From Variovorax sp. PCZ-1 (GTDB lineage Bacteria; Pseudomonadota; Gammaproteobacteria; Burkholderiales; Burkholderiaceae_C): a stretch of DNA of 64,000 nucleotides. The notes beneath the pieces are model-generated. The model did no database searches, had not been told where the DNA came from, and saw only the letters and a program-made list of their open reading frames with translations. A program made the translations under genes and the position numbers. This document shows, piece after piece, positions 1-64,000 of the stretch (position 1 is its first letter; each line of letters begins with the position of its first letter). The stretch covers positions 1,612,001 to 1,676,000 of the forward strand of contig NZ_JAHCDN010000001.1 in the NCBI RefSeq assembly GCF_018413605.1, written 5' to 3'.

Positions 1-141
1 CAGCAGGCTTATCGCGCGAATGAAGAGGCTCGCACGGTGAGCGAGATGGATGGCCAAGAGGTGAAGAATACCGATCACAACGTGACCGAGACGCTCATAC
101 GCGGCATGTATGCGTATTGGCGCAAGACGCTTTCTATTTAA
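1..141 (+). CDS. Aromatic ring-hydroxylating oxygenase large subunit, C-terminal fragment
   Basis: The frame is open from the window edge and ends in TAA, so only the last 46 codons of a gene are seen. The tail includes NVTETLIRGMYAYWRK, a pattern found at the C-terminus of Rieske oxygenase large subunits of the benzoate/salicylate hydroxylase type. The Rieske and iron-binding motifs lie outside the window, so the call leans on the next gene, a clear small subunit 69 bases downstream. Together they would form the terminal oxygenase of an aromatic acid hydroxylase in the cytoplasm. Substrate cannot be read from this piece. Confidence 0.6.
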   Translation, partial: QQAYRANEEARTVSEMDGQEVKNTDHNVTETLIRGMYAYWRKTLSI

Positions 142-164
142 GTTTTATAAGCATTTTTGGCATA

Positions 165-209
165 TCGCCGTCATAGAACCTGCGCAGAGTGCTATTGAAT
201 TAATAGTAA
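165..209 (+). repeat. Dispersed element A, copy 1
   Basis: Copy of a ~43-bp element with the order CCGGCATAGAATCTGCGC, then AGTGCTATT, then an AT-rich palindromic end. This copy fills most of the gap between the two oxygenase genes and ends one base before the small-subunit start, so no Shine-Dalgarno sequence is visible there. Confidence 0.8.
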
Positions 210-210
210 T

Positions 211-681
211 ATGAATTTCAACGATTACCTGAATTTAAGCGTCCTGCTCCAGCAAAGCGCACATTTGCTTGATAGCAATGATCTCTCCACCTGGCCAGAT
301 TTGTTTGTGGCCGATGGCCGATACAAACTGCAATCGCGTGAAAACTTCGATGCCGGCTTGCCGCTTTGCATCATGGATTACGAAAGCCAAGGCATGCTGC
401 GTGATCGTATCTATGGCGTGCAAAACACGATCTATCACGATCCATATTCGCAGAGGCATGTGTGTGGCGCGCCTTTGATTTCTTCGTTCAACGATTCAGA
501 GATTCAGTGCGAAAGCAGCTACATCGTCACACGCACGCAGCGCGATGGCATGCCGCAGATCATCAGCACGGGGCGCTATATCGACGTGATCGTTCGTGAT
601 GGCGAGGCCTTGAAGTTCAAGGCGCGGACTGCGGTTTATGACAATGATCTTTTGCCTAATTCGGTGATTAAGCCGATTTGA
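211..681 (+). CDS. Aromatic ring-hydroxylating oxygenase small subunit (salicylate 5-hydroxylase NagH-like)
   Basis: A 156-residue protein of the SnoaL-like/ring_hydroxyl_B fold, which forms the structural beta subunit of Rieske non-haem iron oxygenases. Internal matches from memory are to NagH (salicylate 5-hydroxylase) and TphA3 (terephthalate dioxygenase): WPDLFVADGRYKLQSRENF near residue 28, then RDRIYGVQNTIYHDPYSQRH, then a conserved end with PNSVIKPI. Length is normal for the family. It follows the large-subunit fragment, so the pair is probably co-transcribed; ferredoxin and reductase genes are not downstream and may be upstream of the window. The exact substrate (salicylate, another hydroxybenzoate or similar) is inference. 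No ribosome-binding site precedes the ATG. Confidence 0.85.
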   Translation: MNFNDYLNLSVLLQQSAHLLDSNDLSTWPDLFVADGRYKLQSRENFDAGLPLCIMDYESQGMLRDRIYGVQNTIYHDPYSQRHVCGAPLISSFNDSEIQCESSYIVTRTQRDGMPQIISTGRYIDVIVRDGEALKFKARTAVYDNDLLPNSVIKPI

Positions 682-720
682 GGTTTTCGCGGTCTTCTTG
701 TTTCGCTCGTAGGTTTGTAC

Positions 721-920
721 CTGCGCCAGATCATGCTGCGTATCCATGCGTCCCCGAACTGCGGCCCGCTTCGCGGTGAGCATCTGCAGTACTCGACATT
801 GAGGCACGTCACCCAAACTCGCTTCGCTCAAACTAGGGTGACTCTGCGGCCTCAATGTCTCCGTGCTTCGAGCCCGCAGTCCTGATTGGGGCGCACGGAC
901 ACGCAGCATGCTCTGGCGCG
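721..920. repeat. Long imperfect palindrome (family D)
   Basis: About 200 bases that can fold on themselves. The outer arm around 721-767 (CCAGATCATGCTGCG) mirrors 871-920 (CGCAGCATGCTCTGG). An inner arm around 796-832 (ACATTGAGGCACGTCACCC) mirrors 837-860 (GGGTGAC...CCTCAATGT). It is the main content of the 345-base gap between the oxygenase small subunit and the CoA-transferase. Open frames across it are spurious. Confidence 0.75.
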
Positions 921-966
921 AGAGATACATTCCAGCGCTCTTATTTTGACCTCACTCGACCTTTCC

Positions 967-998
967 CCCGTTCGGGCTGAGCCTGTCGAAGCCCTCGC
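967..998 (+). repeat. REP-like palindromic unit (family C)
   Basis: Contains GTTCGGGCTGAGCCTGTCG followed by AAGCCC, a short sequence widespread between genes of environmental proteobacteria. It lies in the gap before the CoA-transferase. A pair of related units is at 4929-5028. Confidence 0.65.
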
Positions 999-1026
999 CG
1001 CTCATCTTCCTCGCTATCATTGGTTA

Positions 1027-1893
1027 ATGGCAACCACTAAACCCCTCCGAGGCACCCGCATCCTCAGCCTCGCCCTCAATCTCCCAGGCCCAGCCGCTTT
1101 GATGCGCCTCAAAGCGTTCGGTGCAAGCTGCACAAAACTGGAGTCTCCAGCTGGCGACCCGATGAACGCCTACTCCAAGCCAGCCTACAAGCAAATGCAC
1201 GAAGGCGTGAAAATCGTCACCGCTGATCTCAAAACCGAGAAAGGCATGGTCAAGCTACACAAGCTCTTGGAGAAAACAGACATCCTCCTCACCTCCTTCC
1301 GCCCCAGCGCCCTAGCCCGCCTCGGCCTCTCATGGAAGCAATTGCACAAAGCCCATCCCCACTTAAGCCAGGTCAGCATCGTCGGCGACACCGCAGCCCC
1401 CGAAATCCCCGGCCATGACCTCACATACATGGCCGAACACGATCTCATCCAAGGCCTCCATCTCCCACCCACCCTCTTCGCAGACATGGGCGGCAGCCTC
1501 CTCGCCGTAGAAGCCGTGCTCGCCGCCGTCATCCAACAACGCACCACAGGCCGCAGCAGCCATCAATCAGTAGGCCTCAGCCAAGCCGCCCAATACCTCG
1601 CCCTCCCCAGACATTGGAAGCTCACCACACCTGACGGCTTAATTGGCGGCGCACATGCCTTCTACCAAGTCATGCCTTGCAAAGATGGGAGAGTGGTAAT
1701 TGCAGCACTAGAGTCACACTTCGCGGAGCGGCTGGCCAAATTAGTAGGAGCCCCGCTCTCTCGTTCGCCAGACGTGTTGGAAGTAAAGCAGACGAAACAT
1801 ACAGCCGCATTTATGTTTCAACATACATGCAAGGAGCTTGCCGTGTTATCTGAAAAAAATGACCTGCCTCTTTATGTAATTCCAAATAAATGA
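1027..1893 (+). CDS. CaiB/BaiF-type (family III) CoA-transferase, compact form
   Basis: A 288-residue member of the family III CoA-transferases, which move CoA between carboxylic acids through an aspartyl-CoA thioester. The N-terminus (PLRGTRILSLALNLPGP, with KLESPAGDP following) is typical, and Asp153 in ADMGGS sits where the family has its catalytic Asp. Usual members have about 400 residues; this one is compact but keeps a family-like end. The start at 1027 was chosen because the frame upstream to 886 runs through repeats. From about 1,680 on the sequence becomes less C-rich, continuing into the next gene. Substrate unknown; the aromatic context suggests an aromatic or aliphatic acyl-CoA. 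Confidence 0.75.
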   Translation: MATTKPLRGTRILSLALNLPGPAALMRLKAFGASCTKLESPAGDPMNAYSKPAYKQMHEGVKIVTADLKTEKGMVKLHKLLEKTDILLTSFRPSALARLGLSWKQLHKAHPHLSQVSIVGDTAAPEIPGHDLTYMAEHDLIQGLHLPPTLFADMGGSLLAVEAVLAAVIQQRTTGRSSHQSVGLSQAAQYLALPRHWKLTTPDGLIGGAHAFYQVMPCKDGRVVIAALESHFAERLAKLVGAPLSRSPDVLEVKQTKHTAAFMFQHTCKELAVLSEKNDLPLYVIPNK

Positions 1894-1904
1894 AGGAATG
1901 CTCT

Positions 1905-2651
1905 GTGACTACTAGCGATTCCAAATTAATTGCTGTCGACGCATACTGCGATTCGTTCAGAGAATTAGTAAATGACAGGACTGGCTGGAAAGAGAATCCG
2001 GCACAAAGGCTGCGCCTCAATTCAGATAATGATTGGAGTTTTGTTTGCGTTGCAATGGACATATTAGGTGATGCTTCGCTTGCATTACATAACTTTTTTA
2101 AATTTGGACTCGATGGACCTACCCGCTACGATGAGACCGGCGAGAAGTATCTCCGGCTCTACGGGCTACTCAGCGCAGCATATATTCAACAGCAAGCCGC
2201 TCTCAAGTTACATAAATTAATGAACTGCACGGCTCAGAAAGATTTTAAAAATCAAGTCGATAAGTTGGAAATTAGGGGTCTCAGGCATCAGTTAGCTTCT
2301 CACAGCCTTGATTGTCTGGACTTAGATGACAAAATAATTTCGGCATATGTACCTGTGAGATTTGACCTTAGGGGTTTTAATTGCACAGTAGCTGAAAATC
2401 GAGGGGATCGCTTGGTTTCATACGACCTGCGCGAGGCTGTTACTGCCCATTGCATCTTCTTGCTTGATCTTCTGGATGCTATTTATGAGAAAAGCTACAA
2501 AACTCTATTTAAATCAGAGACGGCTAGGCTAACAATTTATCAAGGAAGATTAAAAGAGCTTCGAGTAATTAAAGCAGGTGCTTTGATTCTTCACCGTGGA
2601 TCACCAAACAGCCCTCGTATTGTTTTAGTCGCTGCTACACCAAACAGTTAA
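1905..2651 (+). CDS. Hypothetical protein, AT-rich orphan
   Basis: A protein of about 249 residues that I do not recognise. It has no obvious signal peptide or membrane segment and looks mostly helical and soluble; a histidine-containing stretch (LRHQLASHSLDCLDLDD) is in the middle. The GTG at 1905 is preferred because AGGA lies seven bases before it; an ATG at 1890 overlapping the upstream stop (ATGA) would add five residues. The gene is visibly richer in A+T and in rare-looking codons than its neighbours, which suggests recent acquisition. Its end abuts the convergent IclR gene by 12 bases. No function is proposed. Confidence 0.6.
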   Translation: MTTSDSKLIAVDAYCDSFRELVNDRTGWKENPAQRLRLNSDNDWSFVCVAMDILGDASLALHNFFKFGLDGPTRYDETGEKYLRLYGLLSAAYIQQQAALKLHKLMNCTAQKDFKNQVDKLEIRGLRHQLASHSLDCLDLDDKIISAYVPVRFDLRGFNCTVAENRGDRLVSYDLREAVTAHCIFLLDLLDAIYEKSYKTLFKSETARLTIYQGRLKELRVIKAGALILHRGSPNSPRIVLVAATPNS

Positions 2652-2663
2652 ATTTGCTCCCAG

Positions 2664-3482
2664 TCAAAGTAGCAATCGAAGCTCCCCTGCCGCTGCCTGC
2701 ATCTGCGCCAGATAGGCTTTTTGCAGCGAATCGCTTGATTTTGGAGGCTGTTGCTTCGGGTTGGCGAGTACTAAATTCATCGCTGCGACGACTCGGTTTT
2801 GCGAGTCGCGTAAAGGTACGGCCAAGGCATACACACCGAGTTCGTGTTCTTGGTGGACTTCGCTGTAGCCTTGTTGGCCTGCCTCTTGTATGAGTTTGCG
2901 TAGCTGTGTCGCTTGGGTGATGGTGTGGGCAGTGAATTTGGCGCGTTCGTGGGTGGCTAGGTATTCTTTGAGCTTCGCGGGCGGGAGCTGGGCTAGGAGG
3001 ATTCGGCCTGTGCTGGTGGCGAAGGCGGCTAGGCGGGCACCTAGGTTGACGCCGTAGGGGAGCGCTTGGCTGGCGATGCGGTGCTCGCCGGATCTAGCGA
3101 CGATGACAGCATGCTCTCCGTCCAAAACGGCGACCGAGAAGGCTTGGCCGGTTTGGGCGGCTAGGCGGCTCAAGGTGGGCTGCACGACTCTGGGTAATCT
3201 GGCTGATGCTAAATAGTTGCCAGCTAGACGGAGAACGCGGTGGGTGAGCCAGTAATTCGGGCTGCGAGCACCCTCATCCGCTTCCAAATAGCCCAGAGCT
3301 TGCAGCGTGAGCACATGCCTGCGGGCTGCGGCGCGCGTAAGGCCTGCGCGTTCGGCGATTTGCGTGACTGAGAGGCGCTGGCGCTCGGCGGAGAAACTTT
3401 CCAATACGGCAAAGGCTTTGGCTGCACCTTCGATCCAATCGGCTGGGTTGACGGTTTCGCTGGAAGCTGATGATAAAAGCAT
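2664..3482 (-). CDS. IclR-family transcriptional regulator (PobR/PcaR-like)
   Basis: About 272 residues with an N-terminal winged helix-turn-helix (LSVTQIAERAGLTRAAARRH, near residues 37-56) and a C-terminal IclR effector domain (GVNLGARLAAFATSTGRILL; GYSEVHQEHELGVYALAVPL). It is transcribed away from pobA, the usual arrangement for the regulator that turns on 4-hydroxybenzoate hydroxylase, so a 4-hydroxybenzoate-responsive activator is likely by context. A 19-bp palindrome lies across its start codon and may be its own operator. The start at 3482 is preferred; a TTG at 3500 would add six residues lying inside the palindrome. No clear ribosome-binding site is seen for either. Confidence 0.85.
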   Translation of the reverse strand: MLLSSASSETVNPADWIEGAAKAFAVLESFSAERQRLSVTQIAERAGLTRAAARRHVLTLQALGYLEADEGARSPNYWLTHRVLRLAGNYLASARLPRVVQPTLSRLAAQTGQAFSVAVLDGEHAVIVARSGEHRIASQALPYGVNLGARLAAFATSTGRILLAQLPPAKLKEYLATHERAKFTAHTITQATQLRKLIQEAGQQGYSEVHQEHELGVYALAVPLRDSQNRVVAAMNLVLANPKQQPPKSSDSLQKAYLAQMQAAAGELRLLL

Positions 3483-3500
3483 TGCGCGATTATCGCGCAA
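3482..3500. promoter_or_regulatory. Palindromic operator candidate at the IclR start
   Basis: TTGCGCG and CGCGCAA arms separated by five bases give a 19-bp palindrome with one central mismatch. It overlaps the first base of the IclR start codon and faces the pobA promoter region. A further half-site, GCGCAA, is at 3515-3520. IclR regulators bind such inverted repeats; binding here is inferred. Confidence 0.55.
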
Positions 3501-3523
3501 ATAATTTAATGAACGCGCAATGA

Positions 3524-4912
<1,389 letters not shown>

Positions 4913-4928
4913 GTAAAACTGAAGAGGT

Positions 4929-5028
4929 TTACCGTTCGGTCTGAGTCTGCCGAAGACCTTGTGTAAATCATTGATGAGGTTCGACAGTTGTACATGCGTT
5001 TCGACAAGCTCAACGCGAACGGACTTCA
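4929..5028. repeat. Inverted pair of REP-like units (family C)
   Basis: Two related units face each other: CCGTTCGGTCTGAGTCTGCC near 4929 and TTCGACAAGCTCAACGCG, then AACGG, ending near 5028. The pair can form a hairpin and lies between pobA and the convergent small gene, where it may act as a transcription end or RNA-stability element. Confidence 0.7.
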
Positions 5029-5041
5029 TCGTGATGTCAAC

Positions 5042-5284
5042 CTATTTTGAATCTGCAGGCCTATCGCGCGGTGCTTGCATCTGCGAATCAATCGTCTGCT
5101 TGATTTGCTGCTGAATCTGCTGCGCCTGATCGCGCTGAGTTGATGCGGGCGGTGCGGTGGATGTGGCCGAGGGCACTTGCAAAGTAGAAACAGGTGCAGT
5201 CGTTGTCGCCATTTGCTTTTTCACCAAGCTGCCGACGATAAGCAGCACAATCAGCAGAGATAGGATTCCGAAAACGGCTCGCAT
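5042..5284 (-). CDS. Small membrane-anchored hypothetical protein
   Basis: An 80-residue protein starting MRAVFGILSLLIVLLIVGSL, one membrane segment at the N-terminus, then a short Thr/Ser/Pro- and Gln-rich tail (TAPPASTQ, QQIQQQIKQ). The tail would lie outside the cytoplasm if the segment is an uncleaved anchor. The start at 5284 is chosen because AAAGAGAG lies seven bases before it; the longer frame adds eight residues without a better site. Similar tiny proteins are known from this bacterial group but have no assigned function. Confidence 0.6.
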   Translation of the reverse strand: MRAVFGILSLLIVLLIVGSLVKKQMATTTAPVSTLQVPSATSTAPPASTQRDQAQQIQQQIKQTIDSQMQAPRDRPADSK

Positions 5285-5310
5285 GCGATGTCTCTCTTTA
5301 CAATTCAATC

Positions 5311-5350
5311 ACTATTAAAATAATAGCTGCTTGCGCAGTAGATACGCCGG
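5311..5350 (-). repeat. Dispersed element A, copy 2
   Basis: Minus-strand copy between the PaiB-like gene and the small membrane protein, with CTATTAAAATAATAG, GCGCA and GCCGG landmarks. It is one of the more divergent copies. Confidence 0.65.
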
Positions 5351-5368
5351 GGATAGGCCTTTTTCTTC

Positions 5369-5989
5369 CTAAACAGGCGTGTTCATTGCTTTGATCCAGT
5401 GCGCCAGCGCCTGCTCTTGCGCATTGCCTTGGCTATACATCTGCAACATCTTGGCTTGAGCTTCTGGGCGGTGTTGATTGACTTTGATTTTGCATTCGAG
5501 CGCGATCACTTCCAACTCAAAAGCCACAATGCCCATCAGCATCTTGTGTTGATATTCTGTGCCCAGATCGATCCACTGCTGCTTATAGGGCGGCTCATGA
5601 TCGCCAATGAGTTTTTTGAGCAAGCGATCTTTCGCTTCTGGATCTTCGATCAAACTTGCTTTCACCTTGCAATGGACAGCGAGGTAATTCCAAGTAGGCA
5701 CCCGCGCCAGATCAGGATAGACCTTGGGTGACATGTAGGCGTGTGGGCCCATGAAAGTGACCAAAGCTTCGGGGCGAGCGGCGAGATATTTCCAATGCGG
5801 GTTCGGTTTCGCCACATGGCCAAGCAGTTTCCAACTCTCACCCTCCTCCACCAGATGCAAAGGCAAAGGCGTGGCATAGGGAAAGCCTGAATCGTCGTTG
5901 GAGATGAGCGAAGCAAAAGGATGCTCATGCACGATGCGTGCGGCGAGTGCACGGTCTTGGCTTTTGTTGAATTGCGCTGGAAGGTACAT
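5369..5989 (-). CDS. PaiB-family FMN-binding protein
   Basis: A 206-residue protein of the PaiB/FMN-binding split-barrel family, described in Bacillus as a negative regulator of sporulation and degradative enzymes. The start MYLPAQFNKSQ and the segments EHPFASLISNDDSGFPYATPL and VPTWNYLAVHCKVKA (about residue 98) are typical; length is standard. It lies six bases downstream of mltG on the same strand, so co-transcription is possible. The actual role in proteobacteria is unclear: flavin-binding oxidoreductase activity and regulation are both possible. Confidence 0.8.
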   Translation of the reverse strand: MYLPAQFNKSQDRALAARIVHEHPFASLISNDDSGFPYATPLPLHLVEEGESWKLLGHVAKPNPHWKYLAARPEALVTFMGPHAYMSPKVYPDLARVPTWNYLAVHCKVKASLIEDPEAKDRLLKKLIGDHEPPYKQQWIDLGTEYQHKMLMGIVAFELEVIALECKIKVNQHRPEAQAKMLQMYSQGNAQEQALAHWIKAMNTPV

Positions 5990-5995
5990 TCTTAT

Positions 5996-7039
5996 TTAGC
6001 GTCCACGGATGTATTTATCGACAGCGCGGTTATGCGCCTCTAAAGTTTCGGAAAACTCGCTGCTGCCATCGCCACGCGCCACAAAATACAAGGCGCGAGT
6101 TTCTGCAGGCTGGGCAGCGGCTTGCAGGGCAGCAGAGCCTGCCATAGCAATCGGCGTGGGCGGCAGGCCAGCGCGGGTGTAGGTGTTGTAAGGTGTGTCG
6201 GTTTGCAGATCGCGTTTGCGGATGTTGCCATCAAAGCTTTCGCCCAGGCCATAAATCACGGTGGGATCAGTTTGCAGGCGCATATTGATTTTCAAGCGAT
6301 TGGCGAATACGCCACTGATGGTGGCGCGATCTTTGGCTGCGCCGGTTTCTTTTTCTACAATGCTGGCCATGATGAGCAGCTCATCGGGGGATTTCAGTGG
6401 CAAATCTGCGCGGCGCGATTCCCAAGCCGCGGCGAGATTCTTATCTAGCGTTTGCATGGCGGCGCGTAATACAGTGATGTCGCTCGCGCCTTTGGCATAG
6501 CGGTAGGTGTCTGGGAAAAATCGGCCTTCAGGGTGTACGCCAGGGCGACCCAAACGCTCCATGAGTTGCGCATCCGTTAATGCGGCGCTATCGTTTTTCA
6601 AATGTTTGGCTTTGGCCAGAGCAGCGCGCACTTGCCGCCAATTCCAGCCTTCGATGAAGGTGACGGCGCGCAGACTTTGTTTGCCGGAGGCGATTTTCTC
6701 AATCAGGCTGCGGGGCGAATCACCCGAGACGATTTCATAGCTTCCTGCCTTGAGATCGCTAGCTTTGCCACTGGCGCGTAGCCACAAACTCATCAGCAGC
6801 TCTTGGCCTGCGCCACCCCCTGTGGCTTTGGCTATTCCGCGCGAAATGCTGCCTGCTGAACTGCCGCTTGGAATTTGGAGATCGACAGAATCTTCACCTT
6901 GCGCGATTTCAGGCAATTTGAAAGGCTGGTCAGCCCACCACCACAAGCCGCCGGCAGACAAGGCAACTGCCAGCACGAGAAGGAGCAGCAGACGGCTTAG
7001 AACACCGCCATTAGATCGACGCAGAGAGTTTTGAGGCAT
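5996..7039 (-). CDS. mltG: Endolytic peptidoglycan transglycosylase MltG
   Basis: A 347-residue inner-membrane murein transglycosylase that cuts nascent glycan strands in the periplasm and is thought to set chain ends. One N-terminal membrane segment (LSRLLLLLVLAVALSAGGLWWW) is followed by a LysM-like and a YceG domain. Catalytic-region landmarks are LLIMASIVEKETG, FANRLKINMRLQTDPTVIYG and YNTYTRAGLPPTPI. The start at 7039 gives normal family length; an ATG at 7054 would add five residues. The open frame extends much further upstream but that part is antisense to ygfZ. In many bacteria mltG precedes tmk-holB; here the next gene is the PaiB-like one. Confidence 0.95.
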   Translation of the reverse strand: MPQNSLRRSNGGVLSRLLLLLVLAVALSAGGLWWWADQPFKLPEIAQGEDSVDLQIPSGSSAGSISRGIAKATGGGAGQELLMSLWLRASGKASDLKAGSYEIVSGDSPRSLIEKIASGKQSLRAVTFIEGWNWRQVRAALAKAKHLKNDSAALTDAQLMERLGRPGVHPEGRFFPDTYRYAKGASDITVLRAAMQTLDKNLAAAWESRRADLPLKSPDELLIMASIVEKETGAAKDRATISGVFANRLKINMRLQTDPTVIYGLGESFDGNIRKRDLQTDTPYNTYTRAGLPPTPIAMAGSAALQAAAQPAETRALYFVARGDGSSEFSETLEAHNRAVDKYIRGR

Positions 7040-7076
7040 ACAGGCAAGAATCATAGCGGGGCAGGATAATACAAGG

Positions 7077-8033
7077 ATGATGGATTTGAATTTTTCTGTG
7101 ACTTTGAATGCACCTGAGGGTGAATTGGCCGTGATTCGCGCTCGTGGCGCTGATGCGGGCTCGTTTTTGCAAGGCCAGCTCACGCAAGATGTTCTGCTGA
7201 TGAAAACGGATGAAGCGAGATTAGCCGCTTGGTGCTCAGCCAAGGGGCGCATGCTGGCATCGTTCATCGTGCTGAAGCTCTCCAGCGAAGAGTTTTTGCT
7301 GATTTTGAGCCGCGATTTGCTGGCTGCGACTTTGAAGCGCTTGAAGATGTTTGTGTTGCGCGCTAAGTGCGAGCTCGCGGATATCACGGGTGAGATCAGC
7401 ATCGAAGGTGTTGCAGGTTCCGCGGCGCGCAATCTGACTGACACTATGAATACGATAGCACTTCGCGCAGATTCTATGCCGGCAAATGGCAGTTTTGACA
7501 CTGAAATCGTGGTGCTTTTACCGCCTGTACACATGAATGGCACAAGTGTGCCTCGCGCCTTGCGAATTCGTGCGTCGGCACCTGCTGTGAATGCAAATCG
7601 TGAGCAAACGCAAGCTTGGTGCGCCCTAGAGATCGCAAGCGGCATTGCGCGCCTGAGCGCTGCAGTGAGCGAGGCTTTTGTGCCACAGATGCTGAACTAC
7701 GAATCCGTGGGTGGCGTGAATTTCAAGAAGGGCTGCTACCCCGGCCAAGAGGTGGTGGCGCGCAGTCAGTTTCGCGGGACGTTGAAGCGGCGTGCTTACA
7801 TCGCGACATCTGCTTCTGAATTGCAGGCAGGCCAAGAGGTGTTTGACAGCCGTGAACCAGATCAGCCTTGCGGCCAAATCGCGCAAGCAGCTGTGCATCC
7901 AGCCGGCGGCTATATCGCCATCGTGTCCATGCAAATTTCCGCGCATGACGGCCCTGCGCTGCATGCGAGTTCTGCCAGCGGCGCACTCTTGCAATTGCAC
8001 ACCCTGCCCTATGAGCTGCTGGCTGATGTGTGA
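7077..8033 (+). CDS. ygfZ: tRNA-modifying/folate-binding protein YgfZ
   Basis: A 318-residue member of the GcvT-like YgfZ family, which uses tetrahydrofolate and supports Fe-S cluster enzymes and tRNA thiomethylation. The family signature K-G-C-Y-x-G-Q-E is seen as KKGCYPGQEVVARSQFRG near residue 218, and the N-terminus carries FLQGQLTQDV. Only 37 bases separate its start from that of divergent mltG. A copy of element A lies in frame around residues 123-136 (NTIALRADSMPANG), a part of the protein that probably forms a loop. Two ATG codons in a row start the frame; AAGGA precedes them. Confidence 0.93.
   Translation: MMDLNFSVTLNAPEGELAVIRARGADAGSFLQGQLTQDVLLMKTDEARLAAWCSAKGRMLASFIVLKLSSEEFLLILSRDLLAATLKRLKMFVLRAKCELADITGEISIEGVAGSAARNLTDTMNTIALRADSMPANGSFDTEIVVLLPPVHMNGTSVPRALRIRASAPAVNANREQTQAWCALEIASGIARLSAAVSEAFVPQMLNYESVGGVNFKKGCYPGQEVVARSQFRGTLKRRAYIATSASELQAGQEVFDSREPDQPCGQIAQAAVHPAGGYIAIVSMQISAHDGPALHASSASGALLQLHTLPYELLADV
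7443..7485 (-). repeat. Dispersed element A, copy 3 (inside ygfZ)
   Basis: Minus-strand copy with CGATAGCAC, TTCGCGCAGATTCTATGCCGG. It is read through in frame by ygfZ. Confidence 0.85.
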
Positions 8034-8042
8034 GGCCAGGCG

Positions 8043-8915
8043 ATGTGCCTGATTGCTTTTGCTTGGGGCGCGAGCGAGCGCTTTCCCTTTGTGATTGCGG
8101 CCAATCGCGATGAATTTTTAGCTCGCCCCACGGCAGCGCTGTCGCTTTGGCAATCACCTGGCGGCGCGAGCGTACTCGCAGGGCGAGACTTGCGCGATGG
8201 CGGCACCTGGATGGGCTTCTCGCCCAACGGCCGTTTTGCCATGCTCACCAATGTGCGCGATCCGCAAGCCGCTGCGCCCGCGCAGCCCATCAGCCGTGGC
8301 GGCTTGGCGCTGGCTTGGCTAGAGAATGATTTGCCAGCGCAGCTTTGGGCAAACGACATCAAACCTCAGCACTACCAAGGCTTCAACCTGATCGTGGGCG
8401 ACTGGCAAACCAAGCAATGCCACTACCTCAGCAACCGCTCACAAGCCCTAGACCACACAGCGAATTTCAAGCCTTTTCGGCCTATCGCCGGCATAGAATC
8501 TGCGCAGAGTGCTATTGATTTAGTAGTATTTGAGATGCCTTGGGGTGCAGTGTATGGCCTGTCCAACGCGACTCTGGGTACACCCTGGCCAAAGACACAG
8601 CGCCTGAAAACAGCTCTGCAGAGCAGCCTAAGCAGCGCAGATGCCGATCAGTTGATAGCCATCAACCTCCAAGCATTGGCCGATCGCCAGCGCAGCGCAG
8701 ATCAACAGCTTCCCCAAACAGGCGTTTCTCTGGAGCTAGAGCGCGCACTCTCCAGTGTGTTTGTGCAGCACCCAGAAGCAGCGCCGCAATACGGCACGCG
8801 CACCAGCTTGGTCGCAGTGTATGAGCCAAGCAAAGGGCTGCAAGTGACCGAGCTCACGCATGCAGAAAATAACAGCGCAGCAAGCCCGGTGAATGCTGCG
8901 CTGGCCTGGCCGTAG
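8043..8915 (+). CDS. NRDE-domain protein (TANGO2 family)
   Basis: A 290-residue protein starting MCLIAFAWG with the defining NRDE motif in VIAANRDEFLARPT near residue 20, and GRDLRDGGTWMGFSPNGRFA after it. The family includes eukaryotic TANGO2, linked to haem and lipid handling; the bacterial role is not settled. It begins nine bases after the ygfZ stop, so the two are likely co-transcribed. Element A is read in frame at about residues 150-162 (AGIESAQSAIDLVV). Its end is only six bases from the end of the convergent membrane protein gene. Confidence 0.88.
   Translation: MCLIAFAWGASERFPFVIAANRDEFLARPTAALSLWQSPGGASVLAGRDLRDGGTWMGFSPNGRFAMLTNVRDPQAAAPAQPISRGGLALAWLENDLPAQLWANDIKPQHYQGFNLIVGDWQTKQCHYLSNRSQALDHTANFKPFRPIAGIESAQSAIDLVVFEMPWGAVYGLSNATLGTPWPKTQRLKTALQSSLSSADADQLIAINLQALADRQRSADQQLPQTGVSLELERALSSVFVQHPEAAPQYGTRTSLVAVYEPSKGLQVTELTHAENNSAASPVNAALAWP
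8485..8527 (+). repeat. Dispersed element A, copy 4 (inside the NRDE gene)
   Basis: Very well conserved plus-strand copy: CGCCGGCATAGAATCTGCGC, then AGAGTGCTATTGATTTAGTA. It closely matches copies 1 and 23,486. It is read through in frame. Confidence 0.9.
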
Positions 8916-8921
8916 ACCGCT

Positions 8922-11180
8922 TTAAGGCAAAGCCATGCGCCCATGGTAGGCGGATGGAATCTGCGCCAGCACATTGTTGCTCTTGCCGCCCGCCTCATAC
9001 GCCTTGCGATAAGCCTCGACGGCTTTGACCTCATCCTTGAGATATTGGTCGTAAATTCCGCCAATTTTCATCCAACCATCGACCGCCTGCGCAGGCACGG
9101 CTTCATTGCGGAAAGTCAGCGCATCAATAGCGAATTTGAAATCACTCGCGCGTACACCCAAGATGTAAGCAGAGTTCATCATGTCGTAATCCATGGCTTT
9201 ATCGGCATAAGCTTTGCGCGCAATCTCCAAAGCTTGCGCTTCCTTGCCAGTGCGAGAGAGCAAGATCACCTCCAAAGAACGCACGCTCACAGCATCGGGC
9301 TGAACGAGCTTGGCCTGCTCTAGGAATTCGAATGATTTATCGACTTTGTTTTGAGCCATGTAGCCGCGCGCCACATTAGTCGCAATCGCCGCCACATAAG
9401 GCCTGGAGCTGAGCACGCTCTCCCACACCCACACCGCATTTTTCCAATCGCCCCACTTGGCCAGCTCATCCCCCAGCATTGGCGTGATCTTGCGGTAATG
9501 CGGGTTGATCGCAATGCCTTGGCGCGCCAGCTCCAGCATTTCGCGCTTCATCTTGTCGTACTTTGGACTGTTGGGGTTACCTGAAGCAGAGATCGACAAG
9601 GCCATTTTGACGGACTGCACAATCTTCTGCTCGCATTCAGCAGCTTTGTAGGAGATGTAGCCAGCCAAAGCCAAGCAACCAACAGTCGCAACAGCAGCAG
9701 TCTGTGATGCGGCCGGCGCCCACGGCAAGCGCTGTGCAGTCATCCAAGTGCGCATGCCCTGACGTGCATCACAAGCCGCCAAGATGCCTAAGCACAAGGC
9801 AAACATGACACCCGTGGTCGCCAAGCGCCAAGGAAAGCCAATATTGGAAACAACGATCAAAGCCAAAAGGCTGGTCAGCGCCATGGCCCGAACCATGCCC
9901 TCTTGCAGCTCAGGCTCGGTTTTCGCGCGAAAAGCGACCACCGTACTGCGAATGCTGTAGACCGTCAGACCCAAGAGGAAGAGCCAGCCAACGATGCCGT
10001 ATTCAGCCACCACTTGGATCAATTCGTTGTGTACGTAATAGTCCGTCTCAAGCTGAGAGCCTTTGGCTTGGTACAGCGGAATATCAGCTTCCCATGTGCC
10101 CGCGCCCACGCCTGAAAGCGGTCGCGCCTCGATCATCGTCCAGCTGGCTTTCCACATCACCAGACGCACACCCAGCGTGCCATCGGCGGCTTGGATGGCG
10201 GCCGTACGCTTGATCACGCGCTCAAAAGGTGTATTTCCTTTGAACTCAGGCGAGGAATTGCCGGATGGGATAAAGCCTAGCCCCAGCAACACAGCCAACA
10301 TGGCCGCAGGTACAACGATGCGCTGGCCGCTATCCCAAGAACGGTAAGCCAGCAAAGAACGGAATTTCCAAGCAAAAATCACAATGAAACCAAAGCTGAT
10401 GTAGCTGGCGATCAAGGCGGAACGCGTACCGCACATCATCAAATACAGAAAATGGAAACTGGTGGTCGCGGCCAAAAAGGCGAGGACTGCGGTGCGCCGC
10501 TCACGCAAGATCAACCATGCCGAAAACACCAAGGTCGTGCAAACGAATTCCGCTGCGAAGTTACGGTTCACGAAAGTAGCGGCAGGGTTGGGGCCTTGGG
10601 GGATAAATTTCACATCCAGCCAAAATTGCGCCGCGCCCAGCAAGGCCACAGCCAGTGCCCCCAGATGAATGCCCCAAACCAACATCGGCAGCCGTTCGCG
10701 CGAAAAGCTATTGAGCACCAGCCAAACAATCAGCGCAAACAAGAACCAGCGAATGGCTTCAACACCCGCCAAATAAGTATGGGCCCAGACCATACTGCCC
10801 AAGGCATACACGCACAGCATGATCGGCAACCACATCACAAAATGCCAGCGCAGCGCGTCGCGCCGATTGCGCTGCCGCCAAAATAAAATCAATGCCGCTC
10901 CCAAGCTCATGAAAGCCACGATGATGGATTTGAGCGTGTCTTGCAGCATCATCTCGTGCGGCACACCCAAAGCTGGCGTGAAGAAAATCATCAAACTCAA
11001 AATGATGGCCGTCCAGTCGCCCCGACCAATCTCGGCAGGCAAGGACAACAAGGGCTTGGCCGCCGCTTGCCGAAACTCGACGTTCACTTTGATATCCAGA
11101 TTCGTCTGAGGCTGCGCCATTGCGCTTTCGGCACTTGAAACTGCCGATTTGGAAGGATTGACACGCTTTTTCTTGGCCAT
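8922..11180 (-). CDS. O-antigen ligase/Wzy-type membrane protein with C-terminal TPR region
   Basis: A 752-residue protein. Residues from about 50 to 480 form many membrane segments; a large external loop ends in the Wzy_C landmark YYVHNELIQVVAEYGIVGWL, with SGVGAGTWEADIPLYQ before it. This family transfers lipid-linked glycans to lipid A core, to other glycans, or to pilins. The last 200 or so residues look like tetratricopeptide repeats (WVWESVLSSRPYVAAIATNV; KSFEFLEQAKLVQPDAVSV), outside the membrane. The short N-terminal region is cytoplasmic. No glycan synthesis genes are adjacent, so the acceptor is unknown; pilin glycosylation is conceivable because pilin genes lie nearby. Confidence 0.82.
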   Translation of the reverse strand: MAKKKRVNPSKSAVSSAESAMAQPQTNLDIKVNVEFRQAAAKPLLSLPAEIGRGDWTAIILSLMIFFTPALGVPHEMMLQDTLKSIIVAFMSLGAALILFWRQRNRRDALRWHFVMWLPIMLCVYALGSMVWAHTYLAGVEAIRWFLFALIVWLVLNSFSRERLPMLVWGIHLGALAVALLGAAQFWLDVKFIPQGPNPAATFVNRNFAAEFVCTTLVFSAWLILRERRTAVLAFLAATTSFHFLYLMMCGTRSALIASYISFGFIVIFAWKFRSLLAYRSWDSGQRIVVPAAMLAVLLGLGFIPSGNSSPEFKGNTPFERVIKRTAAIQAADGTLGVRLVMWKASWTMIEARPLSGVGAGTWEADIPLYQAKGSQLETDYYVHNELIQVVAEYGIVGWLFLLGLTVYSIRSTVVAFRAKTEPELQEGMVRAMALTSLLALIVVSNIGFPWRLATTGVMFALCLGILAACDARQGMRTWMTAQRLPWAPAASQTAAVATVGCLALAGYISYKAAECEQKIVQSVKMALSISASGNPNSPKYDKMKREMLELARQGIAINPHYRKITPMLGDELAKWGDWKNAVWVWESVLSSRPYVAAIATNVARGYMAQNKVDKSFEFLEQAKLVQPDAVSVRSLEVILLSRTGKEAQALEIARKAYADKAMDYDMMNSAYILGVRASDFKFAIDALTFRNEAVPAQAVDGWMKIGGIYDQYLKDEVKAVEAYRKAYEAGGKSNNVLAQIPSAYHGRMALP

Positions 11181-11694
11181 GACTTTAGAAACTCAATAAC
11201 TCAGACGGGGCAGCGCTGTTGCGCCAGAGCTTAGGATTGTCGTTGCTGACGGCGCGTTTCTCGCGCACAAAGCTGAAGATATGGGCAAAAAAACAGCCTA
11301 TTTGCCACATTTCAGCCAAATTCATCACGGATTTAGAATATGGAATCCATTTTTCATAATTGACTCGGTCTATAGCCAACTTATAATAACGAAGTCATAG
11401 CGACACACCGCGCCCCAGGAGCACCATTCGGGCAGGTTCACATCTCCTCCATCTTGTATGGCGGGATGCCAGGTTCGGTTCAGGCCTTCATTCAAAAAGG
11501 CAGCGAGAGCCGACTGGTAGCAAGGCGTTGTTGGATCAATCTGTGAAAAGTACCAAGCCTGAATAACAAGGCGGATTTTCTCACTCCGACAACACAGGTC
11601 CAATCAAAACGAGTAAGGTTCGGCATTTTCAGGCGGTTCGAGGGAACTGGTCTGTGGAATCTGGATAAGGCTCGCGTACGGAAAGGCATTGCTG
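11181..11694. other. 514-base region without a recognisable gene
   Basis: No convincing protein or known RNA family is seen on either strand. The left half is AT-rich; 11360-11387 carries a near-consensus promoter reading right. Downstream are short hairpins (GCCTT/AAGGC near 11486-11505; AGCCTGAATAACAAGGC followed by GGATTTT near 11556-11580). It may be a long leader of the transglycosylase gene or a small RNA gene. Short open frames here have no protein-like features. Confidence 0.5.
11360..11387 (+). promoter_or_regulatory. Near-consensus sigma-70 promoter
   Basis: TTGACT and a perfect TATAAT are separated by 16 bases. This is the best-looking promoter I found in the window. Transcription would start near 11394, about 300 bases upstream of the lytic transglycosylase start. 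Confidence 0.65.
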
Positions 11695-12534
11695 ATGACA
11701 GCGATAACTAACTTGAGTAGTAGTTTTAGCAACGGCGTGAAGGTCTTCGTGAAAGACGTGGCGCACGGCTGCTTTGAAATTGCCCACAATGGCTTGGCCA
11801 TGCTGGGCTTGGTGGCGGCCTTGGTCGTCTCGGCTTTGATGTTCAAACCTGAATTACGCACACAGGGCGAAACCGCCCTGCTCGGCTGGCTGCAAGCACG
11901 CCAGACGGTGGCCACAGCCTCCGAAGTGCCGGTAGAGGCCGATGCGGTAGATCGCGCTACAGCGACCCATCTCAAAGACTTGCCCAAACAGCAAGCCGCA
12001 GTAGCCTTCTGGCTCTCCAAAAAATACCGCGTCGCGCCCGAACCGCTCGGCGCTTTGGTGGCCGAAGCCTATGAGATTGGCGATAAAACCAAGCTCGACC
12101 CCACCTTGATCTTGGCTATCATGGCTGTGGAATCGAGCTTCAACCCCTTCGCGCAAAGCCCCGTGGGTGCGCAAGGCTTGATGCAGGTGATGACGAAAAT
12201 CCACACCGATAAGTACGAAGGTTTTGGCGGTAATTTGGCTGCCTTTGACCCGGTAACCAATCTGCGTGTGGGCGTGAAGGTGCTGCAAGAGTGCATCAAG
12301 CGCGCTGGCTCAGTCGAAGGTGGCTTGCGTCAATACGTGGGTGCAACCAGCGATGCCACAGAAGGCGGCTACACCGCCAAAGTGCTGGCCGAGCAATCGC
12401 GCCTGCGCCAAGTGGCTTTGGGTGGCAATGTGCCTTTGATCACCCCCAACCTGCCAGCGCAGATTCCTGCACTCGCCCCCCTCAAGCCTGCACCAGAGGC
12501 TGCTAACGAGGCCGAGAAAGTGGCTGTGCTCTAA
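11695..12534 (+). CDS. Lytic transglycosylase (SLT domain), membrane-anchored
   Basis: A 279-residue protein with one membrane segment near residues 35-53 (NGLAMLGLVAALVVSAL) and a C-terminal soluble lytic transglycosylase domain. The catalytic Glu is E146 in AIMAVESSFNPFAQS, followed by the family motif GAQGLMQVM and the AFDPVTNLRVGVKVL segment. It would cleave peptidoglycan strands in the periplasm. The ATG at 11695 is chosen because GGAAAGG lies eight bases before it; a TTG at 11689 is in frame too. A clear terminator follows, so the gene is transcribed alone. The Pro/Ala-rich tail after about residue 250 looks unstructured. Confidence 0.9.
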   Translation: MTAITNLSSSFSNGVKVFVKDVAHGCFEIAHNGLAMLGLVAALVVSALMFKPELRTQGETALLGWLQARQTVATASEVPVEADAVDRATATHLKDLPKQQAAVAFWLSKKYRVAPEPLGALVAEAYEIGDKTKLDPTLILAIMAVESSFNPFAQSPVGAQGLMQVMTKIHTDKYEGFGGNLAAFDPVTNLRVGVKVLQECIKRAGSVEGGLRQYVGATSDATEGGYTAKVLAEQSRLRQVALGGNVPLITPNLPAQIPALAPLKPAPEAANEAEKVAVL

Positions 12535-12549
12535 GCAACTTTCGCTCGC

Positions 12550-12586
12550 AAAAAAGCCGAGTCCACAGTACTGCGGCTCGGCTTTT
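12550..12586 (+). terminator. Rho-independent terminator after the transglycosylase gene
   Basis: AAAGCCGAG pairs with CTCGGCTTT around a 15-base loop, followed by T residues; a run of A on the left makes it usable on both strands. Confidence 0.85.
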
Positions 12587-12612
12587 GTCATGCTGAGGGT
12601 GATAAACTTCTA

Positions 12613-12720
12613 CTGTGCGCGACTGGCGATAGGCAGAACCCTCTGCTGACGTGGGACACCACTGGGAAGCGTACCGCAAAAGCTCATAGCCTTTGTGTTC
12701 AGCCGTTCGCCTGGGCAGCC
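12613..12720 (+). promoter_or_regulatory. ZTP (pfl-motif) riboswitch upstream of glyA
   Basis: The order of conserved pieces matches the ZTP/ZMP riboswitch: GCGCGACTGGCG at the left, GGGACACCACTGGGAAGCG in the middle, a variable linker, then GCCGTTCGCCTGGGCAG at the right. GTGCGC (12615-12620) pairs with GCGTAC (12669-12674). These riboswitches sense the purine precursor ZTP, which builds up when 10-formyl-tetrahydrofolate is short, and turn on one-carbon genes; glyA is a known target class. The element ends about 42 bases before the glyA start. Confidence 0.88.
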
Positions 12721-12761
12721 CGCTTATCTGCGGGATCACTGAAATCTTCAGAACTGCCATC

Positions 12762-14006
12762 ATGTTCAACCGATCCATCCTCATCGAACAAACCGACCCC
12801 GAATTGTTTTCAGCTATTCAGGCTGAAAACGCACGCCAAGAGCATCACATTGAGCTGATTGCCAGCGAAAACTACGCCTCCCCTGCCGTCATGGCCGCGC
12901 AAGGCACACAACTCACGAATAAATATGCCGAAGGCTACCCCGGCAAGCGCTACTACGGTGGCTGCGTCAACGTCGATGTGGCCGAAACCTTGGCGATTAA
13001 CCGCGTCAAACAACTCTTCGGCGCAGATTGCGCGAACGTGCAGCCGCATTGCGGCGCATCGGCCAACCAGGCAGTCTTCCTCGCCTTCCTCAAGCCCGGC
13101 GACACCATCATGGGCATGAGCTTAGCCGAAGGCGGGCATCTGACCCACGGCATGCCTCTTAATATGAGCGGCAAGTGGTTCGACGTCGTCTCCTACGGCC
13201 TGAACGCCAAAGAAGAAATTGATTACGACGCGATGGAACGCCTCGCACACGAGAAAAAGCCTAAGCTCATCATCGCCGGCGCATCGGCTTATGCCCTCAA
13301 AATTGATTTCGAGCGCTTCGCCAAAGTGGCCAAAGCCGTCGGCGCAATCTTCATGGTCGATATGGCGCATTACGCTGGTTTGATTGCCGCCGGCGTGTAC
13401 CCCAATCCGGTGCCGCATGCCGATGTCGTCACCTCCACCACCCACAAGAGCCTGCGTGGCCCGCGCGGCGGCATCATTTTGATGAAGGCTGAGCACGAAA
13501 AAGCCATTAATAGCGCCGTCTTTCCCGGCCTGCAAGGCGGCCCGCTGATGCACGTCATCGCTGCCAAAGCCATCGCGTTCAAAGAAGCACTCGACCCAAG
13601 CTTCAAGGTTTATCAGCAGCAAGTCGTGAAAAACGCCCAAATCGTGGCTGAAACCTTGGTGCAACGCGGTCTGCGCATCGTGAGCGGCCGCACAGAAAGC
13701 CACGTGATGCTGGTTGACTTGCGCAACAAAAACATCACCGGCAAAGAAGCCGAAGCCATTTTGGGCGATGCCTACATGACCATCAACAAAAACGGCATCC
13801 CCAACGACCCAGAAAAACCAATGGTCACCAGCGGTATCCGCGTTGGCACGCCAGCCATGACGACACGCGGCTTCAAAGACGAAGAAGCCCGTTTCACAGC
13901 GAATTTGATAGCCGACGTGCTCGACAACCCACGTGACGCGGCCAATATCGAAGCCGTGCGCGCCAAAGTCGTCGCGTTGACCAGCCGTTTCCCGGTTTAC
14001 GGCTAA
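12762..14006 (+). CDS. glyA: Serine hydroxymethyltransferase
   Basis: A 414-residue PLP enzyme that interconverts serine and glycine while charging tetrahydrofolate with one-carbon units. Landmarks: [20 protein letters not shown] near residue 28, [34 protein letters not shown], and the PLP lysine K229 in [13 protein letters not shown]. Length is standard. The start at 12762 gives the canonical N-terminus [16 protein letters not shown]; the upstream frame lies in the riboswitch. Expression is probably raised by the ZTP riboswitch when folate one-carbon units run low. Confidence 0.98.
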
Positions 14007-14031
14007 TTTTCCTCCTCTGCGCCGAGTGCAA

Positions 14032-14075
14032 TTACTACAAATACAGTAGCACTCCGCGCAGATTCCATGCCGGCG
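14032..14075 (-). repeat. Dispersed element A, copy 5
   Basis: Minus-strand copy between glyA and nrdR: TACAGTAGCACT, CCGCGCAGATTCCATGCCGG. Confidence 0.88.
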
Positions 14076-14114
14076 AGAGCCCAAAAAGGCATTAAAAACG
14101 CTCTAAAATAGAGC

Positions 14115-14564
14115 ATGCGCTGCCCGTTTTGCTCTCACCCTGACACCCAAGTTGTTGAAACCCGCATCTCCGAGGATGCGGATTCCATTCGCCGTCGCCG
14201 TCAATGCGGCAAATGCGACAAGCGCTTCACCACTTACGAGCGCCCCGAAGTCAACTTCCCAGCCGTCGTCAAAAAAGACGGCCGCCGAATCGACTATGAA
14301 ACAACCAAGCTTCGCGCAAGCTTCACCCTCGCACTGCGTAAACGCCCCGTCAGCACTGAACAAATCGACAGCGCCATCGAGCGCATCGAAGAAAAACTCT
14401 TGAGTAGCCCCACCCGAGAAGTCCAAAGCAGCCGCATCGGCGAACTCGTCATGCGCGAACTCAAACGCCTCGACAAAGTCGCCTACATCCGCTTCGCCAG
14501 TGTTTACCGCAGTTTTGAAGATATCGACGAGTTTCGGGCGCTGGTGGATGAAGTAAGAAAATAG
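14115..14564 (+). CDS. nrdR: Ribonucleotide reductase repressor NrdR
   Basis: A 149-residue repressor that binds NrdR boxes in front of ribonucleotide reductase genes and senses ATP/dATP through its ATP-cone. The N-terminal zinc ribbon is complete: CPFC at residues 3-6 and CGKC at 31-34. The ATP-cone follows ([19 protein letters not shown]). The C-terminal [19 protein letters not shown] is standard. glyA-nrdR adjacency is common in proteobacteria. Length and every landmark match the family. Confidence 0.97.
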
Positions 14565-14653
14565 GACTCGATTTTTTTACCATTTATCCATACTGAACCA
14601 CCATCAATCGGCTTCGAATTCACCTCAAACTTTGGATAACCTAAACTCAAATC

Positions 14654-15223
14654 ATGTTTTCACGAACAAAAGTAAAACCTGCCAAGCTCGCACAAGGCTT
14701 CACCTTGATTGAGCTGATGGTGACTATCGCCATTCTTGCTATCGTCACCACTCTGGCAGCACCGTCCATGGTAAGTTTTGTCGCTCGATGGCAGTTGAGC
14801 AATGCTGTGAACACATTCACCTCCAGCATGAAGTTGGCCAGATCCGAAGCCGTTAAGCGGGGGCGCTCAGCATTCATGTGTCGAACCACAAACGGCACGA
14901 CTTGCACTGCCGGTGGAGGCCGTCTGTGGGCTACTGGTTGGATTGTGTATGTCGATAATGACAATAGCAGCTCGTTAACTGCCAACGACACAACAATTTG
15001 GGTTCAACAGAATCTCACTGCAATCGACACAATCAGCTCATCCAATTTTACCGAAATTCAGTTCACGCCAGCGGGTACATTGCGTAACGGTCAAGGCGCA
15101 CAGGGTCTAACGTTCAACTGGGACAATGGTGGCGTCCACAAAAGAGGCTTGTGCATCAGTTTTTCAGGGCGTACCCGGCTGGTCGCAGAACAAGCGGACT
15201 GCCAAGCAGGCGGGCAAGGTTAG
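14654..15223 (+). CDS. fimT: Type IV pilus minor pseudopilin, FimT/FimU type
   Basis: A 189-residue prepilin. The leader is short and basic and ends in G, cleaved by PilD before the methylated Phe in [18 protein letters not shown]; the helix is followed by the GspH/FimT domain (MKLARSEAVKRGRSAFMCRT). It is the first gene of a minor-pilin cluster running through pilE. Minor pilins prime pilus assembly; FimT proteins of some bacteria bind DNA during uptake. The FimT versus FimU name is by position. Confidence 0.88.
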   Translation: MFSRTKVKPAKLAQGFTLIELMVTIAILAIVTTLAAPSMVSFVARWQLSNAVNTFTSSMKLARSEAVKRGRSAFMCRTTNGTTCTAGGGRLWATGWIVYVDNDNSSSLTANDTTIWVQQNLTAIDTISSSNFTEIQFTPAGTLRNGQGAQGLTFNWDNGGVHKRGLCISFSGRTRLVAEQADCQAGGQG

Positions 15224-15233
15224 GCAGCACAGC

Positions 15234-15806
15234 ATGAAGCAACTTCTAACCACACATCACCTCGTTTCCTACCGTTCTGGCCAGTCAGGTGCTTCCTTAA
15301 TTGAAGTATTGGTGTCAATCTTGCTGCTCACTGTTGGCCTGCTCGGCATGGCCGGGTTGGCTGCAGTCTCCGCCGCAAATAATAAACTCGCTCAAATTCG
15401 AAGCACCTCCAACTTGCTTGTATCCGACTACGTGGATCGTGCACGTGCCAATCTGATTGGCTTTGACAGTAACCAGTACGAATTGATTGATACCTATGCT
15501 TACCCCTCTGCTGCGGTTACCGAATCGGGCTGTACAAATGCAAGCACCGATGCGTGCCTTCCAGTGACAATGGCTACCTTAGACAAAGCGCAATGGCGCA
15601 ACACATTAAGACGACGCCTTCCCGGTGGCACAGCTTTTGTTAACACTTTTCCAAATGCTGGCGGTATTCGTACGATGGACATTTGGATCATGTGGGCAGA
15701 GGCCGAATCCACCGATAGTTTCGGGCTCAGCAATGTTTACCTCTGCCCTGCGGCGGCGGCGGCACCTAGCTCCGTTCGCTGCATGTATTTCCGAGTGTCG
15801 CTATGA
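15234..15806 (+). CDS. pilV: Type IV pilus minor pilin PilV
   Basis: A 190-residue prepilin whose leader ends QSG before ASLIEVLVSILLLTVGLLG, the PilV pattern with Ala at the mature end. It lies 10 bases after fimT, and its stop overlaps the pilW start (ATGA), so translation is probably coupled. The start at 15234 is preferred over longer in-frame choices that lie inside fimT. Cysteine pairs in the middle (SGCTNASTDACL) probably form disulfides in the secreted protein. Confidence 0.9.
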   Translation: MKQLLTTHHLVSYRSGQSGASLIEVLVSILLLTVGLLGMAGLAAVSAANNKLAQIRSTSNLLVSDYVDRARANLIGFDSNQYELIDTYAYPSAAVTESGCTNASTDACLPVTMATLDKAQWRNTLRRRLPGGTAFVNTFPNAGGIRTMDIWIMWAEAESTDSFGLSNVYLCPAAAAAPSSVRCMYFRVSL

Positions 15807-16768
15807 GTCACCGATCACAAGTTCAGGTTCGTAACCTGCGACGACAAGCTGGCCTGACATTGATAGAGCTCATGATCGGGCTGGTACTCGGCCTGTTGAT
15901 CATTGCTGCGGCAAGCGCTACCTACGTCAGCACAGTACAAGCCTCGCGTGTTGCCGAAGCCAATTCGCAGATGAATGAAACGGCGGCTATCACACTCGGG
16001 CTACTGCAGCAACAAATCCGGCTTGCTGGATACAGCCAAATCGTAGGCTCAACCACCTACTCCATTCGAAAAAACTTCGATGGATCTGGCATTAGAGGTT
16101 GTACCGGTGGTTTTAGCAGCGCATCCACCGCAGCATTCAACTCATTGACTTGCAACAACACAACCGCGACACCGGACTCCTTAGTCATACGCTACGAAGC
16201 AACTGTCAACAACACTATTCCTACCGGTGCAAACGTGCCAACCAACTGCGTGGGAGAGGGTATATCGCAAAGCACCCCTTCATCAGCAACTAGCACAGTC
16301 CCTGGTGCAATGGTTCCTGGAGCCTATCGGCTTTCAGAAAACCGTTACTTTGTTCGTACAGCTGGCACGCCCAGCGGAGGCCCTGAGCTTTACTGCGCCG
16401 GCGCAACAGGCACCAACACATTCGGCACAATTTCTCCGGTGATGGAAGGCATTGAGGCCATGCAAATCACATATGGTGTTGCAAACACGTCCACTGGCAC
16501 AGTAACAAGTGCATATATGAGTGCCCAAGCGATCGATACCACTTTCGCCTCAGAGTCACTTGACACCCGATGGAAACGAGTCGTTTCAGCGCGGGTGTGC
16601 ATCGTGATACGCAGCACAGACGCCAGCGAGCGGTTCGCCAACGTCACAGATACTGCTACCAATCAGTATTTTGATTGTAGTAATACGGCGCAAACAATCA
16701 CCGATGGCCGAGCGCGACGCGCCTACACCACAACGATCATGCTCAAAAACAAACTCGACCAACTTTAG
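15803..16768 (+). CDS. pilW: Type IV pilus minor pilin PilW
   Basis: A 321-residue protein with the prepilin site QAG before LTLIELMIGLVLGLLIIAA, followed by a PilW domain (LGLLQQQIRLAGYSQ) and a long exported region with several cysteines. Members of this family help start pilus assembly with PilV, PilX and PilE and connect to PilY1. It overlaps pilV by four bases. Length fits the family (about 270-350). Confidence 0.9.
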   Translation: MSHRSQVQVRNLRRQAGLTLIELMIGLVLGLLIIAAASATYVSTVQASRVAEANSQMNETAAITLGLLQQQIRLAGYSQIVGSTTYSIRKNFDGSGIRGCTGGFSSASTAAFNSLTCNNTTATPDSLVIRYEATVNNTIPTGANVPTNCVGEGISQSTPSSATSTVPGAMVPGAYRLSENRYFVRTAGTPSGGPELYCAGATGTNTFGTISPVMEGIEAMQITYGVANTSTGTVTSAYMSAQAIDTTFASESLDTRWKRVVSARVCIVIRSTDASERFANVTDTATNQYFDCSNTAQTITDGRARRAYTTTIMLKNKLDQL

Positions 16769-16778
16769 GACGTATTCC

Positions 16779-17327
16779 ATGCACCACGTTCATCCAAAGT
16801 TTCATCACGCCGCTCAGCAGTCGGGGGTTGTGTTGGTAGTTGTCTTGATGCTGGTCGGTATCATGAGCCTAGTAGGTGTGATTACCATGCGTAACTCCAC
16901 CATTACCGAGCAAGTTTCTAACAACTTTCGCGTTTCATCGGTCGCCCAGCAAGCAGCAGAGCTGGCTCTGCGGTATTGTGAAACTGTTGCAGTGCAAGAG
17001 ACGAACCCTTTCTATGCGGCTGATCGCGCAAAAATCAGACCAAATACAGTCACTGGCGTTATCACATCTGGGGTATGGAACGTAACGACCACTTGGACAA
17101 ATTCAGCCAATTACATCAGCGTGACCAACTCTTTCGCATTGTCCGGCGAAACAAATGCTGTGCGCTTTAAAACTGCTCCGCAGTGTGTGATCGAAAGGGT
17201 CAACAACGGCGCCATCCGAGGCTTCGTAGTGACCGCGCGCGGCTTCGGTAACGATGCAGTACTCAACTCAGCGAACGGCGTGACCATTGGTTCCGAGGCT
17301 TGGGTGCAATCCATCTTAGCGAATTAG
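16779..17327 (+). CDS. pilX: Type IV pilus minor pilin PilX
   Basis: A 182-residue protein with QQSG before VVLVVVLMLVGIMSLVGVI, the pattern of PilX proteins, which lack the usual Glu5 context, then MRNSTITEQVSNNFR, a conserved PilX_N segment. It lies ten bases after pilW, with AGGA before the start. The start at 16779 gives the normal short leader; the longer frame lies inside pilW. It is placed between pilW and pilY1, the standard order. Confidence 0.9.
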   Translation: MHHVHPKFHHAAQQSGVVLVVVLMLVGIMSLVGVITMRNSTITEQVSNNFRVSSVAQQAAELALRYCETVAVQETNPFYAADRAKIRPNTVTGVITSGVWNVTTTWTNSANYISVTNSFALSGETNAVRFKTAPQCVIERVNNGAIRGFVVTARGFGNDAVLNSANGVTIGSEAWVQSILAN

Positions 17328-17356
17328 TTTTTGCTCATTGATTCTTAGGTATCTCC

Positions 17357-20300
17357 ATGCTTGCACATTCAACTTTTATCAAGCGAATCCTCAAAAGTGC
17401 GCTCGTGCTTTGGTTGACATTCGTGGGCGCTATTTCTCAAGCGCAGATTGCACAGCAACCTCTGCTCTCGATTGCCGGTACGGCCAAACCCAACCTCATG
17501 TTTCTTCTAGACAACTCGGGGTCGATGAAGTGGCGGCATACGCCAGATGGCTATGCGAATACATTTACTCCAACCATTGCGCGGATTGATGCGTATCGCT
17601 CTCCAGATGCAAACAAACTTTGGTACAACCCAGCGGTGCGCTACACACCTCGGCCCAATGCTGACGGTACATTCATGCCTGCAGCAACAGAAGCGAGCGC
17701 ACTGGCTGCCACTGTCGCTTGGGTAGATCAGGCAGACGCTGTCGCGGTCGGTTGGGGAGGGACAATTAACCCGACAGCGATTTTCTACTACGAACTAGAT
17801 GCATGTATAACTGGTAACTGCACATCTTCTTTAGGTGGCGCCTACGGTGTGCCCACTGGCACATTTAACAACACTTTTACTTTTACATTATGTACCCAGT
17901 GGGATACAGTACAACCGACTATTTGCAATTCCGCTACGGCAACTTATAGCATTCCGCCGCCAGGATTCAGCCCGACATTCGCCACAGCAACTTATGTGGC
18001 GAAGGCGGCTGCTCGAACGGATTGCACAACTTTCGCCACGCGATGCAGTTGGGCAGAGGAGCGTCAAAATGCACTAAATTGGCATCAATATTACTCCACT
18101 CGTATGGAGGCTACGAAAACCTCGATTGGGCAAGCATTTTTATCGCCTGATTTCATCAATCGATTCAGACTCGGTTGGGGTCGCATGAATGGCATCAGAA
18201 CGGCAGGGGCTGGTGGCGAGACACCCGATGCTGCAGGCCATATCAAACGTGGGGTACGCCCGTTTGTCGATGATCCGGGGCTCGCGATTGGATATCGTAC
18301 GGAGCGATCCGACTTCTTCGCTTGGCTCTATGCGCAAACTGCATACAACGGAACGCCAAGCCGAGGAATGCTTGAGGCAGCGGGGCAGTATTTTGCTGAC
18401 GCAAGCGATACAGGCCCTTGGTCTGCCCAGCCTATTATCGGTAGCAACACCACTCATTTGAGCTGCCGCAGAAATACTGCCATGATGTTTTCCGATGGTG
18501 CATACAACGGGGCTGCAACCCCAGTCCTAAATATTGATAACGGGGATTTCACTGGTCTGGCAAGCACGACACACGTGAATCCAGTAACAGGTCTGACCTT
18601 TACCTATCAAGTGTCAGCGGCAGCGCGAGCGGGGTATGTTGCGTATCCGGATTCTGTTGCCAACACAATGGCAGATACAGCAATGCGGTATTGGATTCAA
18701 GATTTGCGGCCTGATCTTACAAATAATGTGCCACCCATTAGAAATCTGAATCCTGCTTTTTGGCAGCATCTCTCGTTCTACACTATTGGTTACGGCATTC
18801 GCGGCAGCGTCTCCCTTGCAGATGTCGATGCTTACGCATCCAATTATCTGAATGGTATTTCTTCTACTCTCAATTGGGGCGATCCTACTGTCAGCACGGT
18901 TAATATCATCAACGACTATATTCATGCTGCCTACACAGGAAGAGGCAAATCTTACTCAGTGCTCACAGCAGGCGAAGTCAGGGATGCTGTCAAAGATGTG
19001 ATTGAGCGATCGACTTCCGGCACTGGCTCTGATGCAGGTGTTGCGGTCAGTGGCGCGAACACACAAGGCTCTTTGTCAGCTGGTGGACTCAAGTATGTTC
19101 CGTCGTACTCGACTGGAGACTCAACGGGTGACATCGAAGCTTATGTACTTTCCCCAACGGGAAAGGTGCTAACACCAGGAACCCCTACTTGGGTTGCAAG
19201 CAGAGAGATTCCAGCATGGAGTGAGCGCAACATCGTGACGAGCTCTTCATCTGGTTCTGTAAATCTGTCGACAGCCTTCGCCTCTTTACCTTTAGATGTA
19301 CGCACTGCTATGGGCGCAGGAGCTGATCAGGCATTTGTGAACTATCTTCGCGGCCAGCCTGGTGGTATCGATTCGGTGAGCGGCCGCCTGTTTCGTCAGC
19401 GTGCTGTGCTCTTTGGCACGGTGATTAACTCACCGCCTGAACTCATTCGTGGTGAATTGAAGATGGGCTATGAGGCCAGTACAGTGCCCGGCGCTAGCGC
19501 CTATTCAAGCTATTTGGCGGGCAAACGCAGTGCCAGCAAAGAGGGATTGCTCTTTACTCCAAGCAATGATGGCATGTTGCACATCTTGAATCCCAAATCA
19601 GGCACAGAAACCATGGCTTTCATTCCTCGAAATGCTCTAAGCAAAATGAGGGCGTTTGCCACCGATCCCTATGTACACCAGTACGTGTTGGATGGCCCAC
19701 TGAACGAAGGCGATATTTACGACGCAAGCAACTCCTCTTGGAAGCAAGTGGTTTATGGCTCGGGCGGGCGCGGAGGCAAATTTGTGTATGCCCTCTCCAT
19801 ACCCACTGCCACCACCATGAGCGGCACTTATACAGTACCCGCCATGACAGCCAACAGCGTGCTTTGGGAAATTGATAGCAGCCAATCTGGCTTTTCGAAT
19901 CTGGGGTACGTAATGAATGATGTGACCAGTGGCTACTTGCCCAATGGCCGCTGGGTTGCTATCTTTGGCAACGGCTACTACAGCAGCTCTGGTGTGGCCA
20001 GCCTGTTCATTGTGGATGCCCTCACAGGTGCATTGATCCAAGAAATATCCACTAATGTGGGCTCTGTAGGCACACCCAACGCGCTGACTGGCGTAACTTT
20101 GGTACGCAATGCAGGCCGCGTGGTGATCGGTGCGTATGCAGGCGATACCTATGGAAATGTGTGGAAGTTTGATCTTCGCTCTACCGTCGTTGGCGGGGCA
20201 ACTTTGGCCTTTTCTGGCGGTCAAGCCTTGTTCAACGCAGGGTCAAGCAAACCGATTACGGGCGCACCAGCCTGGCGGCAGTTTGGTGATGGCACGCTTG

Positions 20301-21058
20301 TCGTGGCTGCTACGGGCAGGCTCGTCACTAACGCCGATCAAACCAGCACATCCGTGCAAACTGTTTATGGTATTTACGATAAAACGCCTTTTGGCGGTAA
20401 CCAGGTGGGCTCATTTTCAGTGCCAGTGAGCGCAGCTAGCCTGCAAGTACAAACCATCAGCTCTGTGGTAGGTACGACGAGCTTTTTGTTGGCAGGAAAT
20501 ACATCAACTTCTGCATCGTTCTTCCGAGTATCCACCAACCCAGTGACCTACGCTACGCAAGGAGGCTGGTATCTGAATCTTTCAGTAGAGAATGGCCTGC
20601 GCAACCTCTCCAACGTGGATAATTTCAACGAAGCCGTGCTAATTTCAAGTGTGGTACCACCCTCGCCTACAGCAGGTGAAACTTGCCCCATTTCATCTGA
20701 AGTTCGTTCTTACACGCTGCTATTGGATGCTGCTACTGGCGGTAACGCCGATGTTGGTGGGCGAGATCGTGGATTAGGTAGTGGCTTTGATGTGAATGGC
20801 GATGGCACGGGTGATGGCTATAGCGTACTCAATACATTTGGTTTTCCTCGAAACAGCGTGATCGTCTCAGAGCGAGTTGGCCCATCAACAGAAAGCGTGG
20901 CGACTGCTGGTGGCAGTACGGCAGGCTGCAACAGCAGCTCAGCTTCAGGCACTTTGATCGGAACTGGTCCTGGCTCCGTCGGCTTGACCTCGACTGGGCC
21001 TTGCAACAGCTTCAGACGGACGTGGCAACAATTGTTGTCGCCGCCAAGAATACCTTAA
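17357..21058 (+). CDS. pilY1: Type IV pilus tip adhesin/assembly factor PilY1
   Basis: A 1,233-residue secreted protein. A signal peptide covers about residues 1-30. A von Willebrand A-like region starts with the metal-site motif LLDNSGSM (D52, S54, S56). The C-terminal half is the PilC/PilY1 beta-propeller (GLLFTPSNDGMLHILNPKSG; NGRWVAIFGNGYYS; YGNVWKFDLRS). A calcium-loop sequence DVNGDGTGDGY begins at D1145. PilY1 caps the pilus, promotes extension and carries adhesion and surface sensing. It follows pilX by 29 bases and precedes pilE. Codon use in the first half is somewhat more AT-rich than in the second. Confidence 0.95.
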   Translation: MLAHSTFIKRILKSALVLWLTFVGAISQAQIAQQPLLSIAGTAKPNLMFLLDNSGSMKWRHTPDGYANTFTPTIARIDAYRSPDANKLWYNPAVRYTPRPNADGTFMPAATEASALAATVAWVDQADAVAVGWGGTINPTAIFYYELDACITGNCTSSLGGAYGVPTGTFNNTFTFTLCTQWDTVQPTICNSATATYSIPPPGFSPTFATATYVAKAAARTDCTTFATRCSWAEERQNALNWHQYYSTRMEATKTSIGQAFLSPDFINRFRLGWGRMNGIRTAGAGGETPDAAGHIKRGVRPFVDDPGLAIGYRTERSDFFAWLYAQTAYNGTPSRGMLEAAGQYFADASDTGPWSAQPIIGSNTTHLSCRRNTAMMFSDGAYNGAATPVLNIDNGDFTGLASTTHVNPVTGLTFTYQVSAAARAGYVAYPDSVANTMADTAMRYWIQDLRPDLTNNVPPIRNLNPAFWQHLSFYTIGYGIRGSVSLADVDAYASNYLNGISSTLNWGDPTVSTVNIINDYIHAAYTGRGKSYSVLTAGEVRDAVKDVIERSTSGTGSDAGVAVSGANTQGSLSAGGLKYVPSYSTGDSTGDIEAYVLSPTGKVLTPGTPTWVASREIPAWSERNIVTSSSSGSVNLSTAFASLPLDVRTAMGAGADQAFVNYLRGQPGGIDSVSGRLFRQRAVLFGTVINSPPELIRGELKMGYEASTVPGASAYSSYLAGKRSASKEGLLFTPSNDGMLHILNPKSGTETMAFIPRNALSKMRAFATDPYVHQYVLDGPLNEGDIYDASNSSWKQVVYGSGGRGGKFVYALSIPTATTMSGTYTVPAMTANSVLWEIDSSQSGFSNLGYVMNDVTSGYLPNGRWVAIFGNGYYSSSGVASLFIVDALTGALIQEISTNVGSVGTPNALTGVTLVRNAGRVVIGAYAGDTYGNVWKFDLRSTVVGGATLAFSGGQALFNAGSSKPITGAPAWRQFGDGTLVVAATGRLVTNADQTSTSVQTVYGIYDKTPFGGNQVGSFSVPVSAASLQVQTISSVVGTTSFLLAGNTSTSASFFRVSTNPVTYATQGGWYLNLSVENGLRNLSNVDNFNEAVLISSVVPPSPTAGETCPISSEVRSYTLLLDAATGGNADVGGRDRGLGSGFDVNGDGTGDGYSVLNTFGFPRNSVIVSERVGPSTESVATAGGSTAGCNSSSASGTLIGTGPGSVGLTSTGPCNSFRRTWQQLLSPPRIP

Positions 21059-21094
21059 TATCATCATTAATTTGCATCTACTTCCAAGGCACTC

Positions 21095-21541
21095 ATGCAA
21101 TCCAAAATAGATTTACGCGCTTCGCAAGGTTTTACGTTAATCGAGCTCATGATTGTTGTGGCTATCGTTGGCATCCTCGCGGCTATCGCCTACCCAGCTT
21201 ACACAGAATACTCAGCTCGGGCGCGTCGAGCCGAGGCTTCGGCAGTTGTGCTGGAAGCCAGCCAGTTTATGCGCCGCGCTTATTCCGCCAATGATGTTTT
21301 TCCCACAACTCTGCCCAACGGAACCATCACGCTGCCACGGGATGTTGCTGCCGCCAATGCGATCTACAGCGTGAATGTCACCAGCGACACGACCTCAAGC
21401 TTTACTGTTACAGCGCAGGTTTCTTCTACAGGCTCGCAGGCCAACGACAGGTGTGGCTCATTTATCTTGAATTCACGTGGCCAGCGCCTGAACCAAGTGG
21501 GCGCAAATACGCCTGCTGTTGTGGCGGGCTGCTGGCGCTAA
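21095..21541 (+). CDS. pilE: Type IV pilus minor pilin PilE
   Basis: A 148-residue pilin with the classic site SQG before [20 protein letters not shown], then [20 protein letters not shown]. Cysteines near the end (NDRCGSF and GCWR) probably form the D-region disulfide. AAGG precedes the ATG by five bases. As the last gene of the cluster it corresponds to Pseudomonas PilE rather than to the major pilin. It ends 57 bases before ribD. Confidence 0.92.
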
Positions 21542-21598
21542 GCTCGCTGTCCAAATTCGCCTTCTGGTCGTTTTGATTGACTACTGATTGAACTAGCC

Positions 21599-22774
21599 TT
21601 GTTGATCTGCGTGACAAGCCCCAATCCGTGCGTGACTTGCCGCATTGAGTCCTTGAGTCAGCTTGTCATTGGCCAAACCCAACCCCGCGGTGGACCTCAC
21701 GCTGAGATCATGGCTTTGCGTGCTGCGGCTGCGCAGGGTGTTGATGTTCGCGGGGCGATGGTTCATGTGAGCTTGGAGCCTTGCGCGCATCATGGTCGGA
21801 CGCCGCCTTGTACTTCGGCTTTGATTGCGGCTGGGGTGGGTAAGGTGGTGATAGCCATTCTGGATCCTAATCCGCTGGTGGCGGGTAAAGGTGTGCAGCA
21901 GCTGCGGGATGCGGGGATTGAGGTGGAAGTGCTGCCTACCGATCACCCGGATGCTATTGCCTCACGGGAGCTGAACATTGGGTTTTTCAGCCGGATGATT
22001 CGGCGTGTGCCTTGGGTGCGGATGAAGGTGGCTTCTTCGCTGGATGGGGTGACAGCGCTCTCTAATGGGCAAAGTCAGTGGATCACAGGGGAAGCTGCAC
22101 GCAATGATGGGCAAGCATGGCGCGCGCGCTCATGCGCAGTGCTAACAGGGATTGGCACGGTGCTGGCAGATGATCCGCAATTGAATGTGCGCGCCCTGCT
22201 CGATTCGCCTGAAGGCAGGATTGCAGCGCCTCGGCAGCCGCATTTTGTGTTGGTGGATAGTCAACTAGATATTCCGCTCGATGCGAAGCTGCTCAAAACA
22301 ATTGGGCAGCGCGGCGCGGCTAGCGCAGCATATGCACAAGAAACTATTGATTTGATAGCACCTCGCGCAGGTTTTATCTATCATGCAAGCCAAAATGATG
22401 AAAAAATCAAGGCTTTAGAGGTACTTGGAGCCAAGCTGATTTATATGCCTGAAGCCAGTTCGGGGAAAGTCGATCTCAAGGCGATGATGAGCGATTTGGC
22501 GGTGAATCAAGAGATCAATGAGCTGCATGTGGAAGCAGGCTTCAAGCTCAATGGTTCCCTGCTCAAGGCAGGCTTAGTGGATGAGTTGCTTGTTTATCTT
22601 GCGCCGAAGTTACTCGGCGCGGGCATGGGATTAGCGAATTTACCGGAGCTCTCTGGCTTGTCTGCCCTGCCTGCGGCTCAAGATTTGGTTTACCAATCCG
22701 TCGATTTAGTTGGCGAAGAAGGTAGCAAAGACCTACGGATCGTGGCTCGCGTTCGCGGACGTGATACGTTTTAG
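21599..22774 (+). CDS. ribD: Bifunctional riboflavin deaminase/reductase RibD, unusual N-terminus
   Basis: A protein of about 391 residues with a zinc deaminase domain (GGPHAEIMAL; PCAHHGRTPPC) and a reductase domain (VRMKVASSLDGVTALSNGQS; ELHVEAGFKLNGSLL). It carries out two early steps of riboflavin synthesis. The normal start region is eroded: the family's SPNPxVGxV reads SPNPCVTCRI, and no ATG exists before codon 38. An in-frame stop at 21578-21580 limits upstream extension, so a TTG at 21599 (or nearby TTG/CTG/ATT) must serve if the gene is intact. Element A is read in frame at about residues 249-263. First gene of a ribD-ribE-ribBA-ribH-nusB run. Confidence 0.85.
   Translation: MLICVTSPNPCVTCRIESLSQLVIGQTQPRGGPHAEIMALRAAAAQGVDVRGAMVHVSLEPCAHHGRTPPCTSALIAAGVGKVVIAILDPNPLVAGKGVQQLRDAGIEVEVLPTDHPDAIASRELNIGFFSRMIRRVPWVRMKVASSLDGVTALSNGQSQWITGEAARNDGQAWRARSCAVLTGIGTVLADDPQLNVRALLDSPEGRIAAPRQPHFVLVDSQLDIPLDAKLLKTIGQRGAASAAYAQETIDLIAPRAGFIYHASQNDEKIKALEVLGAKLIYMPEASSGKVDLKAMMSDLAVNQEINELHVEAGFKLNGSLLKAGLVDELLVYLAPKLLGAGMGLANLPELSGLSALPAAQDLVYQSVDLVGEEGSKDLRIVARVRGRDTF
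22342..22386 (-). repeat. Dispersed element A, copy 6 (inside ribD)
   Basis: Minus-strand copy, ACTATTGATTTGATAGCACC then TCGCGCAGGTTTTATC; the CCGGC end is degraded. It is read in frame as ETIDLIAPRAGFIYHA. Confidence 0.8.
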
Positions 22775-22849
22775 TCTACATCAGTCGCTTTCGCGGCTTT
22801 AGATCTCCCTGCCCGCGCTAATCCGGGCAAACCCTGCGAAAATACGCTT

Positions 22850-23497
22850 ATGTTTACCGGAATCATCACCGGCGTGGGGCGCATCGTCGCTATCCACAGC
22901 CTCGGCAGCTCTTTGCAACACGGCAAGCGACTCACCATCGCGCCGCCGCAGGGTTACTTACAAGACGTTGGACTGGGTGACAGCATTGCGCTCAATGGCG
23001 CTTGCATGACCGTCACCACGCTGGATACCGCCGCCAATCAATTCACGATTGATATCTCGCAGGAATCACTTTCCAAGACGGCTGGTTTGGATACGGAAGG
23101 CGCCATCAACTTAGAAAAAGCCCTGCGAGCCAACGACAGGCTAGGCGGCCACATCGTGAGCGGCCATGTGGATGGCGTGGGGCATGTGAGCTTCTTTGCG
23201 CAAACGGGTGAAAGCTGGGAGCTGCGTGTGACAGCACCCCAAACCTTGGCCAAGTACCTCGCCTACAAAGGCTCGATCACCGTGAACGGCGTGAGTCTCA
23301 CTGTGAATTCGGTGACAGATATCTCAGCAGGCTGCGAGATCAGCATCAATCTCATTCCACACACTGTAGAAAACACCGCACTCGGCAGCCTGCAAACTGG
23401 TTCGCCTGTGAACCTAGAGATTGATACCGTTGCCAGATATGTCGAACGCATGCTGAGCTTAGAAAATTTAAGCAAAAACGGCACTTCGCCGGCATAG
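22850..23497 (+). CDS. ribE: Riboflavin synthase alpha subunit
   Basis: A 215-residue enzyme made of two similar lumazine-binding barrels that joins two 6,7-dimethyl-8-ribityllumazine molecules into riboflavin. The start MFTGIITGVGRI, the motif LNGACMTVT in repeat one and VNGVSLTVNSV in repeat two, and the segment GGHIVSGHVDGVG are all standard. The last residues (TSPA) and the stop codon are supplied by a copy of element A, so the C-terminus is slightly altered from what it would be without the element. It sits between ribD and ribBA. Confidence 0.96.
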   Translation: MFTGIITGVGRIVAIHSLGSSLQHGKRLTIAPPQGYLQDVGLGDSIALNGACMTVTTLDTAANQFTIDISQESLSKTAGLDTEGAINLEKALRANDRLGGHIVSGHVDGVGHVSFFAQTGESWELRVTAPQTLAKYLAYKGSITVNGVSLTVNSVTDISAGCEISINLIPHTVENTALGSLQTGSPVNLEIDTVARYVERMLSLENLSKNGTSPA

Positions 23498-23530
23498 AAT
23501 CTGCGCAAAGTGCTATTAAATTTATAGTAA
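23486..23530 (+). repeat. Dispersed element A, copy 7 (spans the ribE stop)
   Basis: Well-conserved plus copy: CGCCGGCATAGAATCTGCGC then AAAGTGCTATTAAATTTATA. The TAG inside GCATAG is the ribE stop codon. It ends 10 bases before the ribBA start. Confidence 0.9.
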
Positions 23531-23540
23531 AGAGAACATC

Positions 23541-24686
23541 ATGACCACTGCCCTCGCCTCCACTTCCAGCAGCGCCAGCAGCACCGTTGGCATCTCGCCA
23601 ATTGAAGACATCATCGCCCAGTTGCGCGCTGGGCGCATGGTGATCGTGAGCGACGATGAAGACCGCGAAAACGAAGGTGATTTACTGATCGCCGCCGAAC
23701 ACATCACACCAGAAGCCATCAACTTCATGGCCAAGTATGGCCGTGGCTTGATCTGCCTCACCCTCACGAAAGAACGCTGCGAATTCTTGGGTCTGCCTCC
23801 GATGGCTGTAAAAAACGGCACCAAGATGAGCACAGCCTTTACCGTCTCCATCGAAGCTGCTGAAGGCGTGACGACCGGCATCTCCGCCGCAGACCGCGCC
23901 CGCACGGTGCAAGCCGCCGTGAGCAAAACCGCCAAGGCAAGCGATCTCGTGCAGCCTGGCCATATTTTCCCCTTATCTGCGCAAGATGGCGGCGTGCTCA
24001 TGCGCGCTGGCCACACGGAAGCGGGTTGTGATTTAGCTGCACTTGCAGGCTGCATGCCCAGCGCCGTGATTTGCGAGATCATGAAAGACGATGGCACGAT
24101 GGCGCGCATGCCTGATCTGCAAACTTTTGCGGCTGAGCATGGCCTCAAAATCGGCACGATTGCAGATTTGATCGAGTACAGAAGCCGCACCGAGAGTTTG
24201 GTTGAACGCATCGGCGAAAAAACCATGCAAACCGCGTTTGGCGAATTCAAAGCGATTGCTTTCAAAGACAAACCCAGCCAAGGCGTGCATTTGGCGCTGG
24301 TGAAAGGCTACTGGAGTGAAGCCGACGCGATCCCTGCACGCGTGCATGAGCCGCTTTCTGTGCTGGATGCATTGCAAACCAAGAGCCACATCCACAGCTG
24401 GAGCTTGCAAGAAAGCTTGAAATACCTGCAAGCGCAGGGCAAAGGCGTGGCTGTGTTGCTCAATGCGGGAGAGAGCGCTGATCAACTCTTATCTCAATTT
24501 GAAGGCCAAGCCCGTCCTGCGCAAGCGCCCGAGCGTGGCCGCATGGATCTGCGCACCTACGGCATCGGCGTGCAAATCCTGCGCGACATTGGCGTGCGCC
24601 GCATGATGCTCATGGGCAAACCACGCCGCATGCCTAGTATGGCGGGCTATGGGGTGGAGATTGCTGGCTACATCGCTAACCAATGA
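23541..24686 (+). CDS. ribBA: 3,4-dihydroxy-2-butanone-4-phosphate synthase with degenerate GTP cyclohydrolase II-like domain
   Basis: A 381-residue protein. Residues 1-220 are a complete RibB domain (DDEDRENEGDLLIAAEH; GLICLTLT; GHTEAGCDLAALAG), making the four-carbon precursor of lumazine. The C-terminal half follows the GTP cyclohydrolase II fold (DLRTYGIGVQILRDIGVRRM) but lacks the zinc-binding cysteine cluster (the GD-FGS-RCDC region), as in other proteobacterial hybrid RibB proteins, so that activity is probably lost. A separate ribA is expected elsewhere. AGAGAACATC precedes the start. Confidence 0.94.
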   Translation: MTTALASTSSSASSTVGISPIEDIIAQLRAGRMVIVSDDEDRENEGDLLIAAEHITPEAINFMAKYGRGLICLTLTKERCEFLGLPPMAVKNGTKMSTAFTVSIEAAEGVTTGISAADRARTVQAAVSKTAKASDLVQPGHIFPLSAQDGGVLMRAGHTEAGCDLAALAGCMPSAVICEIMKDDGTMARMPDLQTFAAEHGLKIGTIADLIEYRSRTESLVERIGEKTMQTAFGEFKAIAFKDKPSQGVHLALVKGYWSEADAIPARVHEPLSVLDALQTKSHIHSWSLQESLKYLQAQGKGVAVLLNAGESADQLLSQFEGQARPAQAPERGRMDLRTYGIGVQILRDIGVRRMMLMGKPRRMPSMAGYGVEIAGYIANQ

Positions 24687-24712
24687 TCAAAGCTGATAAC
24701 TAGGCAAGAAAG

Positions 24713-24812
24713 GAACGCAAAAGACGCAGAATAAATGCAGAAGACGCAAAAGCATCCTTTTTGTCTTCAGCTCTTCTGCATCCTTTGCGTTTATTTTGCG
24801 TCTTTCGCGTTC
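24713..24812. repeat. Palindrome of the GACGCAAAA type (family B), copy 2
   Basis: Left arm AACGCAAAAGACGCAGAA, right arm TTTGCGTCTTTCGCGTTC, with further AAGACGCAAAAG/CTTCTGCATCC repeats inside. It lies between ribBA and ribH. Confidence 0.85.
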
Positions 24813-24853
24813 TCCTCTATAGACTGAAAAAATCTCAAATTCAAAGGAAAAAA

Positions 24854-25324
24854 ATGTTCGGTGCAGACAAAGGCAAAGCCCAAGACTCTCTCCTCGATGG
24901 CCGCAAGCTCTATATCGGTATCGTGCAGGCGCGCTTCAATGAAAGCGTGACGAATGCGCTGGCCACCGCTTGCTTAGATGAGCTGGCCAAGCTGGGCGTG
25001 CAGTCCAAGCACATTGATGTGTTCAAAGTGCCCGGCGCTTTGGAAGTCCCTGTGACGCTGCAAGCTTTGGCAGAGAAAGATCAATACGATGCGCTGATTG
25101 CTTTGGGCTGCATCATTCGTGGCGAGACCTATCACTTTGAACTCGTGGCTAACGAGTCCGGCTCTGCTGTGACGCGCGTGGGCCTCGATTACAAACTGCC
25201 GATAGCGAACGCTATCCTCACGGTAGAAAACATGGAGCAAGCTGTTGCTCGTCAAATCGATAAGGGTCGTGACGCGGCTCGAGTTGCCGTGGAAATGGCT
25301 AATTTACTCAATGAGTTGGCTTGA
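24854..25324 (+). CDS. ribH: 6,7-dimethyl-8-ribityllumazine synthase
   Basis: A 156-residue enzyme that condenses the RibD product with the RibB product to give lumazine; it forms large oligomers. Landmarks: [30 protein letters not shown] near residue 60, [20 protein letters not shown], and [16 protein letters not shown]. The start at 24854 is chosen because AAAGGAAAAAA precedes it and because upstream codons lie inside the palindrome. 22 bases separate it from nusB. Confidence 0.97.
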
Positions 25325-25346
25325 ATCGCCTTAAAGAAGAATTTAT

Positions 25347-25889
25347 ATGCAAAATGAGTCTGTAGCCGGCAAGAAACCTGCGCAAGCAGCTAGCAAATCG
25401 ATAGCAAAGCGCAAAGAATTCATCACCAAAACAGCGATGCGCGCAGCACGCACTCGCGCACGTGAGTTCGCTGTGCAGGGTTTGTATCAGCATCTGGTCG
25501 GCCAGCAAAGCATTGACGAGATCGACGAGTTCACACGTAACTTGCAAGGCTTCTCGAAAGCGGATTCTGTGCATTTCGATGCGCTGTTTCGCGGCTGCAT
25601 TGAATCGAGCCAAGCTTATGACGCCATGATCGAGCCGCACTTGGATCGCCCCTGGGCTGAAATCTCGCCGATCGAGCATGTGATCATGTGGATGGGTGCC
25701 TATGAATTCCAGCATTGCCTGGATGTGCCTTGGCGCGTGATCATCAACGAATACATCGAACAAGCCAAGGCTTTCGGCGGCACGGATGGCTTCAAATACA
25801 TCAACGGCATTTTGAACAAGCTTGCACCGCAGCTGAGGGCGATGGAAGTGGCGGCGGATGCTGCTGCAGCTAAAGAACTTTCGTCGTGA
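25347..25889 (+). CDS. nusB: Transcription antitermination factor NusB
   Basis: A 180-residue, all-helical protein that binds boxA RNA with NusE (S10) to keep RNA polymerase elongating on rRNA operons. The core [20 protein letters not shown] near residue 33 and the end [18 protein letters not shown] are standard. The N-terminal 30 residues are an extension: element A is read in frame at residues 6-20 ([15 protein letters not shown]), which looks like a basic, disordered tail. ribH-nusB adjacency is common. Confidence 0.96.
25363..25407 (+). repeat. Dispersed element A, copy 8 (inside nusB)
   Basis: Plus copy, GCCGGCAAGAAACCTGCGCA, then AGCAGCTAGCAAATCGATAG. It encodes part of the N-terminal extension of NusB. 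Confidence 0.8.
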
Positions 25890-25913
25890 AAATTGCTTGG
25901 CAATTCCAACAGG

Positions 25914-26008
25914 AGAACGCAAAAGGCGCAAAAATACGCAGAAGCCGCAAAAAATGCACTTAGGATTTTTCTGCGATTTTTGCGTTTTTTTGCGTCTTTT
26001 GCGTTCTC
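25914..26008. repeat. Palindrome of the GACGCAAAA type (family B), copy 3
   Basis: GAACGCAAAAGGCGCAAAAA pairs with TTTTTGCGTCTTTTGCGTTC. It lies between nusB and the aminotransferase gene and ends 27 bases before the latter. Confidence 0.88.
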
Positions 26009-26035
26009 TTCTTTCCGCACCAATCATTCATCAAA

Positions 26036-27220
26036 ATGAAAATATCCCACAGAGCCCAGAAAGTTGAGCCCTTCTATGTGATGGAGGTGTTCAAGGAGGC
26101 ATCGAAGCTAGCAAAAGAAGTCGCGCATACCGACAAACCGATGATTTTTCTGAGTGTGGGTGAACCTGATTTCACCGCGCCTGCGCTCGTACAAGAAGCT
26201 GCCGCAAGAGCGATTACAAAAGGTCATACGCAATACACCAATGCCAATGGAATGGACTCGTTGCGCGAGAAGATCAGCACTTGGTATGCGCAGCGTTTCA
26301 ATGTGAACGTGCCCGCCAGCCGCATCGTGATCACCGCAGGCGCGTCTGCCGCTTTGCAGCTCGCCTGCCTCGCGCTTGTAGACGCAGGCGATGAAATTTT
26401 GATGCCCGATCCGAGCTACCCATGCAATCGGCATTTTGTGCATGCTGCGGATGGCGTGGCCAAGCTGATTGCAACCACGCCTGAAGAGCGCTTCCAGCTA
26501 AGCGCTGCCAAAGTTCAGGCCAACTGGGGCGCGAAGACCACGGGTGTGCTCCTGGCATCACCCTCCAACCCCACCGGCACATCCATTCATCCCGACGAGT
26601 TGCGCAAGATCCATGAGTTCGTAGGCTCCAAGGGCGGCATCACCATGATTGATGAGATTTATCTCGGCCTGAGCCACGACGCGACCTTCGGCAAATCCGC
26701 GCTTGAATTAGGTGACAACATCATCAGCATCAACAGCTTCTCCAAGTATTTCAACATGACGGGCTGGCGGCTGGGCTGGCTCGTCGTTCCTGAGAAGTTG
26801 GTGAGCCCCATCGAACGCCTCGCGCAAAACCTCTACATCTGCGCCAGCTCCATCTCGCAAGCGGCAGGCTTGGCTTGCTTCGAGCCAGAGAGCATCGCCA
26901 CTTACGAGCAGCGTCGCGCGGAGTTCAAAGCGCGCAGAGATTATTTTCTACCGGCTTTGAAAGAACTGGGTTTCAACATCCCCGTCGAGCCTGACGGCGC
27001 GTTTTACGTCTACGCCGATGCATCCCCACTGTTCGCCAAGCTGGGTGTGAATGACAGCTGGGATTTTGCCTTCGAGATCATGCGCCGCGCCCATGTAGCG
27101 ATCACCCCAGGGCGCGACTTTGGCACAGACAGCACGGCCAACTTCGTACGCTTCTCCACGGCCAGTTCCATGCAAGATCTGCAAACGGCCATTTCCCGAA
27201 TCCGCGAGGCCTTGAATTGA
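26036..27220 (+). CDS. Class I/II PLP-dependent aminotransferase
   Basis: A 394-residue aminotransferase of fold type I. The PLP lysine is K237 in SFSKYFNMTGWRLGW; PSNPTGT and the Arg near the C-terminus (FVRFSTASS) fit binding of an amino-acid carboxylate. Closest in appearance to the aspartate/alanine or succinyldiaminopimelate type aminotransferases; substrate cannot be decided from sequence alone. The stop overlaps the TTG start of ybgC (TTGA), so it heads the ybgC-tolQRA run. It is placed directly after the family B palindrome. Confidence 0.9.
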   Translation: MKISHRAQKVEPFYVMEVFKEASKLAKEVAHTDKPMIFLSVGEPDFTAPALVQEAAARAITKGHTQYTNANGMDSLREKISTWYAQRFNVNVPASRIVITAGASAALQLACLALVDAGDEILMPDPSYPCNRHFVHAADGVAKLIATTPEERFQLSAAKVQANWGAKTTGVLLASPSNPTGTSIHPDELRKIHEFVGSKGGITMIDEIYLGLSHDATFGKSALELGDNIISINSFSKYFNMTGWRLGWLVVPEKLVSPIERLAQNLYICASSISQAAGLACFEPESIATYEQRRAEFKARRDYFLPALKELGFNIPVEPDGAFYVYADASPLFAKLGVNDSWDFAFEIMRRAHVAITPGRDFGTDSTANFVRFSTASSMQDLQTAISRIREALN

Positions 27221-27651
27221 GTTTCAGTTTCCCCATCCGCGTCTACTGGGAAGACACTGATGCAGGTGGCATCGTGTTCTATGCAAACTATTTGAAATTC
27301 ATGGAGCGTGCCCGCACCGAATGGCTGCGCTCTTGTGGGATTTCACAGCAGGCTCTGAAGCAGGAGACGGGCGGTATGTTTGTCGTCACCGACACGCAGC
27401 TCAAGTATCTGCAACCTGCTCGCTTAGATGATCTGCTCACGGTGAGCGCCGAAATCATAGAAAAAGGCCGTGCGAGTATCAAGATTAAGCAAGAAATCAC
27501 CCTCTCGCCGGCAAAGAACCTGCGCGAAGTGCTATCAAATCAGGAGTCTGCAACGCTGATTTGCCAAGGCACAATTTGTATCGCTTGGGTTGATGCGGGA
27601 ACTTTGAAACCGGGCAGAATCCCAAAAGACATCCTCGAGGTACTAAATTGA
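27217..27651 (+). CDS. ybgC: Tol-Pal-associated acyl-CoA thioesterase YbgC
   Basis: A 144-residue hot-dog thioesterase that hydrolyses short or long acyl-CoA/ACP and sits at the head of tol operons. The catalytic Asp is in VYWEDTDAGGIVFYANYL near residue 12. It starts with TTG overlapping the previous stop and ends overlapping the TTG start of tolQ. Element A is read in frame near residues 97-110 (SPAKNLREVLSNQE), replacing what is usually a short turn between the last strands. Confidence 0.93.
   Translation: MSFSFPIRVYWEDTDAGGIVFYANYLKFMERARTEWLRSCGISQQALKQETGGMFVVTDTQLKYLQPARLDDLLTVSAEIIEKGRASIKIKQEITLSPAKNLREVLSNQESATLICQGTICIAWVDAGTLKPGRIPKDILEVLN
27505..27547 (+). repeat. Dispersed element A, copy 9 (inside ybgC)
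   Basis: Plus copy, TCGCCGGCAAAGAACCTGCG, then AAGTGCTATCAAATCAGGAG. Confidence 0.85.
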
Positions 27652-28364
27652 ACGCTGCCAATCCCGATCTTTCTATTCTTCACCTCATCCTCAACGCCAG
27701 CTTTGTGGTGCAAGCCGTGATGCTGCTTCTGGTCGTCGTCTCGATTGCCAGTTGGGCGGCGATCTTCCGCAAACTCGCGGCACTCAAGAAAATCAACACG
27801 CTCAACGAAAATTTTGAGAAAGAGTTTTGGAGTGGTTCCTCGCTGAATGATCTGTATGCCAGCGCTGCGCAGAATGCCAAACTCGCTGGCCCCATGGAGC
27901 GCATCTTCGCCAGTGGCATGCGTGAATTTCAAAAACTGCGCGAGCGCCGCATCTCGGATGCAGGCACGCTGATGGACGGCGCACGCCGCGCCATGCGTGC
28001 GAGCTACCAGCGCGAGATGGATACCGCTGAGAGCAATCTCTCCTTCCTCGCTTCGGTCGGCTCGGTATCGCCGTATGTAGGTTTGTTTGGCACGGTCTGG
28101 GGCATCATGCATGCATTCACGGGCTTGGCATCGCTTCAGCAAGTCACACTCGCTACGGTTGCTCCCGGTATTGCGGAAGCACTCGTGGCCACCGCCATTG
28201 GCCTCTTTGCCGCCATTCCTGCCGTCGTAGCTTACAACCGCTTTGCGCGAGATATTGATCGCGTGGCGATTCGGCTGGAGACTTTCATGGAAGAGTTCAC
28301 CAACATCTTGCAGCGCAACCTTGGCAGCCACGCAGCCGCTCAAACCACATCCTCTGGCCACTGA
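27648..28364 (+). CDS. tolQ: Tol-Pal system motor protein TolQ
   Basis: A 238-residue inner-membrane protein of the MotA/TolQ/ExbB family; with TolR it forms the proton channel that powers TolA during outer-membrane constriction. Three membrane segments are seen (about 19-38, 138-160, 176-196), with SVGSVSPYVGLFGTVWGIMH and the conserved AEALVATAIGLFAAIPAVVAY. It begins with TTG overlapping the ybgC stop. tolR follows after 12 bases. Confidence 0.97.
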   Translation: MNAANPDLSILHLILNASFVVQAVMLLLVVVSIASWAAIFRKLAALKKINTLNENFEKEFWSGSSLNDLYASAAQNAKLAGPMERIFASGMREFQKLRERRISDAGTLMDGARRAMRASYQREMDTAESNLSFLASVGSVSPYVGLFGTVWGIMHAFTGLASLQQVTLATVAPGIAEALVATAIGLFAAIPAVVAYNRFARDIDRVAIRLETFMEEFTNILQRNLGSHAAAQTTSSGH

Positions 28365-28376
28365 AAGGAGCGCATC

Positions 28377-28805
28377 ATGCCCACGATGATTTCCCGAGGA
28401 AGAGGCAGACGCACCATCAATGAAATCAACATGGTGCCCTTCATTGATGTGATGCTCGTATTGCTGATCATCTTCATGGTGACTGCGCCACTGATCACGC
28501 CCAGCATGATTGATTTACCCAGTGTGGGCGAAGCCGCCAAGCAGCCAGATGCCGTGATTCAGATCATCATTCAAAAAGACGAGTCTTTGGAGCTAAAACA
28601 GCTTCCCGCCGGCAAAGAATCTGCGCGAACAGCTATCAATTCAGTAGCAGATCAAGTGAAGAAGATGCAAGCTGGGCAAGCCAATGTGGCCGTTGTCATC
28701 AGCGCAGACAAAAGCGTGAAATACGAAACCGTGGTGAACGTGATGGACAAACTCAAGCGTGCGGGGATTGAGCGTGTTGGCTTATCGGTGCAGCTCGCCA
28801 AGTAA
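28377..28805 (+). CDS. tolR: Tol-Pal system protein TolR
   Basis: A 142-residue ExbD/TolR protein with one membrane helix carrying the proton-relay Asp in FIDVMLVLLIIFMV near residue 23, and a periplasmic domain. GGAGCGCATC precedes the start. Element A is read in frame near residues 78-91 (PAGKESARTAINSV), in the periplasmic part. Its stop is three bases before tolA. Confidence 0.96.
   Translation: MPTMISRGRGRRTINEINMVPFIDVMLVLLIIFMVTAPLITPSMIDLPSVGEAAKQPDAVIQIIIQKDESLELKQLPAGKESARTAINSVADQVKKMQAGQANVAVVISADKSVKYETVVNVMDKLKRAGIERVGLSVQLAK
28606..28648 (+). repeat. Dispersed element A, copy 10 (inside tolR)
   Basis: Plus copy, CCGCCGGCAAAGAATCTGCG, then AACAGCTATCAATTCAGTAG. Confidence 0.85.
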
Positions 28806-28808
28806 GCT

Positions 28809-29603
28809 ATGCCAAGCAAAGCAGAGCGCATTGATTTTTATCCCCCGCGCCCGCAAGGTACGGGGCGTGCACTCTCTTTCGCCCTGCTCGCGCATCTGCT
28901 GCTCATGGGCGCACTCACTTGGGGCGTGAGCTGGAAACGTGAAGCGACAGTCGCCACGGTTGAAGCCGAGCTGTGGAGTGCCCTGCCGCAGCAAGCCGCG
29001 CCCAAGTTGGTTGACGTGCCTCAGCCTCCGCCCACTCCAAAAGTAGAAACACCGCCCGAGCCCCCTTCTGTGAAAGCGCCTGATATCGCGGTAGATAAAG
29101 AAAAGCTCAAAACAGCGCCGAAGGTTGAGTCGAAACCTGAGCAGAAGCCCCCTCCCAAGACAGAGGTCAAACCTGTACCAAAAGTTGACAAGGCTGCAGA
29201 GCAGCGCCAACGAGATGAGAAAGATAAAGCGGACGAGGCAAAGCGCAGACAAGACCAACTTGATCGAATGAATGCGCAAGCCAATGCAACGGGTGCGCCC
29301 TCTTCGCAAGGCACAGCCATGCAATCCAGCGGTCCCAGCAGCGGCTATGCAGGCCTCATCAAAGGCCGGGTGCGCCCTAATCTTGTCTTCCCTGGAAATG
29401 TGAGCGGCAATCCAATGGTCAGCGTTGAAGTGCGCCTCGCGCCTGATGGCACGGTGCTTGGACGCCCTAGAGTGCTCAAAAGCAGTGGCAGTGCAGCTTG
29501 GGACGAAGCTGTGGTACGCGCATTTGAAAAAACTGAGGTGCTGCCACGCGATGGCGGCAAAATTTGGTCGCCACTTGTGATTGATTGGCGTGTGAACGAC
29601 TGA
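28809..29603 (+). CDS. tolA: Cell-envelope protein TolA
   Basis: A 264-residue TolA: a membrane helix near residues 17-40 (GRALSFALLAHLLLMGALTW), a long Pro/Lys/Glu-rich spacer (about 60-165), and a C-terminal TonB-like domain (IKGRVRPNLVFPGNVSGNP; VLKSSGSAAWDEAVVRAFEK). TolA spans the periplasm to reach Pal and TolB. It completes tolQRA, but tolB and pal do not follow as usual; the next genes are a secreted HhH protein and a repeat protein. Confidence 0.94.
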   Translation: MPSKAERIDFYPPRPQGTGRALSFALLAHLLLMGALTWGVSWKREATVATVEAELWSALPQQAAPKLVDVPQPPPTPKVETPPEPPSVKAPDIAVDKEKLKTAPKVESKPEQKPPPKTEVKPVPKVDKAAEQRQRDEKDKADEAKRRQDQLDRMNAQANATGAPSSQGTAMQSSGPSSGYAGLIKGRVRPNLVFPGNVSGNPMVSVEVRLAPDGTVLGRPRVLKSSGSAAWDEAVVRAFEKTEVLPRDGGKIWSPLVIDWRVND

Positions 29604-29754
29604 CTTTTTGTACTCAATGGTTAAAAATCAGGGTTTTGCCTGACTTCTGAAAACATCTCAAGTCAACCTCGCCCCGCGCATACCGTTATAGTTTCGTAGC
29701 TTCGGGTTGACCGAACTCAAAAACCTATCCATCCATCTTTCGAGGAGTTGTCCC

Positions 29755-30405
29755 ATGTTGAAAAAACTGTTTGTTTTATTTGCTCTGTTTTACGCAGCAC
29801 TGTCATTTGCTGCTGTTGATGTGAACAAGGCTACCGCTGCTGAGCTCGATGGCATCAAAGGCATCGGCCCCGGTATTTCCGGCAAGATTCTTGATGAGCG
29901 CAAAAAGGGCAATTTCAAAGATTGGAATGACCTCGTGACCCGCGTGAACGGCATCGGCGAAACCAATGCTGCTAAATTCTCCGCAGAAGGCATGACCGTG
30001 AACGGCCAAGGCTTCAAAGGTGTCGCCGCTGCTCCTGCCAAGAAGGATGACAAGCCAATGGCTAAAGATGCAGCAGCTAAGCCAGCCGCCGCAACTGCCG
30101 CCGCTCCAGCGAAGGATGCCAAAGCTGCAGACGCTAAGCCTGCCGCTGCCGCAGCTCCTGCTGCCAAGCCAGAAGCCAAAGCTGATCCAAAAGCTGATGC
30201 CAAAGCAAAAGCTGACGCTGAGAAGAAAGCCAAGGCTGATGAGAAGGCCAAAGCTGCTGAAGAGAAAAAAGCCAAAGCTGAAGCTGATAAGAAAGCAAAA
30301 GCAGATGCAAAAGCCAAGGCCGAAGCTGACAAGAAAGCTGCTGCTCCTAAGAAAGACGAGAAAGCCGCTGCTGCAGCGCCTAAGAAAGAAGAGCCAAAGA
30401 AGTAA
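29755..30405 (+). CDS. Secreted ComEA-like helix-hairpin-helix protein with Lys/Ala-rich tail
   Basis: A 216-residue protein with a signal peptide (MLKKLFVLFALFYAALSFAA), then a ComEA-type double helix-hairpin-helix domain at about 21-80 (ELDGIKGIGPGISGKILDER; LVTRVNGIGETNAAKF), which binds DNA in the periplasm in competence proteins. From about residue 90 to the end it is almost only Lys, Ala, Asp, Glu and Pro, like the TolA spacer or histone H1. The start at 29755 follows GAGGAG. A strong terminator follows. A DNA-uptake or DNA-packing role is likely but unproven. Confidence 0.82.
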   Translation: MLKKLFVLFALFYAALSFAAVDVNKATAAELDGIKGIGPGISGKILDERKKGNFKDWNDLVTRVNGIGETNAAKFSAEGMTVNGQGFKGVAAAPAKKDDKPMAKDAAAKPAAATAAAPAKDAKAADAKPAAAAAPAAKPEAKADPKADAKAKADAEKKAKADEKAKAAEEKKAKAEADKKAKADAKAKAEADKKAAAPKKDEKAAAAAPKKEEPKK

Positions 30406-30422
30406 TCTTCTGATCGCCTCTC

Positions 30423-30452
30423 AAAAAAGCCCGGTTCTCCGGGCTTTTTTTT
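30423..30452 (+). terminator. Rho-independent terminator after the HhH gene
   Basis: AGCCCGG and CCGGGCT around a TTCT loop, followed by a run of T; A-run on the left side. Confidence 0.92.
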
Positions 30453-30732
30453 GTTCATTTTTGAGCGATTTGCCGCTATAAGGCTCATGCTCGGTGCAGC
30501 AATAGCTGCTTTTTTCAATCGCAAATTGCTCCGCACAACAAGCCATAACGTTCCAAGGATTGCTGCAGAATTTGAAAATATGTGTGTCTTTTCTACTCGT
30601 TCAGTGGCAATTTCTCACACAAAACTAAACATTAAGTGCTATAAATCCCGTTGAGTTACAAATTCGTCAGACACTGGCGAACGAGCTCACCGAGAGACTC
30701 AAATCAACAATCTCGCATACTGGGGAACATTC
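30453..30732. other. Intergenic region upstream of the 23-residue repeat protein
   Basis: AT-rich, no gene seen. It holds a possible -10 sequence TATAAA at about 30640, in a stretch otherwise without a clear -35, and GGGGAACATTC just before the start codon at 30733 as ribosome-binding site. The sequence AGCAATAGCTGC at about 30497 recalls element A but the rest does not match. Confidence 0.4.
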
Positions 30733-33243
30733 ATGCAACACAACAACCTCGCATCCAAAGCAAAGCAGCGCAGTTTCAAAGCGGCAGGCATTTGCGCTAT
30801 TTTGGGCAGCTCTTTCTTCATGATGAGCACAGCCCTAGCCGCCAAGCACGGGGATGGCCACGGCAACGAAGGCTACGATACAGCCGCAGAATGTGATGCC
30901 GCTGTGGCAGCTGGTACTGCCAAGTTCTACCGCCCGCACACCACGCATGAGCCGCTCAAGCGCGCTGGCGAGGCCGATGTGAAAGTGCAAAAACTCTCCG
31001 ATCTCACGGCCGCCAAAGAAGCAGCAAGCGCTTTGGGTTATGACGCTGCGGGCTACACACGCGGCGCGTGTGATATCGGCGTCGGTCGCTCGCAAGGCCG
31101 CGATGGTGTGAGCGCCGGTTTGATAGGCAAATATATTCCTTACGGCCCAGAAATGGCTGTGAACGTGTATTACGACGCAGCGGGCAAAGCCGTGCGCGCC
31201 AGCATGAAGCAGTGCGACAACAATTTCAGCGGCAACATGCCTCGCCCCGTTGGCGCTGTCACCAAAGCAGAAGCCAGCGAGTGCTTTGCCAATGTGCAGA
31301 TCCCCGCCAAATTTGAGACGAAGACCGAGCAGGTCGTTAAAGTGCCGGCCACCAAGCGCTTTGAGCCGATTGCTGCCACTTTCAAAACCGTGAGCGAGCA
31401 AGTGTTGGTCTCTCCAGAGATGAAGCGCCAAATTCCTGTGCCTGCCACGTACAAAACCGTGAGCGAAGAAGTGGTGATCCAGCCCGCCACCACGCGCGAC
31501 GAGCCCGTGCCAGCCACTTACAAAATGGTGAGCGAGCGGGTTTTGGTGAAAGCTGAGAGCAAGCGCATTGAAGTGACACCACCAACCTACAAAACTGTGA
31601 GCGAGCAAGTGCTGGTCACGCCAGCGCAGAAGGTGCTCAAAGCGATTCCTGCGGAATACGTGATGAAAGACGAAGAAGTTGTTGATCGCCCAGCGACCAC
31701 CCGCGTGGAAACTGTGCCGGCTACTTTCAAAACCGTCACTGAGCAAGTGCTCTCCCGCCCCGAGAGCGTGCGCTATGAGCCCATCGCCGTTCCTCTGCGC
31801 ACAGTGCGTGAAGAAGTGGAGCGCACAGCGGCTAGCTCGCGCTTGCAAGTCACACCTGCCGTTTACAAGACGGTGACCGAGCGCGTTTTGGTCAAGGAAG
31901 CTGGCAAGCGTTTGGTCGAAGTGCCGGCCACTTACGAAACCGTGACCGAGCGCGTGAAAATCGCTGATGCCACCAAGGAGTGGAAGCGCGGCCGTGCCTA
32001 CATTGGCCAAGCTGTGGAGGTGCGCCCTCTGCGCGGCTTCGTCGTCGGAGCGGATGGCAAAGTGGCTGGAAATCGCGTGGAAGTATCTTCCGCAGCGAAC
32101 CCAGCAGGCGGCCGGGGTGTGGTCGATACTCAAATCGTTGCGGGTAACAACAGCAATTTGGACGATGATGTGATGTGTCTGGTCGCTATTCCAGAGCAAT
32201 TCCAAATCATCACGCGCCAAGTCGTGAAAACACCTGCGAGCGTGCGCGAAGTGGAAATCCCCGCTGAATATGCCACCGTGACGCGTCAAGAACTCGTCAC
32301 CGCAGCCAGCAGCTCTGAGATTGCTATCCCTGCAACGATGCAAACCGTGACACGCCAAGAGATCGATATCGACAAACTCAAAGCTGCTGGCTACAAGTTT
32401 GACGACAAAGGCAACATCATCGCCACGCCAAGCGGCGAGCGCGTGCTGCGCGCTGCCAGTCTGCGCACAGGCGCAGCCGGTGTGACCGCAGCGAATGCCG
32501 TGGGCAAAGGTGCAGAGTCTGGCGAAGAAGGCTATGTGCGCGAGATCAAGATTCCTGCGGTGTACCAGACGGTAAGCCGCCAAGTGATTGATCAACCCGC
32601 TACTGTGCGCACGATCGAAGTGCCCGGCACGATGAAAACCATCAAGACCCGTATCGAAGCAGCGCCTGCCCGTACGGAAGAGTCCACCATCCCTGCCGTG
32701 TATCGCACACAGACACGTCAAGTTGTGGATCAAGCAGCGACACAGCGCGAGATCGTGATCCCAGCCGAGTACCGCAATGTTGAGCGCCGCGTGGTCGATA
32801 CCCCCGCAACAACGCGCAAGATCCCTGTGGCTGCTGTCACCCAAACCGTGCAACGCCGTGTGGTGGATACGCCTGCGAGCATGCGTGAGGAAACGATCCC
32901 CGCTGTGTACCGCACCGTCACGCGTCAAGTCATCGACCAAGCCGCCAGCTTGCGTGAGATCAGTGTGCCAGCGCAGTACGACACGATCAGCTACCAAGTG
33001 AAAACGGCAGATGCCCGCACAGAAAATCGCGCGATCCTTTGCGAAACCAATGCCACACCTGCCAAGATCATGGAAATCCAGCGTGCGCTTTCGACAGCTG
33101 GCTTCAACCCTGGCCCTGTCAACGGCGTGTTGCGCGAGAGCACCATGCGCGCTGTGAATGGCTACCAGCAATCCAAAGGCTTGCCAGTGGATGGTTTCTT
33201 GAACCTGGAAACTGTGAAGTCTCTCGGCGTGTCGCCGAACTGA
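30733..33243 (+). CDS. Secreted protein of twenty 23-residue repeats with a C-terminal peptidoglycan-binding domain
   Basis: An 836-residue protein of no recognised overall function. Residues 1-36 are a signal peptide ending STALAA. Residues 37-189 are a small cysteine-containing domain. Then come 23-residue units of the form IPAxYxTVTxQVV-xxPATxRxxx: ten in exact register from 190 to 419, a 66-residue insert, three from 486, an insert to 606, and seven from 607 to 767. The end (about 775-836: KIMEIQRALSTAGFNPGPVN, GLPVDGFLNLETV) is a PG_binding_1 domain. This suggests a rod-like, beta-rich periplasmic or surface protein fixed to murein. Terminators lie before and after, so it is a single-gene unit. 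Confidence 0.85.
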   Translation: MQHNNLASKAKQRSFKAAGICAILGSSFFMMSTALAAKHGDGHGNEGYDTAAECDAAVAAGTAKFYRPHTTHEPLKRAGEADVKVQKLSDLTAAKEAASALGYDAAGYTRGACDIGVGRSQGRDGVSAGLIGKYIPYGPEMAVNVYYDAAGKAVRASMKQCDNNFSGNMPRPVGAVTKAEASECFANVQIPAKFETKTEQVVKVPATKRFEPIAATFKTVSEQVLVSPEMKRQIPVPATYKTVSEEVVIQPATTRDEPVPATYKMVSERVLVKAESKRIEVTPPTYKTVSEQVLVTPAQKVLKAIPAEYVMKDEEVVDRPATTRVETVPATFKTVTEQVLSRPESVRYEPIAVPLRTVREEVERTAASSRLQVTPAVYKTVTERVLVKEAGKRLVEVPATYETVTERVKIADATKEWKRGRAYIGQAVEVRPLRGFVVGADGKVAGNRVEVSSAANPAGGRGVVDTQIVAGNNSNLDDDVMCLVAIPEQFQIITRQVVKTPASVREVEIPAEYATVTRQELVTAASSSEIAIPATMQTVTRQEIDIDKLKAAGYKFDDKGNIIATPSGERVLRAASLRTGAAGVTAANAVGKGAESGEEGYVREIKIPAVYQTVSRQVIDQPATVRTIEVPGTMKTIKTRIEAAPARTEESTIPAVYRTQTRQVVDQAATQREIVIPAEYRNVERRVVDTPATTRKIPVAAVTQTVQRRVVDTPASMREETIPAVYRTVTRQVIDQAASLREISVPAQYDTISYQVKTADARTENRAILCETNATPAKIMEIQRALSTAGFNPGPVNGVLRESTMRAVNGYQQSKGLPVDGFLNLETVKSLGVSPN

Positions 33244-33267
33244 TCAGCATCTCCAAGCGAAGTGTTT

Positions 33268-33294
33268 AAAGCCCGGTTCGCCGGGCTTTTTTTT
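33268..33294 (+). terminator. Rho-independent terminator after the repeat-protein gene
   Basis: AAAGCCCGG pairs with CCGGGCTTT around TTCG, followed by T residues; usable mainly for the plus strand. Confidence 0.93.
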
Positions 33295-33323
33295 GTGATT
33301 TTTTAAGGCTTTTGAGCAGTTTG

Positions 33324-33364
33324 ACAGCGTAGATACTGCGCAAAGTGCTCATCAATTGATAGCA
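33324..33364 (+). repeat. Dispersed element A, copy 11 (spans the add stop)
   Basis: Divergent plus copy with GATACTGCGCAAAGTGCTCA then TCAATTGATAGCAA. It reaches into the 3' end of the minus-strand adenosine deaminase gene and encodes its last residues (SIAIN) and stop. Confidence 0.75.
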
Positions 33365-34413
33365 ATGGATTGTTCCATGCACCATGCTTTGATCTGCTCT
33401 GCAGCACGTGATCGCTCTGCAGCAGGCAAAAAAGATGCTTGTGCTGCACGTAGTTGACCTTGCATGATTTGCGCGAGTGGCAAGCCGCAAACATCATGCA
33501 CGGCTTGAAATTCGCTGCCTTGCGTCAGGACGGAAATCAAGCGGTTATCTGCTTGTACTGACCAATTCAAGCCTGCTTTTTGCATGGCCGTCAGTGGGTG
33601 CGTTTTGAGATCATTCCATGCGCCTGTGTGCAGATTGCTCGTGGGGCAGACTTCGAAATGCACGCCGGAATCTCGCGCCCTCGCCATCCGCGAAACAGCG
33701 CCCTCGCCCGCTTCACCGGATACGGTGATCTGCACGCCATGGCCGATGCGCGTTGCACCCAAATCAATCGCCTCGATCACGCGTTCGCCCACATCCGCCT
33801 CACCCGCATGCAGCGTGAGCCCAAGGCCCGCTTCTTTCGCTTTAGCAATAGCACTTGCATGCATCGTGGCTGGGAAACCGCGCTCCGCACCGGCCAAGTC
33901 ATATCCAACCACACCTTTGCCAGCAAATCTAAGCGCCAGCTCTGCGCTGCGCATTACAGCTGAAGGCGCATCTGATCGCATACCGCAGACAATGAGCCCG
34001 GCTGGCACGCCAGTGGCTGCGCTACCACGTGCAAGCCCTGCAAGCAAGGCAGAAACTGCCTCATCTCCCCCGAGGCCATGCATTTCTAGAAGCAAGGGTG
34101 CCATGCGCAGCTCAATCAGCAGCGCGCCATCCACAGCGCAATCTTGCACCGCCTCAAAAGCGACGCGCTCACAGGCCTGTGGCGTTGCCATCGCTGCAAC
34201 CGTGAGCCCAAAAGCGGCGACATAGCGCTCCAAAGAACCAGAATTGGCCTGCGTGTGAATCCAATGCTGCAACGCATCAGGCGTATCCGCTGGCAAAGCC
34301 ACGCCCCGCTCACGGCACAACTCAAGCAAGGTCTCGGGGCGCAGGTTGCCATCCAGGTGCTCATGCAGCACCACTTTAGGGACACTTGGCCAGTCTGTAG
34401 GCATTGATTTCAT
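33352..34413 (-). CDS. add: Adenosine deaminase family protein
   Basis: A 353-residue metal-dependent amidohydrolase. The N-terminal zinc motif is HEHLDGNLRPETLLEL, the middle has LTLHAGEAD, and the end has EVCPTSNLHTGAWNDL and SVQADNRLIS, the pattern of adenosine deaminases of the NTDNRLMS type. It would convert adenosine to inosine in the cytoplasm. The start at 34413 is one of two close choices (34404). Its start is 110 bases from that of the divergent BMP-type substrate-binding gene, linking it to nucleoside uptake. Adenine deaminase is an alternative. Confidence 0.85.
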   Translation of the reverse strand: MKSMPTDWPSVPKVVLHEHLDGNLRPETLLELCRERGVALPADTPDALQHWIHTQANSGSLERYVAAFGLTVAAMATPQACERVAFEAVQDCAVDGALLIELRMAPLLLEMHGLGGDEAVSALLAGLARGSAATGVPAGLIVCGMRSDAPSAVMRSAELALRFAGKGVVGYDLAGAERGFPATMHASAIAKAKEAGLGLTLHAGEADVGERVIEAIDLGATRIGHGVQITVSGEAGEGAVSRMARARDSGVHFEVCPTSNLHTGAWNDLKTHPLTAMQKAGLNWSVQADNRLISVLTQGSEFQAVHDVCGLPLAQIMQGQLRAAQASFLPAAERSRAAEQIKAWCMEQSIAIN

Positions 34414-34523
34414 ACAAAAATAGAGATTTACCCCTTTGTCAACCAAAGGCGTTCTGAGGCATTATCATTGCTTAAGTGTGCAGTATTTGCACGTCTGTTT
34501 ATTCAACTTCTAGGAACATATCC

Positions 34524-35495
34524 ATGAAATTCTCCCTGCGTTCTACCATCGTTGCCGCAGCTGCTTTGGCCGCCACTGCAGCCTTTGCCCAACCCGCCGT
34601 CATTTTTGACATGGGCGGCAAGTTTGACAAATCTTTCAACGAAGCGGCATATAACGGCGCTGAAAAGTGGAAAAAAGAAACAGGCAAGCAATACCTCGAG
34701 TTTGAAGTGACCAACCCAACCCAGCGCGAGCAGGCGATCCGCCGCATGGCTGAGCGTGGCGCAAACCCAATCATCGGTATTGGTTTTAGCCAAGGCGGTG
34801 CGATCGAGAAAATCGCTAAAGAATTCCCTAAACTGAACTTCGCCATCGTTGACTATGTGGTGAAAGAGCCTAACGTTCAATCCGTCGTGTTCAAAGAGCA
34901 AGAAGGCAGCTTCTTGGTTGGCATGATGGCTGCACAAGCTTCCAAAACAGCCAAAGTCGGCTTTGTGGGCGGCATGGACATCCCTCTGATCCGTCGTTTC
35001 CAATGCGGCTACGAGCAAGGCGCTAAATTTGCCAACCCAAAAGTTGAAACCTTCGCCAACATGACCGGTACCACCGGCGCAGCTTGGAATGACCCCGCAC
35101 GCGGCGGCGAGTTGGCCAAAGCACAAATGGCCAAGGGCGCAGACGTGGTCTTCGCAGCCGCTGGCGGCACAGGCATGGGTGTGTATCAAGCAGCTAAGGA
35201 CGAGAAAAAGCTCGCCATCGGTGTTGACAGCAACCAAAACCACATCCAGCCAGGCACCATGCTGACCTCCATGGTCAAGCGTGTTGACACTGCCGTGTAC
35301 AACGTGATGAAGCAGCACACCCCAGGCTTGACAGCGCTCGGCCTCAAAGAAGGTGGCGTGGATTACGCCATGGACGCTAACAACGACAAACTCGTGACGG
35401 CCGACATGCGCAAGAAGGTTGATGCCGCTAAAGCAGACATCATCTCCGGCAAGATCAAGGTCGTGGACTACATGGCTGCAAACAAGTGCGAGTGA
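34524..35495 (+). CDS. BMP-family ABC transporter substrate-binding protein (nucleoside type)
   Basis: A 323-residue secreted protein with a signal peptide ending AAFAQ and the PnrA/BMP domain (DMGGKFDKSFNEAAYNGAEK; GFVGGMDIPLIRRFQCGYEQ; GVDSNQNHIQPGTMLTSMVK). Characterised members bind purine nucleosides. It begins a four-gene importer with an ATPase and two permeases and is divergent from add, which supports nucleoside import. No lipobox Cys is seen, so it should be a soluble periplasmic protein, as expected in Gram-negatives. The start at 34524 follows TAGGAACATATCC. Confidence 0.92.
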   Translation: MKFSLRSTIVAAAALAATAAFAQPAVIFDMGGKFDKSFNEAAYNGAEKWKKETGKQYLEFEVTNPTQREQAIRRMAERGANPIIGIGFSQGGAIEKIAKEFPKLNFAIVDYVVKEPNVQSVVFKEQEGSFLVGMMAAQASKTAKVGFVGGMDIPLIRRFQCGYEQGAKFANPKVETFANMTGTTGAAWNDPARGGELAKAQMAKGADVVFAAAGGTGMGVYQAAKDEKKLAIGVDSNQNHIQPGTMLTSMVKRVDTAVYNVMKQHTPGLTALGLKEGGVDYAMDANNDKLVTADMRKKVDAAKADIISGKIKVVDYMAANKCE

Positions 35496-35532
35496 TGATG
35501 TATTTGGGCACGAAATTCGCTAGAATTTTCGT

Positions 35533-37101
35533 GTGAGCAAATTACATAACACCCCAGAAAGCCGCACAGCCGTGCGGCTTTCTCGTATCTGCAAGCGCTT
35601 TGGCGCAGTGCAGGCCAATGCTGATGTGGATCTAAGCATCCAGCAGGCCACAATCCATGGCATCGTCGGAGAAAACGGCGCGGGTAAATCCACGCTGATG
35701 TCTATTCTTTACGGCTTCTACACGGCTGACTCCGGTGAGATCGAGGTAGAAGGCAAGTCTGCCAAGATCAAAAACTCGCACGAAGCGATTGCACTGGGCA
35801 TCGGTATGGTGCATCAGCATTTCATGCTGGTGGATAACCTCAGCGCTTTAGACAATATCGTGCTCGGTGTCGAAACCTCTTTGCTTTTGCAAACTGCGCA
35901 GCAAGACGCACGCACCAAGCTTCAAGCCTTGATGCAAGAGACGGGTCTCACCGTCAATCTGGATACCTTGGTTGAAGACCTTTCAGTGGGCGACCGCCAG
36001 CGTCTTGAGATTTTGAAAGCTCTGCATCGCGGTGCACGAATTCTTATTTTGGATGAGCCTACCGCTGTGCTCACTGCACAAGAGACAGAGCAGCTCTTCG
36101 TCGTCTTGCGCCGTCTGCGCGAAAGCGGCAAAACCATCATCATCATCACCCACAAACTCAAAGAAGTGCTCGCATTGTGCGATCAAGTCACCGTGATGCG
36201 CGCTGGCCGCGTGGTGCTTGAATGCGCCACGCGAGATGCCACTGTCACGCAATTGGCAGAAGCCATGGTGGGGCGCAAGCTCAAAGCGCCGCCTGCTCGC
36301 GCTGGGCATGATGCGAATGCACCGATTCGCTTAAGCGTGGACAGTATCGGTTATCGAGATTCACACGGCGTGCAGCGCCTGTCTGACATTGGCTTTGCGC
36401 TGCGCTCAGGCGAGATTGTGGGGGTAGCAGGTGTTGCAGGCAATGGACAAACGGAGCTGCTAGAAATTCTCTCGGGCATGAAGCGCCCAGCTGCAGGCAG
36501 CATGACCGTGCTGGGAAAAAACTACATAGCAACGCAATGGCTTGACCCAATCGCTGCACGCGATATGGGGCTCGCGCATGTGCCTGAAGACCGCCATGAG
36601 CGCGGCATGGTACTGCAATTTGGCGCTTGGGAATCTGCGGTGCTGGGCTATGAGCGCTTGGCGGCGTATTGCAAGGGTTGGTTCTTGCGCTCTAGCGTGA
36701 TGCAGAAAGACACCAACGATCTGATGCAGCGCTTTGACGTGCGCCCGCCGAATCCGAATTTGAAATCTTCCAAATTCTCCGGTGGCAATCAGCAGAAGCT
36801 GATCTTGGCGCGAGAATTCAACCAAGCGCCCAAGGTGCTGCTCGTTGGCCAGCCCACGCGCGGCGTAGACATTGGCGCGATTGAGTTCATTCACGAGCAA
36901 TTGCGTGCCTTGCGTGATGCAGGTTGTGCGATTTTGCTGGTGTCTACCGAACTGGAAGAAATCTTATCGCTATCCGACCGTGTGATCGTGATGAATCAAG
37001 GGCATATCACTGGAGAGCTGCCTGTGGGCGAGTGTGATGAAAAGAATTTGGGATTGCTGATGGTTTCGACAAATGAGGCCCTGACGGGAAATTCCGCATG
37101 A
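35533..37101 (+). CDS. ABC transporter ATP-binding protein (BMP/nucleoside importer)
   Basis: A 522-residue protein with two ABC domains, as in sugar and nucleoside importers of this class. Domain one is complete: Walker A GENGAGKSTLMS, signature LSVGDRQRLEILKAL, Walker B ILILDEPTAVL. Domain two has a weaker Walker A (GVAGNGQTELLE) and FSGGNQQKLILAREF. The start is GTG at 35533. It is followed by a permease whose start overlaps its stop by four bases. Confidence 0.95.
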   Translation: MSKLHNTPESRTAVRLSRICKRFGAVQANADVDLSIQQATIHGIVGENGAGKSTLMSILYGFYTADSGEIEVEGKSAKIKNSHEAIALGIGMVHQHFMLVDNLSALDNIVLGVETSLLLQTAQQDARTKLQALMQETGLTVNLDTLVEDLSVGDRQRLEILKALHRGARILILDEPTAVLTAQETEQLFVVLRRLRESGKTIIIITHKLKEVLALCDQVTVMRAGRVVLECATRDATVTQLAEAMVGRKLKAPPARAGHDANAPIRLSVDSIGYRDSHGVQRLSDIGFALRSGEIVGVAGVAGNGQTELLEILSGMKRPAAGSMTVLGKNYIATQWLDPIAARDMGLAHVPEDRHERGMVLQFGAWESAVLGYERLAAYCKGWFLRSSVMQKDTNDLMQRFDVRPPNPNLKSSKFSGGNQQKLILAREFNQAPKVLLVGQPTRGVDIGAIEFIHEQLRALRDAGCAILLVSTELEEILSLSDRVIVMNQGHITGELPVGECDEKNLGLLMVSTNEALTGNSA

Positions 37102-38210
37102 GCGCGGCACAAAAAGAGCTTCCACGCTGGCTCGATGTGGGCGTGATCCCCTTGATCAATTTGGCCATTGCTTTACTCGTTGCGGGTATCGTGGTGGCAC
37201 TTGTAGGGCAAAGCCCTTCACAGGTGATCACTGCCTTGGTCAAAGGCGCGTTGGGCAATCAACGCGGCCTCAGCTACACCTTGTATTACGCCACCACCTT
37301 TGTATTTGCTGGCTTGGCAGTCGCTGTCGCTTTTCATGCTGGTTTGTTCAACATCGGCGGCGAAGGCCAAGCCATGATTGGCGGCTTGGGCGCTGGCCTT
37401 GTGGCACTTTGGTTAGCGCCTTCCCTACCCGCTTGGTTGATGCTGCCACTCATGATCATCTTCGCAGCCCTCTTCGCAGGTATTTGGGGCGCGATTCCCG
37501 GTTACTTGCAAGCCTATCGCGGCAGCCATGTGGTGATCACCACCATCATGTTCAACTTTCTGGCCAGCTCGCTCATGGTGTATTTGCTGGTCAATGTGCT
37601 CAAACCCGTTGGAGAGATGGCCCCCGAGAGCGCGGAGTTCGCCGCTTCAGCCAAGATGCCGCGCGTGCATGAAGTCTTGAAAAGCATAGGCTTAGAGTGG
37701 CCTTCATCGCCGCTGAACTTGAGCATCCTGCTGGCCGTGATCGCTTGCGTCTTCGTCTATCTCCTGCTCTGGAAAACGCGCATCGGCTACCAAATTCGCG
37801 CCAGCGGCTCCAGCCCCGGCGCAGCGGAATATGCTGGCATCTCGCCGCAAAAGCAGATCATGCTCTCCATGGGCATCTCCGGCGCGCTCGCTGGCATGAT
37901 CGCCATCAACGAAGTCGCTGGCGTGCATCACAAGCTGCTCACCGATTTCGTGGCTGGCGCTGGCTTCACAGGCATTGCTGTGGCACTCATGGGGCGCAAC
38001 CATCCTTTTGGCATCGTGCTCTCCGCCCTGCTCTTTGGCATGATTTCTCAAGGCGGCGCGGAAGTGGCTTTTGAAGTGCAAGGCTTCACGAAAGATATGG
38101 TGGTGATGTTGCAAGGTTTGATCGTGCTCTTCTCGGGTGCTTTGGCCTACGTGTTTGCCCCCCTGATTGGGCGAATGTATTTCTCATTGACGAAGAAGGA
38201 GGCTGCGTGA
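37098..38210 (+). CDS. ABC transporter permease (BMP/nucleoside importer)
   Basis: A 370-residue inner-membrane protein with about eight to ten membrane segments and the BPD_transp_2 pattern (GLFNIGGEGQAMIGGLGAGL; AEYAGISPQKQIMLSMGISG; GAGFTGIAVALMGRNHPFG). It pairs with the next gene to form the channel. Overlaps the ATPase gene by four bases and the next permease by one, so the operon is tightly coupled. Confidence 0.94.
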   Translation: MSAAQKELPRWLDVGVIPLINLAIALLVAGIVVALVGQSPSQVITALVKGALGNQRGLSYTLYYATTFVFAGLAVAVAFHAGLFNIGGEGQAMIGGLGAGLVALWLAPSLPAWLMLPLMIIFAALFAGIWGAIPGYLQAYRGSHVVITTIMFNFLASSLMVYLLVNVLKPVGEMAPESAEFAASAKMPRVHEVLKSIGLEWPSSPLNLSILLAVIACVFVYLLLWKTRIGYQIRASGSSPGAAEYAGISPQKQIMLSMGISGALAGMIAINEVAGVHHKLLTDFVAGAGFTGIAVALMGRNHPFGIVLSALLFGMISQGGAEVAFEVQGFTKDMVVMLQGLIVLFSGALAYVFAPLIGRMYFSLTKKEAA

Positions 38211-39127
38211 TGGATTTCCTCTTCATCATTGACTTGCTCGCCTCCAGCCTTCGCTTGGCTACGCCCCTGATTTTTTGTGCGCTCGCTGGCGTGCTCTCTG
38301 AGCGCGCTGGTGTGATTGATATTGGCTTGGAAGGCAAGATGCTTTTCGCAGCTTTTGCTGCGGCCACGGTAGGAGTCGTCACCAAATCTTGGCCGCTAGC
38401 CGTGCTCGCTGCGATCACCGTGGCTTGCTTACTCTCTGCGCTGCATGGCTTTGCCTGCGTCACCTATCAAGGCAATCAAGTGATCTCTGGTTTGGCGATC
38501 AATATCATCGCTGCAGGCCTCACTGTCGTACTCGGCATCGCTTGGTTCAAGCAAGGCGGGCAAACACCGCAAGTGCCGGATGCTGTGCGCTTCAAGGAGA
38601 TGTTTGATGTGCCGCTGCTTGGGCAAAACGCACTGGTGTACGTCGCGCTAGTTTTGGTCTTCGTCGTTTGGTGGCTTCTGTTTCGCACGCGCTTTGGTCT
38701 GCGTCTGCGCGCCGTGGGTGAAAACCCGGCGATGGTCGATGCTGCTGGCGTTTCAGTCGCAGGCACGCGCTACCTTGCGCTGATGGGCAATGGCGCACTC
38801 TGCGGTCTGGCAGGCTGCTATCTCGTGCTTGCGCAAAACGCTGCCTTCGCCCCCCACATGACAGCAGGCCGCGGCTTCATGGCACTCGCCGCCATGATCT
38901 TCGGCAAATGGCATCCCGTCGGCGCACTCTGGGCTTGCTTGCTGTTTGGTTTCTTGGATGCGTTGGCGATCCGCTTGCAAGGCACTAAGCTGCCCGGCAT
39001 TGGCGAGATTCCTGTGCAGTTCATCCAGGCGCTGCCGTATTTGATGACAGTGATTTTGCTGGCTGGCTTTATTGGCAAGGCAGTTGCACCGCGTGCTCTT
39101 GGCTCGCCTTACATTAAGTCGCGTTGA
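38210..39127 (+). CDS. ABC transporter permease, second subunit (BMP/nucleoside importer)
   Basis: A 305-residue membrane protein of the same family, with GVIDIGLEGKMLFAAFAAAT near residue 35 and GENPAMVDAAGVSVAGTRYL later. It is the smaller partner of the permease pair. The ATG at 38210 overlaps the previous stop by one base (TGATG); a GTG three bases earlier is possible. Last gene of the importer operon; a family B palindrome follows. Confidence 0.94.
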   Translation: MDFLFIIDLLASSLRLATPLIFCALAGVLSERAGVIDIGLEGKMLFAAFAAATVGVVTKSWPLAVLAAITVACLLSALHGFACVTYQGNQVISGLAINIIAAGLTVVLGIAWFKQGGQTPQVPDAVRFKEMFDVPLLGQNALVYVALVLVFVVWWLLFRTRFGLRLRAVGENPAMVDAAGVSVAGTRYLALMGNGALCGLAGCYLVLAQNAAFAPHMTAGRGFMALAAMIFGKWHPVGALWACLLFGFLDALAIRLQGTKLPGIGEIPVQFIQALPYLMTVILLAGFIGKAVAPRALGSPYIKSR

Positions 39128-39145
39128 GTGGCGAACTTACCAACA

Positions 39146-39241
39146 GAACGCAAAAGGCGCAAAAACTCGCGAAAGACGCAAAAAATCAATCCGTGAATTT
39201 CACTTTTGCGTCTTTTGCGAACTTCTGCGTCTTTTGCGTTC
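39146..39241. repeat. Palindrome of the GACGCAAAA type (family B), copy 4
   Basis: GAACGCAAAAGGCGCAAAAA on the left pairs with TTTTGCGAACTTCTGCGTC and TTTTGCGTTC on the right. It ends three bases before the ligE start codon, so it covers the place where a ribosome-binding site would be. Confidence 0.88.
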
Positions 39242-39244
39242 AAA

Positions 39245-40090
39245 ATGACTTCTACTATGTTACGCCGCTCATTTCTCGCCATAGTTTTCGCCTCTCCTCT
39301 CTCGTTTGCAAAAACCGCGCAAGGCGTGCTCCTCGCGCAAGATTACAAACCCGGCATCGATATCAGCCAATACCTGATCAGCGAAAAGCTCGATGGTGTG
39401 CGGGCTTTATGGGATGGCAAGAGTTTGCGCTTTCGCAGCGGGCAAAGCATCTCAGCCCCTGCTTGGTTCACTGCCAAGTTACCTTCCACACCACTGGATG
39501 GCGAGCTCTGGCTCGCTCGGGGAAAGTTTGACGAGCTTTCAGGCATCGTGCGCAAATTGCAGCCCGTGGATACCGAGTGGCAGAGCGTGAAATACATGGT
39601 GTTTGAGTTGCCTGCTGGTGATGGCACGTTTGCACAACGCAACGAGAAACTTCAAGCCCTGGTCAAACAAACGAACTGGCCGCAGCTCCAGTGGGTTGAA
39701 CAATTCAAACTATCAGATGACAAAACCTTGCAAGCCAAGCTCAAGCAAATCACAGCGCAAAGCGGCGAAGGTTTGATGTTGCACAAAGCCGATGCACCTG
39801 TCACCACAGGCCGCAGTGCAGTGCTGCTGAAGCTCAAACCTGTCTCAGATGCAGAAGGCGTCGTCACTGCCCACATCCCTGGCAAAGGCAAATACCAAGG
39901 CATGCTCGGTGCGCTACAAATCAAAACGGAAGACGGCCACAGCGTCAAAATCGGCACAGGCTTCAGCGATGAGCAGCGTAAAAATCCACCGCCCGTAGGT
40001 AGCACCATTACCTACAGCTACCGAGACACCACACCCAGCGGCAAGCCGCGTTTCGCTGCCTTCCTGCGTGTACGCCATGCAGGCACCTAA
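39245..40090 (+). CDS. ligE: Secreted ATP-dependent DNA ligase, LigE type
   Basis: A 281-residue minimal DNA ligase. An N-terminal signal-like segment (SFLAIVFASPLSFAKTAQG) points to export. The adenylation motif is SEKLDGVRALW with nucleophile K48; motifs TPLDGELW, GEGLMLHK and VLLKLKP follow, then an OB domain. LigE enzymes of Gram-negatives seal nicks in ATP-supplied reactions and are linked to DNA uptake and extracellular DNA. The start is either 39245 or 39257; neither has a normal ribosome-binding site because of the upstream palindrome. Confidence 0.88.
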   Translation: MTSTMLRRSFLAIVFASPLSFAKTAQGVLLAQDYKPGIDISQYLISEKLDGVRALWDGKSLRFRSGQSISAPAWFTAKLPSTPLDGELWLARGKFDELSGIVRKLQPVDTEWQSVKYMVFELPAGDGTFAQRNEKLQALVKQTNWPQLQWVEQFKLSDDKTLQAKLKQITAQSGEGLMLHKADAPVTTGRSAVLLKLKPVSDAEGVVTAHIPGKGKYQGMLGALQIKTEDGHSVKIGTGFSDEQRKNPPPVGSTITYSYRDTTPSGKPRFAAFLRVRHAGT

Positions 40091-40099
40091 GCGACTGCC

Positions 40100-40142
40100 A
40101 CTATCAATTAAATAGCACTCTGCGCAGATTCTATGCCGGCGA
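40100..40142 (-). repeat. Dispersed element A, copy 12
   Basis: Minus-strand copy, CTATCAATTAAATAGCACTC then TGCGCAGATTCTATGCCGGC, between ligE and the DMT transporter gene. One of the best-conserved copies. Confidence 0.9.
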
Positions 40143-40174
40143 AACACTGATTTTGCTTATAAAATCAGTGTCAT

Positions 40175-41062
40175 ATGAGTTTTTCTGCCTTTGCGCAACT
40201 CGTGGCGCTGTCGGCGTTGTGGGGTGCTTCGTTTTTATTCATCCGAATTGCCAGCCCCCAACTTGGGCCACTCGTACTCGCGGGTCTACGCATTGCTTTA
40301 GCCACACTCACACTGGCGCTGATCATGCGCGCCTTGAGGCACCGCTGGCCTTGGCAGCATACGCGAGAGATGCTGTGGATAGCATTGACAGCAATCGCCA
40401 TACCTTTCCTGCTGTTTGCATGGGCAGGCTTGCATTTGCCTTCGAGTTATAGCGCCTTGATCAACACCAGTTTTGTGGTGTTTGGTTGTTTGTTTGCAGC
40501 TTGGATGAAGGTCGATACGCTCACCGTGCGTAAAGTGGTGGGATGCTTGGTCGGCTTGGCAGGTATTGGCATGATCGTACAACTGGGACCGCTTGATCTG
40601 TCGCCCACTGTTTTGCTGGCGTGCTTGGCGGCTTTGCTGGCTTCTTTTTGTTATGGCATTGCCGTGCCGCTCACCAAACGCGCACTCACACGAATCGAGC
40701 CCTTGCCTGTAGCAGCCATGACGCATCTGTGGTCCATGATCTTGCTCACACCACTTGCAATTTACGATGCGCCGCAGGCCAAATGGAGCACTAGCGCGCT
40801 GCTGGCCACTGCTGTGATGGGCATTATTACCTCCGGCATTGCTTTTTGGCTGCATCTGCGTGTGGTGCGCCATATCTCCAGCACAGCAGGCATGACGCCA
40901 GCCTTCATGATCCCCGTCTTCGGTGTACTCTGGGGGCACCTATTTTTAGGTGAACCACTCAGCAGTGGCATGATCGCCGGCGCAGCATTAGCTCTGGTCG
41001 CGATTGCGCTGATCAGTGATTTGAAGTGGCCTGTTTGGGATGCTGCAAACGCCAAACCTTGA
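40175..41062 (+). CDS. EamA/DMT-family transporter
   Basis: A 295-residue membrane protein with about ten hydrophobic segments arranged as two EamA repeats (first repeat: LSALWGASFLFIRIASPQLG; second: LAALLASFCYGIAVPLTKRA). The family exports amino acids, nucleosides and other metabolites. Substrate unknown. Its last 50 bases overlap the 3' end of the opposite-strand MFS gene. Confidence 0.9.
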   Translation: MSFSAFAQLVALSALWGASFLFIRIASPQLGPLVLAGLRIALATLTLALIMRALRHRWPWQHTREMLWIALTAIAIPFLLFAWAGLHLPSSYSALINTSFVVFGCLFAAWMKVDTLTVRKVVGCLVGLAGIGMIVQLGPLDLSPTVLLACLAALLASFCYGIAVPLTKRALTRIEPLPVAAMTHLWSMILLTPLAIYDAPQAKWSTSALLATAVMGIITSGIAFWLHLRVVRHISSTAGMTPAFMIPVFGVLWGHLFLGEPLSSGMIAGAALALVAIALISDLKWPVWDAANAKP

Positions 41063-42215
41063 TAGCGCACAGCGTAGCTAGCACAGCCACGCCCGTTGTG
41101 ATCCAGAACACACTGCGCAAACCATAGGCCTCACTGATCAAGCCGCCTGCCCAGCTACCGAGCACTCCCGGAATACCGTAGCCAAGCACGGTGTAAAGCG
41201 CCTGGCCTCGCCCGCGCATATTGCCTGGAAAATGATGAGAAATGAGCGCGGTACAGACAGTATGGTTCGCTGCGAAGCTGATAGCATGCAAGGTTTGTGC
41301 AGCAAACAGCACCCACAGCACATCGCCCATGCCTGCTGTCAAGCCAAAGCGCAACACGCTCGCAAGTGCAGCAATGATGAGCCAAGCCGTGAGCGAGAAA
41401 CGCGGCAACCAGCGGCCCTGCGTATAGAACCACGCGATCTCCGTGATCACAGCGGCTGCCCAGAGCGTGCCGATCATGGTTTTGCTGTAGCCCAACTCAT
41501 CGCAATACAGCGAGAAGAATACATACAGCCCCATGTGTGAAAGCACATTGAGAGCGATCGTGCCAAAGAACCAAGCTACAGCTGGTTGTCGCAGTGTGTG
41601 CCAAATAGGTTGGCTGGATTTTTCATGCGCTGCGTTTTCTCGGATATCAGGAATACTGTAGGCGCTCAAGGTCAAAAGCAGCAGCCCAAGCGTCACAGCG
41701 ATCGGAAAATACTTGAGGCCAAAATTCTCAAAGAAAGCCCCTGCACCAAGCACTGTGACCATAAAGCCCAGCGAGCCCCACAGGCGCACTCGCCCATGCC
41801 GGCGCACATCAAACACGCCACCGCGCGTGACAATCTGAGCCAGCGCTGATTCGCTCATGGGCATCAATGCGCTGGAATTGAGATACATGAAGAGCAAGCA
41901 AGCAATCAGCCACCAAAAGCCGCCACCTTGCCAAAAGAAACCCAAAGAGCCTAAGAGTGCAAGTACAGTGGCAATGCGCAGCATCAGCGCGCGCTGGCCT
42001 GTGCGATCGCCCAGCCAAGCCCATGCATAGGGCGCAGCCAAGCGCGAGAAAGATTGGATGGAGGCAATCAGACCTATCAATGCCACGCCGTAGCCAATTT
42101 CTTTGAGCCAAAGGCTCAAGAAGGTATTGACAACTCCGATGTGCGAAAAATACGCGGCAGAAAGTGCCGCGAAAGGAATCAGCTCTCGGGTCGTTGCGAT
42201 GGGCGGCTTTGGCAT
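41013..42215 (-). CDS. Major facilitator superfamily transporter
   Basis: A 400-residue protein with about twelve membrane segments and an MFS_1-like layout of the nucleoside:proton symporter or 3-phenylpropionate (HcaT) type (AAYFSHIGVVNTFLSLWLKE; HAISFAANHTVCTALISHHF; GRGQALYTVLGYGIPGVLG). HcaT-like proteins import aromatic acids, but substrate is not certain. The start at 42215 lies five bases from the aroC stop; a start at 42236 would overlap aroC. The 3' end overlaps the DMT gene on the other strand. Confidence 0.88.
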   Translation of the reverse strand: MPKPPIATTRELIPFAALSAAYFSHIGVVNTFLSLWLKEIGYGVALIGLIASIQSFSRLAAPYAWAWLGDRTGQRALMLRIATVLALLGSLGFFWQGGGFWWLIACLLFMYLNSSALMPMSESALAQIVTRGGVFDVRRHGRVRLWGSLGFMVTVLGAGAFFENFGLKYFPIAVTLGLLLLTLSAYSIPDIRENAAHEKSSQPIWHTLRQPAVAWFFGTIALNVLSHMGLYVFFSLYCDELGYSKTMIGTLWAAAVITEIAWFYTQGRWLPRFSLTAWLIIAALASVLRFGLTAGMGDVLWVLFAAQTLHAISFAANHTVCTALISHHFPGNMRGRGQALYTVLGYGIPGVLGSWAGGLISEAYGLRSVFWITTGVAVLATLCAIKVWRLQHPKQATSNH

Positions 42216-42219
42216 TCGC

Positions 42220-43314
42220 TCAAACAGCGCCAGCAATCACGGGCGTGCCGCTGACCACATCGCCGCATTGCGCACGGTGCGCCAGAGCGTGCTCCATCAC
42301 GACGAGCGCGAGCATAGCCTCCAAAATCGGCGTGGCGCGAATGCCGACGCAAGGGTCATGCCGGCCTTTGGTGATCACCTCAGCGGCTTCGCCTTGCACA
42401 TTGATCGTCTCGCGCGGCACGAGGATCGAGCTGGTTGGCTTGATCGCCACGCTCACTTCTAAATCTTGCCCCGTGCTGATACCACCCAAGACACCGCCGG
42501 CCTTATTACCGACAAAGCCATTGGGAGACAAGGAATCGCCATGCGTTGAGCCTTTGTCTGCCACGCTCGCAAAGCCAGCGCCGATCTCCACGCCCTTCAC
42601 TGCATTCACGCCCATCATGGCGTAAGCGATATCGGCATCGAGCTTGTCAAACAGTGGTTGCCCCAAGCCCACAGGCATCTTGGTCGCTGTGACGCGCAGG
42701 CGCGCACCACAAGAATCGCCACTTTTGCGCAGCGCATTCATGTAATCTTCCAGCTTAGACACATCAGCCAAAGCAGCAAAGAAGGGATTCTCATTCACAT
42801 GCGCCCAGCTTTCAAAGCCCACTTGCAGCTCGCCAATCTGCGTGATGCAGCCATGAAACTCCGTGCCAAATTTTTCTTTGAGCCACTTCTTCGCCACAGC
42901 TCCTGCCGCCACCATCGGCGCTGTGAGCCGCGCAGATGAGCGCCCGCCACCGCGTGGATCGCGCAGGCCGTATTTTTGGATGTAGGTGTAATCCGCATGG
43001 CCGGGGCGGAATTTCGCGGCCACATCAGAATAATCTTTGCTGCGCTGATCGGTGTTCTGGATCAAGAGGCAAATTGGTGTGCCCGTCGTTTTACCTTCAT
43101 ACACACCCGAGAGGATTTGCACTGCATCCGGCTCATTGCGCTGCGTCACGAATTTGCTTGTGCCTGGGCGGCGGCGATCTAGATCTGGCTGAATATCGGC
43201 CTCACTCAAAGCCATGCCCGGCGGGCAGCCATCAATCACACAACCAATCGCCGGGCCATGCGATTCACCAAAGTTCGTCACTGCGAACAAATGCCCAAAG
43301 GTATTTCCACTCAT
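42220..43314 (-). CDS. aroC: Chorismate synthase
   Basis: A 364-residue FMN-dependent enzyme making chorismate from EPSP, the last common step of aromatic amino-acid synthesis. All signatures are seen: [18 protein letters not shown] at residues 17-34, [15 protein letters not shown], and [17 protein letters not shown] near residue 270. Length is standard. It lies upstream of the MFS gene on the same strand with four bases between them. Confidence 0.98.
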
Positions 43315-43489
43315 GTATTGATTATCCCAGACGGCTCATTATCCCAACTGAGCCTCGATGCCTGTATCGAGAATGCATGCTTTATGTCGTGATTTGAATG
43401 CTTTTTTGAGTGCTTTTTTCTACATTGACAATTGAAACTAAATGTTTAAAACTGTTATCTCACCTTTAAATATCACTCAGGGAATCATC

Positions 43490-43987
43490 ATGGCTATGTC
43501 ATACCAGCGTGCGCGCTCATCTGAGATCGATGAGCATTCGAAAAATTTTAAAATCAGCCTTCAAGCGCTGAGCAATGCGGTTGTGAGCATCGTGCAATTG
43601 CTCAGTCATCCGCCAGAGACGGTCACAGCGTCTGCTCTAGGCACACGGTTAGCGCAGTTACTCATGTGTTTGCGCCAGCATCGTACCCATGCACTGGCTT
43701 TGGCTTCCGGCATGCAGGAGACCACACAATTAACCCTGTACCTCGACAATCTACGCAAACTCCGCGGCTCAGTCGCGCAATGGCTGACGATCCATGCGGC
43801 GCAGCCTAAACTGATCTTTGTCGAGCTGGCAGATTTCGAGGCGCAATGCTGGTCCACACTCGGAATGGGCGTCGTGCTCTTTGATTACACAGAGCACGAA
43901 GATTTTTCTGTTGATAGCGCTCTGTCAAGCCGCTTTCACCAATGGTGGGATAACCTCAACACACGCCCTGCAGGGCTGTCTTCTTAA
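43490..43987 (+). CDS. Hypothetical protein
   Basis: A 165-residue soluble protein that I do not recognise. It looks mostly helical (FKISLQALSNAVVSIVQLLS; LARSVAQWLTIH-like stretches) with no signal peptide or membrane segment. The start at 43490 is chosen because AGGGA lies seven bases before it; the frame upstream to 43442 has no site. It sits alone between the divergent aroC and the hydratase gene, preceded by AT-rich DNA that probably carries its promoter. Confidence 0.55.
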   Translation: MAMSYQRARSSEIDEHSKNFKISLQALSNAVVSIVQLLSHPPETVTASALGTRLAQLLMCLRQHRTHALALASGMQETTQLTLYLDNLRKLRGSVAQWLTIHAAQPKLIFVELADFEAQCWSTLGMGVVLFDYTEHEDFSVDSALSSRFHQWWDNLNTRPAGLSS

Positions 43988-44009
43988 TGGCTTAGCTTTT
44001 GGGTGTAAT

Positions 44010-44042
44010 TCGCTCGGCTGCTCTCGTAACCTGCCGAGCGTT
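44010..44042. terminator. Hairpin after the hypothetical gene, terminator candidate
   Basis: CGCTCGGC and GCCGAGCG form a stem around a 14-base loop, but no T-run follows, so it may only end transcription weakly. Confidence 0.4.
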
Positions 44043-44073
44043 GCAAGCATCATGTTGATGACACAATGGGTGA

Positions 44074-44856
44074 ATGAAATCCAAAGAACTTCTCGCCCAC
44101 TATGACAGCGCTCAATTGTGGTCATCGCCCACAGGTTTAGACATATCCGAGGCTTACAGCGAGGCGCTAGAAGTGCGTGCACATCGCATCGCGCGAGGAG
44201 AACAGCCACGTGGATACAAAATAGGATTCACCAACAAAAGCATCTGGCCGCGCTACGCTGCTACAGCGCCGATTTGGGGCACGGTTTACAACAGCACATT
44301 GAGCTTTTGTGATGGTGCAAGCAGCCTGTCTTTAGCAGGCATCTGTCAGCCACGCATTGAGCCTGAGGCTGTGCTCAGCTTACGCGCCACACCGCCACAG
44401 CAATGCTCGCTCGAACAGCTCTTCGATTGTGTGGAATCTGTTGCCCCTGGCTTTGAAATCGTGCAAAGCCATTTGAAAGATTGGAAATTTGCGCTGCCCG
44501 ATGCGGTCGCTGATGGTAGCTTGCATGCTCGGCTTTTGGTTAGCAAACAGGTGTCTGTGCATTATTTGGCCGCGAATGCAGAAGATCTTTGCAAGCTACT
44601 GGCGGCTTGCAAAGTGCGCTTGCTTTGCGATGGAGTGCACAAGGACGCTGGCTTGGGATCAAATGTGCTGGGTGACCCACTGAGCGCTTTGCAGCATTTC
44701 GTGCATGAAATCCAGCGCTGCCCCGGTGCGCCCGCATTGAAAGCCGGCGATGTGATCACCACAGGTACTTGGACAGATGCCTTTGCGGTGGCCACTGGCC
44801 AAATGTGGCTTGCAGATTTTGATTCGCCGCTGTCGCCTCTGAGCATCAACTTCTAG
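44074..44856 (+). CDS. 2-keto-4-pentenoate hydratase/4-oxalocrotonate decarboxylase family protein
   Basis: A 260-residue protein of the FAH-like hydratase fold (MhpD/DmpE/DmpH), which acts on meta-cleavage products of aromatic ring breakdown. Typical segments are RGYKIGFTNKSIWPRYAATA near residue 46, QPRIEPEAVLSL with two metal-binding carboxylates, APGFEIVQSHLKDWKF, and LKAGDVITTGTWTDA. No other meta-pathway genes are adjacent, so hydratase versus decarboxylase cannot be decided. The aromatic hydroxylases at the window start fit a catabolic host. Confidence 0.85.
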   Translation: MKSKELLAHYDSAQLWSSPTGLDISEAYSEALEVRAHRIARGEQPRGYKIGFTNKSIWPRYAATAPIWGTVYNSTLSFCDGASSLSLAGICQPRIEPEAVLSLRATPPQQCSLEQLFDCVESVAPGFEIVQSHLKDWKFALPDAVADGSLHARLLVSKQVSVHYLAANAEDLCKLLAACKVRLLCDGVHKDAGLGSNVLGDPLSALQHFVHEIQRCPGAPALKAGDVITTGTWTDAFAVATGQMWLADFDSPLSPLSINF

Positions 44857-44898
44857 CTTGTATTACAAAATCACTGCCCAGAAGCAGATCACACAAAC

Positions 44899-44940
44899 GC
44901 TATCAAATGATGAGCATTTCGCGCAGGTTCTATGCCGGCA
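44899..44940 (-). repeat. Dispersed element A, copy 13
   Basis: Minus-strand copy, GCTATCAAATGATGAGC then ATTTCGCGCAGGTTCTATGC, between the hydratase and the YdcF-like gene. Confidence 0.88.
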
Positions 44941-44971
44941 AATGCTCGATTTTGGCTACTAAAATGCAGGG

Positions 44972-45781
44972 ATGCTGACCGAATACGCCTTCCTCAAACC
45001 TTGGCTGACCACACTCGTACTGCCCCCTGGTTTGCCTTTGCTGCTGATCCTCTTCGCTTACTTGCTTGTGGTACGCAGTGAACGTGTGCTGTGGACTGCG
45101 CTGGGCAAGATGCTGTTCGTGGTTTCTTTTGTGTCGCTTTGGCTGTTTTGCAGCCACGGCACGGCAATGTTCTTGGAGCGCGTGGCGCTGCGCCCGCCCT
45201 TGCCCATCGAGCCGCAATCCGTGACACCGACCTTCAAGCTTGACCAAGTACAAGCGATTGTGGTGCTGGGTGGTGGGATACAAAGTGTGAGCAGAGAATA
45301 TGGCAAGCCAGCACTGTCTGAGAGCTCTGCTCAACGCCTGCACTACGGCGCCAGCTTGGCCAAACAAACAGGTCTGCCATTGGCCTTCAGCGGTGGCATA
45401 GGCTGGTCTTCCGCCTCTGAACAAGAAACAGAATCTGCCGCAGCTGCTCGTTGGCTGTCGCAGCTGGGTTTACCTGCTCTTCGCTATGCAGATTCACAAT
45501 CCAAAGACACCGCTGGCAATGCGCAAGCCATTGCCGCAGCCCTCAAAAAAGACGGTATCAAGAGCATCGCGCTCGTTACGCATGCCAGCCATATGCCCCG
45601 CGCCCTGAAAGAGTTTGAAAGTACGGAGCTCAAAGTCCTGCCCGCACCTACGCACTTCCTGCAATCAGAGCAAGGTTTGGGCTTGGATTGGTTTCCCTCT
45701 GGCCATGGACTGCGCAATACACGCCGTGTGATGCATGAAATACTTGGTATGGCGATCTTGAGGCGTGCTCAAAACTCATGA
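44972..45781 (+). CDS. YdcF/ElyC-family (DUF218) membrane protein
   Basis: A 269-residue protein with two N-terminal membrane segments (LPLLLILFAYLLVV; FVVSFVSLWLFCS) and a DUF218 domain (IVVLGGGIQSVSREYGKPAL; DSQSKDTAGNAQAIAAALK; ALVTHASHMPRALKEFE). ElyC in E. coli affects envelope polysaccharide carrier use. The domain would be periplasmic. Function here is unproven. It ends about 100 bases before the TetR gene. Confidence 0.87.
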   Translation: MLTEYAFLKPWLTTLVLPPGLPLLLILFAYLLVVRSERVLWTALGKMLFVVSFVSLWLFCSHGTAMFLERVALRPPLPIEPQSVTPTFKLDQVQAIVVLGGGIQSVSREYGKPALSESSAQRLHYGASLAKQTGLPLAFSGGIGWSSASEQETESAAAARWLSQLGLPALRYADSQSKDTAGNAQAIAAALKKDGIKSIALVTHASHMPRALKEFESTELKVLPAPTHFLQSEQGLGLDWFPSGHGLRNTRRVMHEILGMAILRRAQNS

Positions 45782-45833
45782 GCTGGCCATTCATGCTCTC
45801 GGGTTTTTGTCTTGTCTCCTCACTTGTCTTTGC

Positions 45834-45862
45834 TTGACCCAGAGCCACAAATCCCTTACATT
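45834..45862 (+). promoter_or_regulatory. Promoter of the tetR-RND efflux operon
   Basis: TTGACC and TACATT are separated by 17 bases, directly in front of the palindromic operator and 22 bases before the tetR start. Confidence 0.6.
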
Positions 45863-45883
45863 AATAACCAATCGGTCATTAAT
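45860..45883. promoter_or_regulatory. TetR-type operator
   Basis: Arms ATTAATAACC and GGTCATTAAT around AATC form a 24-bp palindrome with one mismatch. It starts in the -10 box and ends one base before the tetR start, so repressor binding would block the operon including its own gene. Confidence 0.75.
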
Positions 45884-45884
45884 C

Positions 45885-46589
45885 ATGCCAAATCTATCCA
45901 CCGCCACTGCCGAAGCCGCTGAGCGCTCAGATAAGCGTGAGCGGCGCAAGGAGGCTCGCCCTGGCGAGCTATTGGCGGCGGCGCTGGATTTGTTTGTAGA
46001 AAAGGGCTTTGCCAGCACCCGCGCCGAGGAGGTGGCGCAACGTGCTGGTGTGTCAAAAGGCACACTGTTCTTGTATTTCCCAAGTAAGGAAGAGCTATTT
46101 AAAGCAGTAGTGCGTGAGCATATTGCCGGCACGATCAAGGATGCTTTCGGTGAATTGCAGGCCTTTCCGGGAACGAGCAGCGAGCTTGTTCATTACCTGA
46201 TGCACCAATGGTGGGAACGCTACGGCAACACCAAAGCCTCTGGCATCAGTAAGCTCATGATGAGCGAGGCCAATAATTTTCCCGAATTGGCGGAGTTTTA
46301 CCAGCAAGAAGTGATCATTCCGGGTCATCAGCTCATTCAAAAAGTGATTGAGCGCGGCATGGCATCTGGCGAGTTCCGTCAAGTAGACGTGGAGTATGCG
46401 GTTTTTAGTATGCTTGCGCCGATCATGTTTTTGATCATGTGGAAATACTCGATGAACGGCTGCTGCCCAATGGGCGAGAAAATTGACCCGATCCGATATT
46501 TGAATTCACAGGCAGATATCGTCGCCAAAGGTCTGCGCAATCCTGGCTTTACGTCTCAGACATCTCAATCGACTACAAACACATTATGA
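45885..46589 (+). CDS. TetR/AcrR-family repressor of the adjacent RND pump
   Basis: A 234-residue regulator. The N-terminal HTH (GELLAAALDLFVEKGFASTR; QRAGVSKGTLFLYFPSKEEL) is at about 24-68, after a basic lead of 20 residues; the C-terminal ligand domain is typical. It stands at the head of the efflux operon with a palindromic operator at its start and its stop overlaps the adaptor start by four bases. It is therefore probably a self-repressing control gene released by a pump substrate. The start at 45885 lies right after the operator. Confidence 0.93.
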   Translation: MPNLSTATAEAAERSDKRERRKEARPGELLAAALDLFVEKGFASTRAEEVAQRAGVSKGTLFLYFPSKEELFKAVVREHIAGTIKDAFGELQAFPGTSSELVHYLMHQWWERYGNTKASGISKLMMSEANNFPELAEFYQQEVIIPGHQLIQKVIERGMASGEFRQVDVEYAVFSMLAPIMFLIMWKYSMNGCCPMGEKIDPIRYLNSQADIVAKGLRNPGFTSQTSQSTTNTL

Positions 46590-47749
46590 AGAGTTCGACG
46601 AAATGGATCATTGGCGCATTGGCACTGCTGCTCATTGCAGGTGGTGCTGCGCGCGTCTTGGCTAAAAGACAGGCTACGCCACCTCCAGTTTCCACCGCCA
46701 AAGTAGAACCTGTGATTGAGCTAACAGCTGGTGACGTATTCACATTACAAAACATCGAACTTTCCCAGGGTGTTCCGATTTCTGGTTCACTCAAGGCAGT
46801 GAATTCAGCGTTGGTAAAAGCACGTGTATCTGGAGAATTGCAAGGCCTCGTTGTGCGCGAAGGTGATGCCGTGAAAGCTGGGCAAGTCATTGCTCGGGTC
46901 GACAGCAGCGAATACGCCGCTCGCGTACGCCAAGCCCAAGAAACAGCCGATGCTGCTCAAGCCCAGATTTCCATTGCGCAGCGCAGCTTTGACAACAACA
47001 AAGCTCTGGTAGATCAAGGCTTTATCTCACGTACTGCTTTAGACACCTCTCAGGCGTCTTTGCAATCAGCACAAGCCAATCACAAAGCTGCTTTGGCAGC
47101 TTTGGACGTCGCTAAAAAATCCGTTCAAGACACGGTACTCGTTGCCCCCATCACTGGAATCATCTCGCAACGCCTGGCGCAACCGGGGGAGCGCGTAGGC
47201 ATTGATGCACGAGTTGTTGAGATTGTCGATCTGAGCCGATTGGAGCTGGAAGCGCCATTAGCTGCCTCTGATTCTGTACAAGTCCGGGTCGGCCAAACGG
47301 CCAGACTGAAGCTAGAGGGGCGCAGCGAAGAAATCGCAGCTACCGTCACTCGCATCAATCCCAGCGCCAGCGCCAGCAACCGCAGTGTGCTCGTCTATCT
47401 GAGCGTTGCTGCCCTGCCAGGCTTACGCCAAGGCCTGTTTGCGCAAGGCACATTAGATACAGTGAAAGAAACCGTGCTCGCTGTCCCTTTGTCTGCAGTG
47501 CGTACCGATAAACCTCAGCCATACGTGCAGCTCATTCAAAACGGGCGCATTGCACATCAAACTGTGGAGCTGGGCGGGCGCGGTGAAGCTCAAGGGATGA
47601 CCATGGTTGCTATAAAAAATATAGCTGCTGGCGCAATGATTACGCCGGCGAGTGCCGGAAATCTTCGCGAAAATACAAAAATCTCTTTGCCTGGAAGCAA
47701 AGCTGCTACCCCTGCCAAAACAGCGGTCGCTGGTACCACGAGTCAATAA
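46586..47749 (+). CDS. RND efflux periplasmic adaptor (membrane-fusion protein)
   Basis: A 387-residue AcrA/MdtA-type adaptor with an N-terminal membrane anchor (IIGALALLLIAGGAARVLA), barrel-sandwich segments (SGELQGLVVREGDAVKAGQV; LVAPITGIISQRLAQPGERV) and an alpha-hairpin. It links the pump to TolC in the periplasm. Element A is read in frame near residues 342-355 (IKNIAAGAMITPAS), where adaptors normally have the short GLxxGDxVV turn, so it may have replaced or been fitted onto that segment. Confidence 0.93.
   Translation: MKSSTKWIIGALALLLIAGGAARVLAKRQATPPPVSTAKVEPVIELTAGDVFTLQNIELSQGVPISGSLKAVNSALVKARVSGELQGLVVREGDAVKAGQVIARVDSSEYAARVRQAQETADAAQAQISIAQRSFDNNKALVDQGFISRTALDTSQASLQSAQANHKAALAALDVAKKSVQDTVLVAPITGIISQRLAQPGERVGIDARVVEIVDLSRLELEAPLAASDSVQVRVGQTARLKLEGRSEEIAATVTRINPSASASNRSVLVYLSVAALPGLRQGLFAQGTLDTVKETVLAVPLSAVRTDKPQPYVQLIQNGRIAHQTVELGGRGEAQGMTMVAIKNIAAGAMITPASAGNLRENTKISLPGSKAATPAKTAVAGTTSQ
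47609..47650 (-). repeat. Dispersed element A, copy 14 (inside the adaptor gene)
   Basis: Divergent minus copy, GCTATAAAAAATATAGCTGC then TGGCGCAATGATTACGCCGG. It resembles a GCTGCTRGCGC sub-type shared with copy 16. Confidence 0.7.
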
Positions 47750-47752
47750 AAC

Positions 47753-50700
47753 ATGTGGTTCACCCGCGTCAGCCTGCAAAACCCGGTCTTCGCCACCATG
47801 ATGATGTTGGCACTGATGGTGCTGGGCATCTTCAGTTACCAGCGTCTCAAAGTAGACCAGTTTCCCAGTATCGATTTCCCTGTGGTGATCGTCGTCACCG
47901 ACTATCCCGGCGCAGCGCCCGAGATCGTGGAATCAGAAGTCTCTAAAAAAATTGAGGAGGCCGTGAATTCGATTGCAGGCATCAACGCCCTCACCTCGCG
48001 CAGCTATGAAGGCTCATCAGTCGTGGTCGTGGAGTTTCAGCTCAATGTGAATGGCCGCAAGGCAGCCGATGATGTGCGTGAGAAAGTTGCTGCTGTGCGC
48101 CCGAGCTTGCGCACAGAAGTCAAAGAGCCACGTGTGCTGCGCTTTGATCCAGCGGCGCGCTCGGTTTGGTCGGTCGCTGTGGTGCCAGATGCCTCAACAG
48201 GCAAGCCATTATCAGGCGTGGAGCTCACCAACTGGGCAGATCAAAATCTGAAAAAACGCTTAGAAAACGTACGTGGCGTGGGCTCTGTCTCGCTTGTGGG
48301 CGCAACCAAACGCGAGATCAATATCTATCTGAATCCGCAAGCGCTGGAAGCCTATGGCATCAGCGGCGATCAAGTGGCCAGTGCCATTCGTAACGAGAAC
48401 CAAGATTTGCCAGTGGGCGCGGTGCGCTCGCTCGCACAGGAGCGCGTGGTCCAGGTGCAGTCTCGTGTGCAGCGGCCAGAAGATTTTGCCAAGATCATCG
48501 TGGCACGCAAAGCTGGTGCTGCCATCACCGTAGGTCAGCTTGCTCGCGTCTCAGACGGTGCTCAAGAAGCTGAGAATTTGGCGCTTTATAACGGCGAGCG
48601 CACCCTGTTGCTTTCAGTACAAAAGTCGCAAGATGAAAATACGATTGAGGTGGTGGATGGCTTGAAGAAAACCATCGCGGAGATGGAAAAATTACTACCG
48701 CCGGGAGTGAAGCTCCAAGAAATTCAAGATAACTCTCGCTCCATTCGCGTGTCTGTTAACAATGTGCGCCAAACACTGATCGAAGGTGCGTTTCTCACTG
48801 TACTCATTGTTTTCCTCTTCCTTAATTCTTGGCGTTCTACCGTCATCACGGGTCTCACGCTACCTATCGCGTTGATCGGCACTTTCCTCTTCATGCAAAT
48901 CTTCGGCTTCACGATCAACATGATCACACTGATGGCCTTATCGCTCTGTGTGGGCTTGCTGATTGACGATGCCATCGTGGTGCGAGAAAACATCGTGCGT
49001 CATATCCAGATGGGCAAATCGCCCTACCAAGCCTCACTCGATGGTACGCAGGAAATCGGCCTCGCCGTGCTCGCGACCACCTTCTCCATTGTTGCCGTGT
49101 TTTTGCCGATTGGCTTCATGGGCGGCATCATTGGCAAGTTCTTCCACGAGTTTGGCATCACCATCGTGGCAGCAGTGATGATCTCGATGTTTGTGAGCTT
49201 CACGCTCGATCCGATGATGTCATCCATTTGGCACGATCCGGCGATTGACCAGCATGGCAAGCCGTTCAAGCCGGTGAGCTTCTACGACAAAACTATTGGC
49301 CGCGTCACACATGCTTTTGAACGCGGCACAGACCGACTCGGCGATGGCTATCAAAGCATTCTGCGATGGAGCTTGCATTGGAAAAAAACCACGATGCTCT
49401 TGGCTCTGCTCACATTTGCGGTGAGTATTGTGATGGTGCGTTTCCTCGGCACAGAGTTTGTGCCCAAGGCAGATTTCGGCGAAAGCAACATCAGCTTCTA
49501 CACACCCGTGGGCTCATCGCTTGAAGCCACCGAAGCTAAAGTGCGCCAAGTCGAGGCCATCATACGAGAGCGGCCAGAGGTCCGTTACACACTTTCCACA
49601 GTCAACACCGGCAACGCACAAGGCAAGATCTACGCAAACATCTATGTGCGCTTGAGTAATCGCAGTGAACGCAATCAAAGTGTCGATCAAATCTCATCGG
49701 ATTTGCGTACACGCCTGCAGAAAGTAGCGGGCATCACTGTCACGCAAGCAGGCACGCTCGATGCAGTAGGTGGCAACAAGCAAATTGAAGTCGCACTTAA
49801 AGGCACAGATTTGAAAGAACTGGAGCGACTCACTGTTCAGGTCATGTCTAAGTTACGCGATATACCTGGCTTGGTCGATCTCGATTCGAGTGTGAAACCT
49901 GCCAAGCCCACCATCGAAGTAGATGTGCGCCGCGAAGTGGCATCTGATTTGGGACTCACCACTGCGCAAATCGGCTCGAGCTTGCGCACCCTCGTGGCTG
50001 GCCAAACGGTGGGCAACTGGCGTGCCCCAGATGATCAAACTTATGACGTGAATGTGCGCCTTTCTCCCGATGCACGCAACACCCCACAAGACTTGGAACG
50101 CCTTCCTTTTGCCCTGGGCACGAATGCCGATGGCAGCTCGCGTGTGGTGCGGCTCAACCAGGTAGCCAATGTGCGTGAGAGCACTGGCCCCAATCAAATC
50201 AACCGCCGTGACCTCACGCGTGAGGTGGCCATCAATGCCAACGTGTTTGGCCGCTCATCGGGTGAAGTGTCTGCCGATATCCGAAAAGCCATCGACGAGA
50301 TCACCATGCCACCCGGCTATAGCTATCAGTTTGGGGGCAGCACAAAAAGCATGGCCGAGTCATTCAATTACGCGATCTCTGCCTTGGCTTTGGCCGTGAT
50401 TTTTATTTATATGATCTTGGCCAGTCAATTCAAAAGCTTCTTACAACCGCTGGCGCTGATGACAGCGCTACCACTCACGCTCATCGGTGTGGTGCTGGCT
50501 TTATTGATGTTCCGCTCCACACTTTCCATGTTCTCCGTGATCGGCGTGATCATGTTGATGGGCTTGGTGACAAAAAATGCCATCTTGCTGGTGGATTTCG
50601 CGATCCGTTCGCGTGAGGCTGGCATGGAACGTGCTGAAGCCCTGTTACTCGCAGCCAAGGTGCGCCTTCGCCCCATTTTGATGACAACGCTGGCCATGAT

Positions 50701-50935
50701 TTTCGGTATGGTGCCCCTGGCCTTTGCCCTGTCTGAAGGTTCTGAACAGCGTGCGCCCATGGGACAAGCCGTGATTGGCGGTGTGATCACTTCATCATTG
50801 CTGACTTTGGTCGTCGTGCCCGTAGCGTATTGCTATATGGATGACCTGGCCAACTGGTTCAAGAAACTATTGGGAAGTACACCGCAGACTAAAATTGAAG
50901 GTTTGCCAAAGCAGCCCTTCAAAGCCGCTGAATAA
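47753..50935 (+). CDS. RND multidrug efflux permease (HAE1 family)
   Basis: A 1,060-residue proton-driven pump with twelve membrane segments and two large periplasmic loops. Standard pieces include [20 protein letters not shown]-type porter sequence, the TM4 proton site [20 protein letters not shown], and the C-terminal [16 protein letters not shown]. It starts three bases after the adaptor. Probably expels lipophilic or antibiotic-like compounds; the closest named type (AcrB, MexF or MdtB) cannot be fixed without comparison. Confidence 0.96.
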
Positions 50936-50958
50936 CCACATTTGAGAAGAGAAACACT

Positions 50959-51627
50959 ATGAATTTCGAACTAGCCCGTTTCAACATGATTGAGCAACAA
51001 ATCCGCCCTTGGGATGTGCTCGATCAAGCCGTTTTGCAGCTACTTGCCACCGTCAAGCGCGAAGATTTTGTGCCGCTGGCTTACAAGCAAGTGGCCTTCA
51101 CTGATATGGAAATCCCGCTGCAAACCGGCAGCAAAAATGGCTTGTCCATGCTCGCGCCGAAAGTGGAGGCGCGCATGCTGCAAGATTTGGCTATTCACAA
51201 GCATGAGAAAGTGCTCGAGATCGGCACAGGTAGCGGCTACATGGCAGCTCTGCTCGCACACAAAGCACAGCGCGTGATCTCGCTTGAGATCAATGAAGCT
51301 CAGGCGCAAACTGCTCGCGCCAACTTACAAAAAGCCGGCATTCACAACTGCGAAGTGCGCGTGGCTGATGGCTCCAAAGTAGATCTGTCTGTTGATGGCC
51401 CCTTCGATGTGATCGTGCTCTCAGGCTCCGTAGCCAGTGTGCCAGACAGCCTCAAAGCCTTGCTCAAGCCCGGCGGTCGCTTGGCCGCCATCGTGGGCAA
51501 TGAGCCCGTGATGTGCGCTACTTTCATCACCAAAGCTGCAGACGGCAGCAACGTGACCACCCAGCCATGGGACACACTCGCACCGCGCTTGCTCGGCTTT
51601 GCTGACACACCGAAATTCAATTTCTAA
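50959..51627 (+). CDS. Protein-L-isoaspartate O-methyltransferase family protein
   Basis: A 222-residue SAM-dependent methyltransferase of the PCMT family, which repairs isoaspartate in aged proteins. The SAM motif is VLEIGTGSGYMAALLAH near residue 79, with the lead-in MLAPKVEARMLQDL. The start MNFELARFNMIEQQIRPWDV is typical of the variant found next to tolC genes in this order. Activity on isoaspartate is inferred. It lies inside the efflux operon, between pump and TolC. Confidence 0.85.
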   Translation: MNFELARFNMIEQQIRPWDVLDQAVLQLLATVKREDFVPLAYKQVAFTDMEIPLQTGSKNGLSMLAPKVEARMLQDLAIHKHEKVLEIGTGSGYMAALLAHKAQRVISLEINEAQAQTARANLQKAGIHNCEVRVADGSKVDLSVDGPFDVIVLSGSVASVPDSLKALLKPGGRLAAIVGNEPVMCATFITKAADGSNVTTQPWDTLAPRLLGFADTPKFNF

Positions 51628-51632
51628 GCAGC

Positions 51633-51983
51633 ATGATCCCGCAAATCCGCCCTGCAGCGTTTGGCCAATGGCTGGCCACGCAAAGCGATACCACGCCTTT
51701 GGTGCTGGATGTGCGTGAGCCTTGGGAAACAAATACGGCATCGATCAAACCGCTTGCGGATAGCCCTGGTTTTGATGTCTTGTTTATGCCGATGCAAACC
51801 ATTCCTCAGCGATTGAATGAATTACCAGCGGATCGCCCCATTGCCTGCCTTTGCCACCATGGCATGCGCAGCCAGCAGGTGGCAGCTTTTCTGCTCAATC
51901 GCGGCTTTGAGAACGTGATCAATATTTCTGGTGGCATTGATGCGTGGAGCCACGAGCTCGACAACACCGTTGCTGCTTACTGA
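51633..51983 (+). CDS. Rhodanese-domain sulfurtransferase
   Basis: A 116-residue single-domain rhodanese with the active-site loop CHHGMRSQQV near residue 73 and the conserved LVLDVREPWE. It would carry sulfur as a cysteine persulfide in the cytoplasm. It starts five bases after the methyltransferase gene and is followed by tolC after about 30 bases. No clear functional link to efflux is known. Confidence 0.9.
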   Translation: MIPQIRPAAFGQWLATQSDTTPLVLDVREPWETNTASIKPLADSPGFDVLFMPMQTIPQRLNELPADRPIACLCHHGMRSQQVAAFLLNRGFENVINISGGIDAWSHELDNTVAAY

Positions 51984-52013
51984 GCGCACAGAATCTGAAC
52001 CGAAAGGATGTCC

Positions 52014-53345
52014 ATGTTTGAATTTCCCCGCTTGCCTCGCAGCGCCATTTTTCTAGCGGCCAGCGCACTCGCGAGCGCAACGTATGCGCAAAGCCTCTCG
52101 GAGCTCTATCAAGCTGCCAGCACGTATGACGCCACCTACCAATCCGCCAAATCACAATACGAAGCGAATCTGGCACGCGCTGAGCAAGCCAAGGCTGGCC
52201 TCTTGCCCACAATCGGTGCGACGGCCAGTGTGAGTGGCACGAATGCCGATGTGATCAAGCCCGCGGCCAACGCCAATCGCACTTTTGGCTCTCAAAGCGC
52301 GGCCATCAACGCCAGCCAGCCTCTGTACCGCCCTGCCAACAGAGCCACAGCCGCACAAGGCGAGTTGCAAGCCACGCAAGCCAAGTCTGCCCTCATCACT
52401 GCTGAGCAAGATCTGATCGTGCGTGTCACTCAAGCTTATTTCGATGTGCTCGCCAGCCAAGACAGCCTCACCTTTGTCAAAGCACAGAAAACTGCAGTCG
52501 CCGAGCAACTTGCCGCAGCCAAACGCAATTTCGAGGTCGGCACCTCGACGATCACGGACACCCGTGAGGCGCAAGCTCGCTTCGACTTGGTGGTCGCGCA
52601 AGAAATCGCCGCTGAGAACGATTTGCGCGTTAAACGCATTGCCTTGGATCAGCTCGTGGGTAAATCCGGTGTGGCGCCCAAGCCGCTCGCCTTGCCTGCC
52701 AAACTGCCAGATGTCTTGCCAGCTGACGTGAACCTCTGGGTCAACCAAGCGCAAGAGCAGCACCCCAGTATCAAAGCTGCTGAGCTGGCAGTAGACATTG
52801 CCAAGCTCGAGACCACCAAAGCCCAAGCCGGTGAGAAGCCCACAGTTGACTTAACTGGCTCATATGGTTTGTCTTACAGCAGCGGCAGCGCATCCAGCCG
52901 AATCAACAGCGAAAGTCGTAACGCCACCATCGGTATCGCTCTGAATTACCCCCTCTTCAGCGGCTATGCCACACAAAACCGCATCAAGGAAACTCTGCAG
53001 CTGGAAGACAAAGCCCGAAACGACCTCGAGGCAGCCAAGCGCAGCATTTCCCAAGCCACACGCACCGCCTACTTCGGCGTGCTCTCCGGTCAAGGGCAAG
53101 TCAAAGCTCTAGAAGCAGCAGAGGCCAGCAGCCAAAGCGCCCTAGACGCCAACAAACTGGGCTATCAAGTTGGCGTGCGAATCAATATCGATGTTCTCAA
53201 CAGCCAATCCCAACTCTTCCAAACCAAACGTGATCTGGCAAAAGCACGTTATGACGTGTTGGTGGGAGGATTGAGACTGCGCCAAGCGAATGGCACATTG
53301 AAGGCTGAGGACTTGGGCGCAGTGAACGCACTGCTAGCGCGCTGA
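52014..53345 (+). CDS. tolC: TolC-family outer-membrane efflux protein
   Basis: A 443-residue protein with a signal peptide (LPRSAIFLAASALASATYAQ) and two OEP repeats forming the trimeric outer-membrane tunnel (LSELYQAASTYDATYQSAKS; GIALNYPLFSGYATQNRIKE; GYQVGVRINIDVLNSQSQLF). It follows the TolC subtype rather than the lipoprotein OprM subtype because no lipobox is present. The start at 52014 is placed after AAAGGA. It completes the efflux operon and is followed by a strong terminator. Confidence 0.94.
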   Translation: MFEFPRLPRSAIFLAASALASATYAQSLSELYQAASTYDATYQSAKSQYEANLARAEQAKAGLLPTIGATASVSGTNADVIKPAANANRTFGSQSAAINASQPLYRPANRATAAQGELQATQAKSALITAEQDLIVRVTQAYFDVLASQDSLTFVKAQKTAVAEQLAAAKRNFEVGTSTITDTREAQARFDLVVAQEIAAENDLRVKRIALDQLVGKSGVAPKPLALPAKLPDVLPADVNLWVNQAQEQHPSIKAAELAVDIAKLETTKAQAGEKPTVDLTGSYGLSYSSGSASSRINSESRNATIGIALNYPLFSGYATQNRIKETLQLEDKARNDLEAAKRSISQATRTAYFGVLSGQGQVKALEAAEASSQSALDANKLGYQVGVRINIDVLNSQSQLFQTKRDLAKARYDVLVGGLRLRQANGTLKAEDLGAVNALLAR

Positions 53346-53405
53346 CTCCATCGATCATGCGCCGGATATTGAATGGTCTTGCGCTCCTGCTCACCAGGAG
53401 AACAT

Positions 53406-53438
53406 AAAAAAAGGACAAAGCACTGCTTTGTCCTTTTT
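53406..53438. terminator. Bidirectional terminator between tolC and infC
   Basis: AAAGGACAAAG pairs with CTTTGTCCTTT around a short CACTG loop, with A-run on the left and T-run on the right, so it can stop both converging transcripts. Confidence 0.93.
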
Positions 53439-53457
53439 GATTGGCGCTGAAGATTGC

Positions 53458-54096
53458 TCAGGCCGATGGTGCCGAATTGTCTGCAGGAGCCGCAGCAGGT
53501 TTTGCAGAAGCTTTCTTGCGGTTAGGAGCAATCATCATGATCATCTGCTTGCCTTCAAGCTTAGGCATGCTTTCTACGGTAATCAGCTCGCCCAGATCAG
53601 ATTTGATCCGCTCCAGCTGAGCCATACCCAGCTCTTGGTGCGTGATTTCGCGACCACGGAACCGCAGGGTGACTTTGACCTTGTCGCCTTCTTCCAAGAA
53701 GCGCTTGATATTGCGCATTTTCACTTGGTAGTCGCCTTCGTCAGTGCCGGGGCGCAGCTTGATTTCTTTAACTTCAATCACCGTTTGCTTGGCCTTGGCT
53801 TCCGCCTCACGCTTTTGCTCTTGGTATTTGAATTTGCCGTAATCGATCAGGCGCACCACGGGCGGCGAAGCGGTCGCAACGGTTTCCACCACATCTACGT
53901 CAAAATCGGCGGCAGCGCGCATGGCTTCTTGCATGCTCATCACGCCCATTTGCTCGCCATCAGGGCCAATCACGCGCACTTCAGGCGCCATGATTTCGCG
54001 GTTTAAACGGTGTTTGCGCTCTTCACGAGAGTAGCGCGAGGGGCGCGGCGGGCGCGGTGGCCGAATAATGGGCGGCCGGTACGGTGCGGTAGCGAT
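53458..54096 (-). CDS. infC: Translation initiation factor IF-3, probable AUC start
   Basis: A protein of about 212 residues. IF-3 binds the 30S subunit and checks the start codon. The core is clear: [21 protein letters not shown] and [37 protein letters not shown]. The usual ATG at 53991 would cut off the conserved RHRLNREI-type lead-in, so the start must be upstream. AGGA lies eight bases before an ATC at 54096 that opens the same frame ([11 protein letters not shown]...). A rare start codon fits the known self-control of infC by IF-3 in E. coli (AUU). thrS is not upstream and rpmI-rplT are not downstream. Confidence 0.9.
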
Positions 54097-54285
54097 GGTG
54101 AAATTCCTATAAAAGTGAGTCTGTCCCGTGGCCTGGCGCTTTGGAGCTGAAGGGGGCTGGGCAGTTTCTTTGCAGAATGTTCAACCTGTATCGCTCCTAA
54201 AGGGTTTGGCCGGGGGTGATATCCGTTTGACGCGGATTACTGTATTTTAAGGCTTATTGGCGAATTGGGAAGATAGGAGCAAGCC
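54097..54285. other. infC leader/promoter region
   Basis: About 190 bases with no gene, between infC and the pseudouridine synthase. It holds the ribosome-binding site for infC (AGGA at 54105-54108 on the minus strand) and AT-rich DNA (TTAAAATACAG) near 54245 that may carry the promoter. Confidence 0.5.
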
Positions 54286-55215
54286 CTAATCCGAATTAGG
54301 CGGCCAGCCAAGCTGTATTTGGCTGCAAAACTCGTGGTTTTTACTGGTGACTGGATCGGTAAATGCCAAGCATTTGGCCAGTAATTGCAAGGGATGATCG
54401 TAATCAGCTTGCGCTGTCTCAGGCGTCAGCGTGGGGTAAATGCCGTCTCCTCTAATCGAAAGCCCGAGTGCATTCATATGAACACGCAGTTGATGCCGTT
54501 TCCCCGAAATCGGACGCAGCTGATAACGGGCGTACTCACCCAAACCTTCTATCAAATCGATATGCGTCTCTGAATTGGGTTCACCAGGTATTTCTACCAT
54601 TTGCATGAAGGAATCTGGCGAGCTGACCAGGCGCGTTTTGCGAATCAGCGGGAAATCGATGTGCCTTGAATACGGCGCAATACATTCGTATATTTTGCGC
54701 AGTTGTCGCTCACGAAACATCGCTGCATAGGCATCACGCTCTTGCACGCGGATACAAAACATCACCAAGCCAGCGGTGTCTCGATCGATACGGTGCATCG
54801 GCGTGAGATCAGTCAAGCCAGTTCGTTTTTTCAAGCGAACGAGCAGTGTCTCTTGCACATACCCGCCAGTAGGTGTCACGGGCAGGAAATGCGGTTTGTC
54901 TGCCACCAAAATGTGATCGTCTTGATAAATGATCTGTTCATCAAACGGGATACGAGGCTCGATACCGGCATCTCGCCAATAGTGAATGCGTTGGCCTGTT
55001 AAATATGGAGCATCGATTGCCAATGCTTGGCCATCATCATCTACCACCAAGCCATTTTTCAGACGCTTTTCCCAGTCTAAGCGGCGTGAATTGTGCGCAG
55101 AGTGCTCTAAAAATGAGAGCAGCGAGTCAGGAGAAAAATCTAATGCAGATAAAGGCGGCAGCACCATCGTGCTCGCACTCACCCCATCACGTGTAGGCAA
55201 ACGAGCTTTACTCAC
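54286..55215 (-). CDS. RluA-family pseudouridine synthase
   Basis: A 309-residue pseudouridine synthase. The catalytic motif appears as MHRIDRDTAGLVMF (family HRLDxxTSG) with the Asp present, after the conserved lead DDHILVADKPHFLPVTPTGG. It changes uridines in rRNA or tRNA to pseudouridine. Which site it acts on is not clear. It overlaps the next upstream gene (trhO) by eight bases, so both are co-transcribed RNA-modifying enzymes. Confidence 0.9.
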   Translation of the reverse strand: MSKARLPTRDGVSASTMVLPPLSALDFSPDSLLSFLEHSAHNSRRLDWEKRLKNGLVVDDDGQALAIDAPYLTGQRIHYWRDAGIEPRIPFDEQIIYQDDHILVADKPHFLPVTPTGGYVQETLLVRLKKRTGLTDLTPMHRIDRDTAGLVMFCIRVQERDAYAAMFRERQLRKIYECIAPYSRHIDFPLIRKTRLVSSPDSFMQMVEIPGEPNSETHIDLIEGLGEYARYQLRPISGKRHQLRVHMNALGLSIRGDGIYPTLTPETAQADYDHPLQLLAKCLAFTDPVTSKNHEFCSQIQLGWPPNSD

Positions 55216-56065
55216 CGTCCAAACGCTTCGCGCGATTCAAGCGCCAGCGCGCATCTTCAGCCTGTGCCGCATCGAGCAAATCTTGCTCGCTATACACGTC
55301 ATCTACCGAGGTTTCAGTCTCTTGCAACTTGGTATCTAGCGCCACGCGGTTATCAAACACGAAGCATTCGCCTTGCCAATCTTTTTCCGCATCCGGCATT
55401 TCTTTGAAGTAATTCAAAATCCCGCCCTCAAGCTGGGCAACTTTCAGCCCCATATCTTGCATCCACACACTGCTCTTCTCGCAGCGGATACCGCCAGTGC
55501 AGTACATCGCGACTGTTTTGCCCTGCTCTTTCCACTCTTGCGCATGCGCTTTCACATACTCAGGAAAATCGCGGAAATTCACTACGCCAGGATCAATTGC
55601 GCCTTCAAAGCGACCCAGCCGCCATTCAAAGCTGTTGCGGTTGTCTAGCAACACCACGTCTGGCCGCTTGATCAGCTCGCGCCATTCGCGTGGCGGCACA
55701 TCATTGGCATGAATCTCATCAATCCGCCCCGGCGCATCCACGCCCTCGACACCAAGGGGCACAATCTCACGCTTCAAATGCACCTTCATCCGCTTGAAAG
55801 GCTGCGTCAAACAAGCCGTGCGCTTAAACACCATGCCTTTGAAGAGGCCCGCAAGAACGGGATCGTGTTCAACATCGGCTTGAACTGCTGCTTCGTAAGC
55901 GTCAAGTTGTTCAGCTGTTCCAGCCAGCATGCCATTGATACCCTCTTGCGCTATCAAAATGCTTCCTAGGGAATCTTTTGTGAGCTCACGCAGGCGCTCC
56001 ACAACCGCCTCAGGTTTGGCGATGTAGACGAATTTGTAGAAGGCGATATGAAAAAGATCAGACAT
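55208..56065 (-). CDS. trhO: tRNA uridine(34) hydroxylase, rhodanese-like
   Basis: A 285-residue TrhO/YceA protein that makes 5-hydroxyuridine at position 34 of tRNAs. The N-terminal ferredoxin-like part (HIAFYKFVYIAKPEAVVERL) is followed by a rhodanese domain with active Cys in MYCTGGIRCEKSSVWMQ. Length is a little below E. coli YceA. Overlap with the pseudouridine synthase gene suggests one operon. Confidence 0.93.
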   Translation of the reverse strand: MSDLFHIAFYKFVYIAKPEAVVERLRELTKDSLGSILIAQEGINGMLAGTAEQLDAYEAAVQADVEHDPVLAGLFKGMVFKRTACLTQPFKRMKVHLKREIVPLGVEGVDAPGRIDEIHANDVPPREWRELIKRPDVVLLDNRNSFEWRLGRFEGAIDPGVVNFRDFPEYVKAHAQEWKEQGKTVAMYCTGGIRCEKSSVWMQDMGLKVAQLEGGILNYFKEMPDAEKDWQGECFVFDNRVALDTKLQETETSVDDVYSEQDLLDAAQAEDARWRLNRAKRLDGE

Positions 56066-56132
56066 ACGAAGCGCATTATCCCAGACCTGAAAGCAAGGTC
56101 TTCGATCTGGTTTTTAAAGCGTTTTAGGCATC

Positions 56133-56177
56133 TCGACGGCGTAGAATATGCGCGAGCAGCTATCAAATCAGGAGTAG
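56133..56177 (+). repeat. Dispersed element A, copy 15
   Basis: Plus copy, CGACGGCGTAGAATATGCGC then GAGCAGCTATCAAATCAGG, between trhO and the thioesterase gene. Confidence 0.85.
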
Positions 56178-56183
56178 TTAAGC

Positions 56184-56606
56184 CTAGAGCGAGACTTGCG
56201 CCTTCATCCAATCCGGCAGCGCAGCCGCCTTCTGCAGCGGAAAATTCACCCAAATCGTCGTCGCGCCACCCGCCGCGTAAATCACACCGGGCTCGTCTGC
56301 GCGCTCCATCGTGCCCCAGGTTTCAAACGTGGTGCGCTGAGGGTCGCTGGCATACATTTTCACTAGCACATCGCCCGGATAGACCAGCTGCTTGTAGAAA
56401 TTGCAAAATGCATTCACGATCACGGGGCCTTCGCCAGCCGGATCCGGCTGACAGCCAATCGAGCGCATCCATTCGATGCGCACCGTCTCGAGATAGCGAA
56501 AGTAAAGCGTGTTGTTCACATGCCCCATCGCATCCATATCACCCCAGCGCATAGGAATGCGCATTTCATAGACCAGTTTCTTGAGCTCGGGAATCTCGTA
56601 TTTCAT
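56184..56606 (-). CDS. Acyl-CoA thioesterase, 4-hydroxybenzoyl-CoA thioesterase-like
   Basis: A 140-residue hot-dog thioesterase. The catalytic Asp is in MRWGDMDAMGHVNNTLYFRY near residue 18. Such proteins release CoA from acyl-CoA; the exact acyl group is unknown. The gene is flanked by element A on its downstream side and is divergent from the PhyH gene. Confidence 0.88.
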   Translation of the reverse strand: MKYEIPELKKLVYEMRIPMRWGDMDAMGHVNNTLYFRYLETVRIEWMRSIGCQPDPAGEGPVIVNAFCNFYKQLVYPGDVLVKMYASDPQRTTFETWGTMERADEPGVIYAAGGATTIWVNFPLQKAAALPDWMKAQVSL

Positions 56607-56676
56607 GTTGCATTATCGCCATTGCTGCGCCGATAATATAGTTGTGAATATTAGTTTTTTCTTTCCTTGGCACTGG

Positions 56677-57690
56677 ATGGCTCTGTTGACCAGTGCCAAG
56701 AATTTCCGAGACAACCCAGTTATTGGTAGTCCAGCACTTAATCGCCGTGGTTTGCACCTATGGCGCAAGCGGTGGGCACATTCTTTGGCTGCGCGCCGTA
56801 GGCGCAAATTGGGAGTCATGCTACCGCTTGAATTAAAACAATCGTGTGATCGAGATGGCATGATCAAGATTGCAGATTTTTTAAGTCCTCAGCAATGGCA
56901 AAGCTTACTGCAAGAAGTCCACGATCACACCTTGCCGATGCTGGAAATGGCACAACCCCCCGCTCTCACACGTCGAGCGTATCTTGATGCGGTAAGTTGC
57001 AAAAATATGCCTGTAACAACTGCACTTTTGACGCACCCCCTGCTTCATCATTTGATGCAATATATAGCCGGCTATCCGGGGCAGGCTGTGATTGCGTTGC
57101 AGTGTATTCATAGCGATGCGCCCACTACAGATGCATCAGATCCACAAACTATGTGGCATACCGATACTTTCCACAGCACTGCAAAGGCTTGGTTGCTTTT
57201 GCATGATTTGGCTGCCGATCAAGGCCCATTCGCCTACATTCCTGGCACACACAAGCTTACGCTTGAAAGACAAACTTGGGAACAATCTCAGAGTGTCATG
57301 GCAAGCCGGCATTCTGTACCTATGCATGCTAAGGGATCGTGGCGCGCCAGCGAGCAAGAACTGTCTGCAATGGGTTACGCGCAAACATTTACTGCAGCTC
57401 TACCCGCCAACACCTTGATCGTTGCAGATACAGGAGGATTCCACAGACGCACGCCTTGTGTGCGCCCTACTGCACGTGTCGAAATTTATCTGAGCCTACG
57501 CCGCACACCATTCTTCGCTGGCTTGTTTCCGAGCTTGTTATCACTGCCATGGATAAAGAAAACTTGGGCACGCAAATACACACAGTTGAGTCACTCTATG
57601 CATCGCCACGGCTTCAAGGTCTGGACACCTGCACCCGATTTTGGATTACTAGCATCAGAAAAACAATTGATCGAACGGAACCTGCGCTAA
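56677..57690 (+). CDS. Phytanoyl-CoA dioxygenase (PhyH) family protein
   Basis: A protein of about 337 residues of the Fe(II)/2-oxoglutarate oxygenase fold. Iron ligands are likely the His and Asp of MWHTDTFHS and the later His of GGFHRRTPCVRP, with Arg nearby for 2-oxoglutarate. Members hydroxylate many small molecules, so the substrate cannot be named. No clear ribosome-binding site is visible: 56677 is an ATG, and a GTG at 56644 would add eleven residues. The gene is less C-rich than neighbours. It converges on the DUF805 gene. Confidence 0.8.
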   Translation: MALLTSAKNFRDNPVIGSPALNRRGLHLWRKRWAHSLAARRRRKLGVMLPLELKQSCDRDGMIKIADFLSPQQWQSLLQEVHDHTLPMLEMAQPPALTRRAYLDAVSCKNMPVTTALLTHPLLHHLMQYIAGYPGQAVIALQCIHSDAPTTDASDPQTMWHTDTFHSTAKAWLLLHDLAADQGPFAYIPGTHKLTLERQTWEQSQSVMASRHSVPMHAKGSWRASEQELSAMGYAQTFTAALPANTLIVADTGGFHRRTPCVRPTARVEIYLSLRRTPFFAGLFPSLLSLPWIKKTWARKYTQLSHSMHRHGFKVWTPAPDFGLLASEKQLIERNLR

Positions 57691-57697
57691 GCAACCC

Positions 57698-58033
57698 TCA
57701 AACCGCAGGAGGCGCGCCCCAGTTATTGCTTTCGGTTTGGCTGGGTTGCACGGCCCAATAAATCGCAATGATCCAGCCGATGAAAGGCAGCACCCAAATC
57801 AACACCCACCATCCGCTCTTGCCGATATCATGAAAGCGACGCACAGCAACACCCAGAGCAGGCAGCAGCAATGCTAAAGAGGCCAAGCTAGCCAGCAAAG
57901 ACATCACGAAGCTCAGAACCACCACCGTCAAGAACTGAAACAGAGAAAACCACCAAAATTCAGATCGGCTAGCGCGACCATCGAAATCCACATATTTGGT
58001 TAGGCAAGTAACGATTGCTGTTTTGAAATCCAT
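57698..58033 (-). CDS. DUF805 membrane protein
   Basis: A 111-residue small membrane protein with the DUF805 pattern: FDGRASRSEFWWFSLFQFL near residue 16, two or three membrane helices, then VAVRRFHDIGKSGWWVLIWV. Function of the family is unknown. The start at 58033 follows GAGGAGTATCACT. A longer frame adds eleven residues without a site. Confidence 0.88.
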   Translation of the reverse strand: MDFKTAIVTCLTKYVDFDGRASRSEFWWFSLFQFLTVVVLSFVMSLLASLASLALLLPALGVAVRRFHDIGKSGWWVLIWVLPFIGWIIAIYWAVQPSQTESNNWGAPPAV

Positions 58034-58072
58034 AGTGATACTCCTCGTTTGTGATTTAAAAGTCACTTGATC

Positions 58073-58975
58073 TTAACGGTGCGCGCGGATGCTGGCAAGG
58101 ATACCTGCCACGAAAAGCGCTGTAGCGATCCACTGCATGGCACTCGGCCATTGCCCATCCCACATGAATGAGTAAATCAACGCAAAAATCGTCTCGCTCA
58201 CGATGAGCTGGCCGCATAGGCTCGCTGAAAGGCGCTGGCTGGCGATGTTCCACAGAATGGTGGCGATCCACGCTGAACCAATACCAGTTGCTACTGAAAG
58301 CATAGCTGCTAGCGCAATCTCCTTGCTGGCGAGAAGCACTTTTGGCTCTGAACCCGCAATAAACCAGAGAACGAGCGCGCCCAAGCCTGTGGCAACACCC
58401 AGCCAATTCGCCCATGTGGTGGCGCTCACCTCAGGATGGTCTTTGAGCCATTTGGCGTTCATCAAACCGAAAGCTGTCCAGCAGGCCATGGAAGCGAGAG
58501 AGTAAGCCACGCCGCGCCAGAAGTGAGGATGTTCGTTGGCAGCGCCCGTGCTCGTACCCGCGTCGTGCGAGGCCGTCATCATGAGCGCCAAGCCACAGCC
58601 AGTGAGGATCAAACCGGGGATGAGTGATTTCCAAGTCAAGCCAGCAGGTTTGCCCAAAATCATCATCCACAACGGAATCGTGCCGATGATGAGGCTGGGC
58701 ACTTCAGTGCCAGCGTCTTGAATGCCATAGACCAAGAGCAAGTAGTAGCCCGTGAAGCCTAGGACGCTCAGCAAGACTGCAGAGCGAGCCTGCACCCAAG
58801 TCGGCCATGGCTTGTTTTTCGCCAGCATGATCAAAGCGAAAGCCAGAATGCCGTAAGAGACAAAACGCCCCGCTGTGAAATCCACACCACTGATGCTCGG
58901 CACCATGCGCGGCGCAACGAAGACCAAGCCCCAGAGAGCGCCAGCCATGAGGCCTGCGAATATACCAATGCCCAT
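58073..58975 (-). CDS. EamA/DMT-family transporter
   Basis: A 300-residue protein with ten hydrophobic segments in two EamA repeats (GLMAGALWGLVFVAPRMVPS at the start; VAYSLASMACWTAFGLMNAK in the second half). Likely exports a small metabolite. Element A is read in frame near residues 215-228 (SKEIALAAMLSVAT), inside a membrane segment. It lies five bases after the LysE-type gene on the same strand. Confidence 0.9.
   Translation of the reverse strand: MGIGIFAGLMAGALWGLVFVAPRMVPSISGVDFTAGRFVSYGILAFALIMLAKNKPWPTWVQARSAVLLSVLGFTGYYLLLVYGIQDAGTEVPSLIIGTIPLWMMILGKPAGLTWKSLIPGLILTGCGLALMMTASHDAGTSTGAANEHPHFWRGVAYSLASMACWTAFGLMNAKWLKDHPEVSATTWANWLGVATGLGALVLWFIAGSEPKVLLASKEIALAAMLSVATGIGSAWIATILWNIASQRLSASLCGQLIVSETIFALIYSFMWDGQWPSAMQWIATALFVAGILASIRAHR
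58290..58333 (-). repeat. Dispersed element A, copy 16 (inside the EamA gene)
   Basis: Divergent copy of the GCTGCTRGCGC sub-type: GCTACTGAAAGCATAGCTGC then TAGCGCAATCTCCTTGCTGG. It is the same orientation as 47609-47650. Confidence 0.65.
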
Positions 58976-58980
58976 GCCGA

Positions 58981-59637
58981 TCAGTGTGCGTGGTGTGCCG
59001 TACTGATCAAGCGAGCGGCTAACAATCCCATCACGCCAGCTGCAATGCGATCAATCGCCTTTTTGCCGCGCATGTAGGCTGCGCGTGGCGCTGGCGACGA
59101 GAGCACGAGCACGACGATGGCATACCAAGCAAACTCCATCACAAACACGCCAGCAGCCACCATCACCGAGCCCGTGAGCGGGAACTGGGCTGGCAACAAC
59201 GCAGCAAACACGCTGCCATACACCACGGCCGCTTTGGGATTGCTGATCTGCGTGATCAGACCCAAACGAAATGAAGCCCAATATTGAGCCTTACGCGCGC
59301 TGCTTGCTTCAGAGGAGAGGCTGCCGATATCCAGCGGCTGCGGCGCAGATCTCCAAATCTGCCAAGCCAGCCATGCCAAATACAGCCCGCCCAGCACTTT
59401 GAGCAGCATGTACAGCGCTGGCACAGCATGCAAAACGGCACTCAAGCCTGCCAAACAAAGAGCTGCAATCAAGGTTGCACCCAGCCCCAAACCCAGCGAG
59501 ACCATCAACCCATCATCTCGCGATTTCGCAACCGCAGTGCGAGCAGCCATCACAAAACTCGGGCCGGGGCTAAGCACGCCTGCCAGTAAAGCCAGCAAGA
59601 TCAAGCCAACTGAAGTGAGATAAGAAGGGAATTCCAT
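58981..59637 (-). CDS. LysE/RhtB-family amino-acid exporter
   Basis: A 218-residue membrane protein with six hydrophobic segments and the family pattern LSPGPSFVMAARTAVAKSRD near residue 23, then GLGLGATLIAALCLAGLS. LysE proteins export amino acids such as lysine, threonine or homoserine lactone; substrate not known. The ATG at 59637 follows AAAGG by nine bases; a TTG at 59646 is possible. It sits between the SDR and EamA genes in one strand run. Confidence 0.9.
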   Translation of the reverse strand: MEFPSYLTSVGLILLALLAGVLSPGPSFVMAARTAVAKSRDDGLMVSLGLGLGATLIAALCLAGLSAVLHAVPALYMLLKVLGGLYLAWLAWQIWRSAPQPLDIGSLSSEASSARKAQYWASFRLGLITQISNPKAAVVYGSVFAALLPAQFPLTGSVMVAAGVFVMEFAWYAIVVLVLSSPAPRAAYMRGKKAIDRIAAGVMGLLAARLISTAHHAH

Positions 59638-59649
59638 GCCGCTCAACCT

Positions 59650-60432
59650 TTAAACACCAAAGCCATCATCCGCAGCAATCACCGCGCCATTGATGAAATC
59701 GCTCTCCCTCGAACACAGCATCACCAGCAAAGCGTCCAGATCAGAGGCCTTGCCCACGCGCTTACGCGGCAGCATTTGCACCAGTTTTTGACCTTGCTCG
59801 GTTTGCCAATGATGGTGGTTGATTTCGGTATCGATGTAGCCAGGGCAAATAGCATTCACATTGATGCCGTATTTGCCCCACTCTACCGCCATGGCTTTCG
59901 TCATGTGCACCACGGCGGCTTTACTCATGCAATACACACCGATTTGCGGCAACACCTTTAAGCCTGCCATGGAGGCGATATTGACGATGCGCCCGCCTGT
60001 GTACGTGCCCGGCGCGGCGCCTTTCGCGCGAGCCAGCATGCGCTTGCCCACCTCTTGCGCGACGAAGAAAGAGCCGCGTGTGTTGGTGTTGAAGATGAAG
60101 TCGTAGTCTTCTTCTTTGACATCAGTGAGCTTTTGAGTTGTTGATACGCCGGAGTTGTTGATCAGGATATCAATCGGCCCCACTTCCGTCTCCGCATGCG
60201 CCACGGCAGATTTGATGCTCACGGTATCCGTCACGTCCAACGCCACCACATGCGCGCTGCCGCCTTCGGCTTCAATCTCAGCGCGCAGCTCTTTGAGCTT
60301 GTCGATGCGGCGGCTAGCGAGCACGACGGCTGCGCCAGCTTTAGCCAGCGTTTTGGCGAATTGCGTGCCGAGGCCGCTGGATGCGCCCGTCACCAAAGCG
60401 ACGCGGCCAGAGAGATCAAGTTCGTACGCCAT
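59650..60432 (-). CDS. Short-chain dehydrogenase/reductase
   Basis: A 260-residue SDR with the NAD(P) motif TGASSGLG at residues 15-22, NNSG, catalytic Ser and the YCMSK Tyr/Lys pair, and ICPGYIDTEINHHHW afterwards. The pattern is that of the FabG-like or glucose-dehydrogenase-like class; an acyl-CoA substrate is likely because ETF-QO lies next to it. Element A lies just upstream of its start on the promoter side. Substrate not determined. Confidence 0.9.
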   Translation of the reverse strand: MAYELDLSGRVALVTGASSGLGTQFAKTLAKAGAAVVLASRRIDKLKELRAEIEAEGGSAHVVALDVTDTVSIKSAVAHAETEVGPIDILINNSGVSTTQKLTDVKEEDYDFIFNTNTRGSFFVAQEVGKRMLARAKGAAPGTYTGGRIVNIASMAGLKVLPQIGVYCMSKAAVVHMTKAMAVEWGKYGINVNAICPGYIDTEINHHHWQTEQGQKLVQMLPRKRVGKASDLDALLVMLCSRESDFINGAVIAADDGFGV

Positions 60433-60447
60433 TTAGAGAGTCCTCTT

Positions 60448-60482
60448 CAATTGATAGCAGCTTGCGCAGGGAAATATGCCCT
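60448..60482 (-). repeat. Dispersed element A, copy 17 (partial)
   Basis: Partial, degraded copy: CAATTGATAGCAGCTTGCGC then AGGGAAATATGCC, between the divergent SDR and ETF-QO genes. Confidence 0.55.
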
Positions 60483-60539
60483 GCACGGCCTAAAATCCGA
60501 TGCAATCATTATCAACGACGAATTTGAAGGCAACACGTC

Positions 60540-62237
60540 ATGACACACGAAGAAATTCTTGCAGCCCACGGCCCCCGCGAATCCATGGAATACGACGTCG
60601 TTGTCGTTGGCGGCGGCCCCGGCGGTTTGGCCACAGCCATTCGCTTGAAGCAAAAAGCGCAAGAGACAGGCAAAGATATTTCCGTCGTCGTGATCGAAAA
60701 AGGCTCTGAGCCTGGCGCGCACATCCTCTCTGGCGCGATCATGGATCCACGCGCCCTCACCGAGCTGATTCCTGATTGGAAAGAGAAAGGCGCACCGCTC
60801 AATCAAGAAGTGACAGATGACGCGATCATGTTCTTCAGCGAGAAAAATGCAGTGCGCGTGCCCGGCCCCTTCATTCCGCCGAATCTCGCCAACCATGGCA
60901 ACTACATCATCAGCCTCTCCAACCTCACCAAGTGGATGGCGCAACAAGCTGAAAGCTTAGGTGTAGAAATCTTCCCCGGCTTTACAGCTGCAGAGGTTTT
61001 GTACAACGATGATGGCAGCGTGAAAGGCATCGCCACCGGCAACCTCGGCATCGGCAAAGAAGGCGAAATCACCGGCGATTTCCAGCTCGGCATGGAGCTG
61101 CATGGCAAATACACCGTGTTTGCAGAAGGCGCGCGCGGCCATTTGGGCAAGCAGCTGATTGCTAAGTACAAGCTCGATGCTGGCAAAGATCCGCAAAGCT
61201 TTGGCATCGGCATCAAAGAGCTGTGGGAGATTGATCCTGCTCGTCATCAGCCCGGCCTCGTGCTGCACAGTGCGGGCTGGCCGATGGATTCGAACACCTA
61301 TGGCGGCGCATTCCTCTATCACTTGGAAAATAACCAAGTCGCTTTAGGCTTCGTCGTTGGCCTTAATTACGAGAACCCCTACCTCAGCCCATTCGAAGAA
61401 ATGCAGCGTTGGAAAACGCACCCCAATATCCGTTGGTATCTCGAAGGCGACGAAGCCAAAGGCATCAAGCCCGCCAAACGCATTGGCTACGGTGCTCGCG
61501 CCATCAACTCCAGTGGCTTGCTCTCGCTCCCCAAAACCGTGTTCCCAGGCGGCGCGCTGATTGGTTGCAACGCTGGCTACTTGAACGTTGGCCGCATCAA
61601 GGGCAGCCACGCCGCCATCAAAACCGGCATGCTCGCAGCAGACGCCGCTTTCGATGCCGTGCACGCAGGTCGTCAACATGACGAACTCAGCGCGTATCCA
61701 GAAGCTTTTGAGAAAAGCTGGCTCTACACCGAACTCAACAAAGACCGCAACTTCAAGAACTGGTTCAAGAAAGGCCTGCTGGTCGGCACGCTCATGAACG
61801 GCCTCGAGCAATTCGCCCTGCGCGGCCACATCCCTTGGACGATCCACCGCGACAAGCCCGACCACGCATGCCTCAAGCCCGCGCGCGACTGTAAAGAAAT
61901 CGTGTACCCGAAACCAGACGGCAAGCTCACCTTTGATCGCCTCTCCAGCGTCTTCATCAGCAACACCAACCACGCCGAAAACCAGCCCGCGCACTTGACG
62001 CTGAAAGATGCGAGCGTGCCCGTCAATGTCAACTTCATCACCTACGCTGGCCCCGAAGGCCGCTACTGCCCCGCCGGCGTTTATGAATACGTGCGCGACG
62101 ATGCTGGCAAAGACCGCCTGCAAATCAACGCGCAAAACTGCGTGCACTGCAAAACCTGCGATATCAAAGATCCGACACAAAACATCGTCTGGGTCACGCC
62201 CGAGGGCGGTGGCGGGCCGAATTATGTTGGCATGTAA
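60540..62237 (+). CDS. Electron transfer flavoprotein-ubiquinone oxidoreductase
   Basis: A 565-residue membrane-associated protein that passes electrons from ETF to ubiquinone, serving acyl-CoA dehydrogenases. The FAD motif VVVGGGPGGLATAIRLK is near residue 22; GYLNVGRIKGSHAAIKTGM is conserved; the C-terminal 4Fe-4S site has CPAGVYEY and CVHCKTCDIKDPTQNIVW. Length and all motifs match the family. The start at 60540 gives the normal N-terminus. Confidence 0.97.
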   Translation: MTHEEILAAHGPRESMEYDVVVVGGGPGGLATAIRLKQKAQETGKDISVVVIEKGSEPGAHILSGAIMDPRALTELIPDWKEKGAPLNQEVTDDAIMFFSEKNAVRVPGPFIPPNLANHGNYIISLSNLTKWMAQQAESLGVEIFPGFTAAEVLYNDDGSVKGIATGNLGIGKEGEITGDFQLGMELHGKYTVFAEGARGHLGKQLIAKYKLDAGKDPQSFGIGIKELWEIDPARHQPGLVLHSAGWPMDSNTYGGAFLYHLENNQVALGFVVGLNYENPYLSPFEEMQRWKTHPNIRWYLEGDEAKGIKPAKRIGYGARAINSSGLLSLPKTVFPGGALIGCNAGYLNVGRIKGSHAAIKTGMLAADAAFDAVHAGRQHDELSAYPEAFEKSWLYTELNKDRNFKNWFKKGLLVGTLMNGLEQFALRGHIPWTIHRDKPDHACLKPARDCKEIVYPKPDGKLTFDRLSSVFISNTNHAENQPAHLTLKDASVPVNVNFITYAGPEGRYCPAGVYEYVRDDAGKDRLQINAQNCVHCKTCDIKDPTQNIVWVTPEGGGGPNYVGM

Positions 62238-62350
62238 TCAAAGGTAACTTAAGCACAGTCATTGATTAACTGTGTGATTTTTAACACTCTGCAGTTGGCG
62301 ATCGCGTTACTTGAGGGTGTTATTTCATAACCGCAAGGTATTATGTCGTC

Positions 62351-63664
62351 ATGAATGCTGCGAAGTTACACCGACGGCAATGGAAGTTTGTTCATCTTCC
62401 TATTTGGTTACTTGCGGCTTTGGCATTTTTCGCACTGAGCGATACCTACTTACCGATTCCGCCCAGCAGCCTCAACATCACGACTGGGCGCGTAGGTGGC
62501 ATGTATCACGAGCATGCCAAGCGCTATGCAGAGATCTTTGCAAGCAAAGGCATCACGCTCAATATCCTTGAATCCGCAGGATCAGGACAAAATTTGGAAC
62601 GCTTGCGCTCGGTCTCACGTGAAGCCGACATGGGTTTTTTACAAGGCGGTTTTGCACTTGGTGAGCAATTGAGCGCGGAAGCTCAAGGCATTCAAACCAT
62701 AGCGCGTGTCGATGTCGAGCCGATTTGGGTATTTTCACGGTTTAAAGATGTGGATTCCTTGCTGCGGCTACAAGGCCAGCGCGTCACGATGGGGCAGTTA
62801 GGTAGCGGTAGCCGAGCTGTCGCGACACGGATGTTTGAGCAAGTTCGCTTAGAGCCGAAAGATTTGATTGTTTCTGAAACCGTGGGTATGGAAATCGTTT
62901 CAGCGATGCGCGAGGGGCGAGTGGATGCTGCGATTTTTGTCGCATCGGTAGACGCGCCCTTGGTCAAGGCCTTGCTCGACTCCCCCGGTATCCACTTGGC
63001 ACAGCTCAAACGCAGTGCTGGCTTATCGGAGCGCTTGCCCTATTTGAATCCGCGCTTTGTTGCAGCAGGTAGCCTCAACCCAACTCGCCTGCAGCCCCCA
63101 CAAGATGGTATTTTGCTCAGCACCTTGGCTGGTGTCTTGGTGCGCGAGGAGCTTCATCCTATGATCAAACGCCTGCTCGCACAAGCAGTGCAGCAAACGC
63201 ACTCAGGCGCGGGGCCTTTGCATCGCGCTGGCGAATTTCCGCATTTAAAGCAGCTTGAGTTTCCGAGTGCACCTCAGGCGCGCGAAGTCATGCGCAATGG
63301 CTACCCGTGGTTAGAACAGCATTTGAGTTTGCATACTGCTCAATGGGCGTATCGCCTTCTCTTCATTGGCCTTCCTCTGGCTTTGCTGGCCTTTACACTC
63401 AGCCAGCTCATACCTCGCTATCTACACTGGCGCATTGAAAGCAGCATCAATGGCTGGTACGGCGAGCTCAAATTTATTGAAAATGATTTAGGCACGACAA
63501 CACCCGGTGGTTTGGAAATTGCGCGCTATCGCAAGCAATTGGCTCATATCTCAGAACAATTATTTCATTACCAAGCGCCACAGGCCTACATGCAACGCCT
63601 CTATATGCTTCATCAGCATATCAAGCTCGTGCAATCGCAGCTTGTTCAACGCCATGGGCGCTGA
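62351..63664 (+). CDS. TAXI-family TRAP-type solute-binding protein, membrane-anchored
   Basis: A 437-residue protein of the TAXI (TRAP-associated extracytoplasmic immunogenic) family. An N-terminal hydrophobic segment (IWLLAALAFFALSDTYLPI) leads to the ligand-binding domain (ITTGRVGGMYHEHAKRYAEI; MGFLQGGFALGEQ; GQLGSGSRAVATRMFEQV). Unlike ordinary solute-binding proteins it has a second membrane segment near 332-352 (LLFIGLPLALLAFTLSQLIP) and a cytoplasmic tail of about 80 residues. No TRAP permease is in the window. A sensor or anchored binding role is possible. Confidence 0.82.
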   Translation: MNAAKLHRRQWKFVHLPIWLLAALAFFALSDTYLPIPPSSLNITTGRVGGMYHEHAKRYAEIFASKGITLNILESAGSGQNLERLRSVSREADMGFLQGGFALGEQLSAEAQGIQTIARVDVEPIWVFSRFKDVDSLLRLQGQRVTMGQLGSGSRAVATRMFEQVRLEPKDLIVSETVGMEIVSAMREGRVDAAIFVASVDAPLVKALLDSPGIHLAQLKRSAGLSERLPYLNPRFVAAGSLNPTRLQPPQDGILLSTLAGVLVREELHPMIKRLLAQAVQQTHSGAGPLHRAGEFPHLKQLEFPSAPQAREVMRNGYPWLEQHLSLHTAQWAYRLLFIGLPLALLAFTLSQLIPRYLHWRIESSINGWYGELKFIENDLGTTTPGGLEIARYRKQLAHISEQLFHYQAPQAYMQRLYMLHQHIKLVQSQLVQRHGR

Positions 63665-63682
63665 TACCCACGCAGGCTCAAT

Positions 63683-64000
63683 ATGAAGTTGGATATCCTA
63701 TTTCGTCAACGCCAGTGGTTGCTGTACCTACCGGTTCTTACGCTGAGTGCTGTGATGCTTTGGATGTCTATCACTCACTGGATTCCTTTACCTCCTAGCC
63801 AGTTCGTCATGGCGGCGGGTGTGCCTGGTGGCGGCTACACCCTACTGGCGAGGCAATATCAGCAAAAACTTGCATTGATGGGCATTCGTTGCGATATCGT
63901 GACCACTGAAAAAGCGCATGGCGGTTACCGGCTGCTCAGCTCCACACCCGATGTAGATTTAGCCTTGGTCAACGGCATGTTTGCCAAGCAATCCAATGCG
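63683..64000 (+). CDS. TAXI-family solute-binding protein paralogue, 5' part only
   Basis: The first 106 codons of a second protein of the same kind run off the window. It has an N-terminal membrane segment (LLYLPVLTLSAVMLWMS) and a domain start MAAGVPGGGYTLLARQYQQ that matches its upstream neighbour (TTGRVGGMYHEHAKRYAE). It begins 18 bases after the preceding stop, so the two are likely tandem duplicates in one operon. Its C-terminus and the rest of the operon cannot be seen. Confidence 0.78.
   Translation, partial: MKLDILFRQRQWLLYLPVLTLSAVMLWMSITHWIPLPPSQFVMAAGVPGGGYTLLARQYQQKLALMGIRCDIVTTEKAHGGYRLLSSTPDVDLALVNGMFAKQSNA

Follow-up and report, generated by a model that had tools for sequence, protein, structure and literature searches.

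A secreted bacterial repeat protein with two arms of equal repeat number, proposed to pair as an antiparallel β-ribbon hairpin attached to murein

The window, defined here as the whole 64,000-nucleotide stretch of Variovorax sp. PCZ-1 DNA that was analyzed, encodes a putatively secreted protein with twenty 23-residue repeats, whose groups of 10 and 3+7 form two arms with the same number of repeats and not one row (Table 1). A hairpin topology of the two arms is well supported by the anatomy of the repeats, the equality of the arms among relatives, charge covariation between the arms and a matching strand pattern in structural models. We propose that the protein is a two-stranded antiparallel β-ribbon hairpin that is attached to murein and acts as an envelope tether or scaffold, a reading to which we assign a probability of roughly 0.7. 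In this arrangement, repeat i of arm 1 would pair with repeat N+1-i of arm 2 (10 with 10), 7- and 12-residue strands would alternate along the ribbon and the breaks between them would be formed by facing Pro-Ala steps. A W-K-x-G ... M-C-L-V segment would constitute the tip of the hairpin; Cys184 and Cys770 would be located at its base, together with the N-terminal and peptidoglycan-binding domains. The PG_binding_1 domain would anchor the ribbon to murein and the N-terminal module would hold the outer-membrane side, the ribbon itself serving as a flexible, length-tuned connection and not as an enzyme. As the arms would pair repeat to repeat, changes in length would occur by one repeat in both arms at once. 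Further, equal arms paired antiparallel imply that the chain folds back on itself, which brings its N-terminal part and the peptidoglycan-binding domain together at the base. The stiff rod or fiber suggested in the earlier note, if taken as a row of repeats running from the N- to the C-terminus, is thereby replaced; the description given there of an elongated, β-rich protein with a peptidoglycan-binding end agrees with the strand pattern of the models and with the PG_binding_1 match.

Table 1 Features of the repeat-protein gene and its surroundings (positions in the window; residues of the encoded protein).
Feature	Position	Strand	Remarks
Repeat-protein gene	30733..33243	+	836 aa
Signal peptide, residues 1-36	30733..30840	+	assigned by eye: hydrophobic core, ALA-A end
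N-terminal domain with cysteines, residues 37-173	30841..31251	+	no Pfam family
Cys184, base of arm 1	31282..31284	+	invariant in six A1 sequences
Arm 1, residues 189-418, ten 23-residue repeats	31297..31986	+	repeat profile
RYEPI landmark, residues 347-351, into the third repeat of arm 1 from the tip	31771..31785	+	
Tip segment, residues 419-484, DDDVMCLV at its end	31987..32184	+	
Tip Cys482	32176-32178	+	within DDDVMCLV
Arm 2, tip side, residues 485-553, three repeats	32185..32391	+	repeat profile
52-residue insert of arm 2, residues 554-605, past the third repeat from the tip	32392..32547	+	
Arm 2, base side, residues 606-766, seven repeats	32548..33030	+	repeat profile
Cys770, base, end of arm 2	33040..33042	+	invariant in six A1 sequences
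PG_binding_1 domain, residues 778-831	33064..33225	+	Pfam E 2e-12
Terminator-like hairpin 3' of the gene	33268..33289	+	consensus match only

A 23-position profile recovered 20 non-overlapping repeats in the window protein, with scores of 26-50 compared to 9.6 for the best segment among 200 shuffles of the same protein. All steps within the arrays (189-418, 10 repeats; 485-553, 3; 606-766, 7) are exactly 23 residues, and only lags of 23, 46 and 69 stand out in a BLOSUM62 self-comparison of the 10- and 7-repeat arrays. The earlier count of twenty repeats in groups of ten, three and seven is thereby confirmed far above shuffles; the term exact, which had been used for them, applies to their length and not to their sequence, and the first array, placed at 190-419, does hold ten repeats in register, starting at residue 189. 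The PG_binding_1 end noted previously was likewise recovered, scoring 47.6 bits against a Pfam gathering cut-off of 23 for PF01471, which establishes family membership while peptidoglycan binding itself is predicted. The modeled C-terminal fold matches the peptidoglycan-binding domain of SltB3 (Z 10.1, 60 residues, rmsd 1.8).

The repeats themselves had no match in Pfam, NCBIfam, PHROGs or PDB sequences and above-chance matches were confined to the peptidoglycan-binding end, in line with the earlier note, which named no described function for this architecture. Pfam searches with the arms of 14 relatives gave a best E-value of 0.0044, with matches scattered across 18 unrelated families, and the arms of the first of these relatives did not reach Pfam cut-offs. 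Repeat arms yielded 0 matches to PDB sequences at E≤1. The N-terminal domain of the window protein had 0 Pfam families at E≤0.01, no enzyme domain was found in the protein by Pfam, and no description of a mirror-armed ribbon family or its repeat peptides was found in the open-licence literature under the terms used. Phage matches fall in the peptidoglycan-binding end and not in the repeats, and a phage link was rejected; 0 of 10 viral-contig candidates were confirmed. A plasmid link of the repeats was set aside as well, three of the four plasmid matches being located in the peptidoglycan-binding end and one, in Methylobacterium, in the repeats at a site that carries no annotation.

A contig scan for relatives gave 224 candidate stretches, of which 205 were confirmed; the 80 best, together with the window, constitute the discovery set (n=81). 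Arms were counted with the repeat profile and split at the tip motif, a procedure that gave 0 matches in 81 shuffled proteins. Identical match counts in both arms were found for 70 of the 81 discovery proteins, specifically, 4/4 (22), 6/6 (23), 7/7 (1), 10/10 (20), 12/12 (1), 13/13 (2) and 14/14 (1), with most 6/6 members showing 3+3 facing 3+3. The window protein belongs to the equal-armed proteins with its 10 and 3+7 repeats. The 11 unequal proteins comprise four 6/5, two 9/10, one 10/9 and one 7/10 as well as 10/8, 9/7 and 0/10 cases; eight of the 11 are read as carrying sub-threshold repeats in regular spacing while the last three (L052, L054 and L055) represent incomplete or frameshifted genes. 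A later set of 76 ORFs contained 13 copies of the discovery set, leaving 63 new non-duplicate ORFs, and 48 of these were equal by the automatic rule: 4/4 (21), 3,3,3,3 (14), 3/3 (7), 2/2 (5) and 6/6 (1). Among the 15 that failed the rule, L003 is truncated by the end of its contig, the insert of L005 was misread (actual counts 10 and 3+7), seven (L128, L184, L190, L191, L202, L207 and L211) are equal by eye with a lost tip cysteine or a weak repeat, and five (L178, L180, L181, L185 and L193) have repeats too degenerate for counting. The remaining one, L214, is a clear unequal case with 10 vs 6 repeats counted by eye, all of them basic. L214 and L198 are adjoining paralogues in one genome with highly basic, similar repeats, one being 4/4 and the other 10 vs 6. 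In L128, L184 and L190 the tip cysteine, which is conserved elsewhere, is replaced by arginine and the base cysteines are kept. With arm counts ranging from 2 to 14, the expectation of a family with variable repeat number holds.

The spacing of two landmarks from the tip is constant over N values of 9 to 14. In all 31 long discovery members, the arm 2 insert begins 73 residues past the tip motif. The RYEP motif of arm 1 was found in 23 long discovery members, always 70 residues ahead of the tip Trp, with a second match elsewhere in one of them (L048). It was not found in seven long members, and L055 lacks arm 1. Each arm of the 6/6 protein L170 has a single repeat of odd length, in both cases the third counted from the base. 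In both arms of L068, the first repeat is followed by a one-residue insertion, and these insertions do not face each other under the hairpin scheme. The positions of Cys184 and Cys770 add up to 954 vs 952 for the register of the base side. A disulfide between them is plausible, but is not claimed as the short relatives L195, L196 and L204 do not have the end cysteine.

Charge covariation between the arms was analyzed using only the 96 proteins with equal match counts (70 from the discovery set, 26 from later loci), in which the 4/4, 6/6 and 10/10 classes are represented by 33, 32 and 20 distinct rows, the window protein being part of the last. Charges were coded as +1, 0 and -1, column means were subtracted and sequences were weighted. 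With p and q denoting positions within facing repeats, an antiparallel register is given by p+q. The register p+q=21 was the most negative of 295 (4/4), 481 (6/6) and 757 (10/10) registers with Z-scores of -4.3, -5.3 and -5.0, respectively, and 0 of 400 row permutations in each class were as negative as the observed value. Registers 20 and 22 came next, with a parallel offset of 182 intervening at -3.58 in the 10/10 class. None of the within-arm hairpin and solenoid registers scanned in the three classes fell below -2.93. Parallel pairing, a within-arm meander and a solenoid were rejected as these scans gave nothing comparable to the antiparallel register. In 100 random 70% subsets per class, 21 ranked first in 93, 97 and 66 and 20 in 5, 3 and 34 for the 4/4, 6/6 and 10/10 classes; the raw mean of the 10/10 class at 20 (-0.210) is marginally below that at 21 (-0.206).

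Raw charge pairs across the arms were opposite in 72, 81 and 79% of cases at registers 20, 21 and 22, compared to 33-63% at the remaining 23 registers of the scan, and with means kept the best register was 20, 21 or 22 in 83 of the 96 proteins. The window protein alone shows predominantly opposite cross-arm charges near p+q=21, with opposite/like pairs of 11/1 (20), 12/4 (21) and 26/4 (22). The 7-residue strands carry their signal at 21 (94% opposite), while the 12-residue strands carry theirs at 20 and 22 (90% opposite each) rather than at 21, which may be due to a bulge of one residue close to the Pro-Ala steps. Register 21 gives poor pairing of mean hydropathy (r -0.47), and for mean charge complementarity alone the best register is 22.

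AlphaFold models were generated for the window protein and for L060, a 4+4 lipoprotein, and the pairing in both was read from strand ends and weak alignments. The L060 model (pLDDT 81, low pTM of 0.35) consists of a helix at 31-71 followed by strands whose lengths alternate between 7 and 12 residues, with pLDDT near 85. Its nine strands per arm obey i+j=398, with one strand end off by one, a sum that translates to p+q=21 and thus to the register found by covariation. Because both arms have an equal period, parallel and antiparallel order give indistinguishable strand ends in L060. Antiparallel pairing is favored in this model by the linker at the tip, which is 14 residues long from the last strand of arm 1 to the first of arm 2, by the covariation and by tip-centered alignments: the seven second-look structural alignments in the L060 arms are all centered at 195.5-201 (Z 2.2-2.8), and the weak arm alignments of both models are tip-centered with Z 2.1-2.8. 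The model of the window protein is of low confidence (pLDDT 60, pTM 0.27). Its 21 strand pairs have i+j sums of 952 (15, base side) or 900 (6, tip side), within 1, the difference arising as the 52-residue insert loops out. Its irregular strands are found at heights 3, 11, 13 and 15 from the base in both arms and at 20 in arm 1 only, an agreement that holds in antiparallel order, with no match in parallel order. As the alignments given to AlphaFold overlap the 4/4 class (L060) and the 10/10 class (window), models and covariation are not fully independent in these two classes; the 6/6 class was given to neither model.

Arms that pair within each protein could belong to hairpins that further associate laterally as a tube, sheet or fiber, with the oligomer as the working unit. 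A two-stranded ribbon leaves two open edges, and the first weak Foldseek matches of the L060 model include the pore-formers aerolysin and lysenin, whose stems are long antiparallel β-hairpins. However, Foldseek searches against the PDB gave no match at E≤0.001 for L060 (TM-scores ~0.1) and 0 of 206 matches at E≤0.001 for the window model, and neither face of the ribbon looks clearly hydrophobic by profile reading, making an oligomeric working unit possible but unlikely. The aerolysin and lysenin stems resemble the proposed ribbon as long hairpins but differ in having no tandem repeats and in forming oligomeric membrane barrels, and no relation is claimed on the basis of these non-significant matches. 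A single match in a viral structure library (E 3e-4, TM-score 0.07) was disregarded.

The protein is probably located on the cell wall. We infer its envelope location and murein binding, and with them the putative role as a tether or scaffold, from its domain content. The fully extended ribbon is estimated at ~78 nm for the window protein (236 residues x 0.33 nm) and ~32 nm for a 4/4 protein. For wild-type Escherichia coli under hyperosmotic conditions, the inner-to-outer membrane distance is given as 30-32 nm (PMC8824477), so that long forms would need to curve, run parallel to the wall or extend beyond this distance, and a straight radial rod across the periplasm, a possibility raised in the earlier note, does not suit them. 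An estimated length beyond that of the periplasm would also suit a peptidoglycan-anchored surface fiber or adhesin that extends out of the cell. Repeat number is often variable in surface repeat proteins, as it is here. We nevertheless regard a surface fiber as doubtful: no translocator domain was found in the gene by Pfam, no recurring neighbor was identified, and an inner location fits both the lipoprotein pattern of relatives and the domain context of L223. A lipobox-like N-terminus was detected by pattern in 20 of the 22 members whose arm 1 has four repeats and in 22 of the 27 whose arm 1 has six (42 of 49 in total); three matches among the 30 long members appear to be spurious and none was found by pattern in the window protein. 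In L223, a domain 71% identical to the window N-terminal domain lies upstream of an outer-membrane β-barrel (OMP_b-brl, E 1.7e-15; OmpA_membrane, E 5.2e-9). This fusion of a window-type N-terminal domain to an OmpA-like barrel is encoded at L223:928-1944 (-) in a genome of the same order.

Covariation does not distinguish pairing within one molecule from pairing between two, and the arms could thus form a domain-swapped dimer. We consider this improbable, as the short tip linker of L060 makes a hairpin the simplest reading and the paired pattern is already formed in the monomer model. That the arms are independent β-solenoids or meanders whose counts are equal merely by duplication of an ancestral arm is very improbable: the repeat common to both arms makes an origin by duplication probable, but separate expansion would unbalance counts that are equal from 2 to 14, and covariation was found in one cross-arm register in three classes with nothing comparable within the arms.

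The window gene is neighbored by genes for MotA/TolQ/ExbB, ExbD/TolR, TonB-C-terminal and helix-hairpin-helix proteins, which agrees with the reported adjacency to tolQRA and a helix-hairpin-helix protein; the TonB-C-terminal protein is TolA-like, with the TolA model itself scoring under its cut-off. The helix-hairpin-helix protein (window 29707-30405) has a long low-complexity tail rich in Ala, Lys and Pro. That the window gene forms its own transcription unit, as had been proposed, is plausible given hairpin-plus-T-run sites at 30423-30450 and 33268-33289, though such sites show no excess over shuffles (5 found vs a mean of 4.1, sd 2.2) and the search for a promoter-like site gave none. Around the 81 discovery loci, no cluster of neighboring genes occurred in more than 8 of 81, and the window tolR and tolA are seemingly absent from the 28 neighbor clusters listed, tolQ being masked in this clustering by an antisense ORF. 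The tolQRA adjacency lends no support to a role in common with the repeat protein.

The window's own genome contains a single match to the protein and a same-genus genome carries a copy with 85% identity. Discovery-set members are mostly labeled as Burkholderiales or Gammaproteobacteria, with a few MAGs labeled otherwise. The distribution of the family is patchy: arm profile A4 matched 47 of 369 sampled genomes of the class and 7 of 399 of the order (both E≤1e-10), 27 of 398 of the phylum (E≤1e-8, short relatives counted), with the window's genome counted in each, and 2 of 121 genomes of the phylum of a Gemmatimonadota-labeled MAG, that MAG counted. ORFs of ~190-255 aa with paired arms of 2/2, 3/3 or 4/4 (L195-L197, L199-L212) occur in the same phylum in other classes. 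As just 3-54 residues follow the last repeat in the short relatives outside the window's class, they have no room for a whole PG_binding_1 domain. Given that anchors differ among relatives, both in the PG_binding_1 end and in the N-termini, the core module seems to be the pair of arms, to which variable anchors are added. We think it rather probable that the paired-arm ribbon extends over several Pseudomonadota classes, with a minimal 2/2 to 4/4 module that lacks the peptidoglycan-binding domain.

Several known systems share individual features with the proposed ribbon. Braun lipoprotein (Lpp) and other tethers between outer membrane and peptidoglycan are resembled in the lipobox-like N-termini of many four- and six-repeat relatives, the helix of L060 and the murein-binding end, and an NCBIfam model of the Lpp/OprI type is matched by one of the 22 A3 members. 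Lpp is attached to murein covalently, whereas the ribbon would combine a non-covalent PG_binding_1 domain with a long β-ribbon, and the window protein has no lipobox. SltB3 and SleB have PG_binding_1 (PF01471) in common with the C-terminus, by sequence and fold; unlike such proteins, the window protein has no detected enzyme domain. Tandem-repeat copy number is usually held to be free to vary. It seems to us a better than even prospect that the family instead follows a new repeat-protein principle, in which one-to-one pairing of the arms locks copy number and yields a length-adjustable, wall-anchored ribbon that measures tens of nanometers in the long forms. The cytoplasmic chemoreceptor (MCP) hairpin changes length through symmetric seven-residue insertions and deletions, with classes named after the number of heptads (PMC5907407), and is similar to the ribbon as a long hairpin whose arms are altered by matched units. 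It differs as an α-helical coiled coil in cytoplasmic signaling with a 7-residue unit, compared to a secreted β-structure with a 23-residue unit, and no sequence relation is claimed.

The repeat number of one arm predicts that of the other, which, together with the covariation, gives a topology from sequence alone that is directly testable. If true, the paired-arm ribbon would represent a β counterpart to the symmetric coiled-coil hairpins of chemoreceptors and define a family missing from the libraries searched. It would also bear on how bacteria set envelope distances and mechanical links.
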